Below are positions 1 to 38,073 of a stretch of 38,073 nucleotides of DNA, piece by piece; the stretch's first letter is position 1, and every line of letters starts with the position of its first letter. Source of the DNA: a virus; IMG/VR virus record IMGVR_UViG_3300027969_003452, positions 1-38,073 of that record; one strand, 5' to 3'. A program made the position numbers and the translations under genes. Under the pieces are notes generated by a model. The model ran no database searches. It was not told the origin of the DNA and saw nothing but the letters and a program-made list of their open reading frames with translations.

Positions 1-294
1 GCACACGCTGATTTGAAGAAAATCACTCACACACAATTTGCCGACACACAGCGTTATAATCCAGAAACTGGAGATAACTTGAGTTTGATTGAGCAACTAG
101 GTGTATTCTATGCTCCAGCTGGCGCTGCACTTCGCGCCACTTTCATCGTTGATCCAGACAACGTTATTCAACACGTTACTGTCAACAACTTGAACGTTGG
201 TCGTAGCCCAGAAGAAACACTTCGCGTATTGGATGCGCTACAAACTGGCGAGCTATGTGCTTGTAACCGTACAGTAGGCGGAGAGACACTATAA
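1..294 (+). CDS. ahpC: Alkyl hydroperoxide reductase AhpC, C-terminal part (cut by window start)
   Basis: The reading frame is open from base 1 and ends at TAA 292-294, so the N-terminal half with the peroxidatic cysteine lies upstream. The 97 visible residues match the C-terminal half of a 2-Cys peroxiredoxin of the AhpC type: FIVDPDN, VGRSPEETLRVLDALQ and the C-terminal GELCACN, which holds the resolving cysteines. The ELCACN ending resembles the mycobacterial AhpC form that works with AhpD rather than AhpF. The next gene is indeed ahpD, overlapping at TAATG. AhpC reduces organic peroxides and hydrogen peroxide in the cytoplasm. An internal TTG at 13 is not the start, since coding continues upstream of it. 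Confidence 0.9.
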   Translation, partial: AHADLKKITHTQFADTQRYNPETGDNLSLIEQLGVFYAPAGAALRATFIVDPDNVIQHVTVNNLNVGRSPEETLRVLDALQTGELCACNRTVGGETL

Positions 295-800
295 TGGCAT
301 TTATCGACGCTATCAAAGAAGCGTTGCCAGACTACGCAAAAGACACCAAGTTAAACTTAGACGCTGTCCTTTTGCGTAGCACATTGGATGCAGATGTGGC
401 TATAGGTTGTGCCGTGGCCGCACTCGCCGCAACTGGTAACGGTAAGGTACTGGCTGTATTGTTAGCAGATGCACCTGTATTTGCTGACAGTGCTATGACA
501 GCCGCAAGCATTATGGCACAGAACAATGTATGGTATCCATATGTTGAGATGGCTGATGATCCAGCATTGAAAGGATTGCCAGCAGGCCTACGTATGAATG
601 CCATTGCCAGTCACGGTGGAACTACTAAGTCAAACTTTGAAGCATTTAGTTTGGCAGCTAGTATTGTTGGCAAGTGTCACTTCTGTGTGAAAGCACATTA
701 CGAAACATTGAAGACAGAAGGCTATACAGTAGAACAACTTCGTGACATTGGCCGTATTGCCAGTGTTATGAATTCAGTGGCAAAGGTATTAAACAGTTAA
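294..800 (+). CDS. ahpD: Alkyl hydroperoxidase AhpD
   Basis: This 168-residue protein matches AhpD over its full length (mycobacterial AhpD is about 177 residues). The redox centre C128-H-F-C131 is followed by H135, and the upstream acid E116 is present in the NFEAFS segment, so the known Glu/Cys/Cys/His catalytic set is intact. AhpD recycles oxidised AhpC, passing electrons from a lipoylated partner. The start codon overlaps the stop of ahpC (TAATG), so the two are translationally coupled and form one peroxide-defence operon. The pair is unusual in a phage; it was probably acquired from a bacterium. The function call is firm; the in-vivo electron donor is unknown. Confidence 0.93.
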   Translation: MAFIDAIKEALPDYAKDTKLNLDAVLLRSTLDADVAIGCAVAALAATGNGKVLAVLLADAPVFADSAMTAASIMAQNNVWYPYVEMADDPALKGLPAGLRMNAIASHGGTTKSNFEAFSLAASIVGKCHFCVKAHYETLKTEGYTVEQLRDIGRIASVMNSVAKVLNS

Positions 801-827
801 TAAATAAAGTACAGGAGGACACAACCT

Positions 828-986
828 ATGAAACAGAAAAAGCTATTAGCTAGACTGTACAGGGCTTGCGTCGACCACGATACAGAAACGGTTTCCGAAC
901 TGCGTAAAAAAGAGTTCGCTAAGATACTGAAACATAAGGCCGAAGGTAAACCATTTACAGCTAAGTGGGTACTAGTAAGGATTTAA
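828..986 (+). CDS. Small basic protein, unknown
   Basis: A 52-residue reading frame starts at ATG 828 behind a strong ribosome binding site (AGGAGG at 814-819) and ends at TAA 984-986. The product begins MKQKKLLARLYRA and is rich in Lys and Arg, with no cysteine pair, signal peptide or membrane segment. It lies 27 bases after ahpD on the same strand and may be co-transcribed. I do not recognise a family. The good ribosome binding site and the lack of a competing frame make it likely to be a real gene. A small nucleic-acid or host-factor binding protein is possible from its charge, but nothing in the sequence shows this. Confidence 0.6.
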   Translation: MKQKKLLARLYRACVDHDTETVSELRKKEFAKILKHKAEGKPFTAKWVLVRI

Positions 987-1025
987 GTTCGTAACACAAA
1001 CGTAATCTTTAAACAACGATACTAC

Positions 1026-1033
1026 GGTAAATA
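1026..1033 (+). promoter_or_regulatory. Candidate late promoter box GGTAAATA
   Basis: The box resembles the T4 late promoter (TATAAATA). It ends five bases before the ATG of the LpxH-like gene, which has no visible ribosome binding site. Transcription would then start at or next to the ATG and give a leaderless mRNA. This is inference from the pattern shared with 7012-7019 and 20693-20700. Confidence 0.4.
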
Positions 1034-1038
1034 TTGCT

Positions 1039-1812
1039 ATGCAAAAAACTTACCGTAGTATTTTTGTGAGTGATGTCCACTTAGGTACAAAAGACTGCAA
1101 GGCGGAACAGCTCAATAATTTTCTCAAGCACAACTCGTGCGACACTCTCTATCTAGTAGGCGATATTATCGATGCCTGGAAGATACAACAAAATAAATGG
1201 CGATGGAAACAGAGTCACACTAATGTAGTACGCAGAGTACTAGGACACGCCAAGCGAGGAACTCGTGTGGTGTTCATAGCTGGTAACCACGATGAATTCT
1301 TAAGACCAATGATACCATATGGTTTTAGTTTTGGCTCAATAGAAATACACAATCAAATAGAACACATAGGCGCAGACGGCAAACATTATTTGGTTACACA
1401 CGGTGACCTATTTGATGGCATTACAAGACTAGCACCGTGGATAGCATTTTTAGGGGACAAAGCATATGACTTCGTTCTTGCTGTTAACAGTAAATTTAAT
1501 TGGATTCGTCATCGTATGGGTTTTGGCTATTGGTCTCTTAGCAAGTACCTTAAGCAACGAGTCAAGAAGGCAGTGGACTTTATGTTCCAGTTCGAAAAGA
1601 ACCTTGCCAGATACTGCAAGAAGAGGGGATTCGATGGTGTCATCTGCGGACATATACACCACGCAGAAATCAAAGACGTAGATGGTATAACTTATATGAA
1701 TGACGGCGACTGGGTTGAATCGTGTACAGCACTTGTAGAGCATTGGGATGGTCGTTGGGAAATAGTAACTTGGACAAAATCAAATGACAAAGACGATACT
1801 TATAGTAACTGA
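1039..1812 (+). CDS. LpxH-like UDP-2,3-diacylglucosamine diphosphatase / metallophosphoesterase
   Basis: The 257-residue protein carries the full calcineurin-like phosphoesterase set: SDVHLG (D12, H14), GDIID (D42), GNHDE (N83, H84), THGD (H121) and CGHIHHAE near residue 206, then NDGDWVES. This spacing and the ending are those of LpxH-like enzymes, which cleave UDP-2,3-diacylglucosamine to lipid X in lipid A synthesis at the inner membrane. The last 29 bases overlap the glycosyltransferase gene, so the two are coupled. Such phosphoesterase plus GT4 pairs also occur in bacterial genomes, so a bacterial source is likely. The exact substrate is uncertain, because this subfamily is not proven to be LpxH. 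There is no ribosome binding site before the ATG. Confidence 0.8.
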   Translation: MQKTYRSIFVSDVHLGTKDCKAEQLNNFLKHNSCDTLYLVGDIIDAWKIQQNKWRWKQSHTNVVRRVLGHAKRGTRVVFIAGNHDEFLRPMIPYGFSFGSIEIHNQIEHIGADGKHYLVTHGDLFDGITRLAPWIAFLGDKAYDFVLAVNSKFNWIRHRMGFGYWSLSKYLKQRVKKAVDFMFQFEKNLARYCKKRGFDGVICGHIHHAEIKDVDGITYMNDGDWVESCTALVEHWDGRWEIVTWTKSNDKDDTYSN

Positions 1813-2800
1813 TAACTTACCGGAGCAGATCAATGGCGTTGTCACAACATATAAAAATATTGAGGCTTGTGCGCTTCTGGATGGTTATCGCGTTGTTTAC
1901 ATTACTCCCGGGGACTTCCGCTACTTTGATTGTCCTGGCTACAACGAAGTCAAGATTGCCCTTACTTACCAACGCAAAGTGGGCAAGAAGATTGAGGCGC
2001 TCAGTCCGGATTATATCCATATCGCCACAGAGGGTCCTCTTGGTCTGTGTGCTAGAAAATATCTTTCAAAACATAATTTTAGGTACAATACTGCTTATCA
2101 TACTAAGTTCCCTGAAGGACTTAGAGCCCTATTTGGAATCCCTGAGGCAGTTACTTGGCCTTTGGTAAGATGGTTCCATAAGCACAGTGGCAAAGTACTA
2201 ACCACAACTGACACAATGGTCAAGGAGTTACAGGCACACGGTTTTGACGGCGATGTTATTCCTTGGACTCGCGGAGTTGATCGTACGATATTCAATCCAA
2301 GTCAACGAACCGGCACAGTGGTAAACGGGCCTATACTGGTTTGTGTTAGCCGTGTGAGTAAAGAAAAGAATTTAGAAGCATACTTTGAAATGCCCTATGC
2401 GGGTGTTAAGTTTATGGTAGGCGATGGACCTATGCTGGAAGAGTATAAGGCCAACTACCCTGACGTAAAATTTGTAGGCGCCAAGCGCGGTCTAGAACTT
2501 GCCAAATACTTTGCTATGGCAGACGTGTTTGTATTTCCCAGCCGTTGGGAAACATTTGGACTAGTGATGATTGAAGCAATGGCCTGCGGTACTCCAGTAG
2601 CGGCTTACCCTTGTCAAGGCCCATTAGATGTAGTCGATGAAGGTATTACAGGTTGTCTTAATGATGATTTGAAACAGGCAGTCAACGATGCACTAATGCT
2701 AGACCGACAGCGTGTTTGGGAAGGCAGTGGTCGTTGGACTTGGGAACGTGCTTGGGAGATATTCCGCGACAATCTCGTAGAAAAATCGGGTGCAAGATAG
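1784..2800 (+). CDS. GT4-type glycosyltransferase
   Basis: A 338-residue GT-B fold glycosyltransferase. It opens with ILIVTDNLPEQINGVVTT, typical of the nucleotide-sugar enzymes related to mannosyltransferases such as MgtA and PimB. The C-terminal donor domain shows VSRVSKEKNLE, then FVFPSRWETFGLVMIEAMACGTP with the E-x7-E motif of retaining family 4 enzymes. It overlaps the LpxH-like gene by 29 bases in another frame. The pair suggests modification of a glycolipid or lipopolysaccharide precursor, which for a phage could mean changing receptors on the infected cell. Donor and acceptor cannot be told from sequence. Confidence 0.88.
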   Translation: MTKTILIVTDNLPEQINGVVTTYKNIEACALLDGYRVVYITPGDFRYFDCPGYNEVKIALTYQRKVGKKIEALSPDYIHIATEGPLGLCARKYLSKHNFRYNTAYHTKFPEGLRALFGIPEAVTWPLVRWFHKHSGKVLTTTDTMVKELQAHGFDGDVIPWTRGVDRTIFNPSQRTGTVVNGPILVCVSRVSKEKNLEAYFEMPYAGVKFMVGDGPMLEEYKANYPDVKFVGAKRGLELAKYFAMADVFVFPSRWETFGLVMIEAMACGTPVAAYPCQGPLDVVDEGITGCLNDDLKQAVNDALMLDRQRVWEGSGRWTWERAWEIFRDNLVEKSGAR

Positions 2801-2891
2801 GGCATCACTGGAACCCGTAACCAGTACTAACACTAACTCCTTTTAATGAATTTCACTATATGATCTGTGGTGATTTCGTCATATAATAACG

Positions 2892-2918
2892 ATACATACT
2901 AATGCAGTATGTATTTTT
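2892..2918 (+). terminator. Perfect 9-bp hairpin with T-run upstream of pqqA
   Basis: ATACATACT (2892-2900) pairs with AGTATGTAT (2906-2914) around loop AATGC, followed by TTTT. It may end the upstream glycosyltransferase transcript. It also sits just after a TATAAT (2882-2887) that has only a weak -35 partner, so it could instead be a stabilising 5' hairpin of the pqqA mRNA. The 134-base gap 2801-2934 holds nothing else I can support. Confidence 0.55.
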
Positions 2919-2934
2919 ATAAAGGAGTACTATT

Positions 2935-3006
2935 ATGTGGACAAAACCAGAAGCAGTTGAAATGCGTTACGGATTCGAAGTCACTATGTACGTGATGAAT
3001 CGATAA
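2935..3006 (+). CDS. pqqA: PqqA, pyrroloquinoline quinone precursor peptide
   Basis: A 23-residue peptide starting MWTKPEAVEM and ending GFEVTMYVMNR. It has the hallmark E-V-T-x-Y of PqqA, with Glu15 and Tyr19 at the same positions as in the Klebsiella-type PqqA (MW-KP start, GLEVT-Y core, NR end). In bacteria PqqE cross-links this Glu and Tyr and other Pqq proteins finish the redox cofactor PQQ, used by periplasmic methanol, glucose and alcohol dehydrogenases. AAAGGAG (2921-2927) stands at ideal distance before the ATG. The gene is alone: no pqqB, C, D or E lies in the window, and it is bracketed by hairpins. The phage would supply extra precursor to the host's own enzymes. Length, ends and reactive residues together make chance unlikely. 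Confidence 0.88.
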   Translation: MWTKPEAVEMRYGFEVTMYVMNR

Positions 3007-3015
3007 TAAAGACCT

Positions 3016-3040
3016 AGCCCACTTCGGTGGGCTTTCTCTT
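3016..3040 (+). terminator. Intrinsic terminator after pqqA
   Basis: AGCCCAC (3016-3022) pairs with GTGGGCT (3027-3033) around a TTCG tetraloop, followed by the T-rich TTCTCTT. It closes the pqqA transcript ten bases after its stop codon. Confidence 0.8.
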
Positions 3041-3067
3041 GACTTACATTTCTAATGATGTTATAGT
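3039..3067 (+). promoter_or_regulatory. Sigma70-type promoter for SGNH hydrolase gene
   Basis: TTGACT (3039-3044), a 17-base spacer and TATAGT (3062-3067), with TG two bases upstream of the -10. It overlaps the tail of the pqqA terminator, showing that the next operon is separately controlled. Confidence 0.75.
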
Positions 3068-3098
3068 ATGTTTTATGATTGAAATTTTCGGAGGACTT

Positions 3099-3497
3099 AT
3101 GTTAGATTGTTTAATTATGGGTGACAGTATTGCAGTAGGTACAGCCCAAGTGCGAAAAGAATGTGTTTCATATTCAAAAGGCGGCATTAACAGTTATCAA
3201 TGGTTGAACGCTAACGTGGGCAAAAGTCCCTACGTTGCTAAAACTGTCATTATCAGTTTGGGATCAAACGATCACAAGTATGTTAAAACAGAAACGGAAT
3301 TGCGTACCATTCGCGAACTAACCAAAGCAGATCGGGTATATTGGATACTGCCAGCGAACAAGAAAGATATGGCTGACATCGTGTTTAAGATTGCAAATGA
3401 GAATCACGATAGAGTTGTAAAAATTGCAGACTTATCCACTGACGGTGTACATCCTACCGGCAAAGGATATAAGATGATTGCCGAACAAACAAAATGA
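3099..3497 (+). CDS. SGNH-family hydrolase (GDSL-like esterase)
   Basis: The 132-residue protein has the SGNH blocks in order: GDSIAVG (nucleophile Ser) near residue 8, a Gly block in SKGGINS, LGSND, and DGVHPTGKGY near the C-terminus with the catalytic Asp and His. It is shorter than most GDSL esterases (about 180-250 residues), so it is a minimal form. ATG 3099 was chosen because CGGAGGA stands just before it and the promoter at 3039-3067 would exclude starts further upstream. The stop overlaps the next start (ATGA). Substrate is unknown; deacetylation of cell-wall or surface sugar is one option for this family. No signal peptide is seen, so it acts in the cytoplasm or is carried in the virion. 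Confidence 0.8.
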   Translation: MLDCLIMGDSIAVGTAQVRKECVSYSKGGINSYQWLNANVGKSPYVAKTVIISLGSNDHKYVKTETELRTIRELTKADRVYWILPANKKDMADIVFKIANENHDRVVKIADLSTDGVHPTGKGYKMIAEQTK

Positions 3498-4105
3498 AAA
3501 TACAACCAATCTTTCCCAGCTTTATCGGAATCGAACAGCTTAATGACCTTATAGATACAAAGGCCATTGAGGACTACTGTTACAAAAAGGAAAGAGAGTG
3601 CGTTAATCAAAAGTGGTTAGGTGGCTGGCAAAGTACTGCTACCATCCTAGATGATCCAGAGATGGCTCCATTGATCTCTGTGATCACTGATCGATTGCTG
3701 GGTATCAAAAAGATGTACGGTCTCAAGGAAGAAGCTGCGGTCAGGCTTTGCAACGGATGGATCAATATCAACGAATCTGGAAATTACGGGCTGAATAATA
3801 ATCCACCCCACTTACACGCAAACTATTTTGTGTCTGTGGTCTACTATGTTAAGGCAGAGCCAAAAGCAGGCGATCTGTGTCTAATCGCACCGTTCCACGA
3901 TATTGAGTATACTGTTCCGTTTTCATCAATTGAAAACCACACGGTCTATAACAGTGCTAGATGGAACATTACTCCAGAACCCGGTAAATTAATAATCTTT
4001 CCAAGTTGGCTGATGCACTACGTTATGGGAAATCTAAGCCAAAGTGACCGCATATCTATAGCATTCAATACCGCTTTGCCACACATTCCCCATCTTGATG
4101 CTTGA
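3494..4105 (+). CDS. 2OG-Fe(II) oxygenase of the phage type
   Basis: A 203-residue protein of the putative 2OG-Fe(II) oxygenase family common in T4-like marine phages. The central PPHLHANYFVSVVYYV holds the first iron-binding histidine (H106 or H108). FPSWLMHYV gives the distal histidine (H175), and SDRISIAFN gives the arginine (R186) that holds 2-oxoglutarate. The middle of the double-stranded beta-helix is intact, so it is probably active. It starts at an ATGA overlap with the SGNH gene. A second, differently built 2OG oxygenase lies at 35770-36366. Substrates of these phage enzymes are mostly unknown; protein or nucleobase hydroxylation are possibilities. Confidence 0.82.
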   Translation: MKIQPIFPSFIGIEQLNDLIDTKAIEDYCYKKERECVNQKWLGGWQSTATILDDPEMAPLISVITDRLLGIKKMYGLKEEAAVRLCNGWININESGNYGLNNNPPHLHANYFVSVVYYVKAEPKAGDLCLIAPFHDIEYTVPFSSIENHTVYNSARWNITPEPGKLIIFPSWLMHYVMGNLSQSDRISIAFNTALPHIPHLDA

Positions 4106-4130
4106 CAAAAACCAAAATCGATGCTATACT
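4102..4130 (+). promoter_or_regulatory. Sigma70-type promoter
   Basis: TTGACA (4102-4107), a 17-base spacer and TATACT (4125-4130) with TG upstream of the -10. The -35 begins within the last codon of the oxygenase gene. It drives the gene at 4163. Confidence 0.85.
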
Positions 4131-4162
4131 ATTATCTATAGTAAACAAGTTAGGAGTCTATT

Positions 4163-4555
4163 TTGAGTATGCACTTAGAAGGTCCGTGGCTGTCAACCAC
4201 AGGCAAGAAAAAAGGTAAACAAAAATTTGCTTCAGCAGAACACGCAAAGAAAGCTCGTGAGCAGGAAGAAAGCTGGAAGGCTTTTCAAAAGCGTTGGGGC
4301 ATTGAAGCAGAAGAAAAGAAACGCAAACGTGGCCTGTCTGCTGAAGTTTGGAAACCTAACGATAAACCGTTTAGTAGATATGGCACTGATGTCAAACATC
4401 CCAGCCTACCATTCACTGGCGGTGCCTGCACAATGCCTGCTCCAAAAGTCTATACTGGTACTATGGTTAAGGGAATTGCCACTATGCACAAGTCAAATGC
4501 TGTTCCGGTATTTTCGGACGAAGAGGCAGTTGATATATCCAAAATGCGTCGATAA
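4163..4555 (+). CDS. Conserved phage-type hypothetical, Lys-rich
   Basis: A 130-residue basic, soluble protein. The N-terminal half is strongly charged (KKKGKQKFASAEHAKKA, then an EEKKRKR run) and looks helical. The C-terminal half has GTDVKHPSLPFTGG and an acidic tail. TTG 4163 is chosen as start because AGGAG (4152-4156) is six bases upstream; ATG 4169 would be twelve bases away. The gene sits behind its own sigma70 promoter with a short leader. I recall similar proteins as unannotated genes of marine T4-like phages, but assign no function. There are no membrane segments or cysteine motifs. Confidence 0.75.
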   Translation: MSMHLEGPWLSTTGKKKGKQKFASAEHAKKAREQEESWKAFQKRWGIEAEEKKRKRGLSAEVWKPNDKPFSRYGTDVKHPSLPFTGGACTMPAPKVYTGTMVKGIATMHKSNAVPVFSDEEAVDISKMRR

Positions 4556-4626
4556 TTACCGGTTTAAGTCTATGAATTTAATCTATCGACTATATATTAT
4601 ACGTTTCGCAAAGAAACAAGATAGTA

Positions 4627-4739
4627 GGTCAGTATTAGGAGCGAGATTTTAGTACTGATCCGCGAGTCTTGGCCAATGAGAAACCCGTGAGATTCGGGCG
4701 GTCAAGGCTCCAAAGGTACCACAAGTTATGAGCTGTGGT
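4627..4739 (+). ncRNA. Candidate structured leader RNA before the SleB-like gene
   Basis: The 299-base gap 4556-4854 has no gene but strong pairing. There is an 8-bp stem 4627-4634/4653-4660, an 11-bp stem 4664-4674/4700-4710 with an inner CCCG/CGGG hairpin (4684-4687/4695-4698), and a 6-bp stem 4718-4723/4734-4739. AGGCTC (4705-4710) can also pair with GAGCCT (4780-4785), which would break the second stem, as in a switch. A further stem 4811-4816/4830-4835 stands just before the ribosome binding site AAGGAGG (4844-4850). No known riboswitch class is recognised. Function is inferred only from structure and position. Confidence 0.45.
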
Positions 4740-4854
4740 GGCTAATGGAGACAACTACACGTATGTCAGGGTTCTTTCAGAGCCTCGTGAAGTTAACTCC
4801 CTTTATGTAATGTGATTTGATTTTTTTGGATCACACCAAGTCAAAGGAGGACTT

Positions 4855-5400
4855 ATGGAAAAAACTATTCGATTAGTATGCTTTACTATTGGATTACTCG
4901 CAGTTGCATTATTTGTTCAATCTATCACTCACAAGAAGTTTGAAACACTACAAGCATCAGCAGGTCTATTCAGTAAAGACATTGTATCAATTAAAACACG
5001 TGAAAAACAATTAGATTGCCTAGCAATGAACATTTATCGCGAAGCTGGTTATGAGCCATTCGAAGGTAAGGTCGCAGTTGCACAGGTAACACTAAACCGT
5101 GTGAAATCTGGAAAATTCGCAGATGACGTCTGCGGAGTTATCTATCAAAAGACCGTTTTTATGGAAAAAGTCGTTTGCCAATTCAGTTGGTATTGTGACG
5201 GCGCCGTAAAAGCTCGTCCGGTCAATTCAGCAGCCTATGATGAGTCAATGGCTGTTGCCAAAAAGGTTCTTTTAGAAGGCTTCAAATTGGACATCGTTAA
5301 AGATGCGTTATACTATCACGCAGACTACGTAAATCCAAGATGGGGATTTGAAAAGATAGGTAAAATTGGACAACACGTTTTTTATAAAGGAAAGAATTGA
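4855..5400 (+). CDS. SleB-type cell wall hydrolase with N-terminal membrane anchor
   Basis: The 181-residue protein has an N-terminal hydrophobic segment (about residues 7-24) and then a SleB/CwlJ-type hydrolase domain. The signature LDCLAMNIYREAGYEP contains the probable catalytic Glu63 and runs into AVAQVTLNRV, with FSWYCDG downstream. This family cuts peptidoglycan glycan strands. In T4-like aquatic phages it is a usual endolysin. The uncleaved-looking N-terminal helix suggests a signal-anchor-release lysin, exported and held in the membrane until lysis. Its start has a perfect AAGGAGG. A small multi-helix protein follows directly, a possible holin partner. The structured leader upstream may control timing. 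Confidence 0.85.
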   Translation: MEKTIRLVCFTIGLLAVALFVQSITHKKFETLQASAGLFSKDIVSIKTREKQLDCLAMNIYREAGYEPFEGKVAVAQVTLNRVKSGKFADDVCGVIYQKTVFMEKVVCQFSWYCDGAVKARPVNSAAYDESMAVAKKVLLEGFKLDIVKDALYYHADYVNPRWGFEKIGKIGQHVFYKGKN

Positions 5401-5401
5401 T

Positions 5402-5731
5402 ATGAATCTACCAAAAATTGTATTACCACATTTTGACACACTAGAAGAATTCAAAACTTACATCATTGCAAAAGTTTCAGTAGTCTCATCTGAAACTTTT
5501 GGATGGTTAGCAGTGATACTATTACACGCTGCCACTCTTCCTAGTATGCTCGCGGTAATGAGCGGACTGACCGATCGTATGCCGCCAGTGGATTTGGTCT
5601 TGTTAGTTTGGGCAGGTCTCACCCTGTTCTTTATCAAAGCCGCCGTCCAAAAAGATATGTTAACTTTGGTAACTGTCGGAGTTGGATTCATTGCACAGGC
5701 TGTATTAATGGCCCTAATCTTCTTTAAGTAA
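5402..5731 (+). CDS. Small membrane protein, three helices; holin candidate
   Basis: 109 residues with three hydrophobic stretches: about 33-53 (FGWLAVILLHAATLPSML), 61-79 (VDLVLLVWAGLTLFFI) and 85-108. ATG 5402 lies two bases after the lysin stop with AAGGA ten bases upstream; longer forms starting inside the lysin gene are less likely. The position behind the lysin and the size fit a holin. However, three-helix phage membrane proteins of other roles are common, so the holin role is inference. The N-terminal 25 residues are polar and would be exposed. Confidence 0.7.
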   Translation: MNLPKIVLPHFDTLEEFKTYIIAKVSVVSSETFGWLAVILLHAATLPSMLAVMSGLTDRMPPVDLVLLVWAGLTLFFIKAAVQKDMLTLVTVGVGFIAQAVLMALIFFK

Positions 5732-5748
5732 TTTGGTAAAGCACCTGG

Positions 5749-5777
5749 TTGACTTTGATCGGCCACGGTGCTATACT
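5749..5777 (+). promoter_or_regulatory. Sigma70-type promoter for lipoprotein operon
   Basis: TTGACT (5749-5754), a 17-base spacer and TATACT (5772-5777), TG-extended. It stands forty bases before the lipoprotein start at 5817. Confidence 0.8.
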
Positions 5778-5816
5778 ATATGTGTTGTTAATCATATACA
5801 CACAGAAAGGCATTTT

Positions 5817-6296
5817 ATGAAAAAGGCAATATTAGTAGGCTTATTGGCATCAGTTATTACTGGCTGTTCGTCAATGAAAGACATTCCTGAGCGTAAGACT
5901 TATGCTCAACCCAGTTGGTATCAAGACTGCGCCCAAGAAGGTGTTAAGGGTTGGTTTTGGTGGTCAGAAGATTACGTCTATGCTTGCGGTGCTGGCGAAA
6001 GCTCTTATGCACAAGCGGCTGAAGAACAGATGGATGCTATTGCGATGAATAACTTTGCAAAACGCATCAACGGTACTGTCAACTCCGAAACTGTAATTGA
6101 AATCAATAACGATAAGAAAACTACTCGTACATTTATTTCTTACAAGGTTGCAGATACTGCCATCCGTAAGCACGTTAAGAGTGAGAAAGGTCACTTTACA
6201 ATGGGCGGACGTCATTATACCTATGTTCGTTTAGAAATGAAGAAGACTACCTTTGATCAGTTGATCGCTGAAGCCCAGGCCAAGCGAGCACAATGA
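5817..6296 (+). CDS. Lipoprotein, LPP20-like
   Basis: 159 residues. The first 18 form a lipoprotein signal (MKKAILVGLLASVITGC) with lipobox ITGC, so the mature protein begins at the lipidated Cys. The rest contains YACGAGESSYAQAAEEQ and a mixed alpha/beta body resembling the LPP20 family of outer-membrane lipoproteins. ATG 5817 is chosen because it begins the signal peptide and follows the promoter by forty bases with AGAAAGG upstream. The stop overlaps the next gene (ATGATGA). It would sit in the host envelope. Phage lipoproteins may block superinfection, but that is inference here. Confidence 0.75.
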   Translation: MKKAILVGLLASVITGCSSMKDIPERKTYAQPSWYQDCAQEGVKGWFWWSEDYVYACGAGESSYAQAAEEQMDAIAMNNFAKRINGTVNSETVIEINNDKKTTRTFISYKVADTAIRKHVKSEKGHFTMGGRHYTYVRLEMKKTTFDQLIAEAQAKRAQ

Positions 6297-6658
6297 TGAA
6301 AATCAAAGACGAACTCTTTGCACTATCAGTTGCTGTAGTACCCACGCTGACACTGGCGAGTATTATGGCACTGACTGGCTGTAGTTCGACTCCTAAGGTA
6401 ATGGCTGAAAAGCCACAATACTGTTATACCAGTCAGACCATTCGAACCCAGAATGGCGAACGGGTAGAGAGTCAAACAGAAGTCGAGTGTACAGATGACC
6501 AAGTCAAAAGACTGACAGCCAAGCGCATAGGCCTATCACCTAACTGCGGCGAATTTCAATATTGGATGCAAATCGGAGGAAGAGATGTTCAACGCAAAGG
6601 TATCAGTTGTCAGAAACTGGACGGCAGTTGGGAAATTGTTAATACTTTTGGCAGCTAG
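6293..6658 (+). CDS. Small lipoprotein with surface-antigen-like C-terminus
   Basis: 121 residues (119 or 120 depending on which ATG of ATGATG is used). A long signal region ends in lipobox LTGC (about residue 30). The mature part has four further cysteines and a C-terminal stretch (NCGEFQYWMQIGGRD, then SCQKLDGSWEIV) that resembles the ending of the 17-kDa surface antigen domain, in which a Cys-Arg and Cys-x-GxW pair is usual. It overlaps the previous gene by four bases and the next by 74, which is unusually long. It is probably an envelope protein made with its neighbours. Confidence 0.68.
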   Translation: MMKIKDELFALSVAVVPTLTLASIMALTGCSSTPKVMAEKPQYCYTSQTIRTQNGERVESQTEVECTDDQVKRLTAKRIGLSPNCGEFQYWMQIGGRDVQRKGISCQKLDGSWEIVNTFGS

Positions 6659-7016
6659 TCCCGTACTTGCAGCCGAGGTTGATAATCCTAAATTCTTCGA
6701 GTATCGGTCGGGCGGTTTTATGAATCGATTGACCGATATTTCATTCGGTTGGTTTAAAACACTTGACGATGATCAGAAAGAAGCGTATAGTCAAAGTATT
6801 ACACACGCTGTAATGTTTGCAGAAAATGGTCAAGGGGTCTCTTGGTATAAGAGAGATGCCAGTGGTGTTGCAGTGCCGGTTATGACTTGGCCAACCGGTA
6901 ATGGATACTGTCGGAGAATTCACATACAGGCCATTGCATATAATGTGCAAAAAACAATGACTGCAACAGCCTGTTTCGAAAACAGTTCTGATAACTGGCG
7001 ATGGATAAGAGAATAA
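6585..7016 (+). CDS. Exported protein with 17-kDa surface antigen-type domain
   Basis: 143 residues with a signal peptide (hydrophobic LLILLAASPVLA, cleavage after about residue 30). The C-terminal domain has GQGVSWY, a central GYCRRIHIQA and a final TACFENSSDNWRW. This order matches the surface antigen domain of rickettsial 17-kDa type proteins. The start ATG 6585 has GGAGGA nine bases upstream, although it lies well inside the preceding gene in another frame. That 74-base overlap is notable. With the two lipoproteins before it, it forms an envelope-directed set under the promoter at 5749. Confidence 0.7.
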   Translation: MFNAKVSVVRNWTAVGKLLILLAASPVLAAEVDNPKFFEYRSGGFMNRLTDISFGWFKTLDDDQKEAYSQSITHAVMFAENGQGVSWYKRDASGVAVPVMTWPTGNGYCRRIHIQAIAYNVQKTMTATACFENSSDNWRWIRE

Positions 7017-7019
7017 ATA
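7012..7019 (+). promoter_or_regulatory. Candidate late promoter box AATAAATA
   Basis: TAAATA ends at 7019, seven bases before the ATG at 7027, which has no good ribosome binding site. It is the same arrangement as at 1026-1033 and 20693-20700 and predicts a leaderless or near-leaderless mRNA. Confidence 0.4.
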
Positions 7020-7026
7020 TTAGCTA

Positions 7027-8454
7027 ATGAAAATATATACAAGCGAAAAGATTATAGCCTGGTTGACCCTTATAAGTGGTCTTTCCATTTCTGCAGTGGC
7101 AGTATGGTATTCTGTTGCCGGGCTGGTTTCTATCTTCGCCGCGGCCGCGATCCCTATTATGATTATGGGTGTATCGCTAGAAGTCAGTAAGTTGGTAGCC
7201 ACTGTATGGCTTAAGATGAACTGGAACATCGCCCCAAAACTAATCAAGTCATATCTTATCGCAGCCATTGCTATACTAATGGTAATTACCTCTATGGGTA
7301 TTTTTGGATTCCTATCCAAGGCCCATTTGGATCAAGCAGTTCCAACCGGTGATGTTGTTGATCAAGTATCACTGTTTGATGAAAAAATCAAAACTCAAAA
7401 GGAGAACATTGATGCTGCTCGAAAAGCTCTTAAACAAATGGACGAATCTGTTGATCAAGCTATGGCAAGATCCACGGACGAAAAAGGTGCAGAAAGATCC
7501 GCTGCCCTACGTAGAGGACAGGCAAGAGAACGAACTCAACTACAAAATGATATCGCAAAGGCCCAGAAAGAAATTGCAACTCTCAATGAGCAACGTGCTC
7601 CAATCGCCAAGGAACTCCGTAAGGTTGAGGCTGAAGTCGGGCCCATCAAATATATCGCCGCACTCCTTTACGGTGATAACCCCGACCAAAATATCTTAGA
7701 AAAAGCAGTACGCTGGGTCATCATTGTTATTGTTATAGTATTCGATCCGCTGGCAGTTATTTTGCTGTTAGCCAGCCAATACAGTTTCCAATGGTTCCGT
7801 AAGAAAGAAGAAGATCAATTAGCTATGGCTATTGTTCCTCCGAACGAAGAAGACACTCGTCCGTTCACAGAAGAAGAAATCAAAGCACTAGACAATACAC
7901 AAGAAGAAGAACCTAAACCAGAACCGTTTGTTCCAAACAGCGTGTTATGGCCGTTCCCCTCATCAACATATACTCCAGCACCTGACTGGGGTACAACACC
8001 AATACAAACACACACAGAAGTTCCAAGCGAAACACAGCCGACCGCACTAGGAGGTGATATAACGGCGCCTGAGGAAAAGCAAGACGAAGTGGTAGAAGGC
8101 ATACCACTTGAACAATGGAACAAAATGATCGCCGAAGCCGAAAAGGCAGTAGACGAAGAAGAAGACGCAGCCCTACTCGAAAAAGCAGATGAGCTCGAAA
8201 AAGAAGCGATGAGAAAATGGAAATCTGAAAATCCAGAAAACTCATTAAAATATCAGCGCCAATTGTTTGAAAAAGGAATGATAACTAAATTTCCTTGGGA
8301 CGACTATCTAAAAGCTGAAGCCGACTTTACAGATAATGAAGCAGCCGAAGAAGCTGCAAAATGGGCCTTGGAACAACTCGAAGATTCTAAAAAAAAAGAA
8401 TCAACGAGCTGGATAGAGAGAGTGGGCAGTCAACAGATCAAAAGAACCAAGTAA
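7027..8454 (+). CDS. Large membrane protein with coiled coil and acidic tail, phage-type unknown
   Basis: 475 residues. Three N-terminal hydrophobic stretches lie at about 8-60 and 75-97. A long charged helical region follows (about 110-210, coiled-coil type with KTQKENIDAARKALKQMDES), then another membrane stretch (about 233-255, VIIVIVIVFDPLAVILLLAS). After residue 270 comes a long acidic, proline-rich cytoplasmic tail. Proteins of this layout recur in T4-like phages of aquatic bacteria, without known function. The start has no ribosome binding site but a TAAATA box directly upstream. The stop is coupled to a 27-residue gene by TAATG. A late-expressed membrane scaffold is a guess. Confidence 0.75.
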   Translation: MKIYTSEKIIAWLTLISGLSISAVAVWYSVAGLVSIFAAAAIPIMIMGVSLEVSKLVATVWLKMNWNIAPKLIKSYLIAAIAILMVITSMGIFGFLSKAHLDQAVPTGDVVDQVSLFDEKIKTQKENIDAARKALKQMDESVDQAMARSTDEKGAERSAALRRGQARERTQLQNDIAKAQKEIATLNEQRAPIAKELRKVEAEVGPIKYIAALLYGDNPDQNILEKAVRWVIIVIVIVFDPLAVILLLASQYSFQWFRKKEEDQLAMAIVPPNEEDTRPFTEEEIKALDNTQEEEPKPEPFVPNSVLWPFPSSTYTPAPDWGTTPIQTHTEVPSETQPTALGGDITAPEEKQDEVVEGIPLEQWNKMIAEAEKAVDEEEDAALLEKADELEKEAMRKWKSENPENSLKYQRQLFEKGMITKFPWDDYLKAEADFTDNEAAEEAAKWALEQLEDSKKKESTSWIERVGSQQIKRTK

Positions 8455-8537
8455 TGATTCCTGGTTACATTCAAAACGCCGAACAAAGCGAAAGCACTAT
8501 TTGGCAACGAGTCAAACAAGCTAAAGAAGGTCTATGA
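8454..8537 (+). CDS. 27-residue coupled small gene
   Basis: The frame starts at ATG 8454, whose A is the last base of the preceding TAA stop. It ends at TGA 8535-8537, which overlaps the next ATG (8534) as ATGA. Being locked at both ends by translational coupling is strong evidence that it is translated. The product begins MIPGYIQNAEQSES and is soluble and polar. No family is recognised. It may serve mainly to carry ribosomes from 8454 to 8534. Confidence 0.55.
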   Translation: MIPGYIQNAEQSESTIWQRVKQAKEGL

Positions 8538-8929
8538 CAGATAAAATCGTTATAGTTACCCCACCTGATGACATTTTAACAGATGGTGTCCGTGTGGTGC
8601 TTTTTGATCTAGTTGACGAACAGACTGCTATCCTTTCCGAAGCACTAAAACAACTACAAGAAACCACTGCCAATGCGATTGTCTACAGTTACAATTCTTG
8701 GAATGAAAATATAGACTGGTTAATTGAAAAGAAACAAAAGAGCGATTTAATAATCTTTAACGCTGATAGCAATAATGATTTAATAGTGGGATATTTGGCC
8801 GCACAGCCCAACTCTTACTATTTCGGCACTTTAAAATCTTTACAGGCCGCAAACAACTGTGCTATATACAATACTGACCAAGCAATTCAAATACTGGAGA
8901 CAACGCTGTCAAACTATGAGATACGATAA
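8534..8929 (+). CDS. Phage-type hypothetical, Rossmann-like
   Basis: 131 residues. It opens with IVIVTPPDDILTDGVRVVLFDL, then alternating helices and short strands (SDLIIFNAD, SYYFGTLKS, NCAIYNTD), the rhythm of a small alpha/beta fold. There is no glycine-rich nucleotide loop. The start overlaps the 27-residue gene by ATGA, and the end overlaps the bS21 gene by 14 bases, so it belongs to a coupled run from 7027 to 9170. I recall similar unannotated genes near rpsU in aquatic phages, but give no function. Confidence 0.7.
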   Translation: MTDKIVIVTPPDDILTDGVRVVLFDLVDEQTAILSEALKQLQETTANAIVYSYNSWNENIDWLIEKKQKSDLIIFNADSNNDLIVGYLAAQPNSYYFGTLKSLQAANNCAIYNTDQAIQILETTLSNYEIR

Positions 8930-9170
8930 CAAACCAAAACCGCCGAGAGAAATTCAAGGCACACGTACCTATGTAAAAGAAAACGAGAACATCAACCAAA
9001 CTCTCAGACGCTTTAAAAAGAAAGTCGAAGAGGCTGGCATACTAGATGCTCTCCGTGCTAAAGAGTTTTACGAAAAACCTACATCAGTTCGTAAACGCAA
9101 AAAAGGTGCTGCCAAAGCACGTTGGCGTAAGAAACTCCGCGAACAACAGTTACCTCCTAAACTGTTCTAA
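8916..9170 (+). CDS. rpsU: Ribosomal protein bS21
   Basis: 84 residues. The core YVKENENINQTLRRFKKKVE, then AGILDALRAKEFYEKPTSVRKRKKGAAKARWRKKL, is the bS21 signature: a helix with the LRRFK motif, the EKP turn and a basic C-terminal helix. An extra dozen residues precede the core. bS21 binds the 30S platform near the anti-Shine-Dalgarno site and helps initiation. It is among the ribosomal proteins known to be carried by phages, which may replace the host copy to favour phage mRNAs. ATG 8916 overlaps the preceding gene. An intrinsic terminator follows at 9208. Confidence 0.93.
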   Translation: MRYDNKPKPPREIQGTRTYVKENENINQTLRRFKKKVEEAGILDALRAKEFYEKPTSVRKRKKGAAKARWRKKLREQQLPPKLF

Positions 9171-9207
9171 TAATTATACACACATACACAGAGTAAGATA
9201 ATTAGCT

Positions 9208-9234
9208 ATGTGCCATAGGTTTGGCACATTTTTC
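9208..9234 (+). terminator. Intrinsic terminator after rpsU
   Basis: ATGTGCC (9208-9214) pairs with GGCACAT (9223-9229), followed by TTTTC. It ends the run 7027-9170. The ribosome binding site of the next gene (AAGGAG, 9235-9240) follows immediately. Confidence 0.8.
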
Positions 9235-9248
9235 AAGGAGAAAAACAA

Positions 9249-10292
9249 ATGGAATTAATTTCCACTTTGACAGGTGGCCTAGGCTACCTATGGATGGTGT
9301 TCTTCATTATGATCTCCGCTGGACTAGCAAAAGAGTATCAACTCTTCGCCCCAGCGTTTGCCTATGTAAGAAACACTTTCCGCTCTAATAAATTTGTTGT
9401 TGTGATCCTAAGCGCAATTGGTGGTATATTACCAATTGAAGGAAGGGTTACTGTATCAGCAGGTTTGTTAGACACGGTCGCTCCTAAGGACGGTCCAGGC
9501 CGCGAGAAGATGGGAATCATTGACTATCTAGCAACACATCACTATTATATGTGGTCGCCGCTAGAAAAGACTGTGATCCTACCTATTGCAGCATTCGGTC
9601 TGTCCTATGCAACATTCGTTGGAATGATTGCTCCGTTGTTAGTCGTTAGCTTAGTCTTTATTGGTTGGTACATTTGGAACCAAGTTAAAGAAGAAGAAGT
9701 TGTGATTACACCAGGCAATTTTAAAATGAGTGCCGTAACCAGAAACGTATTTCCTATGTTTATCGCATTAGGTGCATACATCTGGGGAGGCGGAGAACAC
9801 AATGTATTCTTAATTTTCGGTCTACTAACATTATACTATGTTATCATTACACAACAATGGAACTGGCGTAAGTTGTTGGGCTATGTAAATTGGGAAGTTA
9901 TCATAACTGTAGCTGTCGTAATTATGCTCGGCAACTATTTTAAATCTCATATGGATTTTTATCAAACAACAATTAAAGGACTAGGATTAGATCCTACAAC
10001 TTTTATTGGTATGTTGATGATCAGTCTAGTGGGATTCATTGTTAGTTTCTTAATGGGTAGTAGTGGTAAGTTTATCGCTATTGCTGTGTTAATGGCACAG
10101 GTCTTTGGGATAGAATACTTCCTATGGTTCTTTGCTGTTGACTACGCAGGCTATCTGCTAAGTCCGACACATAAGTGCGTAATGGTTGGAAACCGATACT
10201 TCGGGACTCCATTAATTACATACTACAAAGCACTTGGCTCTTGGGCAGCAATCCTGCTCCTGACAGCCGGAACAGTTACATTTGTAATTTAA
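9249..10292 (+). CDS. DUF401-like integral membrane transporter
   Basis: 347 residues with about ten hydrophobic helices. It resembles the DUF401 family within the ion-transporter superfamily. The first half has GGILPIEGRVTVSAGLLDTV, then a block with ATHHYYMWSPLEKTVILP; the second half has SSGKFIAIAVL and YLLSPTHKCVMVGNRYFG, which look like the two inverted-repeat hairpin regions. Substrate is unknown. A transporter of this size is rare in phages and suggests capture from a host. A strong ribosome binding site is present, and the terminator just upstream implies read-through or an unseen promoter. The outer-membrane barrel at 10346 follows and may form a functional pair with it. Confidence 0.72.
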   Translation: MELISTLTGGLGYLWMVFFIMISAGLAKEYQLFAPAFAYVRNTFRSNKFVVVILSAIGGILPIEGRVTVSAGLLDTVAPKDGPGREKMGIIDYLATHHYYMWSPLEKTVILPIAAFGLSYATFVGMIAPLLVVSLVFIGWYIWNQVKEEEVVITPGNFKMSAVTRNVFPMFIALGAYIWGGGEHNVFLIFGLLTLYYVIITQQWNWRKLLGYVNWEVIITVAVVIMLGNYFKSHMDFYQTTIKGLGLDPTTFIGMLMISLVGFIVSFLMGSSGKFIAIAVLMAQVFGIEYFLWFFAVDYAGYLLSPTHKCVMVGNRYFGTPLITYYKALGSWAAILLLTAGTVTFVI

Positions 10293-10300
10293 AGTAAATC

Positions 10301-10324
10301 AGTGGGACGGTTGGACGTCCTACT
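10301..10324 (+). other. 8-bp RNA hairpin between transporter and outer-membrane gene
   Basis: AGTGGGAC (10301-10308) pairs with GTCCTACT (10317-10324), with one G-U pair. No T-run follows, so it is unlikely to terminate; it may protect or separate the two messages. Confidence 0.5.
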
Positions 10325-10345
10325 CAATCTGACAAAGGGAAAAAA

Positions 10346-10912
10346 ATGAATAAGATGTTAGCAATTCTTTTGGCAACTATGTTGTCATCTGTCGCGATGG
10401 CAGAGAACGGTGTGAACTTTGAGTTTGAACGTGAACGTTATACAGCATCACCTAACACAATGTCAAACACAGTTAAGGTAGCACCGTATGTTAAGTTAGA
10501 CAATGGTGTTAAGTTAGATATCCAAGTTGGTGCAAGTCGTAATGACGGAGACAATCAACAACTCAGTAACACCGCAATGATTCGTGTAGAAAAGATGTGG
10601 CCAATCGGTACAACCGGTCTCTTCTTAGGTGGTCGAGTGGGTGTTGGTGAGAAGTTTGGCACAGCTAAAGATTTTAGTTTCTATTCAACAGAAGCTAAAG
10701 CAAAATACGTTGTGACTGACACGGTTGCATTAAAGGCTGCATTGCGTTATCGAAATGCCTTTGACACAAGTAATAACTATGAAACAGTTACTTGGAGAAC
10801 TGGTGCTGGATTTAATGTTACCAAAAAAGACGAAGTTGAAGTATTCTATTTCCAAAAGCGTGGAGATAGCGATGCCAACGGTGTCATTCTTGAGTACACA
10901 CACGCATTCTAA
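10346..10912 (+). CDS. Outer-membrane beta-barrel protein
   Basis: 188 residues. The first 19 are a classical signal peptide (MNKMLAILLATMLSSVAMA, cut before ENG). The rest alternates short amphipathic strands (VKVAPYVKLDNGVKLDIQVG, GLFLGGRVGVGEKFG, VALKAALRYRNAF) and ends in an aromatic residue (EYTHAF), the signal for barrel insertion. Eight to ten strands fit the length. No OmpA peptidoglycan domain follows. A phage-made outer-membrane protein could mask or replace a receptor or change permeability. The terminator at 10931 closes the transcript. Confidence 0.82.
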   Translation: MNKMLAILLATMLSSVAMAENGVNFEFERERYTASPNTMSNTVKVAPYVKLDNGVKLDIQVGASRNDGDNQQLSNTAMIRVEKMWPIGTTGLFLGGRVGVGEKFGTAKDFSFYSTEAKAKYVVTDTVALKAALRYRNAFDTSNNYETVTWRTGAGFNVTKKDEVEVFYFQKRGDSDANGVILEYTHAF

Positions 10913-10930
10913 TTTCCAATTAGGATAGAA

Positions 10931-10955
10931 AAAGGCTACTTAGGTGGCCTTTTTT
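10931..10955 (+). terminator. Intrinsic terminator after barrel gene
   Basis: AGGCTAC (10933-10939) pairs with GTGGCCT (10944-10950) around TTAG, with one G-U pair, then TTTTT. It abuts the promoter at 10957. Confidence 0.85.
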
Positions 10956-10956
10956 G

Positions 10957-10985
10957 TTGACATACTTAAACTAAGGTGTTATACT
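10957..10985 (+). promoter_or_regulatory. Sigma70-type promoter for exonuclease gene
   Basis: TTGACA (10957-10962), a 17-base spacer and TATACT (10980-10985), TG-extended. Start of transcription would be about 20 bases before the ATG at 11014. Confidence 0.88.
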
Positions 10986-11013
10986 ATATGTTCATAATAC
11001 AGAAAGCAGATAA

Positions 11014-11598
11014 ATGGCAAATACAGATGTAATGATTGATTTGGAAACGCTAGACGTTCTCCCTACAGCAACTATCCTAACGATTGGTGCTGTTAAGTTT
11101 GATCCGTTAGGACGAGATGTAGAAGAAAAGTCCTGTGAAAAATTCTATGTTCGTGTGGATGTTGACAGTTGTGATAGATTAGGCGCTACTGTTAGTCAAT
11201 CAACATTGGACTGGTGGGCTTCACAATCACAAGAAGCACAAAACGAAGCGTTTGATCCTAACAATCGAATTTCAATTGAAGATGCAATGACACAGCTCTA
11301 TAAGTTCTGTTGGGGTGCTAAACGTGTTTGGTCACACGGTGCTGGCTTTGACGTTATCATCCTAGAATGGTATTTTCGTAAAATTGGAAAAGCTATTCCG
11401 TGGAGCTTCTGGGAAGTTCGTGATACGCGAACTATTTTCGATCTAGGAATTAATCCTAATCGTCCGCCAGTATTAAAACACCACGCTCTCGAAGATGCTT
11501 GGAATCAAGCAGTAGGTGTGCAGAACGTGTTTAATACACTACGCAGTTCTAGCACATTCGATGGAACTATCATCGCACCATTTTCTAATCAAAGGTAA
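11014..11598 (+). CDS. DnaQ-like 3'-5' exonuclease (Rv2179c/DexA type)
   Basis: 194 residues. Motif I is MIDLETL near residue 7, followed by ATILTIGAVKFDP. Motif II is WSHGAGFDVIILEW near 110, and motif III is HHALEDAWNQAVGVQ near 157, which supplies the histidine and aspartate of the DEDDh active site. The pattern DLETLxxxPTATILxIGAV is typical of the Rv2179c-like exonucleases that include T4 DexA-like proteins. It would degrade single-stranded DNA or RNA ends, for DNA repair or host nucleic-acid breakdown. It is first in an operon with MazG and has its own sigma70 promoter. Confidence 0.87.
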   Translation: MANTDVMIDLETLDVLPTATILTIGAVKFDPLGRDVEEKSCEKFYVRVDVDSCDRLGATVSQSTLDWWASQSQEAQNEAFDPNNRISIEDAMTQLYKFCWGAKRVWSHGAGFDVIILEWYFRKIGKAIPWSFWEVRDTRTIFDLGINPNRPPVLKHHALEDAWNQAVGVQNVFNTLRSSSTFDGTIIAPFSNQR

Positions 11599-11602
11599 CA
11601 CA

Positions 11603-11887
11603 ATGGACTCGCAAACTAAAGAAGTAATGGACATCCTCCAAGAAGAATGTGCTGAAGTAATTCAAGCGGTAAGTAAAATCAGCCGCTTTGGCCTAGATAA
11701 TTTTAAGCCCGGAAAGCCTAAAACTAACCGAGAGCATCTAGAAGAAGAATTAGGTGATATGTTGGCTATGATCGATATTCTACAGAGTATGGATATAGTT
11801 AGCTACACTAATATTGAGCAAGCCCAAGCGGCCAAGATCGAAAAGCTCAAAAAATGGTCAAATATTCAAAATTTAGAGAATATCTGA
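11603..11887 (+). CDS. MazG-like nucleotide pyrophosphohydrolase
   Basis: 94 residues. It has the metal-binding layout LQEECAEVIQAVSK followed by LEEELGDMLAMID, the E-x2-E ... E-x2-D motif of the MazG/dUTPase-like helical fold. ATG 11603 follows the exonuclease stop by four bases with AAAGG upstream. MazG proteins hydrolyse NTPs or dNTPs to monophosphates; in phages they are thought to adjust nucleotide pools or alarmone signals. All four acidic metal ligands are present. The exact substrate is unknown. Confidence 0.85.
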   Translation: MDSQTKEVMDILQEECAEVIQAVSKISRFGLDNFKPGKPKTNREHLEEELGDMLAMIDILQSMDIVSYTNIEQAQAAKIEKLKKWSNIQNLENI

Positions 11888-11895
11888 TATAAATA
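11888..11895 (+). promoter_or_regulatory. T4 late-type promoter TATAAATA before dnaK
   Basis: This is an exact match to the T4 late promoter consensus, right after the MazG stop and about 80 bases before the dnaK ATG. A small hairpin (GAGCA/TGCTC, 11930-11942) lies in the resulting leader. Use by a phage sigma factor is inferred. Confidence 0.55.
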
Positions 11896-11952
11896 AAAAT
11901 GTAAGTTGTACCATAAGGGCAATTTATAGAGCATAGTGCTCACAAATTAGAT

Positions 11953-11969
11953 CTTACTTTATAAGGAGA
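11953..11969 (+). repeat. 17-base leader element, copy 1 (dnaK)
   Basis: CTTACTTTATAAGGAGA stands directly before dnaK, covering its ribosome binding site. An identical copy precedes the Hsp20 gene at 13919-13935. Confidence 0.8.
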
Positions 11970-11973
11970 TATT

Positions 11974-13881
11974 ATGTCTAAGATCATCGGTATTGACCTC
12001 GGCACCACCAACTCTTGCGTGGCTGTTATCGAGGGTGGAAAATCCAAAATTATTGAAAACTCAGAAGGCGCTAGAACTACGCCTAGTATCGTTGCCTATT
12101 CGAATGGCGAGATCCTAGTTGGTGCAAGTGCAAAGCGTCAAGCAGTAACAAATCCCAAAAACACCATCTATGCTAGTAAGCGTTTGATCGGTCGTAAGTT
12201 TACAGAAAAAGAAGTACAGAAAGACATCAAATTGATGCCTTACTCAATCGTCGAATCCGAAAACGGTGATGCTTGGGTACAGGTTAATGATGACAAACTA
12301 GCACCACCACAAATTAGTGCAGAAGTGCTACGTAAGATGAAAAAGACAGCGGAGGATTATCTAGGTGAAACAGTTACTCAAGCGGTTATCACAGTTCCCG
12401 CATACTTTAATGATCAACAAAGACAGGCTACAAAAGACGCTGGTAAAATCGCAGGGCTGGAAGTACTCCGTATTATTAACGAGCCTACTGCGGCAGCTCT
12501 TGCTTATGGCGTTGATAAAGCTGATAAAGCTGACAGGAAAATTGCTGTTTACGATCTTGGTGGCGGTACATTCGACGTATCGATCATTGAAATCGCGAAT
12601 GTCGACGGCGACAAACAAATCGAAGTACTAAGCACCAATGGTGATACATTCCTAGGTGGTGAAGACTTTGACCAACGCATTATGGATTTCTTAGTTGACG
12701 AATTTAAGAAAGAACAAGGTATTGATCTTAAGACTGATCAATTGGCTCTACAGCGTTTGAAAGACAGTGCTGAAAAGGCCAAGATTGAATTGTCAAGTTC
12801 TGCACAGACAGAAGTCAACTTGCCATATATTACAGCAGATGCAAGTGGTCCTAAGCATCTAGTGGTAAAACTTACTCGTAGCAAACTAGAGCAGTTAGTT
12901 GATGAGCTAATCCAACGTTCAGTTGGTCCTTGTAAGACTGCTATGAAAGATGCCAAAGTAACTTCAGCAGACATTGACGAAGTTATCCTAGTTGGTGGTA
13001 TGACACGTATGCCAAAGGTACAGGAAACTGTTGAAGCACTGTTTGGTAAAGCACCACGTAAAGATGTCAACCCAGACGAAGCAGTAGCCGCTGGTGCTGC
13101 AATCCAGGGCGATGTACTAGGCGGCGGTCGCACAGACGTTCTATTGCTAGACGTTACTCCATTGAGTCTAGGTATTGAAACTATGGGCGGCGTAATGGCC
13201 AAGTTAATTGAGAAGAACACTACGATTCCAACTAAGAAATCACAGACTTTCTCAACAGCAGAAGATAACCAACCAGCAGTGGATATTAAAGTATTCCAAG
13301 GCGAACGTGAGCTTGTACAGTACAACAAGCTTCTAGGAGAATTTAAACTAGAAGGTATTGCTCCAGCACCGCGTGGTATACCACAGGTTGAAGTTACACT
13401 AGATATTGATGCTAACGGCATTATGAATATCAGTGCTAAGGACAAAAACACTGGCAAAGAAAACAAGATCACTATTAAATCAGATAGTGGTTTAAGTGAA
13501 GAAGAAATTAAGCAGATGATCCGAGACGCTGAAGAAAATGCAGAAGCTGATAAACAGGCACGTGAATTAATCGAAACACGTAACTCAGCAGAAGCTACAC
13601 TTCATCAGGTTAAAAAGGATCTCGAAGAGTTCAAAGATGAACTTAGCGAAACTGAAAAAACAGATATCGAAACAGCCATTGCTGCCGTAGAAGAAGCTAA
13701 GTCAGGTAATGATGCTGCTAAGATCAAAGAAGAACTTGAAAAGGTTTTCCCGGCAATGAAAACATTGTTGGAGAAAAAACAGGCGAAAGAAGCAGCCGCG
13801 GCAGCACAGCCAGAAGCAGCAACTACGACTGTTAACGAAGATAATGTAGTCGACGCTACTTTTACAGAGAAGAAAGACTAA
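11974..13881 (+). CDS. dnaK: Chaperone DnaK (Hsp70), full length
   Basis: 635 residues, the normal length of bacterial DnaK. The ATPase domain has [14 protein letters not shown] at the N-terminus, [25 protein letters not shown] and [11 protein letters not shown]. The linker [16 protein letters not shown] leads to the substrate domain and a helical lid. The tail ends in an Ala-rich stretch and [12 protein letters not shown], as in proteobacterial DnaK. Ribosome binding site AAGGAG stands five bases before the ATG. No dnaJ or grpE is in the window, so host co-chaperones must serve it. Full-length DnaK is uncommon in phages; with Hsp20 and ClpS it forms a proteostasis set. A 17-base leader element is shared with the Hsp20 gene. 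Confidence 0.97.
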
Positions 13882-13889
13882 TTATCGAA

Positions 13890-13913
13890 ATTGGGGTACC
13901 TTATGGGCCCCAT
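13890..13913 (+). other. Hairpin between dnaK and hsp20
   Basis: GGGG (13893-13896) and CC pair with GG and CCCC (to 13911) around TTAT with small bulges. It lacks a T-run and may be an RNA-processing or stability element rather than a terminator. Confidence 0.4.
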
Positions 13914-13918
13914 TGATT

Positions 13919-13935
13919 CTTACTTTATAAGGAGA
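13919..13935 (+). repeat. 17-base leader element, copy 2 (hsp20)
   Basis: Identical to 11953-11969 and likewise containing the ribosome binding site AAGGAGA. Shared leaders suggest duplication or shared translational control of the two chaperone genes. Confidence 0.8.
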
Positions 13936-13942
13936 AAACAAA

Positions 13943-14374
13943 ATGAATCAACTACAAAGACTTGACTCGCTCAATAGAGCATTAATTGGATTCGACTCGA
14001 TGTTCGATACATTAGAGCGCAGATTCCAAAACCAACTGGCCACAAACTATCCGCCATTTAACGTTGTTAAGTGGTCCGAAGATAGTTACGAAATCCAATT
14101 AGCAGTTACTGGTTTCGAAAAAGATGAAATCGCAGTAGAAGTTGAACAAAGCCAACTTACTATCCGCGGTGAATCAAAAGTAGAAGGTGACGAAGAAACA
14201 GTTTATCTGCATCGTGGACTTGCTACACGTGATTTCGAAAAGACATTTACCTTGGCGGAACATATGGAAGTTAAAGGTGCTGAAATTAAGAACGGTATGT
14301 TGATGATTAAAATCATCCGCAATCTTCCAGAGTCAGCTAAGCCACGTGTGATTGACATCGTAGAAATTAAGTAA
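13943..14374 (+). CDS. Small heat shock protein Hsp20 (IbpA-like)
   Basis: 143 residues with an alpha-crystallin domain at about 38-130. The opening LNRALIGFDSMFDTLERR is like IbpA. PPFNVVKWSEDSYEIQLAVT begins the domain, and GLATRDFEKTFTLAEHMEVK, then GAEIKNGMLMIKI, completes the beta sandwich. The usual C-terminal I-x-I type motif may be IDIVEI. It holds unfolding proteins for DnaK, encoded just upstream. Hsp20 is a well-known gene of T4-like cyanophages and relatives, where it may assist virion assembly. Confidence 0.93.
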   Translation: MNQLQRLDSLNRALIGFDSMFDTLERRFQNQLATNYPPFNVVKWSEDSYEIQLAVTGFEKDEIAVEVEQSQLTIRGESKVEGDEETVYLHRGLATRDFEKTFTLAEHMEVKGAEIKNGMLMIKIIRNLPESAKPRVIDIVEIK

Positions 14375-14379
14375 TATAA

Positions 14380-14407
14380 TATAGGGAAGGGGCAACCTTT
14401 CCCTATA
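14380..14407 (+). other. Strong stem-loop between hsp20 and clpS
   Basis: TATAGGGAA (14380-14388) pairs with TTCCCTATA (14399-14407), and the stem can extend inward. No T-run follows, so termination is doubtful; mRNA processing or stability is more likely. Confidence 0.55.
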
Positions 14408-14422
14408 CCATTTGGAGAGAAA

Positions 14423-14722
14423 ATGACAACAGCAACCGTAATCGAAGAAAAAGTAGTGGTAGCATTACAACCACCAAAATTGTGGAAAGTAATCTTCCTC
14501 AATGACGAACAAACTCCAATGGAACTTGTAATACAACTTCTCACACAAGTTTTTAAACATACAGAAACCCGTGCGAAAGAGATCACTTTAGAAATTCATA
14601 ATACTGGTAGCGGCATCGCTGGAGTTTACCCTTATGAGATTGCCGAACAGCGTGGTGTAGAAGCCACAACAATCGCTCGAGCTAACGGATCGCCTTTACG
14701 TATCCAGGTTGAGGAAGAGTGA
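14423..14722 (+). CDS. clpS: ClpS, adaptor of the ClpAP protease
   Basis: 99 residues. The core LWKVIFLNDEQTPMELVIQL matches the ClpS N-degron binding fold (usual form LLNDDYTPMEFVV), followed by a helix with KEITLEIHNTGSGIAGVYPYEIAEQ. ClpS delivers proteins with N-terminal Leu, Phe, Trp or Tyr to ClpA. The flexible N-terminal tail needed for delivery is short but present. A phage ClpS may steer host proteolysis during infection. A separate ClpP-like protein is encoded at 33322. GGAGAG stands before the ATG. Confidence 0.9.
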   Translation: MTTATVIEEKVVVALQPPKLWKVIFLNDEQTPMELVIQLLTQVFKHTETRAKEITLEIHNTGSGIAGVYPYEIAEQRGVEATTIARANGSPLRIQVEEE

Positions 14723-14732
14723 TATATACGTT

Positions 14733-15296
14733 ATGAGCAATTTAAAAGAACTTACCAAAGACAGTCATACAAACGCAGAGCGTCAAGAATTCGTTAAAAT
14801 TCTTTTTTCTGGAACTATTGATCCTAAGCTGTATGCAACCTATTTAAAAAATCAACACCCTCAATACGAAATCCTAGAAGTCTGTGCAATGCCAAAAGGT
14901 CTGCTAACAGGTCTTCCAGATATTCGTCGAGCTCCAAAAATCTTAGAGGACTTTAGAGAACTATGGGGCGACAACAATGACGTCAATCCTAGACTCTGTC
15001 CTGTAACTCACGAATACGTAAAATATATCTTAAGTATCAAAGACCAACCAGAAAAACTTATGGCACATATCTATGTTCGTCATATGGGTGATTTGGCAGG
15101 TGGTCAAATGATCGCTAAGAAAGTTCCAGGCAAAGGTCAGTACTATCAATTTGCCGAACCAGAAGCACTTAAAGTTGCTATCCGTGAACGACTAACAGAT
15201 GAGATGGCTGAAGAAGCAAAAGTCTGTTTTGATTTTGCAAAACGCTTTTTCCAAGAAATGATGGACATTGCTAATGAAGACTTCCCAAAGCAGTAA
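14733..15296 (+). CDS. Heme oxygenase (phage Ho1 type)
   Basis: 187 residues. LTKDSHTNAERQEF contains His12, the expected proximal heme ligand (as in the VHTQAE segment of HO-1). HIYVRHMGDLAGGQMIAKK is the distal-helix heme oxygenase signature with its glycines intact. The enzyme opens heme to biliverdin IX-alpha, releasing CO and iron, using reduced ferredoxin or a similar donor. The next gene overlaps it by 23 bases and encodes a bilin reductase, so biliverdin is passed on. ATG 14733 is ten bases after the clpS stop. Cyanophages carry homologues, but this window shows no photosynthesis genes. Confidence 0.92.
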   Translation: MSNLKELTKDSHTNAERQEFVKILFSGTIDPKLYATYLKNQHPQYEILEVCAMPKGLLTGLPDIRRAPKILEDFRELWGDNNDVNPRLCPVTHEYVKYILSIKDQPEKLMAHIYVRHMGDLAGGQMIAKKVPGKGQYYQFAEPEALKVAIRERLTDEMAEEAKVCFDFAKRFFQEMMDIANEDFPKQ

Positions 15297-15969
15297 AGTA
15301 TGGGATACGCTGATAGATATACAACATCTATTAGAAGAAAACTTTGATCGTACAGGAATAGAGATCAATGAACCAGGTATGGATCGATTTAATCAACCTG
15401 GTTGGGTCAATAGAGTTTGGACTAGCTTTAAGTATCGCCGCGCTCACGTTGACGTGGTCGATGCTCGTGAAACTAAGGGCCTATGGATGATGCACTGTTG
15501 CATCTTTCCACATACACATAATCCAGCACCAATCTACGGCTTTGATGTTATAGCAGGCCAGAATAAAATTACAGGTTGCTTTCACGATTACTCAAAAGCA
15601 GGTGATCCTAACCATCCTATGATGCAATGGTTCCACGATGAAGTTGCCAAACTAGAATGGCGCAGAGAACGTGCTCTACCTGAGTGGGCCACTAACATAT
15701 TCAGCGGCAGTATGGTAGCCGCTGGCAACGTACAAGATGAAGCAGAATTGCAGCAGATAACAGATCTTGCCAAAACTACTATTGCTCACTATCTAGATAC
15801 TGTAGATGAAACCAATAACACAGCAGTTAATACAACCTGGTATCAAAATTATTACGCTCAAAATCAAAAGTGTAATCCACACACTCCCCGTGTAATGGTT
15901 AGTTTAGGCCTTAGTGAAGAAGATGTAAGAGTCTTTATACAAGAGTGCCTATTTCCTGAAATAAAATAA
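15274..15969 (+). CDS. Ferredoxin-dependent bilin reductase (PcyX/PebS-like)
   Basis: 231 residues, close to PebS (about 233). The family core is clear: IFPHTHNPAPIYGFDVIAG, then KITGCFHDYSKAGD. The Asp in PIYGFD (Asp91) appears, by eye, to match the catalytic Asp105 of PcyA and PebS. The second Asp of PebS (206, in its DKTRR segment) seems replaced, since this protein has PHTPR there; I recall phage PcyX enzymes also lacking one of the pair. The product could be phycoerythrobilin or a related bilin. It overlaps the heme oxygenase gene and has no clear ribosome binding site, so it is coupled. Subfamily assignment needs a tree. Confidence 0.85.
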   Translation: MKTSQSSKVWDTLIDIQHLLEENFDRTGIEINEPGMDRFNQPGWVNRVWTSFKYRRAHVDVVDARETKGLWMMHCCIFPHTHNPAPIYGFDVIAGQNKITGCFHDYSKAGDPNHPMMQWFHDEVAKLEWRRERALPEWATNIFSGSMVAAGNVQDEAELQQITDLAKTTIAHYLDTVDETNNTAVNTTWYQNYYAQNQKCNPHTPRVMVSLGLSEEDVRVFIQECLFPEIK

Positions 15970-15999
15970 AAATCGGCTAGTTTAAAATCCGATGCCCTG

Positions 16000-16007
16000 G
16001 GTAAATA
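16000..16007 (+). promoter_or_regulatory. Candidate late promoter box GGTAAATA before csgF
   Basis: The box lies 35 bases before the csgF ATG, between a GCCCTGGG and a CCCGGGGGC segment that can pair with each other (15994-16034). It would start the curli operon transcript. Confidence 0.4.
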
Positions 16008-16042
16008 CTTAGTAAAAGAGTAATTCCCGGGGGCGATATCGG

Positions 16043-16483
16043 ATGAATAAAATAGTATGGTTAGTACTGCTATTCCCTACAATAGCTATTAGTACACCCT
16101 TAGACTTTGGATTTAAAAGCCCGTCATTTAACGGCGTTGGCTACAGTTCTCACGTGCTTACTATTGAGAATCAAGAATTTACCCGTCAAGCGCAGGTTAA
16201 AAAAGACATTCAAGCAGCGTTAGATAAAGCAAAAGCTGACAAAGCTAATTCTAATATTTCTAAGTTTCTTAACAACTTAGAATCACGTATCTATGCACAA
16301 ATATCACAAAATTTAGCAACTGCTATGTTTGCCAATGGCGGCACTAACAGCGGTACACTAAACTTTGAAGGTAATACTATATTCTGGAGTAAAGACGGAA
16401 CGGCAGTAACAATGACAGTGACTGATGTTACAGGAAATCAGACCACTGTAGTGATACCGTTAAGTCAATTCCAATTCCAATAA
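16043..16483 (+). CDS. csgF: CsgF, curli nucleation/assembly factor
   Basis: 146 residues (E. coli CsgF is 138). A signal peptide (to about residue 18) is followed by LDFGFKSPSFNGVGY, matching the FQFRNPNFGG segment by which CsgF plugs into the CsgG channel. The C-terminal half has a helix (LNNLESRIYAQISQ) and strands (TVTDVTGNQTTVVIPLSQFQ) like the NVTDRKTGQTSTIQV part of E. coli CsgF. CsgF sits at the outer face of the CsgG pore and links secretion to fibre nucleation. The csgG gene begins one base after its stop. The ribosome binding site is poor (a G-run at 16030-16034). Confidence 0.85.
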   Translation: MNKIVWLVLLFPTIAISTPLDFGFKSPSFNGVGYSSHVLTIENQEFTRQAQVKKDIQAALDKAKADKANSNISKFLNNLESRIYAQISQNLATAMFANGGTNSGTLNFEGNTIFWSKDGTAVTMTVTDVTGNQTTVVIPLSQFQFQ

Positions 16484-16484
16484 A

Positions 16485-17660
16485 ATGAAAAAGCTCATTC
16501 TTATTATTGCGGCGGTCACCTGGTTAAATGGATGTGCAATTATCCAAACTACAGGGTTGAACGAAACTGATCCAACGGTTACTACACAGCGTGAAGGGGT
16601 AAAGAAAGAATTCGATAGTATACCTGCACCTGCTGCTGGCAAACCAGTCAGTGTAGCAGTATACGGATTTACAGATAAAACAGGACAGAGACGTCCACAG
16701 GCTAACGTGGCCAGTTTGAGCACAGCAGTTACACAGGGTGCTGAAACATTCCTAATACAAGCACTACAGGGCGTCGGAAAGGGACAATGGTTTGAAGTAG
16801 TCGAACGTGTGGGCATCGACAATCTTACTAAAGAACGTACAATTATTCGTCAGATGCGTGAAGCATACGAAGGACCTAGTGCAAAGCCGTTGATGCCAAT
16901 GCAGTTTGCCGGCATTATTATGGAAGGTGGTATTGTAGGCTACGATGCTACCACTACCAGTGGCGGCGCTGGTATGAGAATATTTGGTATTGGTAAACAG
17001 ACACAGTGGTCTACAGATACAGTTACAATAAGTTTAAGAGCAGTTAGTGTGAATACAGGCAAAGTACTAGCAGTAGTCACAGTACAAAAAACAATATTAT
17101 CAACAGCAGATTCAGCAACAGCATTAAAGTTCTTTGATGCGGGTACACAGGCATTTGAAGCAGAGGCAGGATTGACAATCAATGAGCCAGGCACATACGC
17201 AGTTAAGGCCGCAACAGAAATGGCAGTAGTAGAGTTAATCAAAGAAGGTGCCCGTAAAGGTATTTGGGATTATAAACACGAGCCAATTACAGCTCCTATC
17301 GTTCCAAAAAGCGTTGTTCCGCCAGCACCTGTAATCAGCAGTGAGATTAAGAAAGAAGTTAAAGTAGAGGAGAAGAAAGATGTCGTGGTTCAACCACAAA
17401 CCCAATCCGAAACGAAAACAGAAGCCGCACCCAGTGCCGCCACAGAAGAATTAGTGAAGTTACCGAGCGAAGCAACTTTATCCGAAGCTCAGTATGTTTA
17501 CAAAGAACCTAATGAGAAAAGTCAAAAAACTTGGCAATTTAAAAAGGGAACTGTAGTAACAATCGTAGGAGCTGAAGGCGATTGGATAGAAGTGAGAGAC
17601 GCTGAGAAGCGTAAAGGATTTGTTAAGAAGAATGTACTTCTTGATAAACACCCGAAGTAG
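16485..17660 (+). CDS. csgG: CsgG, curli secretion channel, with C-terminal SH3-like domain
   Basis: 391 residues, against 277 in E. coli. The lipoprotein signal ends in LNGC (Cys17). The CsgG domain (about 50-265) shows VAVYGFTDKTGQRRP, FEVVERVGIDNLTKER and the channel-lining segment GGAGMRIFGIGKQTQW, near-identical to the SGGVGARYFGIG-TQY region of E. coli. TVQKTILS and KGIWD follow. After a Pro/Lys/Glu linker (about 270-320) comes an SH3b-type domain (residues 320-385) with EGDWIEVRDAEKRKGFVKKN, which may bind peptidoglycan. CsgG forms the nine-subunit outer-membrane pore for curlin. The SH3 addition is unusual. Confidence 0.92.
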   Translation: MKKLILIIAAVTWLNGCAIIQTTGLNETDPTVTTQREGVKKEFDSIPAPAAGKPVSVAVYGFTDKTGQRRPQANVASLSTAVTQGAETFLIQALQGVGKGQWFEVVERVGIDNLTKERTIIRQMREAYEGPSAKPLMPMQFAGIIMEGGIVGYDATTTSGGAGMRIFGIGKQTQWSTDTVTISLRAVSVNTGKVLAVVTVQKTILSTADSATALKFFDAGTQAFEAEAGLTINEPGTYAVKAATEMAVVELIKEGARKGIWDYKHEPITAPIVPKSVVPPAPVISSEIKKEVKVEEKKDVVVQPQTQSETKTEAAPSAATEELVKLPSEATLSEAQYVYKEPNEKSQKTWQFKKGTVVTIVGAEGDWIEVRDAEKRKGFVKKNVLLDKHPK

Positions 17661-17754
17661 TGAAATAAAGTGTTAATTTTTTTACACCGAGGGGTGTTGG
17701 AATTTTAACAGTGTTGTAAAAATAACAGCATAGCATTATTATTTCAGAGTGCTA

Positions 17755-17762
17755 GTTAAATA
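17755..17762 (+). promoter_or_regulatory. Candidate late promoter box GTTAAATA before curlin gene
   Basis: The 205-base gap 17661-17865 holds weak hairpins after csgG, this box, and a 6-bp hairpin TTAGGA/TCCTAA (17844-17849/17858-17863). The hairpin hides the only AGGA near the curlin start, which suggests translational control. Confidence 0.35.
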
Positions 17763-17865
17763 TTTTATAACATAAAGCAGAGAACGCTATTTATTGAGGA
17801 AGGAAAAAGAGCAAGAAATCATATCAAACAAACGGGAGCGATATTAGGAATTTATTATCCTAATA

Positions 17866-18783
17866 ATGATTAAAAAAATGGTTAGAGGTCTAAAAGGCGC
17901 TGGTGAGTTGTCGAGAAAATTACTCACAATTCTGGTGGTGGCTGCAATGCCAACATTGGGCTATGCTGTTGACAATAGTATATACATTGATCAAAGTGGT
18001 GATAATGCTGTAATTAATATCACACAAGATGGTCCAAGTAATACTGTCAAAGGTATAGTGAATAACGGTCCTGGAGTGAGGGGAGTTGACGCTGCCACTA
18101 TCACCGGTGACAATACACAGATACTGATTAATCAAATTGGTTCAGGCAATACCCTGTCTTTAAAATCAGCTGGTGCTACAGAATCTGGAAAACGTGATAC
18201 CACTATTAACTACAGAATAACAGGTAACAACGCACAGGCATTTATTAATAACAATGGTGCTAGTAACCTTATTGACATTACACAGGCAGGAAACAACACC
18301 GTGTTACAATCACGTGTAACTGGTGGTCGTAACGAAGTTTCTGTTACAACTGCGGGTGACGGGGATAGTGTTATTTCTACTATCGCAGGTGACGACAACG
18401 TACAAAATATTACAAAGTCCGGAACAGTTGGTGGTAACTCAACTACTATTTCAACTACTGGCGATAGTAATACTATTGGTATCAATTTAAGTGGATATGG
18501 AAACATATTTGGTATAGAGCAATCTGGTACTAGCAACAGTATCAGTGTTGGTGGTTACGCTGGCGGAGCAATGTCTGGAAACGACAACCAAATACAACTT
18601 GTGCAAAATGGTAACAGCAACAAAATTGAGTTAGCAGTTTCCGGCGACACAAACTATATCGGTGTAAACCAAGGTTCATCAGGAGCAGGTCAAGAAGCAA
18701 AGATTAAGATTAACGGTAGTGGTAACAGCGTTAATGTTAGTCAAGGACTCAACGTCCCATTGTTAACTTTACCAACACGTTAA
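17866..18783 (+). CDS. Curlin-repeat amyloid protein (CsgA/CsgB-like)
   Basis: 305 residues. The signal peptide ends near LGYA (about residue 27), preceded by a basic N-terminus. The mature part is about ten degenerate curlin repeats of the form N-x-I-x-Q-x-G-x-x-N: IDQSGDNAVINITQDG, INQIGSGNTLSL, ITQAGNNTVLQS, IEQSGTSNSISV, LVQNGNSNKIEL and others. Each repeat would make one strand-turn-strand layer of an amyloid beta-solenoid. E. coli CsgA has five repeats, so this is a double-length subunit. Export would use CsgG. It is the main fibre candidate; whether it acts as CsgA or CsgB cannot be told. Confidence 0.85.
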   Translation: MIKKMVRGLKGAGELSRKLLTILVVAAMPTLGYAVDNSIYIDQSGDNAVINITQDGPSNTVKGIVNNGPGVRGVDAATITGDNTQILINQIGSGNTLSLKSAGATESGKRDTTINYRITGNNAQAFINNNGASNLIDITQAGNNTVLQSRVTGGRNEVSVTTAGDGDSVISTIAGDDNVQNITKSGTVGGNSTTISTTGDSNTIGINLSGYGNIFGIEQSGTSNSISVGGYAGGAMSGNDNQIQLVQNGNSNKIELAVSGDTNYIGVNQGSSGAGQEAKIKINGSGNSVNVSQGLNVPLLTLPTR

Positions 18784-18795
18784 TCGGTGGTTTAG

Positions 18796-19932
18796 ATGGA
18801 ATTAAAACGATGGTCGTTTATACTGACGATAATATTGCTGAGTATATCAGATGTATCATACTCAGCAATAGGAACCGTAACGGAACAGATCAATACCCCA
18901 CCATCCATTCAAAGAAAGGCTCAGACTCTAACTGGCGCGAAAGGCACAGGCGTAGAGATGATGGATTCGGTAAGAACCACCCAGGGTAAAGTCGGCATTA
19001 CCTTTGAAGATCAAACTAAAGTACAGGTAAACGAAAACTCAAAATTAGTCATCGATGACTTTGTCTACGACCCCAAAAAAGGTACAGGTAAATTAGCACT
19101 GAATATGGCATTAGGTACTGTACGCTATGCATCGGGACAAATTGCTAAAAACAATCCACAGAATGTAGGCATCAATACCCCAAGTGCTACAGTTAGTGTC
19201 CGTGGAACAGATTTTACCGCTACTGTAGACGAATTAGGTCGTAGTACATTTATACTGTTGCCTAGCTGCCCAAGCGATCGCCTAACTAGAACAGTCAGTG
19301 ATATAGAAACAAACTGTAAGACAGGAGAAATTGTAGTTGAAAGTGATGTTGGACAGGTTATATTAAATCAACCATTCCAGGCAACTAGAGTAGACAGCAG
19401 AAGCAGCCCCCCAAGTCCTCCTGCAATTTTAAAACTCAGTGAAGGCGCTATTAACAATATGTTGATAGTTGCTCCTCCTAAGGAAATGAATCAGCAAGAT
19501 CAAAAAACTAACACAAAACTTGAAATGAAAAATGCTTTAGATATAGACTATCTAAAAGAGCAAGGCCTTGCCAACGCATTAGATGAACAACAGAAAGAAG
19601 TTTTCCAAGACAAACTAGCTCGTAATTTTCTAGATCAAAACTTCCTTGCTAACATACTTGACATTATTGACAGTATGATGAAAGCACAGATGAATGTACT
19701 AAACAATACCAGTAATAAAATGCTTCCGGACTATAATGCGCTGACAGGAGTAACTGTGGATATACAAGAACCAAAAATTACATTATTGCGTGATGATGGC
19801 AGTAATCTAATGGTTGTAACTGTACCAACTACACAGAATACCACAATGTATTTTACACAAGGTGCTATGGATACAATTAAAAATCGTGTTAACAGCGGAG
19901 GCAGCACAGTTATAACGCTGATACAGAAATGA
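18796..19932 (+). CDS. FecR-domain exported protein
   Basis: 378 residues with a signal peptide (to about residue 24, SYSA). The FecR-type domain spans about 48-165: VRTTQGKVGITFEDQTKVQV, LALNMALGTVRYASG and INTPSATVSVRGTDFTATV, the strand pattern and VRGT motif of FecR sensors. The C-terminal 180 residues are helical (MKNALDIDYLKEQGL, FLDQNFLANILDIID) and end in strands. It begins 12 bases after the curlin stop and overlaps the second curlin by ATGA. FecR-domain proteins occur next to CHASE2-cyclase genes in bacteria. It could sense curlin in the periplasm and signal to the CHASE2 domain encoded at 20705; that link is inference. Confidence 0.8.
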   Translation: MELKRWSFILTIILLSISDVSYSAIGTVTEQINTPPSIQRKAQTLTGAKGTGVEMMDSVRTTQGKVGITFEDQTKVQVNENSKLVIDDFVYDPKKGTGKLALNMALGTVRYASGQIAKNNPQNVGINTPSATVSVRGTDFTATVDELGRSTFILLPSCPSDRLTRTVSDIETNCKTGEIVVESDVGQVILNQPFQATRVDSRSSPPSPPAILKLSEGAINNMLIVAPPKEMNQQDQKTNTKLEMKNALDIDYLKEQGLANALDEQQKEVFQDKLARNFLDQNFLANILDIIDSMMKAQMNVLNNTSNKMLPDYNALTGVTVDIQEPKITLLRDDGSNLMVVTVPTTQNTTMYFTQGAMDTIKNRVNSGGSTVITLIQK

Positions 19933-20636
19933 ACAGAACAAGATACGACGATCATTATGATAGAATAATAGAATACTGGCGAAGATTTCACGCAGAAAAA
20001 CAAGCCTTATATAAAAAACAAATAATACAAGGATGTATAATTGCTTTCGGTCTATTTTCATTCCCATTTATTATTATTTTTATAATATCTTTAATGTCAG
20101 GAAGAGTATATGCGGCTGACAATTTTGTTAGCGTAGATCAAATAGGAACAGGTAATCAAACTACGGTCGTACAAGATGGTAGTGGGCATAATGCCACAGT
20201 CAAGGCAGGTGCTACATCTGATGTTGATTACAATACGTTTACAATTACACAACAAGGTGCTGCAAAAACGGCCAGCATAGAATTAAAATCCGGAGTCAGC
20301 AATACCTTTAATATACAACAAGACGGCACGGGCAATCATAGTGCAGCTATACAAAATATGATTGGCTCGGGAAACAATGTAAGTGTAACACAACAAGGGG
20401 CCGGCAGTCATATTTTTAATGTGACCAATCCTTGGAATGCTACTAACAATGGCAATACTGTAACTGCTACACAAAGCGGTGGAGTAGGCGCCGAGAAAAG
20501 ATTTGATTTAATGTTCAGTGGTGCCACTGGTGCCGGCGTTACTATCAATCAAACTAATCCCACAACACCTGATCAAGGTGGTATGAATATACAGTGTAAT
20601 CCTTGCGGATCGGGATGGTCATATACAAAGTTTTAA
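19929..20636 (+). CDS. Second curlin-repeat protein with membrane-anchored N-terminus
   Basis: 235 residues. Unlike normal curlins, it begins with about 34 charged cytoplasmic residues (MNRTRYDDHYDRIIEYWRRF) before a hydrophobic segment (about 35-57). Then come AADNFVSVDQIGTGNQTTVV and further curlin repeats (FTITQQGAAKTASI, FNIQQDGTGNHSAA, VSVTQQGAGSHIFN). The C-terminus has a two-Cys segment NIQCNPCGSGW. It may act as a minor, CsgB-like nucleator, possibly inner-membrane tethered or cleaved after VYA-A. It is coupled to the FecR gene by ATGA and followed by a strong terminator. The long N-terminus is real if the ATGA start is right; Met residues near the hydrophobic segment offer a later start. 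Confidence 0.8.
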   Translation: MNRTRYDDHYDRIIEYWRRFHAEKQALYKKQIIQGCIIAFGLFSFPFIIIFIISLMSGRVYAADNFVSVDQIGTGNQTTVVQDGSGHNATVKAGATSDVDYNTFTITQQGAAKTASIELKSGVSNTFNIQQDGTGNHSAAIQNMIGSGNNVSVTQQGAGSHIFNVTNPWNATNNGNTVTATQSGGVGAEKRFDLMFSGATGAGVTINQTNPTTPDQGGMNIQCNPCGSGWSYTKF

Positions 20637-20668
20637 GATAACACACACCGGTCATAGACTATACACAC

Positions 20669-20690
20669 GCCCTCTTCGGAGGGCTTTTTT
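20669..20690 (+). terminator. Intrinsic terminator of the curli operon
   Basis: GCCCTC (20669-20674) pairs with GAGGGC (20679-20684) around TTCG, then TTTTTT. It separates the curli genes from the cyclase gene. Confidence 0.9.
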
Positions 20691-20692
20691 AC

Positions 20693-20700
20693 GATAAATA
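20693..20700 (+). promoter_or_regulatory. Candidate late promoter box GATAAATA before cyclase
   Basis: The box starts three bases after the terminator T-run and ends four bases before the ATG at 20705, which has no ribosome binding site. A leaderless mRNA is predicted. Confidence 0.45.
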
Positions 20701-20704
20701 TTTT

Positions 20705-22747
20705 ATGCTGAAAAAAATCTTATTAAGCCCTTGGACTGCTCTATTAACCCTAGCGTTAGTAGTGGGCATACGAATCGCAGATCCTACATTTGTTGAAAGC
20801 GTAAGACTACGTTATTTTGACACACTTATTACAAGTAAAGCGCCTACAGAAAATAATATCTATACGGTCAACATAGACGAAGCTGCATTAGACAAATACG
20901 GCCAATGGCCACTACCGAGGGTTAACTATGCTGAAATTATTGAAGATCTTTATCATCGCAACGCTGGCCTTGTTGTGCTCAATATTCTTATGGCTGAGCG
21001 CGATCGTACTGGCGGGGATCGCGATCTGGCCGCAGCTCTTAAACATTATCCAGTCGTACTAGGATCAGTACCTAGTGCTAAGACAAAGAATACTCCCCGT
21101 GTTCCTGGATCAGCTGTATTAGGCCCAGAGTGGTTAGATCAAATTGTACAGTATCCAGGACTCATAGCCAACATACCACAGTTAGAAAATGCTGCGGCAG
21201 GTGTTGGTATTGTAAACACACTACCCGAAGTGGATGGAGTGAATCGCCGATTACCTCTTGTTGTTGCAGTTGACGACAAACTTTATCCTAGCATAGCTAT
21301 GGAGACACTGCGAGTAGCAGCTGGCGATTCTACATTCCAAGTTAAATTAGTTGAGGGCGGCGTTGAGAAAATGCGTATTCCAAAGTTTGGTCCTATCACT
21401 ACAGACAATCTTGGGCGTGTGTGGATTGATTGGAGCCAACAGAGCAAGTCGGTGTCGCTTACTAATTTGCCAAAAGATTTTGGTGGTGCTATTGTTATAG
21501 TAGGACCAACTGCCGCAGGCATAGGCAATCCCGTGCCAACTAGTAAAGGCGCTGTATGGCCACACGAAGTACAGGCCAATGTAATTGCCACTATGGCCAA
21601 TGGTGTTGTTATACAACGTCCCGACTGGGCAGACGGTGCAGAAATTCTAGCCATAGTGTTGGCTGGTCTAGTATTACTATTCTTAACGAGGTGGACTTAT
21701 GTTGGATTATCTTCAACGGTGGTTATTATTGGTGGTAGTATCTATGCTAGTCTTTATGCTTATCAAAATTACCTACAACTCTTTGATATTACTCTATTGG
21801 TTGTTGGAGTTGGACTTGTTGCGCTTCACGCTTACGGAGTAAAGTTTGTAAGTGAGTTCTTGCAAAAGCAGGCAATTAAGAAACAGTTTGCTGGCTACTG
21901 CTCAAAAGAAGTTGTGGAACTACTACAGAAAGATCCAGACTTAATCAAGCGTGGTGTTCGCAAAGATGTATCAGTTATGTTCAGTGACCTACGTGGATTT
22001 ACTCCTATCGGCGAACACTACGGAGATGATGTTGCGGGCTTAGGCAAATATATGAATGGCTATATGGATGCTATCAGTCAACCAATGTTAGATAACAAAG
22101 GTATGATTATCAAATATGTAGGTGACGCAAGTATGCACATACACGGTGCTCCTATTGAGGATCCTAACCACGCACGAACAATTGTTGCTGTTGGCTTAGA
22201 AATGTTGGATAAGGTAGACGAGTACACTAAAGTTATGGAAGCACAGGGATTACCGCCAGCCGCAATGGGTTGGGGTTGTAATAGTGGTATTGGCTTCATT
22301 GGTGAAATGGGTTCAACAGAACGACACAGCTATGATATCTTAGGTGATATGGTTTCGACTGCGGCACGACTAGAAGCACGTTGCAAGGCCTACGGTGTGT
22401 TGTGTATTATTGGTGCTGAAACTTACAATCGTACTAAAGATGACTTTTTCTATTTGTTGTTAGATAACTTACAACCTAAGGGAAAAACTGTAGCTGACTT
22501 GATCTACACAGCACTACGTACAAAAGGCGCAGATTACACTAAAGAACTAGTGACACATAATAAGATGCATACATTGTACAAAGAAAAACAATTTGATGCA
22601 GCCGCTATTCTGTGCGGAGAACTAAAAGGCAAATTTGGCGGACAGATGGACAAGTACTACAAGATGTGGATCGAACGTTGTGATTTTATGAAAGGACAGG
22701 ATCTAGGCGATAACTGGAATGGCGAGTTTGTTGCCCACGAAAAGTAA
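20705..22747 (+). CDS. CHASE2-domain adenylate cyclase (class III)
   Basis: 680 residues. An N-terminal helix is followed by a periplasmic CHASE2 sensor (about 30-305: LRYFDTLITSKAP, VNIDEAALDKYGQWPLPR), then about three membrane helices (315-395) and a class III cyclase domain (about 425-600). Metal-binding aspartates lie in MFSDLRGFTPIGEH and KYVGDASMH. The Lys of KYVGDA and the Asp of SYDILGD fit ATP rather than GTP. The transition-state Arg is in STAARLEAR, but the usual partner Asn (in VN-x3-R) is Ser here, so activity may be reduced. It would make cAMP in response to a periplasmic signal, perhaps from the FecR protein upstream. Confidence 0.88.
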   Translation: MLKKILLSPWTALLTLALVVGIRIADPTFVESVRLRYFDTLITSKAPTENNIYTVNIDEAALDKYGQWPLPRVNYAEIIEDLYHRNAGLVVLNILMAERDRTGGDRDLAAALKHYPVVLGSVPSAKTKNTPRVPGSAVLGPEWLDQIVQYPGLIANIPQLENAAAGVGIVNTLPEVDGVNRRLPLVVAVDDKLYPSIAMETLRVAAGDSTFQVKLVEGGVEKMRIPKFGPITTDNLGRVWIDWSQQSKSVSLTNLPKDFGGAIVIVGPTAAGIGNPVPTSKGAVWPHEVQANVIATMANGVVIQRPDWADGAEILAIVLAGLVLLFLTRWTYVGLSSTVVIIGGSIYASLYAYQNYLQLFDITLLVVGVGLVALHAYGVKFVSEFLQKQAIKKQFAGYCSKEVVELLQKDPDLIKRGVRKDVSVMFSDLRGFTPIGEHYGDDVAGLGKYMNGYMDAISQPMLDNKGMIIKYVGDASMHIHGAPIEDPNHARTIVAVGLEMLDKVDEYTKVMEAQGLPPAAMGWGCNSGIGFIGEMGSTERHSYDILGDMVSTAARLEARCKAYGVLCIIGAETYNRTKDDFFYLLLDNLQPKGKTVADLIYTALRTKGADYTKELVTHNKMHTLYKEKQFDAAAILCGELKGKFGGQMDKYYKMWIERCDFMKGQDLGDNWNGEFVAHEK

Positions 22748-22748
22748 A

Positions 22749-23399
22749 CTATCGCTTAGATAAATCGTTTACAAAATCTAACAGTAATTCGTGATGCCGC
22801 CCATCGTGATAGTGTGGCTTCATCCAACTGTAATATTCATTATACCAACTAGCAGTACTTTCAGGATGACAACCAATCAAGCCTAATCTGCCCTGTATAA
22901 TGGCCATTGGATCTCCATTAGGATACACTGCATATATGTCGGAATTATCTAGTCCTGCTCCGTGAAATGCACACCCGTCATAGAAAAACATACGTTCTTC
23001 TTGTCCTTTCCATACTACCTTCTGTGCCTTAGCGTGTGGCCTACGTGTATCAGTGTTTGGTCGTGTTATATATTGATCAGCACGTATATCTGTTAACAGG
23101 TCAAAGTAGTGTTTGTCTGCCCAATATGCTCCCATACAGATGCCAAGATACTTGCCTCCACGATCAACAAAATCACGTATGCGTTCACCATTATCTCTAA
23201 AGAGATATTCGTGACTGTCACTGTCTCCGATTCCTCCCGGAAATGCTAGTATGTCAACATCATCGAAGAAATCTTCGTCAAGTCTCCATTTTGTAAAAAT
23301 CTTAAAGTTGTAATAGGGCTGTAATGCTTTGAGTATTCCGTTTCCAGACTCAATTGAACATTTAGGCTGGTGTACAAATAATGCTACTGTAGGATTCAT
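22749..23399 (-). CDS. Class I glutamine amidotransferase-like protein (BPL_N type)
   Basis: 216 residues. ILAFPGGIGDSDSHEYLF and GGKYLGICMGAYWA (Cys88 in the nucleophile elbow) plus LIGCHPEST (His and Glu) give a complete Cys-His-Glu triad of a GATase1-like fold. The closest family I can name is BPL_N, the N-terminal domain found in some biotin-protein ligases. Its role is unknown; such proteins can be amidotransferases or peptidases. It is convergent with the cyclase gene, with a single base between the two stops. It lies downstream of the minus-strand terminator at 23419-23441, so it needs its own promoter or read-through. Confidence 0.78.
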   Translation of the reverse strand: MNPTVALFVHQPKCSIESGNGILKALQPYYNFKIFTKWRLDEDFFDDVDILAFPGGIGDSDSHEYLFRDNGERIRDFVDRGGKYLGICMGAYWADKHYFDLLTDIRADQYITRPNTDTRRPHAKAQKVVWKGQEERMFFYDGCAFHGAGLDNSDIYAVYPNGDPMAIIQGRLGLIGCHPESTASWYNEYYSWMKPHYHDGRHHELLLDFVNDLSKR

Positions 23400-23418
23400 T
23401 TTGATCTTTATTAATCAT

Positions 23419-23441
23419 AAAAAAAGCACCTTTGGGTGCTT
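23419..23441 (-). terminator. Intrinsic terminator of the minus-strand membrane operon
   Basis: Read on the minus strand, AAGCACC and GGTGCTT pair around CAAA and are followed by a run of T (23423 down to 23419). Confidence 0.85.
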
Positions 23442-23446
23442 TAGTA

Positions 23447-23761
23447 CTAACCGTTACCGCTCGATGCTTCTTTGCTGTCTGTATTATGTTCGTTAATTTT
23501 CTTTTCTGCTTCAACACGTTCCCATTCAATGGTCTTACCACGTAGGTGTAATACAGTGTTTACCTTTTGATTCAACCGAATCAAATCATTGTCCAGCATA
23601 CGGATACGATCGATTAGTGCAATCAACACAGTATTAGCATCTGAGATAACCGGCTTGACTTCGGTAGTTGCCCAGGTCCATACATATTTGATAATGAAAC
23701 CCATCCCAACTGCCATAACAATGGGAAAGCCATACTTATTAACTAATTCTACGATATCCAT
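23447..23761 (-). CDS. Small membrane protein with coiled-coil tail, holin-like
   Basis: 104 residues. One N-terminal membrane helix (about 10-30, YGFPIVMAVGMGFIIKYVW) is followed by a predicted coiled coil (VLIALIDRIRMLDNDLIRLN) and a charged tail. The gene at 25641-25922 has the same build: helix after a G-FP turn, then a coiled coil with a DNRV or DRIR register. The two are probably diverged paralogues. The architecture resembles small phage holin/anti-holin or hemolysin XhlA-like proteins. No direct evidence of pore formation exists. It is the last gene of the minus-strand operon, before the terminator. Confidence 0.68.
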   Translation of the reverse strand: MDIVELVNKYGFPIVMAVGMGFIIKYVWTWATTEVKPVISDANTVLIALIDRIRMLDNDLIRLNQKVNTVLHLRGKTIEWERVEAEKKINEHNTDSKEASSGNG

Positions 23762-23764
23762 TTC

Positions 23765-24535
23765 TTATCTTCCTATGTAAATGTACTTTTGTTCTTTCTT
23801 GGTTGGATCTCTTGGTAGTAACCCATCACCGTATTGCGGGTATTTTTGTTGTCGATCGTATGCCACATACATAAACACACCACCCATAACAAAAATTATT
23901 ATAACAATCGCAACTCCTACTACAAACTCATCTCTTAATCGCTTTAATCTTGCTTGACGTCTTTTATCTACTACTGCCTGTTGTTGCATCTGCTTGGCAA
24001 TAAGAACATTTTGTTCTTTGCCCATCTGCTTCATCATTGCTTCAACTTCTGTATACAGCGCACCTAGCTCTGGAGGACTTTGATATACCATTAGCTCACG
24101 CAAGTCTATGCTCATTTGCTCCAACTGCTTTTTCATTAGCACACGTTGTAGAGCACGTTTACCTAGACTAGCATCACCTGTATATACTTCTGTCTTAGCA
24201 CGGCGTTCTTCTTCTGCAAACACAGCCATACACTTGTAAAAGTTATCATAGTATGTGCCTAGGTGTTCGCCAATCTCTTGATATATGCCTGTGTGTTCGC
24301 CTTCGTTTGCTTTCTTGTTTAATTCTACTACACGAGCTTTTTCTTCTTGTAGCTGTCGCTTTGCTTCTGGTGGTACAGGTTTCCCATCGTACACTTTGTG
24401 GAACTGAGAGTCAAGGTCTTTTAATACTTCCTTGACTTCTCCTGCCGCACCCTTTATGTCCTTGTATAGTTTACATCCTGCTTTGACAGCAGAGACCGCA
24501 CCATTAGCGAGAGCAAATAGGGTTAGCGGATCCAC
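23765..24535 (-). CDS. Membrane-anchored helical protein, phage-type unknown
   Basis: 256 residues. The N-terminal LFALANGAVSAVKAGCKLYK resembles a short amphipathic helix. A long helical, charged middle (GAAGEVKEVLKDLDSQFHKV, then ARVVELNKKANEGEH) follows. A membrane segment lies near residues 203-225 (VVGVAIVIIIFVMGGVFMYV), with a short basic tail. I recall similar proteins as conserved unknowns of T4-like marine phages. It lies three bases upstream of the holin-like gene on the minus strand and is presumably co-transcribed from 25922. No enzymatic motif is seen. Confidence 0.7.
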   Translation of the reverse strand: MDPLTLFALANGAVSAVKAGCKLYKDIKGAAGEVKEVLKDLDSQFHKVYDGKPVPPEAKRQLQEEKARVVELNKKANEGEHTGIYQEIGEHLGTYYDNFYKCMAVFAEEERRAKTEVYTGDASLGKRALQRVLMKKQLEQMSIDLRELMVYQSPPELGALYTEVEAMMKQMGKEQNVLIAKQMQQQAVVDKRRQARLKRLRDEFVVGVAIVIIIFVMGGVFMYVAYDRQQKYPQYGDGLLPRDPTKKEQKYIYIGR

Positions 24536-24547
24536 ACCATTGGCTCC

Positions 24548-25111
24548 TTAGAACCAAAGGAATAAACCGTTCAAACTCAATACAATACCTAAACCTGCTA
24601 CTGCAAAACTGCCCCAGAACATTGCCATACTAACTGCAAGAATACTTGCTGATAGAACAACAATGGCCAATTGGTAAGCTGTTGATGCATATCCAATCCA
24701 CGGACTAGACTTTTTAGCTATTTCACGTTCGTGTTCCATTGCTCGAGCTTCGGCAGCAATCGCAACTTTATCATTTTCCATACGTGCTTTTTCAGCAAGA
24801 AATTCTGCTTTAAGTTTTGTATCAGAGGTTGTCTTAGCAGCGAGTTCGTAGCTAACACCACGACTTGCTTTGGCTTGATACTGTGCCCATTTATTGTTAG
24901 CACCAAGTGTATTGTTTAATACTGTGCTGGACAACTTGCCACCATACCAGGCGTTGACTGCTAATAACAGAGCAAATACGGAAATAACCATACCTGCTTT
25001 GTCTTTTAATTTTGCTTCACGTTCTGAACGTGAACCGACCGGAGGCTTTGGTGCGTCCGGATCTTTTGCTTGTTTAGTTACTAAATTTAATACGCTATCT
25101 ATTAATGCCAT
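24548..25111 (-). CDS. DUF4337-like membrane protein
   Basis: 187 residues. One membrane helix lies at about 40-58 (AGMVISVFALLLAVNAWYGG) and two at the C-terminus (about 138-187). Between them is a soluble helical stretch (KWAQYQAKASRGVSYELAAK, then EFLAEKARMENDKVA). The order helix, WAQYQAKS-like segment, coiled region and two C-terminal helices matches the DUF4337 family, whose role is unknown. Within the minus operon it precedes the 256-residue membrane protein by 12 bases. Confidence 0.72.
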   Translation of the reverse strand: MALIDSVLNLVTKQAKDPDAPKPPVGSRSEREAKLKDKAGMVISVFALLLAVNAWYGGKLSSTVLNNTLGANNKWAQYQAKASRGVSYELAAKTTSDTKLKAEFLAEKARMENDKVAIAAEARAMEHEREIAKKSSPWIGYASTAYQLAIVVLSASILAVSMAMFWGSFAVAGLGIVLSLNGLFLWF

Positions 25112-25123
25112 TTACTGTACTCC

Positions 25124-25180
25124 TTATTTTTTTGGGTGTTTGCCGCCACATACTGGACAGCCTTCGTCTGTGTGATTCAT
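25124..25180 (-). CDS. 18-residue CxxC peptide gene
   Basis: The peptide MNHTDEGCPVCGGKHPKK is encoded behind AAGGAG at ideal distance; this ribosome binding site overlaps the stop of the upstream 47-residue gene. C-P-V-C-G-G looks like half of a zinc ribbon. Its position between two operon genes and its strong ribosome binding site favour translation. The size is below most annotation cut-offs, so no family can be named. Confidence 0.5.
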   Translation of the reverse strand: MNHTDEGCPVCGGKHPKK

Positions 25181-25189
25181 AATTACTCC

Positions 25190-25333
25190 TTATCTACAGA
25201 TATATCCAAAGAAGAAGCCAACTGCAAGAGCAATACTGATCATTACTGCTAGATCTTTATCAGTCCAAATTTGATGATCATATCCGTATTCACTGATACT
25301 GTTAGGTAAGTTACCTGGTTTCCATTTGCTCAT
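25190..25333 (-). CDS. Small single-helix membrane protein
   Basis: 47 residues starting MSKWKPGNLPNSISEYGYDH. A hydrophobic C-terminal helix (LAVMISIALAVGFFFGYIC) gives a tail-anchored layout. GGGGAGAAAG stands just before the ATG. It overlaps the upstream 68-residue gene by 23 bases and hands over to the 18-residue gene at TAAGGAG. No function is recognised. A regulator of the nearby holin-like proteins is conceivable but unsupported. Confidence 0.6.
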   Translation of the reverse strand: MSKWKPGNLPNSISEYGYDHQIWTDKDLAVMISIALAVGFFFGYICR

Positions 25334-25517
25334 TTACTTTCTCCCCTTCCTTAATAAATTTTACCAACGGATCGCACTTAACTAACATTGCCCGCCCGTT
25401 GATATTGGTAATCTTAAAATAGTCACCGTGCTTCCATCCGAGCTTATCTATGTTGAGCTCAGAATCAAATACAATACCCCAAGGTTCTAAATCCCATTCG
25501 TAGTCATAGTGTCGCAT
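25311..25517 (-). CDS. Conserved phage-type small protein
   Basis: 68 residues, soluble, beginning MRHYDYEWDLEPWGIVFDSE and including WKHGDYFKITNINGRAMLVK, a beta-rich pattern. I recall similar short genes in T4-like aquatic phages. It overlaps both neighbours (14 bases with the 45-residue gene, 23 with the 47-residue gene), showing a compact operon. There is no catalytic motif. Confidence 0.68.
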   Translation of the reverse strand: MRHYDYEWDLEPWGIVFDSELNIDKLGWKHGDYFKITNINGRAMLVKCDPLVKFIKEGEKVNEQMETR

Positions 25518-25641
25518 ACAGCACCTCGTGCAATCTATCTGCGGCTTTGCGAATATCTTCGCTTAATTGTCCGACACCTATTTCTTGTTCAATAGCACGA
25601 GCAATATCGTGCAACTGTATGATTCGTTCTTCAAGTTCCAT
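25504..25641 (-). CDS. 45-residue helical protein
   Basis: The start ATG (25641-25639) shares its A with the TAA stop of the upstream gene (TAATG). The product (MELEERIIQLHDIARAIEQE ...) is predicted all-helical and acidic. GGAGAG precedes the start. It ends inside the next gene by 14 bases. It is likely real by coupling; function unknown. A short coiled-coil partner of the adjacent coiled-coil membrane protein is possible. Confidence 0.6.
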   Translation of the reverse strand: MELEERIIQLHDIARAIEQEIGVGQLSEDIRKAADRLHEVLYATL

Positions 25642-25922
25642 TAATCTCTCCTAGCATCGTTCTTGCCGTCTGCACGAGCAATACGGTCAACGTCTGGTTT
25701 TAATCCTAGTGCATTTGACACGATTGTGTCAATACGCACAACATCGTGATTCATAGTTTTTACACGGTTATCTAGCGCGGTAATAATGCCAGCCATTCCT
25801 TTTATGCTGCCCAAAACACCCTGGAGCAAAAGTTTAATAGTTAAGTACACAAAATACCCGCCTGCAAGTGCTGCGGCCACAGGAAAGCCCAAATCACCTA
25901 TAATTTTGAAAATTTCGCTCAT
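25641..25922 (-). CDS. Small membrane protein with coiled coil, paralogue of 23447-23761
   Basis: 93 residues from ATG 25922, chosen because GAGGAG stands just upstream; an in-frame ATG at 25946 would add eight residues. FKIIGDLGFPVAAALAGGYF begins a membrane helix (about 8-35), followed by a coiled coil with ALDNRVKTMNHDVVRIDTIV and a charged tail. The same order, including the G-FP-V start and a nearby N-D/D-V-VRI register, appears in the protein at 23447. It is first in the minus operon. A holin or anti-holin role is inference. Confidence 0.68.
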   Translation of the reverse strand: MSEIFKIIGDLGFPVAAALAGGYFVYLTIKLLLQGVLGSIKGMAGIITALDNRVKTMNHDVVRIDTIVSNALGLKPDVDRIARADGKNDARRD

Positions 25923-25956
25923 TTTTCGCTCCTCGCTCCAAACCAATTTATATGTG

Positions 25957-25964
25957 TATTTAAC
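25957..25964 (-). promoter_or_regulatory. Candidate late promoter box GTTAAATA (minus strand)
   Basis: Read on the minus strand, GTTAAATA stands 35 bases before the first gene of the minus operon. It lies back to back with the plus-strand sigma70 promoter at 25968. Confidence 0.4.
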
Positions 25965-25967
25965 TTC

Positions 25968-25996
25968 TTGACAGATAATTAAACTGATGCTATAAT
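25968..25996 (+). promoter_or_regulatory. Sigma70-type promoter for phosphoesterase operon
   Basis: TTGACA (25968-25973), a 17-base spacer and TATAAT (25991-25996), TG-extended. Both boxes are perfect consensus matches. Confidence 0.92.
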
Positions 25997-26028
25997 ATAC
26001 GTATATTTCCCCTTAACGAAAGTCCGCT

Positions 26029-26883
26029 ATGAAAATCAAGCTCGTATCAGATCTGCACTTGGAATTCAGCGATATCAACATCACAAATGATGATAATTGC
26101 GATGTTCTAATCTTAGGTGGCGACATCTGTGTTGCGCAGGATCTGCACGATCATCCACATATGGAGTACGGTATGTACTCAAATGCTGATCTAGCAGGGC
26201 TTGGCCGTAGACAGCAGGCAGCTCAACGCTACAGAGATTTCTTCAAACGTTGCAGTTTTCAGTTCCCACACGTAATTTACATTATGGGCAATCACGAATT
26301 TTACCACGGTAAGTTCTATGCTGGTATTGACTATATGCGTGAAGAATGTGCCAAGTATCCTAACGTGTATATGCTGGAGCAGGACACCAAGATCATCAAC
26401 GATGTTGTGTTTGTCGGTGGAACACTTTGGACTAATATGAACAAGCGTGATCCACTCACGATGCACGCCATTGAAGGTATGATGAACGACTTCCGCATCA
26501 TCCGTAACGACCAAAGAAGTTATGCTCCTATGAGTGCATTGGATGTTGCTATTCGGCACGACCGGACACTGGCTTACATCAAGTTGATACTTGCCGAAAA
26601 CAAGGACAAGCGGTGTGTGGTAGTTGGTCATCATTCGCCAAGTTTTCAAAGCGTACATCCTATCTATGCTCACGAAACACTGATGAACGGTGGTTACCAC
26701 AGTGATTTGAGTGAGTTCATTTTAGATCATCCGCAGGTTAAGTTGTGGACACACGGACATACACATCACCCATTTGACTATGTTATCGGTGAAACACGTA
26801 TTGTCTGTAATCCACGTGGTTACGAAAACGACGGTTACAGTGAGGACACTGGCTGGAACCCGAACATTGTGTTGGAAGTGTAA
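26029..26883 (+). CDS. Calcineurin-like metallophosphoesterase
   Basis: 284 residues with the complete motif series: VSDLHLEFS (Asp8, His10), LGGDICV, IMGNHEFYHG, VVVGHHSPS and THGHTHHPFDY. These are the ligands for a two-metal phosphoesterase site. The overall length and GNHEFYHG form are those of phage and bacterial phosphoesterases of unknown substrate, distinct from the LpxH-like protein at 1039. It leads a plus-strand series of small genes from a perfect sigma70 promoter. Possible roles include nucleic-acid end processing or phosphodiester cleavage. Confidence 0.85.
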   Translation: MKIKLVSDLHLEFSDINITNDDNCDVLILGGDICVAQDLHDHPHMEYGMYSNADLAGLGRRQQAAQRYRDFFKRCSFQFPHVIYIMGNHEFYHGKFYAGIDYMREECAKYPNVYMLEQDTKIINDVVFVGGTLWTNMNKRDPLTMHAIEGMMNDFRIIRNDQRSYAPMSALDVAIRHDRTLAYIKLILAENKDKRCVVVGHHSPSFQSVHPIYAHETLMNGGYHSDLSEFILDHPQVKLWTHGHTHHPFDYVIGETRIVCNPRGYENDGYSEDTGWNPNIVLEV

Positions 26884-26884
26884 T

Positions 26885-27079
26885 ATGAACGAACGTATTT
26901 TAAAAATAATGAAGCAGGCAGACTACGCTGCTCCTGAGATTGCTCTACGTGCTCAGACATTAGGCGATCTCGTTGCCAAAGACTGTATTCAAGTTTTAAT
27001 TAACTACGGATATGATGATGCAGCCAATTGTCTAACTGATGAGTACTTTGGAGTGAAGAATGAAAAAGATATACTATGA
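26885..27079 (+). CDS. Small helical phage protein
   Basis: 64 residues from ATG 26885, one base after the phosphoesterase stop. It begins MNERILKIMKQADYAAPEIA and is predicted mostly helical, acidic at the end. It overlaps the next gene by 20 bases. No ribosome binding site is visible, so translation probably depends on coupling to the phosphoesterase. No family is recognised. Confidence 0.62.
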   Translation: MNERILKIMKQADYAAPEIALRAQTLGDLVAKDCIQVLINYGYDDAANCLTDEYFGVKNEKDIL

Positions 27080-27515
27080 AAAGCGAGGTCGACGATATGT
27101 CCCAGTTTCAGAATACGATAACGAACTATTGGATAGCTTTCCAAAGGGCGATCATTTGGTGCAGGTGTATCCCGGAGGTAGCAGTCGTCGGTTTTGCATT
27201 GATCCTGCTTATGCTCCAATGATTGCCGCAGGTCGTGTGGCTGAAGATGCTATGTGCAAAGCACTACAGCAGGCCAGTGAACTGCGACCACGTAGTACTC
27301 CTATTACCGAAGGGCAACGCCGGGCTTGGAAGAAATTGGCTAAAGAGTTCGGAGACGAACTTGCTACACTACACATCAACAGTAGTCGAGACATTGCAGA
27401 GGCAGGACTAAAGGCCTTGCAAGAAGAAGCAGACAAGTTGATGACTCACGAAAGTGTTCGAACAGCATATGAGCACTTTTTGTTGATGTGTCATCTTACT
27501 AAGGAGAAACAATAA
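27060..27515 (+). CDS. Phage-type hypothetical with C-terminal helical module
   Basis: 151 residues. The N-terminal part (YYEKRGRRYVPVSEYDNELL) is followed by VYPGGSSRRFCIDPAYAPMI and a helical C-terminal half. The last 25 residues (HESVRTAYEHFLLMCHL) resemble the end of the protein at 32051 (NQSVKTAWDSYRFMIHM), so the two share a module. ATG 27060 stands behind GGAG (27050-27053) inside the previous gene. Conserved unknown genes of this sort occur in T4-like phages of aquatic bacteria. Confidence 0.7.
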   Translation: MKKIYYEKRGRRYVPVSEYDNELLDSFPKGDHLVQVYPGGSSRRFCIDPAYAPMIAAGRVAEDAMCKALQQASELRPRSTPITEGQRRAWKKLAKEFGDELATLHINSSRDIAEAGLKALQEEADKLMTHESVRTAYEHFLLMCHLTKEKQ

Positions 27516-27658
27516 TGATAGTAGAATGGATAGTGGTTGGATTCTTTTCCGCGATCGGATGGTGGAGTGCCAATTATTATGTGATCACTCCTTATTTGCC
27601 CGAACCTGTTTATAAAGAAAAGAAAATCCAAAACGAAGTTGACAAACCCAAAGAATGA
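27515..27658 (+). CDS. Small membrane protein (47 residues)
   Basis: ATG 27515 overlaps the TAA of the previous gene (TAATG), and AAGGAG lies upstream at 27500-27505. The product starts MIVEWIVVGFFSAIGWWSAN, one membrane helix, then a short charged tail with PEPVYKEKK. Its last codons hold the -35 box of the promoter at 27639. It is likely a real membrane peptide; function unknown. Confidence 0.62.
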   Translation: MIVEWIVVGFFSAIGWWSANYYVITPYLPEPVYKEKKIQNEVDKPKE

Positions 27659-27667
27659 TGCTATAAT
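27639..27667 (+). promoter_or_regulatory. Sigma70-type promoter
   Basis: TTGACA (27639-27644), a 17-base spacer and TATAAT (27662-27667), TG-extended; all twelve positions match consensus. It drives 27698 and the genes after it. Confidence 0.92.
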
Positions 27668-27697
27668 AGTTCTATAGTGAAACTTTAGGAGTGAGCA

Positions 27698-28093
27698 GTG
27701 AAGTTAACCAAGTACAGTCACAACAGACTATACGAAACATTTGCAAAATGGCAGGTCCCTAAGGACTTTGCTGAACCTATGGCTAACTATCTCATCCACG
27801 GCTACAGTCCTGGTAGCTGTTTTACTTCAGTGTTGGCAAATGATTTCTGCGGTGCAATCGCTCGCAGCCATCCTGCTAATACTGTCGAAGCGTTCAAAGC
27901 ATTGGCTGGTTGGTTGCAAAACTGTGTACCACCAGAATGCCACGGTAGCTATGATGTTGTGGCAGACTGGATCAGCTATGATGCAGTAGAACGTAGATCA
28001 GTCCTAGAAAAATATGGATTGGTCTTCACCGAAGAAAAAGAAGTATGGATGACACTGTCTGAGCATCCTACTAAAGAACCTGTTTTATATTAA
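27698..28093 (+). CDS. Phage-type hypothetical
   Basis: 131 residues from GTG 27698 with AGGAG (27688-27692) upstream. It begins MKLTKYSHNRLYETFAKWQV and has YLIHGYSPGSCFTSVLANDF and a Trp-rich middle. The fold appears helical, and I see no catalytic motif. Similar proteins are, from memory, conserved unknowns in T4-like phages of marine and freshwater bacteria. It is the first gene after a consensus promoter, so probably expressed early. Confidence 0.72.
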   Translation: MKLTKYSHNRLYETFAKWQVPKDFAEPMANYLIHGYSPGSCFTSVLANDFCGAIARSHPANTVEAFKALAGWLQNCVPPECHGSYDVVADWISYDAVERRSVLEKYGLVFTEEKEVWMTLSEHPTKEPVLY

Positions 28094-28102
28094 GGAACTG
28101 AA

Positions 28103-28684
28103 ATGATCACAATGAAAGAATGGATGGAATTAGTCGACTATCGTATCACTGAGGGCAGTGAATATGGTTGGCAGTGTTATGGTCCAAATGCCTATACACT
28201 AGATTCGTGGAATGGTGTCCACGGTGTAGGTGGATACAGTTTTAGTATTGTGTTCAGTACTAAGACACAAAAGGTCTACGAAGTAAGTGTATGCGACTAT
28301 ACTAATGATCGTGCCTACAGAATGATTAATCCTAAAAATCAAGAGAAGCATCGTAAAGAAGCACTAGCTCGCGATGTTAATTTGAATGAGGCTTGGGATT
28401 GTGTTGACTATATTGATTTGGATGTAGTTGACGACTTTATTCAAAAAGCACTGGCTATTCGAGCAGGTGAGGACTATGATACTCGTGTAAGTATGCCGGT
28501 TGACTTCTCAGATGCAGAACTGTTAACATATATGAAGATGGCACACGATCGTGATATGACATTTAACGAGTTTGTTGAAGAAGCACTGCGTACAGCAATT
28601 GACGAGTTTAACAAAGATCCAGAAGCTGCCAAAGCTCGTGCAGAGCAATGGAAACATTCACAAGAACACTACGACGAGATTTAA
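28103..28684 (+). CDS. Phage-type hypothetical with ribbon-helix-helix-like end
   Basis: 193 residues. The N-terminal part has GSEYGWQCYGPNAYTLDSWN and a beta-rich middle (SFSIVFSTKTQKVYEVSVCD). The C-terminal part contains FSDAELLTYMKMAHDRDMTF followed by NEFVEEALRTAIDEF, a helix-turn-helix rhythm like the ribbon-helix-helix proteins that bind DNA. It may therefore be a small regulator joined to another domain, but this is tentative. It lies nine bases after the previous stop with AAGGA upstream. Confidence 0.65.
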   Translation: MITMKEWMELVDYRITEGSEYGWQCYGPNAYTLDSWNGVHGVGGYSFSIVFSTKTQKVYEVSVCDYTNDRAYRMINPKNQEKHRKEALARDVNLNEAWDCVDYIDLDVVDDFIQKALAIRAGEDYDTRVSMPVDFSDAELLTYMKMAHDRDMTFNEFVEEALRTAIDEFNKDPEAAKARAEQWKHSQEHYDEI

Positions 28685-28686
28685 AA

Positions 28687-29004
28687 ATGAGCGAAGTTGA
28701 AGCGTTTATCCAAAAACTTAAAGGCGAACATAACATCGTTATCAATACCTGCCACGGCGGGTTTGGTCTAAGTCCTGCGGCTGAACGACTTTATCTAGAG
28801 CTTACTAGTCAAGACAAGATCAGTCACTACGATCTAGATCGTGATGATCCTTATTTGGTTAAGGTTGTAAAAGACCTAGGTATGGGTGCTAATGGTGCTC
28901 ACGCCAATCTTAAAGTTGTAACCATTCCAGGTGATGTCGATTGGGAAATCGGTGAGTACGACGGAATGGAATGGGTGGCTGAAAAACACAGGACTTGGTC
29001 GTGA
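28687..29004 (+). CDS. Phage-type hypothetical
   Basis: 105 residues from ATG 28687, two bases after the previous stop. The sequence INTCHGGFGLSPAAERLYLE followed by GAHANLKVVTIPGDVDWEIG reads as an alpha/beta protein with a DDPYLVKVVKDLG segment. I recall this type as a conserved unknown protein of T4-like phages. The stop overlaps the next start (GTGA). No function assigned. Confidence 0.7.
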   Translation: MSEVEAFIQKLKGEHNIVINTCHGGFGLSPAAERLYLELTSQDKISHYDLDRDDPYLVKVVKDLGMGANGAHANLKVVTIPGDVDWEIGEYDGMEWVAEKHRTWS

Positions 29005-29309
29005 AACCAGTCACAATGGAACCACGTCAATGGGTGGCAATCCTTGAAAGGATCAAGCAGAAGGAAAAGCCCTCGGTCTATCTGTCACGTACTAAAATGA
29101 AAGAAGTCTTAGGCTTTACAGTGCGTGATCATCGAGAATATGTTAAAGACCCGGAATATGTAAGACGGCCACAGGACGATGAATGGTACAATATGGAACC
29201 GGGTGGTTGGTATGAAGGAAAACGAAGTGAGCATACTGTTCGATTGGATTTTTATGACGAGCAGAAGCGCACAATGTTTCTATTAAAATATGGTAATGGC
29301 CAAAACTAA
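29001..29309 (+). CDS. MF-x-LKW family protein 1
   Basis: 102 residues from GTG 29001 (overlapping the previous TGA). It begins MKPVTMEPRQWVAILERI and ends VRLDFYDEQKRTMFLLKYGN. The C-terminal block, a strand with aromatic residues, then an acidic turn and M-F-x-L-K-Y, is shared by six other genes up to 31766. The N-terminal half is basic. The start of the next gene falls within the codons of its conserved ending. Function unknown. Confidence 0.68.
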   Translation: MKPVTMEPRQWVAILERIKQKEKPSVYLSRTKMKEVLGFTVRDHREYVKDPEYVRRPQDDEWYNMEPGGWYEGKRSEHTVRLDFYDEQKRTMFLLKYGNGQN

Positions 29310-29550
29310 AATTGGAACACTGAACGAAATATTAGGCACCCGCTCGCGAGCAGTATTTCCCTACAGGATTAATTTTGATTATATAGGCTACAGTCTGTTG
29401 CCCGAAATGAAACGATGGTGTGACAATAACTGTAAGAGTATTTGGCGATGTGAACATTTTCACGCATTGTATTTTCAATTTGAAAACGACTATGATGCTA
29501 CAATGTTTATGTTAAAGTGGGGAACTAAGGAAGGTAACAAACTAAAATGA
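29296..29550 (+). CDS. MF-x-LKW family protein 2
   Basis: 84 residues from ATG 29296 (ATG 29290 is also in frame). It begins MAKTKIGTLNEILGTRSRAV, with a central two-Cys segment (WCDNNCKSIW), and ends FQFENDYDATMFMLKWGTKE. This is the clearest copy of the shared C-terminal motif. It overlaps its neighbours on both sides. No ribosome binding site of note; coupled translation is likely. Confidence 0.66.
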   Translation: MAKTKIGTLNEILGTRSRAVFPYRINFDYIGYSLLPEMKRWCDNNCKSIWRCEHFHALYFQFENDYDATMFMLKWGTKEGNKLK

Positions 29551-30041
29551 TAATTTATTTAGATATGGATGATGTGGTCGCTGACTGGCGAACTGCCGCA
29601 GAAGAGTTTTTGCAACTCAAATTTCCTAACGGAGATCAGTGGGCCCGTATACCAGATGAGAAATGGCAAGAACTAAAACGTAACAGTCGTTTCTATAGAG
29701 ACCTACCACTTAAAGAAGATGCTGGACTATTGGTTGACTTTTGTCTACGAGTAAAAGAACACGGCCTGGTCGAGGATGTGCGTTTCCTAAGTGCTATCCC
29801 ACATAACAATGATATGCCTTGGAGCATACAAGATAAAGTATTTTGGGCACACGAACACTTTAGAGGTATCCCAGTATTCCTTGGACCTTACAGTCACGAC
29901 AAAAAAACTCATTGTCAACTAGGTGACATCCTTATCGATGACCGTACCAGCAACTGTGAAGAATGGATAGCAGCTGGCGGACAGGCTCATATCTATCGAA
30001 CTTGGGGACCTTGTAAAGAATGGCTAGAAGAACTATTGTAG
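29547..30041 (+). CDS. 5'(3')-deoxyribonucleotidase-like HAD protein
   Basis: 164 residues. IIYLDMDDVVADW is the HAD motif I (Asp6 nucleophile, Asp8 acid). DILIDDRTSNCEEW near residue 135 is motif IV with paired aspartates. The cap region and overall length match the NT5C-type family, which dephosphorylates deoxynucleoside monophosphates. In phages such enzymes may tune nucleotide pools. It starts at an ATGA overlap and lies between two MF-x-LKW family genes. Confidence 0.85.
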   Translation: MIIYLDMDDVVADWRTAAEEFLQLKFPNGDQWARIPDEKWQELKRNSRFYRDLPLKEDAGLLVDFCLRVKEHGLVEDVRFLSAIPHNNDMPWSIQDKVFWAHEHFRGIPVFLGPYSHDKKTHCQLGDILIDDRTSNCEEWIAAGGQAHIYRTWGPCKEWLEELL

Positions 30042-30286
30042 AACACTGGCGGTTTGATGATGGCACTAAGCCAATCAACCCAGGCAATCGGTTTGGCGAA
30101 TCATTTGTACCACGTGGCTGGTACTGCTGGGTCTATCCTGCGAACGATTCCGAGTTTGCAGAATGGATGGCACGGATGTGTCCAACTGCGGACATCACAC
30201 ATAGGTTCAACAGTGGCGATCCTATGTGGACTACTTTTATCAAGGACGATGCGGAAGCAACGTTATTTCAACTTAAATGGCTATAG
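30020..30286 (+). CDS. MF-x-LKW family protein 3
   Basis: 88 residues, overlapping the nucleotidase gene by 22 bases. It begins MARRTIVEHWRFDDGTKPIN and ends WTTFIKDDAEATLFQLKWL. The shared C-terminal motif is present with LF in place of MF. The ATG of the next gene (30277) uses the A of the Lys codon and the TG of the Trp codon in its LKW motif. A central segment WYCWVYPANDSEFAEWM is aromatic-rich. Function unknown. Confidence 0.65.
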   Translation: MARRTIVEHWRFDDGTKPINPGNRFGESFVPRGWYCWVYPANDSEFAEWMARMCPTADITHRFNSGDPMWTTFIKDDAEATLFQLKWL

Positions 30287-30624
30287 CTAGGAACCCGCCT
30301 ACAGATTATACACACGGTTATCTCGGAGACGAGCCCGACGGTCCTACATACACCTATACTGTTGTAGGTGATCGTGTGGAAGAAATGAGAGAAGTAGTTG
30401 TTCACACTTTCAGTATGGGAGATGTAGAAGACCCAGACCTGTATGCAGCAGAACCGTTATATCAATGGCAGCAAAGTGAGCAAGGACAATGGATTATGGA
30501 ACACGCAGTAGAGACACCCTGCTGGCATAGGATGCACGACCAATTTAATTATGGTTATCAATATTCAATTACTGCTAAACTGCGTGGGCCAAGACTTACA
30601 GAATGGTTGCTCATAAAGAAATGA
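30277..30624 (+). CDS. Phage hypothetical within the MF-x-LKW gene series
   Basis: 115 residues beginning MAIARNPPTDYTHGYLGDEP and ending RLTEWLLIKK. It lacks the shared motif, although the short hydrophobic ending WLLIKK sits in the same place. Acidic throughout, with many aromatic residues. The start lies inside the LKW codons of the previous gene and the stop overlaps the next ATG (ATGA). No family recognised. Confidence 0.65.
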   Translation: MAIARNPPTDYTHGYLGDEPDGPTYTYTVVGDRVEEMREVVVHTFSMGDVEDPDLYAAEPLYQWQQSEQGQWIMEHAVETPCWHRMHDQFNYGYQYSITAKLRGPRLTEWLLIKK

Positions 30625-30881
30625 ATAAAGAAAGTAGAAATTTCGAGCCAATGGCGCATCGTAAGATCGGAATGATGATGATGCAGGACACAAAGCTAAT
30701 GGATATCCTAAAAGACTATCACGTGGTTCGCCTGCTCGATCAAGAAGATTTCAATACAAAACTGTCTTGGTGTTTGGAACATTGCCAACATAAATTCCGT
30801 GACATACGAGAAGATGATGTTAGGGCTTGGTATTTTCAAAATTCAGAAGATGCAACAATGTTTGCAATGAAGTGGTCCTAA
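30621..30881 (+). CDS. MF-x-LKW family protein 4
   Basis: 86 residues from ATG 30621 (ATGA overlap). It begins MNKESRNFEPMAHRKIGMMM and ends VRAWYFQNSEDATMFAMKWS. The middle includes a Cys-x5-His/Cys segment (WCLEHCQHKF). It shares the terminal motif with its neighbours and is coupled to the next gene by TAATG. Function unknown. Confidence 0.66.
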   Translation: MNKESRNFEPMAHRKIGMMMMQDTKLMDILKDYHVVRLLDQEDFNTKLSWCLEHCQHKFRDIREDDVRAWYFQNSEDATMFAMKWS

Positions 30882-31276
30882 TGCACATTTGGCAAATAGA
30901 CTTATTAGACAAAATGACAAAATATAAAGGCAAAGGTGTGGTACAGATTACTGGTCGCCAAATGGGTAAGAGTTATTGGAGTAGTCAAGCTATCGATAGA
31001 CTTATGCGTGATATTATGCAACAACCTGTATCAGATCTAGTGCTCAGTGAAGGTACAGTTTATGGCGCACGATATTATACTGTAGAGCCAATAGGTGGTA
31101 ACTGGAAGGATATGGAACTATGGTGTGGGGGAACGTTCGGCCCAGGTAGCACCCAGGTGTGGCAATACGATATGTCTAAAGCCCCTGCTCCGGAACTACG
31201 TTGGTATATGAATAATCGTAAGTTTTGGTTTCGTAGTGAACAGGATAGAATGATGTTTGTTCTAAAATGGCGATGA
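30881..31276 (+). CDS. MF-x-LKW family protein 5 with Walker A-like motif
   Basis: 131 residues. The N-terminus begins MHIWQIDLLDKM and then has VQITGRQMGKSYWSSQAIDR, where GRQMGKS looks like the P-loop of terminase or helicase ATPases. The following domain is much too short for a full ATPase and no Walker B is clear. The ending FWFRSEQDRMMFVLKWR carries the family motif. It may be a nucleotide-binding fragment fused to the shared module. ATG 30881 overlaps the previous stop (TAATG). Confidence 0.66.
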   Translation: MHIWQIDLLDKMTKYKGKGVVQITGRQMGKSYWSSQAIDRLMRDIMQQPVSDLVLSEGTVYGARYYTVEPIGGNWKDMELWCGGTFGPGSTQVWQYDMSKAPAPELRWYMNNRKFWFRSEQDRMMFVLKWR

Positions 31277-31530
31277 ATCTAGAAGAAGAAATGATGGAAC
31301 AGGCCGGCCAAGAAATGGCCCGCGAAATAGACCGTGAAGTTCTTTGGGGAATGTTACAAGGTATTGGATGGACACGAGTAAATCTATCGTCCGAAACAGC
31401 AATGACACAGGCCACACGTATATCAGAATGGTTAATCCAAAATTGTCAAGCGCCTTACGAAAAGCATCGGTCCGACTTTATCTTTGAAGACAGTCGTGAC
31501 GCCACTGTGTTTATCCTGAGGTGGAAATGA
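31267..31530 (+). CDS. MF-x-LKW family protein 6
   Basis: 87 residues beginning MAMNLEEEMMEQAGQEMARE and ending FIFEDSRDATVFILRWK. The ATG at 31267 lies in the Lys-Trp codons of the previous gene; ATG 31273, overlapping its TGA, is an alternative that would shorten the protein by two residues. The N-terminal half is acidic and helical. Family motif present with Arg for Lys. Function unknown. Confidence 0.65.
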   Translation: MAMNLEEEMMEQAGQEMAREIDREVLWGMLQGIGWTRVNLSSETAMTQATRISEWLIQNCQAPYEKHRSDFIFEDSRDATVFILRWK

Positions 31531-31766
31531 TGTTCATAGTAGATTGGGAAAAGTCTGTTCCAAAACCTCCGAAAGAACTGTTGGATCAATGTTATACCGT
31601 GCGATCTACTAGTTCAAAACCTCATCTTAAAAAACGTTGGGCACTAGCACATTGTGACAGCTACGTCTGGATGGATGTTGAATTTGGAGGAATAGAAGGC
31701 GATACCTATGTGTTCTATTTTGCCAAAGAAGCGGACAAAATAATGTTTGCTCTTAAGTACAATTGA
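31527..31766 (+). CDS. MF-x-LKW family protein 7
   Basis: 79 residues from ATG 31527, which overlaps the previous TGA; a GTG at 31521 is also in frame. It starts MMFIVDWEKSVPKPPKELLD and ends YVFYFAKEADKIMFALKYN. It is the last member of the series. A sigma70-like promoter overlaps its end. Function unknown. Confidence 0.64.
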   Translation: MMFIVDWEKSVPKPPKELLDQCYTVRSTSSKPHLKKRWALAHCDSYVWMDVEFGGIEGDTYVFYFAKEADKIMFALKYN

Positions 31767-31775
31767 TGCTATAAT
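31747..31775 (+). promoter_or_regulatory. TG-extended promoter with weak -35
   Basis: TATAAT (31770-31775) preceded by TG, with TTGCTC (31747-31752) 17 bases upstream. The extended -10 can make up for the poor -35. It serves the gene at 31809. Confidence 0.65.
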
Positions 31776-31808
31776 AGTAATGTAGCATAAATTAACGAAA
31801 GGCAACAG

Positions 31809-32054
31809 ATGCTCTACGAACTAGTTCTTATTACCAATTTAGGTGTAACAACAGCATTGGCAACCTATCCTGATTTTAATTCGTGTCTTAAAGAACGAGT
31901 ACAGATCAGCCAACAAAACTCACAGCAGTATGCCGTAGCCTGCCTTCCTACTAATTCTCCAGAAGAGTTAGAAAAGAAAATGAATCTCGGTTTCAAAGTG
32001 CTTATTGACAATATTAACAAACTCCAAGATAAAATGGACAAAGGTAACAAATGA
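31809..32054 (+). CDS. Small phage protein, possibly exported
   Basis: 81 residues beginning MLYELVLITNLGVTTALATY, a mildly hydrophobic start that might be a weak signal sequence. Two cysteines follow (FNSCLKERV and VACLPTN), which could form a disulfide, then a helical charged tail (INKLQDKMDKGNK). AAAGGC stands upstream. It overlaps the next gene by ATGA. I recall similar small proteins with paired cysteines in marine phages, of unknown role. Confidence 0.62.
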   Translation: MLYELVLITNLGVTTALATYPDFNSCLKERVQISQQNSQQYAVACLPTNSPEELEKKMNLGFKVLIDNINKLQDKMDKGNK

Positions 32055-32452
32055 AAATCGGTTTTAGTCTAGGTCGTTGTATCCGTGATATCGTTGAGGG
32101 CAAAGTGGCCATTGACGATGTTGCATTCATTATCACAGCAACCTGTATCCGAGAGAAAGAACAGTTGGCACCAGTTATTAACGACTATATGTTCCGTGAT
32201 GATTATCTTTATGGACTTGAAGAAGACAAGTGTCAGAGCATTGCAGATGAATTGTGGGAATCAAACAGACTACTGCAACCACGTCGACAAGGATTGCATC
32301 GTCATAAGCAGCCTGCGAATTCAGTTTGGGTAGATATGTTCCCGACAGAGCTCAGCGAGAATCAATCAGTCAAGACTGCTTGGGACAGTTACAGATTTAT
32401 GATACATATGGTAGAGAACGTTGACACAGATGCATTAGAAATTTTTAAATAG
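32051..32452 (+). CDS. Conserved phage-type hypothetical
   Basis: 133 residues starting MKIGFSLGRCIRDIVEGKVA, then IDDVAFIITATCIRE and a tail with SVKTAWDSYRFMIHMVENVD. I recall this N-terminal pattern as conserved in T4-like phages of aquatic bacteria, without function. Its C-terminal module resembles that of the protein at 27060. It is coupled to its upstream neighbour by ATGA. No enzyme motif is seen. Confidence 0.72.
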   Translation: MKIGFSLGRCIRDIVEGKVAIDDVAFIITATCIREKEQLAPVINDYMFRDDYLYGLEEDKCQSIADELWESNRLLQPRRQGLHRHKQPANSVWVDMFPTELSENQSVKTAWDSYRFMIHMVENVDTDALEIFK

Positions 32453-32460
32453 GAGAGCGT

Positions 32461-32649
32461 ATGGTCAAAGAAGGATCAAAGTGGACAGGCACTAACGATA
32501 ACAGTAAATATCACGTGATACACGTAATAGAGCTTGACGGCCATACCTGGGTACACTATATTAAAGAAACCGCTCCCGAACACGAAACTAGAGAATACAG
32601 TTGTTACCTAGAAAGTTTTTTGAGTAGATTTAGGCAGATACCAGAATGA
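32461..32649 (+). CDS. Small phage protein
   Basis: 62 residues starting MVKEGSKWTGTNDNSKYHVI. The pattern of short strands (HVIHVIELDGHTWVHYI) suggests a small beta-barrel or SH3-like fold. AGGAGAG stands eight bases upstream. Overlaps the next gene by ATGA. Family unknown. Confidence 0.66.
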   Translation: MVKEGSKWTGTNDNSKYHVIHVIELDGHTWVHYIKETAPEHETREYSCYLESFLSRFRQIPE

Positions 32650-32915
32650 TATATTTCAACTTCAGAATAGATTATCCCTGGAGCACCCGATGGCGCACTC
32701 TGTTCTGTAAGCACGGCCTATTCGGTAAAGGAACTAAGGCCTGGGAACTCAACGGATATGCTACACATCAGATCGTAGATTTTAGTTTTGAATTAAAAAG
32801 AGGATATATTGATCATCGAGGTGTGTTCCTTATGATTGGTTTATTTGGTTATGCTCTAGAACTTGATGTCTACGACACAAGGCATTGGGATAACCAATGG
32901 GGAGTATGGCGATGA
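32646..32915 (+). CDS. Phage-type hypothetical, beta-rich
   Basis: 89 residues beginning MIYFNFRIDYPWSTRWRTLF and ending DVYDTRHWDNQWGVWR. Rich in Trp, Phe and Tyr. The repeated short strands (GVFLMIGLFGYALELDVYDT) suggest a compact beta protein. Both ends overlap neighbours by four bases (ATGA). I recall related phage genes without assigned function. Confidence 0.66.
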   Translation: MIYFNFRIDYPWSTRWRTLFCKHGLFGKGTKAWELNGYATHQIVDFSFELKRGYIDHRGVFLMIGLFGYALELDVYDTRHWDNQWGVWR

Positions 32916-33274
32916 ATACCATTATCTTGCTTTTGGCCTTGTTTGGCATCAAGCACTTTATCTGCGATTTTGTGTTGCAGTTTCCCTATATGTTGGCGCA
33001 GAAAGGTACCTACGGTGCAGAAGGTGGCATACACCACGCTACCATCCACGGTATTTGTACTTGGTTCATTCTGTTACCATTCCTAGGGGCGGCGGCTGTA
33101 TTTCCTGCATTATTTGATATGGCAGTACACTATCACATCGATTGGGCCAAACAGCAGTTGAATAAAGGTCTAACAGTTGCGGATCGTATGTTTTGGGTAT
33201 GGTTTGGTGCAGATCAAGGCCTACACTATCTTACCTATATTGCTATTATTGGCTGGACTGTAACAGTACTGTAA
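32912..33274 (+). CDS. DUF3307-like membrane protein
   Basis: 120 residues from ATG 32912, which overlaps the previous TGA and follows GGGGAG. The start ILLLALFGIKHFICDFVLQF and the later GGIHHATIHGICTWFILL match the DUF3307 pattern (His, Asp-Phe-x-x-Gln, then His-His helix), in a four-helix membrane protein. DUF3307 proteins are found in phages and bacteria; function unknown. The conserved His and Asp facing the membrane interior suggest metal or proton involvement, which is inference. Confidence 0.75.
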   Translation: MNTIILLLALFGIKHFICDFVLQFPYMLAQKGTYGAEGGIHHATIHGICTWFILLPFLGAAAVFPALFDMAVHYHIDWAKQQLNKGLTVADRMFWVWFGADQGLHYLTYIAIIGWTVTVL

Positions 33275-33321
33275 ATTAACAGATACTATAATAAGATAAG
33301 TAAAGTATACTAGGAGCAATA

Positions 33322-33894
33322 ATGACAGCCAAAAAAATAGAAGAATTTAATGCAGATGATCGCATTGATATTACCCTGCTGAAAAACTCGGTATTCTTCC
33401 TTACAGGCGAAATCGAATCAGAAAATATCAGCAAGTGTATTAAATGGATCACCTACGAGAATCTCGATACTAAAGCTGAGAAACTTCTAACACTTTATGT
33501 TAATTCAACTGGTGGGGATTTATATCAAGCACTGGCATTGATAGATGTAATGAATACCAGCGAGTATCCAATACGCACGATCGGAATAGGTACTGTAATG
33601 AGTGCAGCATTTTTAATCGTAGCATCTGGATCTAAGGGCGAACGATATCTTTCACAGAATACCAGCTGTATGTGTCATCAATTTGCAGGCGGTGGCGGTG
33701 ATGCCAAGTATCACGATCTCAAAGCTGAAATGAAAGAGAACGATATGTTGAACGTCAGTATGACAAATGTCCTAGTAGCAGCCACAGGTAAAGCACCGAC
33801 CTATGTTAAGAAGAGACTGTTACCACCAACCGACGTATATATGACAGCACACGAAATGATTGAACACGGTGCTGCCGATTTTATTTTAGAATAA
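33322..33894 (+). CDS. ClpP-like serine protease
   Basis: 190 residues. The triad of a ClpP fold is visible: Ser94 in GIGTVMSAAFL, His119 in SCMCHQF and Asp171 in PPTDVYMTAHEMIEHGAADF. LYVNSTGGDLYQALALIDVM is the usual N-terminal part of the fold. It is somewhat divergent from cellular ClpP, and the hydrophobic pocket that binds ClpX or ClpA cannot be judged. It could be an independent phage peptidase, a prohead-type protease or a subunit mixing with host ClpP. A phage ClpS is encoded at 14423. AGGAG precedes the ATG, and a TATAAT without good -35 lies at 33287-33292. Confidence 0.85.
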   Translation: MTAKKIEEFNADDRIDITLLKNSVFFLTGEIESENISKCIKWITYENLDTKAEKLLTLYVNSTGGDLYQALALIDVMNTSEYPIRTIGIGTVMSAAFLIVASGSKGERYLSQNTSCMCHQFAGGGGDAKYHDLKAEMKENDMLNVSMTNVLVAATGKAPTYVKKRLLPPTDVYMTAHEMIEHGAADFILE

Positions 33895-33901
33895 GGATGT
33901 T

Positions 33902-34144
33902 ATGGAAAACGTAGTAACACTAAAACCAAGACAAGAACAGATTGAAGAAAAACAAAGACAAGATATGCTTGATGTGATCGATCATCTACGTGGAGAGATT
34001 GCAGAAGGTCGTGTTCGTGAGTTTGTCGCAACGTCAATGAGCGATGATGGTGAAGCACAGATACACGTCTGTACATTAGATCTTCCAGGGTCAATCGGCC
34101 TTTACGAAATCGGAAAACATATTTTAATAACGCAACAGGCCTAA
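33902..34144 (+). CDS. Small phage protein
   Basis: 80 residues beginning MENVVTLKPRQEQIEEKQRQ. A charged N-terminal helix is followed by a beta-rich half (EFVATSMSDDGEAQIHVCTL). AAGGATGTT precedes the start. It ends the plus-strand gene series, and a 9-bp hairpin begins at its stop codon. I recall similar short phage proteins of unknown role. Confidence 0.65.
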   Translation: MENVVTLKPRQEQIEEKQRQDMLDVIDHLRGEIAEGRVREFVATSMSDDGEAQIHVCTLDLPGSIGLYEIGKHILITQQA

Positions 34145-34165
34145 TGTGGCGTAAATGCCACATTA
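34142..34165 (+). terminator. 9-bp hairpin at the end of the gene series
   Basis: TAATGTGGC (34142-34150) pairs with GCCACATTA (34157-34165). No T-run follows directly, so termination would be inefficient on the plus strand. It marks the end of the series before the tRNA region. Confidence 0.5.
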
Positions 34166-34181
34166 TATGGCTATATCTAGG

Positions 34182-34210
34182 TTGACAGCTAAATAAAAGT
34201 AGCATACAAT
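34182..34210 (+). promoter_or_regulatory. Sigma70-type promoter, upstream of a tandem pair
   Basis: TTGACA (34182-34187), a 17-base spacer and TACAAT (34205-34210). The bases between this and the second promoter hold no gene. Confidence 0.75.
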
Positions 34211-34266
34211 AGATACAGTTGTTTAGGAAAGGTCAAAATTTATTTTGTCAGAAATGCAAATAAAGG

Positions 34267-34295
34267 TTGACAACTAGTCTAAATACCTGTATAAT
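34267..34295 (+). promoter_or_regulatory. Sigma70-type promoter of the switch-like leader
   Basis: TTGACA (34267-34272), a 17-base spacer and TATAAT (34290-34295), all matching consensus. The transcript would begin near 34302 with a 6-bp hairpin TAGACA/TGTCTA (34303-34308/34318-34323). Confidence 0.9.
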
Positions 34296-34352
34296 TAACA
34301 CATAGACAGCAAAGTGTTGTCTACAAGAACAAAGGTTATAAAGAGAAAGCAA

Positions 34353-34493
34353 ATGCAAAACGTATCATTACATAGAAATTGTAAATCGATAGCCCAGGTG
34401 GGAGGCTTTATGCCCTCTTCTTGGTTAGCGATTAATAGTCTATCATATGATCGTACACCAGAGATTATTAGGGTCCGGAGGACTGTCGTGTAA
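34353..34493 (+). CDS. Possible 46-residue leader peptide
   Basis: The frame begins MQNVSLHRNCKSIAQVGGFM and ends at TAA 34491-34493, preceded by AGAGAAAG as a weak ribosome binding site. A ribosome at its stop codon would cover the region around 34476-34508 and disturb the antiterminator stem, favouring the terminator. That would make it a leader peptide. It could also be a chance frame in a non-coding leader. The product is basic at the end (IIRVRRTVV) and matches nothing I know. Confidence 0.35.
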   Translation: MQNVSLHRNCKSIAQVGGFMPSSWLAINSLSYDRTPEIIRVRRTVV

Positions 34494-34522
34494 CACACAA
34501 GTTTACATAACAAACTTCAAGG

Positions 34523-34558
34523 ACCCTAGGATTAAAAACCCTGGGGTTTTTTGTTTTT
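34523..34558 (+). terminator. Terminator arm of the attenuator-like leader
   Basis: An 8-bp stem 34523-34530/34540-34547 with one G-U pair, followed by TTTTTGTTTTT. It competes with the upstream antiterminator pairing. Confidence 0.75.
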
Positions 34559-34570
34559 AGGAAAGGAAAA

Positions 34571-34747
34571 ATGGAACAGATAGATTATAGCAAATTGAAT
34601 GAACGTATTGTTGAACAGGCTTATGAAGCCGCTCTTAGTAATACTCTTACTAAAGAACAGCTTCAAAAACTTATTCAAGATAAGTTTGAACGTGCTAGAC
34701 AGTATCACGAAGCGTTAGCGAAAGCACCAACGTTTAGTGTAAACTGA
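34571..34747 (+). CDS. Small helical protein downstream of the leader
   Basis: 58 residues beginning MEQIDYSKLNERIVEQAYEA, then LTKEQLQKLIQDKFERARQY; predicted all-helical and charged. AGGAAAGG (34559-34566) gives a good ribosome binding site directly after the terminator T-run. Its expression would depend on read-through of the switch. No family is recognised; a small regulator or adaptor is possible. Confidence 0.65.
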   Translation: MEQIDYSKLNERIVEQAYEAALSNTLTKEQLQKLIQDKFERARQYHEALAKAPTFSVN

Positions 34748-34858
34748 TAGCACAAAGTGTGATAAGAGGTAACGAGGACCTCGCTGGGCACTATAAACAT
34801 CTGGCAAACGGGCGGACTAGTGGATGGCTTATCCTTGTGTGGATAAAAAAATACTAGT

Positions 34859-34938
34859 TATATTAAAGCATTCTATAGGGACGGCTACACCCATAGCGTA
34901 GTACTGCATAGCAGGCGTTATTAGAATGTTTTAATATA
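34859..34938 (+). ncRNA. Candidate stable RNA closed by a 16-bp stem
   Basis: Bases 34859-34874 pair with 34923-34938 over 16 positions with a single G-U pair, enclosing 48 bases that contain the hairpin CTGC-ATA-GCAG (34904-34914). Another nested structure lies upstream: ACTAGT pairs with ACTAGT around TTATCC/GGATAA, about 34817-34857. The 213-base stretch 34748-34960 has no gene. It lies just before the first tRNA, as T4 keeps two stable RNAs inside its tRNA cluster. Confidence 0.45.
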
Positions 34939-34960
34939 CACATTGGAAACAGTGTGTTAT

Positions 34961-35047
34961 GGAGGTGTGTGCCGAGCGGCGAAGGCAGCTGACTGTAAAT
35001 CAGTGACATCAGAAACACCGTAGGTTCGATTCCTACCGCCTCCACCA
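34961..35047 (+). tRNA. tRNA-Tyr (GTA)
   Basis: The acceptor stem GGAGGTG/CGCCTCC closes with one G-U pair. Discriminator A and an encoded CCA follow. Anticodon loop CTGTAAA and a long variable arm are typical of bacterial tRNA-Tyr. First gene of the array. Confidence 0.93.
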
Positions 35048-35053
35048 AGTTAT

Positions 35054-35143
35054 GGAAATGTGGCAGAGTCCGGTTTATTGCAACAGTCTTGAAAACTGTC
35101 GTGTCGAAAGGCACCGTGAGTTCGAATCTCACCGTTTCCGCCA
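35054..35143 (+). tRNA. tRNA-Ser (TGA)
   Basis: Acceptor GGAAATG/CGTTTCC, discriminator G and encoded CCA. Anticodon loop CTTGAAA. The long variable arm (class II) fits serine. Confidence 0.93.
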
Positions 35144-35150
35144 AGAGTAT

Positions 35151-35224
35151 GTATCCCTAATGTAATGGCAGCATCACAGTCTCCAAAACTGTTCGTCGGG
35201 GTTCGAGTCCCTGGGGGTACGCCA
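35151..35224 (+). tRNA. tRNA-Trp (CCA)
   Basis: Acceptor GTATCCC/GGGGTAC with one wobble, discriminator G and encoded CCA. Anticodon loop CTCCAAA. Confidence 0.9.
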
Positions 35225-35227
35225 TAT

Positions 35228-35302
35228 AGCCTATTAGCTCAGTGGTAGAGCACCGTCTTGATAAGGCGGGGGTCCTTGGATCGTTCCCAAGATAGGCTAC
35301 CA
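35228..35302 (+). tRNA. tRNA-Ile (GAT) with altered T-loop
   Basis: Acceptor AGCCTAT/ATAGGCT is perfect, with discriminator A and CCA. Anticodon loop TTGATAA. The T-loop is ATCGTTC instead of TTCRANY, so the usual T54-A58 pair is swapped to A54-T58. Confidence 0.85.
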
Positions 35303-35312
35303 ATTTTTCTGT

Positions 35313-35386
35313 TCGGGAATGGTGTAATGGTAACACAACACACTTTGACTGTGTCGTTCTAGGTTCGAGTCCTAGTTCCCGTGCCA
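35313..35386 (+). tRNA. tRNA-Gln (TTG)
   Basis: Acceptor TCGGGAA/TTCCCGT pairs at six of seven positions; the first pair is U-U, where tRNA-Gln normally has a weak U-A. Anticodon loop CTTTGAC. Discriminator G and CCA present. Confidence 0.88.
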
Positions 35387-35393
35387 AGTTTAT

Positions 35394-35470
35394 CGGTCCG
35401 TAACTCAATGGATTAGAGTGCTAGTCTTCGAAACTAGAGGTTGGGAGTTCGAGTCTCTCCGGGCCGGCCA
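35394..35470 (+). tRNA. tRNA-Arg (TCG)
   Basis: Acceptor CGGTCCG/CGGGCCG with one wobble, anticodon stem CTAGT/ACTAG, loop CTTCGAA, discriminator G and CCA. Confidence 0.92.
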
Positions 35471-35476
35471 ATCAAT

Positions 35477-35550
35477 GGTGTTAGTAGTGTAGTGGTTGCA
35501 CAACTGTCTGTGAAACAGTTAGACAGGGTTCGATTCCCGCTTTCACCCCA
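35477..35550 (+). tRNA. tRNA-His (GTG), imperfect stems
   Basis: Anticodon stem ACTGT/ACAGT with loop CTGTGAA is good, and D-stem GTGT/GCAC pairs. The acceptor GGTGTTA against TTTCACC has two U-U mismatches, and the T-stem has only three firm pairs. It ends CACCCCA. It may still work or be degenerating. Confidence 0.7.
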
Positions 35551-35599
35551 AACACGGCCTTACTTGTTCAACATAGTTGATGCTGTGGGGTTTTCATTT

Positions 35600-35691
35600 G
35601 CCAGCGAGACTTGGAAGTCAGAGAGGTCTTATACGCCTTTTAGCGCCAGATTAGCGTTCTTGAGAGGGTTCGATCCCCTCCGCTGGTACCA
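35600..35691 (+). tRNA. Class II-sized tRNA-like gene, anticodon unclear (TAT?)
   Basis: Acceptor GCCAGCG/CGCTGGT, T-arm with GGTTCGATCC, discriminator A and CCA are sound. An arm GAGGT-CTTATAC-GCCTT would give anticodon TAT (AUA, Ile). A further arm AGCGC-CAGATTA-GCGTT would be a long variable arm as in Leu or Ser tRNAs. The D-arm is non-canonical (GACT-TGGA-AGTC). Identity is uncertain. Confidence 0.5.
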
Positions 35692-35693
35692 AT

Positions 35694-35769
35694 GCTACTT
35701 TAGCTGATGTGGTCATAGCGGCGGTCTGAAGAACCGTTGAACCAGGTTCGATCCCTGGAGGTAGCACCA
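35694..35769 (+). tRNA. tRNA-Phe (GAA)
   Basis: Acceptor GCTACTT/AGGTAGC with one wobble, anticodon loop CTGAAGA, discriminator A and CCA. It ends next to the stop of the convergent oxygenase gene. Confidence 0.92.
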
Positions 35770-36366
35770 TTAGTTTTTAAAATCGATTCTAGTACCAAAC
35801 TTGATGCTGAATCTATTTTGATTGCTTAGGTTATGTCCGGAGTGCCAGGTATTGTGTAGATTAGCGTTTACCCAGCCTTGGCCGAAGCCAGTAGGCATAC
35901 GTAACGGATCATCTCCGGACTCTGAAGAATAGAATGTAGAACTTTGATCGGGATCATCAGTCTCGATAAAATGACACATACCAACGATAACAAGGCCGCG
36001 GTCATCGAGATGCGGACTCATTTGGAATCCAGGTGTATCCATATCACATTCGAAGATAGGTGTTAGTTTGTTTCTAAACAGTGTTTGATCGTCACGCCAG
36101 TAGCTTCCAAAGAATTCTGGACGTTGACTTATCACAGTCAGCAGTTGGTTTTGAAAATCGTCGCTGACAAAGAAATTTCGTAGATTAGAAACTATCGGCC
36201 CAAACTTATTAGGATGACTTTCCTTGTATCGTGAGCTGTTGACATCACGCCAAGTTTTCCAATCATAGCTGTTAACTTCGTTTAATATGTCCGCTAATGT
36301 AAATGGCATATCTGTTAAACGAAACTGATGTACGAACGGTCGTAGTTCTTTGAATTCGGCTTTCAT
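35770..36366 (-). CDS. 2OG-Fe(II) oxygenase, prolyl-4-hydroxylase-like
   Basis: 198 residues from ATG 36366 (minus strand); an upstream in-frame start would run through a tRNA gene on the other strand, so the shorter form is preferred. MSPHLDDRGLVIVGMCHFIE holds the H-x-D iron ligands. NTWHSGHNLSNQNRFSIKFG holds the distal His and the Arg for 2-oxoglutarate. The full catalytic set is thus present. It lies among tRNA genes on the opposite strand, an odd place suggesting independent insertion. It differs from the oxygenase at 3494. Substrate unknown. Confidence 0.8.
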   Translation of the reverse strand: MKAEFKELRPFVHQFRLTDMPFTLADILNEVNSYDWKTWRDVNSSRYKESHPNKFGPIVSNLRNFFVSDDFQNQLLTVISQRPEFFGSYWRDDQTLFRNKLTPIFECDMDTPGFQMSPHLDDRGLVIVGMCHFIETDDPDQSSTFYSSESGDDPLRMPTGFGQGWVNANLHNTWHSGHNLSNQNRFSIKFGTRIDFKN

Positions 36367-36380
36367 CTTGTATTTACAAT

Positions 36381-36458
36381 GCCCCTGTGGACAAATTGGT
36401 AAAGTCGACTCTCTCAAAAGGAGTAGTTCTGTCTGTTCGAATCAGACCAGGGGTACCA
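36381..36458 (+). tRNA. tRNA-Leu (CAA) with shortened variable arm
   Basis: Acceptor GCCCCTG/CAGGGGT, 3-bp D-stem GAC/GTC with the Leu-like D-loop AAATTGGTAAA, anticodon loop CTCAAAA, T-stem GTCTG/CAGAC, discriminator A and CCA. The variable region is only six bases, where Leu tRNAs have a long arm. Confidence 0.85.
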
Positions 36459-36488
36459 AACGGTGTTGTGAAAATACAACAAAAGCAC

Positions 36489-36517
36489 TTGACAAAAGCA
36501 GCCAGTGGTGCTACAAT
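36489..36517 (+). promoter_or_regulatory. Sigma70-type promoter inside the tRNA array
   Basis: TTGACA (36489-36494), a 17-base spacer and TACAAT (36512-36517), TG-extended. It would drive tRNA-Cys and the genes after it. Confidence 0.82.
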
Positions 36518-36532
36518 AGATACTTAAACAAT

Positions 36533-36610
36533 GCAACGGTGGCAGAGAGGTCCAATGCACGGGATTGCAAATCCTGAAAACCGGGGGTTCAAATCCCTCC
36601 CGTTGCTCCA
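36533..36610 (+). tRNA. tRNA-Cys (GCA)
   Basis: Acceptor GCAACGG/CCGTTGC is perfect, anticodon loop TTGCAAA, discriminator T as expected for Cys, and encoded CCA. Confidence 0.93.
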
Positions 36611-36638
36611 GTTCTTTAACAATTTATGGCAATTATTT

Positions 36639-36713
36639 GCTCGGTTCGTCTATCGGTTAGGACGCTGCCCTTTCAAGGCGGAAAGACGAGTTCGATTCTC
36701 GTACCGAGTACCA
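36639..36713 (+). tRNA. tRNA-Glu (TTC)
   Basis: Acceptor GCTCGGT/ACCGAGT with one wobble, anticodon loop CTTTCAA, discriminator A and CCA. Its last base begins the long stem of the RNA that follows. Confidence 0.93.
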
Positions 36714-36936
36714 AATTTAATTGCATTAGGTTACCAACTCCGGTAGGTACCCTAGTAGAGTACTATACCAGCTGACGGGCTGGCTCTACTAGGAATACAC
36801 GAAAGTAGACCCGAAAGGGCGAGACACGCTGGATCAAGTTGGCAGGTAATGTGATTGATAGACAAGTCCGTGGACGGCACGGTAGGGCAGGTTCAAAACT
36901 GTTATTTCTATCAAACATCCTAGTGTAATTAAATTT
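36714..36936 (+). ncRNA. Candidate large structured RNA closed by a 17-bp stem
   Basis: Bases 36713-36729 pair with 36920-36936 over 17 positions (two G-U). Inside are a perfect 10-bp stem CCTAGTAGAG/CTCTACTAGG (36751-36760/36784-36793) topped by CCAGC/GCTGG, and a CCC-GAAA-GGG tetraloop hairpin (36810-36819). There are also a 6-bp stem CCAACT/AGTTGG (36734-36739/36837-36842) and an 8-bp stem TTGATAGA/TCTATCAA (36855-36862/36907-36914). The whole 278-base gap between tRNA-Glu and tRNA-Lys has no convincing gene. It matches no RNA class I recognise. Confidence 0.6.
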
Positions 36937-36961
36937 GGTTTATTTTAAAAGGAGAGTCTAA

Positions 36962-37021
36962 ATGGACAGTGACAAGAGTGATAAGATTAGTGGGACGTTA
37001 GCTCAGTTGGTAGAGCAGTAG
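36962..37021 (+). CDS. Possible 19-residue peptide running into tRNA-Lys
   Basis: ATG 36962 follows AAAGGAGAG at good spacing. The frame (MDSDKSDKISGTLAQLVEQ) ends at TAG 37019-37021 inside the tRNA-Lys gene. The ribosome binding site is convincing, but overlap with a tRNA makes a coding role doubtful. It may be the remnant of a gene cut by insertion of the tRNA. Confidence 0.3.
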   Translation: MDSDKSDKISGTLAQLVEQ

Positions 37022-37067
37022 ACTTTTAATCTATTGGTCATTGGTTCGAATCCAATACGTCCTACCA
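36992..37067 (+). tRNA. tRNA-Lys (TTT)
   Basis: Acceptor GGGACGT/ACGTCCT with one wobble, D-arm GCTCAGTTGGTAGAGC, anticodon loop CTTTTAA, discriminator A and CCA. Confidence 0.94.
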
Positions 37068-37074
37068 TATAAAA

Positions 37075-37153
37075 ACATACTGGATCTTCTAGTAGGTAAG
37101 AAGCTGATAAAAGAAATTGGCGAACGTGGTGTTCGAATCCCACTCTAGTGTGT
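37075..37153 (+). pseudogene. tRNA-like sequence, probably a tRNA pseudogene
   Basis: ACATACT pairs with AGTGTGT (one wobble), the D-arm CTTC/GAAG encloses TAGTAGGTAA, and GTTCGAATCC marks a T-loop. The anticodon arm CTGAT-AAAAGAA-ATTGG lacks T33, the T-stem does not pair well and no CCA follows. Confidence 0.5.
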
Positions 37154-37161
37154 TTCTATAT

Positions 37162-37237
37162 GGTAATATAGCATAGTGGCTAATGCAGTTGCTTCATACG
37201 CAGCCTATCGTTGGTTCGAGTCCAACTATTACCACCA
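37162..37237 (+). tRNA. tRNA-Met (CAT)
   Basis: Acceptor GGTAATA/TATTACC is perfect, anticodon stem GTTGC/GCAGC with loop TTCATAC, discriminator A and CCA. Elongator Met or the modified Ile2 type cannot be separated here. Confidence 0.88.
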
Positions 37238-37248
37238 AGACGTTCCGA

Positions 37249-37439
37249 GTGTCGTCGGATACTGTGACCCGCAGGATGAGAAGTAGTTTGACAACTACGG
37301 GTGGTTCTAGTCAAACCGAACTAGCGTTAGCGACACGAGAGTCTTCCCTGGTCGGGGAGCGGGTGGAAGGTGAGGTCAGACTGGGGCAACCCGGGAAAGG
37401 ATGCACTAAATTACCGCCGCAGGGAAGAAGCACCTAATT
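37249..37439 (+). ncRNA. Candidate structured RNA between tRNA-Met and tRNA-Asp
   Basis: The 204-base gap 37238-37441 shows GTGTCGT (37249-37255) pairing with GCGACAC (37330-37336). Inside are GTAGTT-TGAC-AACTAC (37283-37298) and CTAGT/ACTAG (37307-37311/37320-37324). Downstream are CTTCC/GGAAG and GC-rich pairings. G+C is higher than in the surroundings. No class recognised. Confidence 0.4.
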
Positions 37440-37441
37440 CA

Positions 37442-37519
37442 GGTCCCATAGTTCAGCCTGGCCTAGAATAACTGCCTGTCACGCAGTAGACACGGGTTCG
37501 AATCCCGTTGGGACCGCCA
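37442..37519 (+). tRNA. tRNA-Asp (GTC)
   Basis: Acceptor GGTCCCA/TGGGACC is perfect, anticodon loop CTGTCAC, discriminator G and CCA. Confidence 0.93.
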
Positions 37520-37542
37520 GACATTTTTATAAGTAATACACT

Positions 37543-37625
37543 GCCCCGATGGTGGAATTGGTAGACACGGTGGTCTTAGAAGCCACTGCTTCGGCATCCG
37601 AGTTCGAGTCTCGGTTGGGGCACCA
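37543..37625 (+). tRNA. tRNA-Leu (TAG)
   Basis: Acceptor GCCCCGA/TTGGGGC, D-loop GAATTGGTAGA, anticodon loop CTTAGAA, variable arm TGC-TTCG-GCA, discriminator A and CCA. Confidence 0.94.
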
Positions 37626-37733
37626 TATATAAATGTACTTAAATCCGTTAAAAGATCAGGTTTGGTATCCCAGTCTCTGCGTTGGCATAGCCCGCATACT
37701 TAATACACCTTAGTATGTTTATATATGATTTAT

Positions 37734-37809
37734 GGGTCGTTAGCTCAGTTGGTAGAGCGTCTGCCTTACACGCAGAATGTCGGCAGTTCGAGACTGTCAC
37801 GACCCACCA
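37734..37809 (+). tRNA. tRNA-Val (TAC)
   Basis: Acceptor GGGTCGT/ACGACCC, anticodon loop CTTACAC, discriminator A and CCA. The 108 bases before it hold only a CATACT/AGTATG hairpin. Confidence 0.94.
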
Positions 37810-37825
37810 TCCGAGGAGAAACTGT

Positions 37826-37966
37826 ATGTCGAGTAAAGAAACGTTAGACAAGGCATACGGTAATATGCCTAAAGAAGTAGGCTTCAATGTTGACTGGGGA
37901 TTCATTCCAAGTTGGCGAGGTGTAAAGTACTATTGGTATACATTAGTACGCAAGGTTACAAGATAA
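37826..37966 (+). CDS. 46-residue protein within the tRNA array
   Basis: ATG 37826 follows GAGGAG at good spacing. The product begins MSSKETLDKAYGNMPKEVGF and ends in a Trp/Tyr-rich basic part (VKYYWYTLVRKVTR). It fills the space between tRNA-Val and tRNA-Ser almost exactly. No family is recognised. The C-terminal part could lie at a membrane surface or bind RNA; neither is shown. Confidence 0.6.
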   Translation: MSSKETLDKAYGNMPKEVGFNVDWGFIPSWRGVKYYWYTLVRKVTR

Positions 37967-37968
37967 AT

Positions 37969-38058
37969 GGAATGGTCCCATAATGGTATTGGAGCGGATT
38001 GCTAATCCGTCGATCGGCGAAAGTCGGTTTCTGGGTTCAAGTCCCAGTCATTCCGCCA
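37969..38058 (+). tRNA. tRNA-Ser (GCT)
   Basis: Acceptor GGAATGG/TCATTCC with one wobble, anticodon stem GCGGA/TCCGT with loop TTGCTAA, long variable arm, discriminator G and CCA. Confidence 0.93.
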
Positions 38059-38073
38059 GTTTTAGTTTTTGGG

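Follow-up and report, generated by a model that had tools for sequence, protein, structure and literature searches.

PqqA is a consumed substrate: PqqD/PqqE cross-link Glu15 with Tyr19, the two residues that PqqE joins, and the remaining peptide is discarded, so that one PqqA is spent for every PQQ. Methylophilaceae are methylotrophs which use a PQQ-dependent methanol dehydrogenase.

Phage-encoded PqqA has been described before. In 2020 a phage population from Lake Baikal, VP_266, was reported to carry pqqA beside a viral methanol dehydrogenase (PMC7678222), and there, as here, it was proposed that the phage-encoded peptide supports methanol oxidation. The gene which we analysed lies in IMG/VR virus record IMGVR_UViG_3300027969_003452, 38,073 bases read on one strand, and this whole stretch is called the window below. 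In view of the VP_266 report the gene is not new in kind but is a new example of a known phenomenon. Unlike VP_266, where pqqA accompanies methanol dehydrogenase in one population, the window's pqqA stands alone, and such genes are common in cultured methylophages and present in at least 120 viral stretches. No mention of phage pqqA was found in PMC9004378, PMC10580990 or PMC8163748, and the literature searched seems not to have brought together how general the gene is, how annotation of isolates has missed it and the copy-number logic of the hosts.

Compared with cellular PqqA (PF08042/TIGR02107), the gene agrees in length, in matching the whole model, in Glu15/Tyr19 and in its Methylophilaceae type, whereas it lies in a virus, alone and without pqqBCDE. 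With the stand-alone pqqA genes of Methylophilaceae it shares identical or near-identical peptides and the arrangement as scattered single-gene units; those genes, in contrast, are cellular and number up to 12 copies, and the OM43-type clade has one copy with a leader RNA, which the window lacks. Melnitz (MZ577097, PMC9004378), the nearest cultured relative by a cyclase-like protein (47% identity), has a methylotroph host and also carries pqqA, but there the gene lies under an antisense CDS next to a tRNA, at another genomic site than in the window.

Identity and genomic setting of the phage pqqA gene

The original prediction read a 23-residue ORF of the window as PqqA from its Glu15/Tyr19 pair, and two curated models bear this out. 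The peptide (Table 1) matched Pfam PF08042 (PqqA) over the whole model (1-19) with 35.9 bits (cut-off 21.1; E 7e-9) and NCBIfam TIGR02107 with 34.9 bits (cut-off 20), and both residues are in place. At the level of sequence the ORF is thus confirmed as a full PqqA and no chance match. PHROGs held no family for the peptide, and a PDB sequence search with it returned noise only.

Table 1. Coordinates of the pqqA gene, its signals and its neighbours in the window, and of intron-split pqqA in other viral contigs
Feature	Position	Strand	Evidence
Glycosyltransferase family 4, upstream neighbour of pqqA	1784..2800	+	PF13692/PF00534/PF13439
TATAAT, promoter -10-like	2882..2887	+	conserved in most related pqqA leaders
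5' leader hairpin, stem GATACATACT/AGTATGTATT, loop AATGC	2891..2915	+	fold; stem kept in relatives
Shine-Dalgarno (SD) AAAGGAG, 7 nt 5' of ATG	2921..2927	+	sequence; AGGAG core invariant in aligned relatives
pqqA, 23 codons, MWTKPEAVEMRYGFEVTMYVMNR	2935..3006	+	PF08042 and TIGR02107 above cut-off; pN/pS 0.22 in relatives
Intrinsic terminator hairpin AGCCCACTTCGGTGGGCT with T-rich tail	3016..3033	+	terminators: 2 found vs 0.3 expected in shuffles
SGNH/GDSL-type hydrolase, downstream neighbour of pqqA	3099..3497	+	PF00657, 24.9 bits, barely above cut-off
Intron-split pqqA	L512:4150-4460; L541:3990-4360	+	Rfam Intron_gpI (RF00028)

The viral nature of the record is evident from a head maturation protease, an array of 18 tRNAs and its phage relatives, and the host-type metabolic gene thus sits in a bona fide viral genome. 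The cyclase-like protein (680 aa) has its nearest cultured relatives in Melnitz, a Methylophilales phage, and in the Pelagibacter phage HTVC008M (38%); the latter, second by this gene, gave no pqqA match in tblastn. With either the cyclase-like protein or the glycosyltransferase as query, IMG/VR yields relatives of up to 367 kb, so that a place among large T4-like phages is probable for the record. It is itself probably a 38-kb fragment of a larger phage. Elsewhere the window encodes a full-length DnaK/HSP70 (11974-13881, +; 861 bits to PF00012), whose best matches (72-67% identity) are spread over many bacterial genomes of the class with Methylophilaceae not singled out, as well as clustered heme oxygenase, CsgF-like and curlin-repeat proteins (14709-15296, 16043-16483 and 17866-18783, +) and an AhpD/carboxymuconolactone-decarboxylase-like gene (294-800, +).

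The pqqA cassette occupies the window's place in L355, L371, L374 and L375 and lies elsewhere in other relatives, whereas in L377 the glycosyltransferase and SGNH genes are immediate neighbours, which represents an empty site. Where the cassette sits at a different site, leader and SD are retained. A homologue of the AhpD-like gene stands immediately upstream of pqqA in L317, L318, L339, L351 and L373, an alternative cassette site. Among loci found through other genes, pqqA was present in 20 of 160 loci and 13 of 38 large records; some of the large relatives without it may have other hosts or be incomplete records.

Searches for pqqA in the viral and genome collections used degenerate DNA patterns, the first of which fixes GFEVTMY, so that conservation of Glu15 and Tyr19 is circular in that set. 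In a re-test set made up of loci found through other genes and of phage-collection hits, both residues were present in all 24 distinct peptides, and the expectation that they are conserved in related phages thus held. Some viral versions vary at position 16 or 17 (V/I/C, EICMY). The codon bootstrap for the pN/pS ratio of the relatives (0.12-0.36) shows that viral pqqA, as judged from its codons, is under purifying selection.

Occurrence of pqqA in phages and hosts

The peptide was compared by tblastn with 50,697 phage records. Nine of the matching records come from cultured Methylophilales/Methylophilaceae phages of unlike type (MEP301, MEP401, MEP402, Venkman, P19250A and four Melnitz); the only other matches were a podovirus from the environment and two records filed under 'Acinetobacter phage'. 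The one of these two that was examined, CAKLQF020000010.1 (L454:4001-7255), bears the name Acinetobacter phage MD-2021a but contains a bacterial pqqABCDE operon and is probably a mislabelled bacterial contig. So small a gene had been predicted to be easily missed, and pqqA was indeed unannotated in all five representatives opened (MEP402, MEP301, Venkman, P19250A and Melnitz); in Melnitz and in the environmental podovirus an antisense CDS overlies it. Scanning IMG/VR for GFEVTMY yielded at least 120 viral stretches, with a true PqqA of 22-25 aa in each match listed; the collections searched are incomplete.

The absence of other pqq genes, also predicted, extends beyond the window: PqqE above cut-off was found in none of 31 pqqA-bearing viral records, the window record included, and hence no complete pqqABCDE operon, taken as pqqE with pqqA, in any of them. 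The window record has neither PqqE nor methanol dehydrogenase, the latter being present in one of the 31 records. In that of L043 (IMGVR_UViG_3300025120_009955, 72 kb) a full-length, XoxF-like PQQ-dependent dehydrogenase of the methanol/ethanol family (L266:1084-2958, +; 624 aa, 608 bits) adjoins a curlin-repeat-like gene.

In GTDB genomes the peptide type EMR[FY]GFEVTMY[VI] occurred almost exclusively in Methylophilaceae and in betaproteobacterial MAGs with little classification. Several viral peptides do not differ from Methylophilaceae PqqA in a single residue. Because of this PqqA type and of the relatives, the host of the window phage is most likely a Methylophilaceae methylotroph, which agrees with the PQQ-using host proposed originally. 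All 120 Methylophilaceae genomes examined carry pqqA, 113 of them in at least two copies (range 1-12, median 4), and in G001 (strain LSUCC0665) the genes lie at 52 and 875 kb, apart from pqqE at 765 kb. Multiplication of pqqA alone by the hosts is what would be expected if extra copies pay off for the consumable substrate but not for the enzymes, and this reasoning applies equally to the phage copy.

Signals of the pqqA cassette

The strong ribosome binding site and the terminator claimed for the gene are both present in the window (Table 1). The claim that it stands alone between hairpins stood in part: the gene is alone and the downstream hairpin is a terminator, but the upstream hairpin does not flank the unit. 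Since it lies between the TATAAT and the SD, we assign it to the 5' leader of a short mRNA instead of taking it for a terminator that borders the gene. Upstream of this TATAAT no convincing -35 candidate was found. In folding tests the window leader gave a z of -3.4 and the segment 2889-3042 a z of -2.75. In L372, L317, L339 and L408 the stem reads ATAAGTAC/GTACTTA as against ATACATAC/GTATGTA, two pairs being changed on both sides. In the loci examined, close matches to the window's leader-hairpin sequence stood before pqqA, other matches being partial and due to chance. Viral and host pqqA leaders had a median z of about -0.95 compared with -0.12 in controls that were partly intragenic (p 9e-9 and 3e-7), and this hairpin excess lends modest support to the leader hairpin.

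A structured leader RNA before pqqA outside the window

Many other viral pqqA genes and those of some hosts are preceded by a more elaborate leader RNA, made up in turn of a conserved 5' UCAAG, the 6-bp stem P2, an internal loop (CYU/CUC), a variable hairpin, GAYCUG and the outer stem P1. It was aligned in alignments A2-A4, with L069:6012-6063 (+), L083:3026-3077 (+) and L143:2371-2431 (+) as viral examples and L461-L483 as hosts. In 18 sequences 98% of the P2 cells were paired, with 27 double changes vs 7.8 in shuffles and a covariation score of 0.758 vs 0.271, and none of 500 shuffles scored as high. P1 and P2 together scored 0.613 vs 0.260, and 41 members, in an alignment fitted to the model, 0.464 vs 0.214. 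The RNA was also considered as a known Rfam family, and the Rfam search gave no support, no family matching it. A conserved CTCTC..TGATCTG block that precedes some pqqA genes had been considered as the end of an upstream protein; its frames were full of stops with no shared ORF, and the block proved to be RNA.

A model of this RNA (R1), whose E-values are rough, had a single match in each of 23 of 187 Methylophilaceae genomes. These 23 genomes measure 0.7-1.4 Mb, and in every one the element sits 34-40 nt upstream of the leading gene of a tandem pqqA pair; under strict filters, 368 other genomes of the class gave no match. A viral scan in which the stem was left free returned 84 stretches, of which 80 could be parsed and 78 had all six P2 pairs. 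Sixty-four of these 78 stand directly before an intact pqqA, two before an EICMY variant, eight before an interrupted pqqA and two before a pqqA truncated where the contig stops, while two end before any gene is visible. In the window R1, with its P1/P2 stems and UCAA/GAYCU and CYU/CUC loops, is absent (best score 1.9 bits) and only the simple hairpin is found; among related large-phage loci the element occurs only in L356. The latter viral contig also carries a betaproteobacterial-type tmRNA gene (5743-6107, +; 154 bits), and ROSE_3 RNA thermosensor matches above the gathering score were seen in two pqqA-bearing viral contigs (L069:4506-4572 and L083:1445-1510, +). In the predicted fold the 5' CUC of the leader RNA is able to pair with the SD GGAG, which suggests translational control of pqqA. 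RNA control of pqqA has a precedent in the c-di-GMP riboswitch before pqqA of Methylophaga GP59 (PMC12530212). This covarying leader RNA, common to OM43-type hosts and many phages, is apparently unreported.

A putative group I intron splitting viral pqqA

Nine viral contigs (L498, L512, L517, L536, L541, L542, L545, L552 and L564) have pqqA interrupted within GGG-TTT (Gly13-Phe14). In two of the nine the contig stops before the insert does; inserts with both ends visible measure 231-278 nt. Matches to Rfam Intron_gpI came from three of the contigs (L536, L512 and L541), with up to 65.3 bits against a gathering score of 50. Intron-less relatives (L516, L530, L548, L557 and L501) have the precise empty site with the same leader and first exon, and joining the exons gave a full PqqA peptide in six of six cases joined, for example MWTTPSATEMRFGFEVTMYVMNR. 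We take the insert to be a group I intron that is predicted to splice. An HNH/NUMOD3 endonuclease gene lies just downstream of pqqA in four of the intron-bearing contigs. A group I intron in the 23-codon viral pqqA is apparently unreported.

Discussion

As far as sequence can show, the window holds a real PqqA under purifying selection, of the host clade's type, in a cassette with conserved signals and without pqqE. We consider it quite likely that viral pqqA serves as an extra consumable substrate for the host PQQ pathway during infection. The phage would carry an additional, independently expressed copy of the host gene, and its short mRNA, with 5' hairpin, strong SD and terminator, would supply PqqA while host transcription falls. 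Host PqqDE would process the viral peptide to PQQ, and the PQQ-dependent methanol dehydrogenase would be kept running for the energy and C1 supply of the methylotroph during infection. We infer that the peptide is expressed in infection, processed by host PqqDE and of benefit to the phage. Against a substrate role stands the presence of pqqA in only 13 of the 38 large relatives, and PqqA need not be limiting in hosts which already hold several copies.

Other readings of the gene are less likely because of the evidence against each. The viral peptide might act as a decoy or brake, occupying PqqD/PqqE or being badly processed so that less PQQ is made, which would alter metabolism or guard against formaldehyde. 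A small free substrate analogue could act in this way, with nothing specific pointing to it, and the differences of some viral versions at position 16 or 17 would fit; but loss of the reacting residues would then be expected, while every peptide of the tested set retains Glu15 and Tyr19, and several viral peptides match host PqqA exactly. We therefore regard a decoy as improbable. The same likeness to the host, seen in the peptide and in parts of some leaders, could mean that pqqA is a piece of host DNA acquired accidentally and of no use to the phage. Purifying selection, presence in many unlike phages, retention of its own signals at another site and, in other phages, restoration of the frame by precise removal of the group I intron all speak against a passenger, which we hold to be very improbable.

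Viral PqqA might instead feed a radical-SAM enzyme of the phage that makes a different peptide product. Weak matches to the PqqE model do occur in nine of the 31 pqqA-carrying viral records, but every one is far below the PqqE cut-off, as in control genomes, and neither the window record nor most of the others has any; the chance of this is slight in the extreme.

Thus supply of substrate to the host pathway remains our preferred reading. More broadly, we lean towards the view that pqqA is near-core in methylotroph phages and has been captured repeatedly from Methylophilaceae, that in one branch it arrived with, or later received, an undescribed regulatory leader RNA common to OM43-type hosts and phages, by which phage and host copies would respond to one signal, and that the gene has become a homing-intron target despite its 72 nt. 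As a natural example of a homing intron in so small a gene, the split 23-codon pqqA would be extreme, and the leader RNA is a candidate for a new element that regulates PQQ synthesis. If the proposed role is true, the PQQ-limiting step in infected cells would be testable with existing pairs (Melnitz or Venkman on H5P1), and many methylotroph viruses of oceans and lakes would steer methanol oxidation through one consumable peptide.
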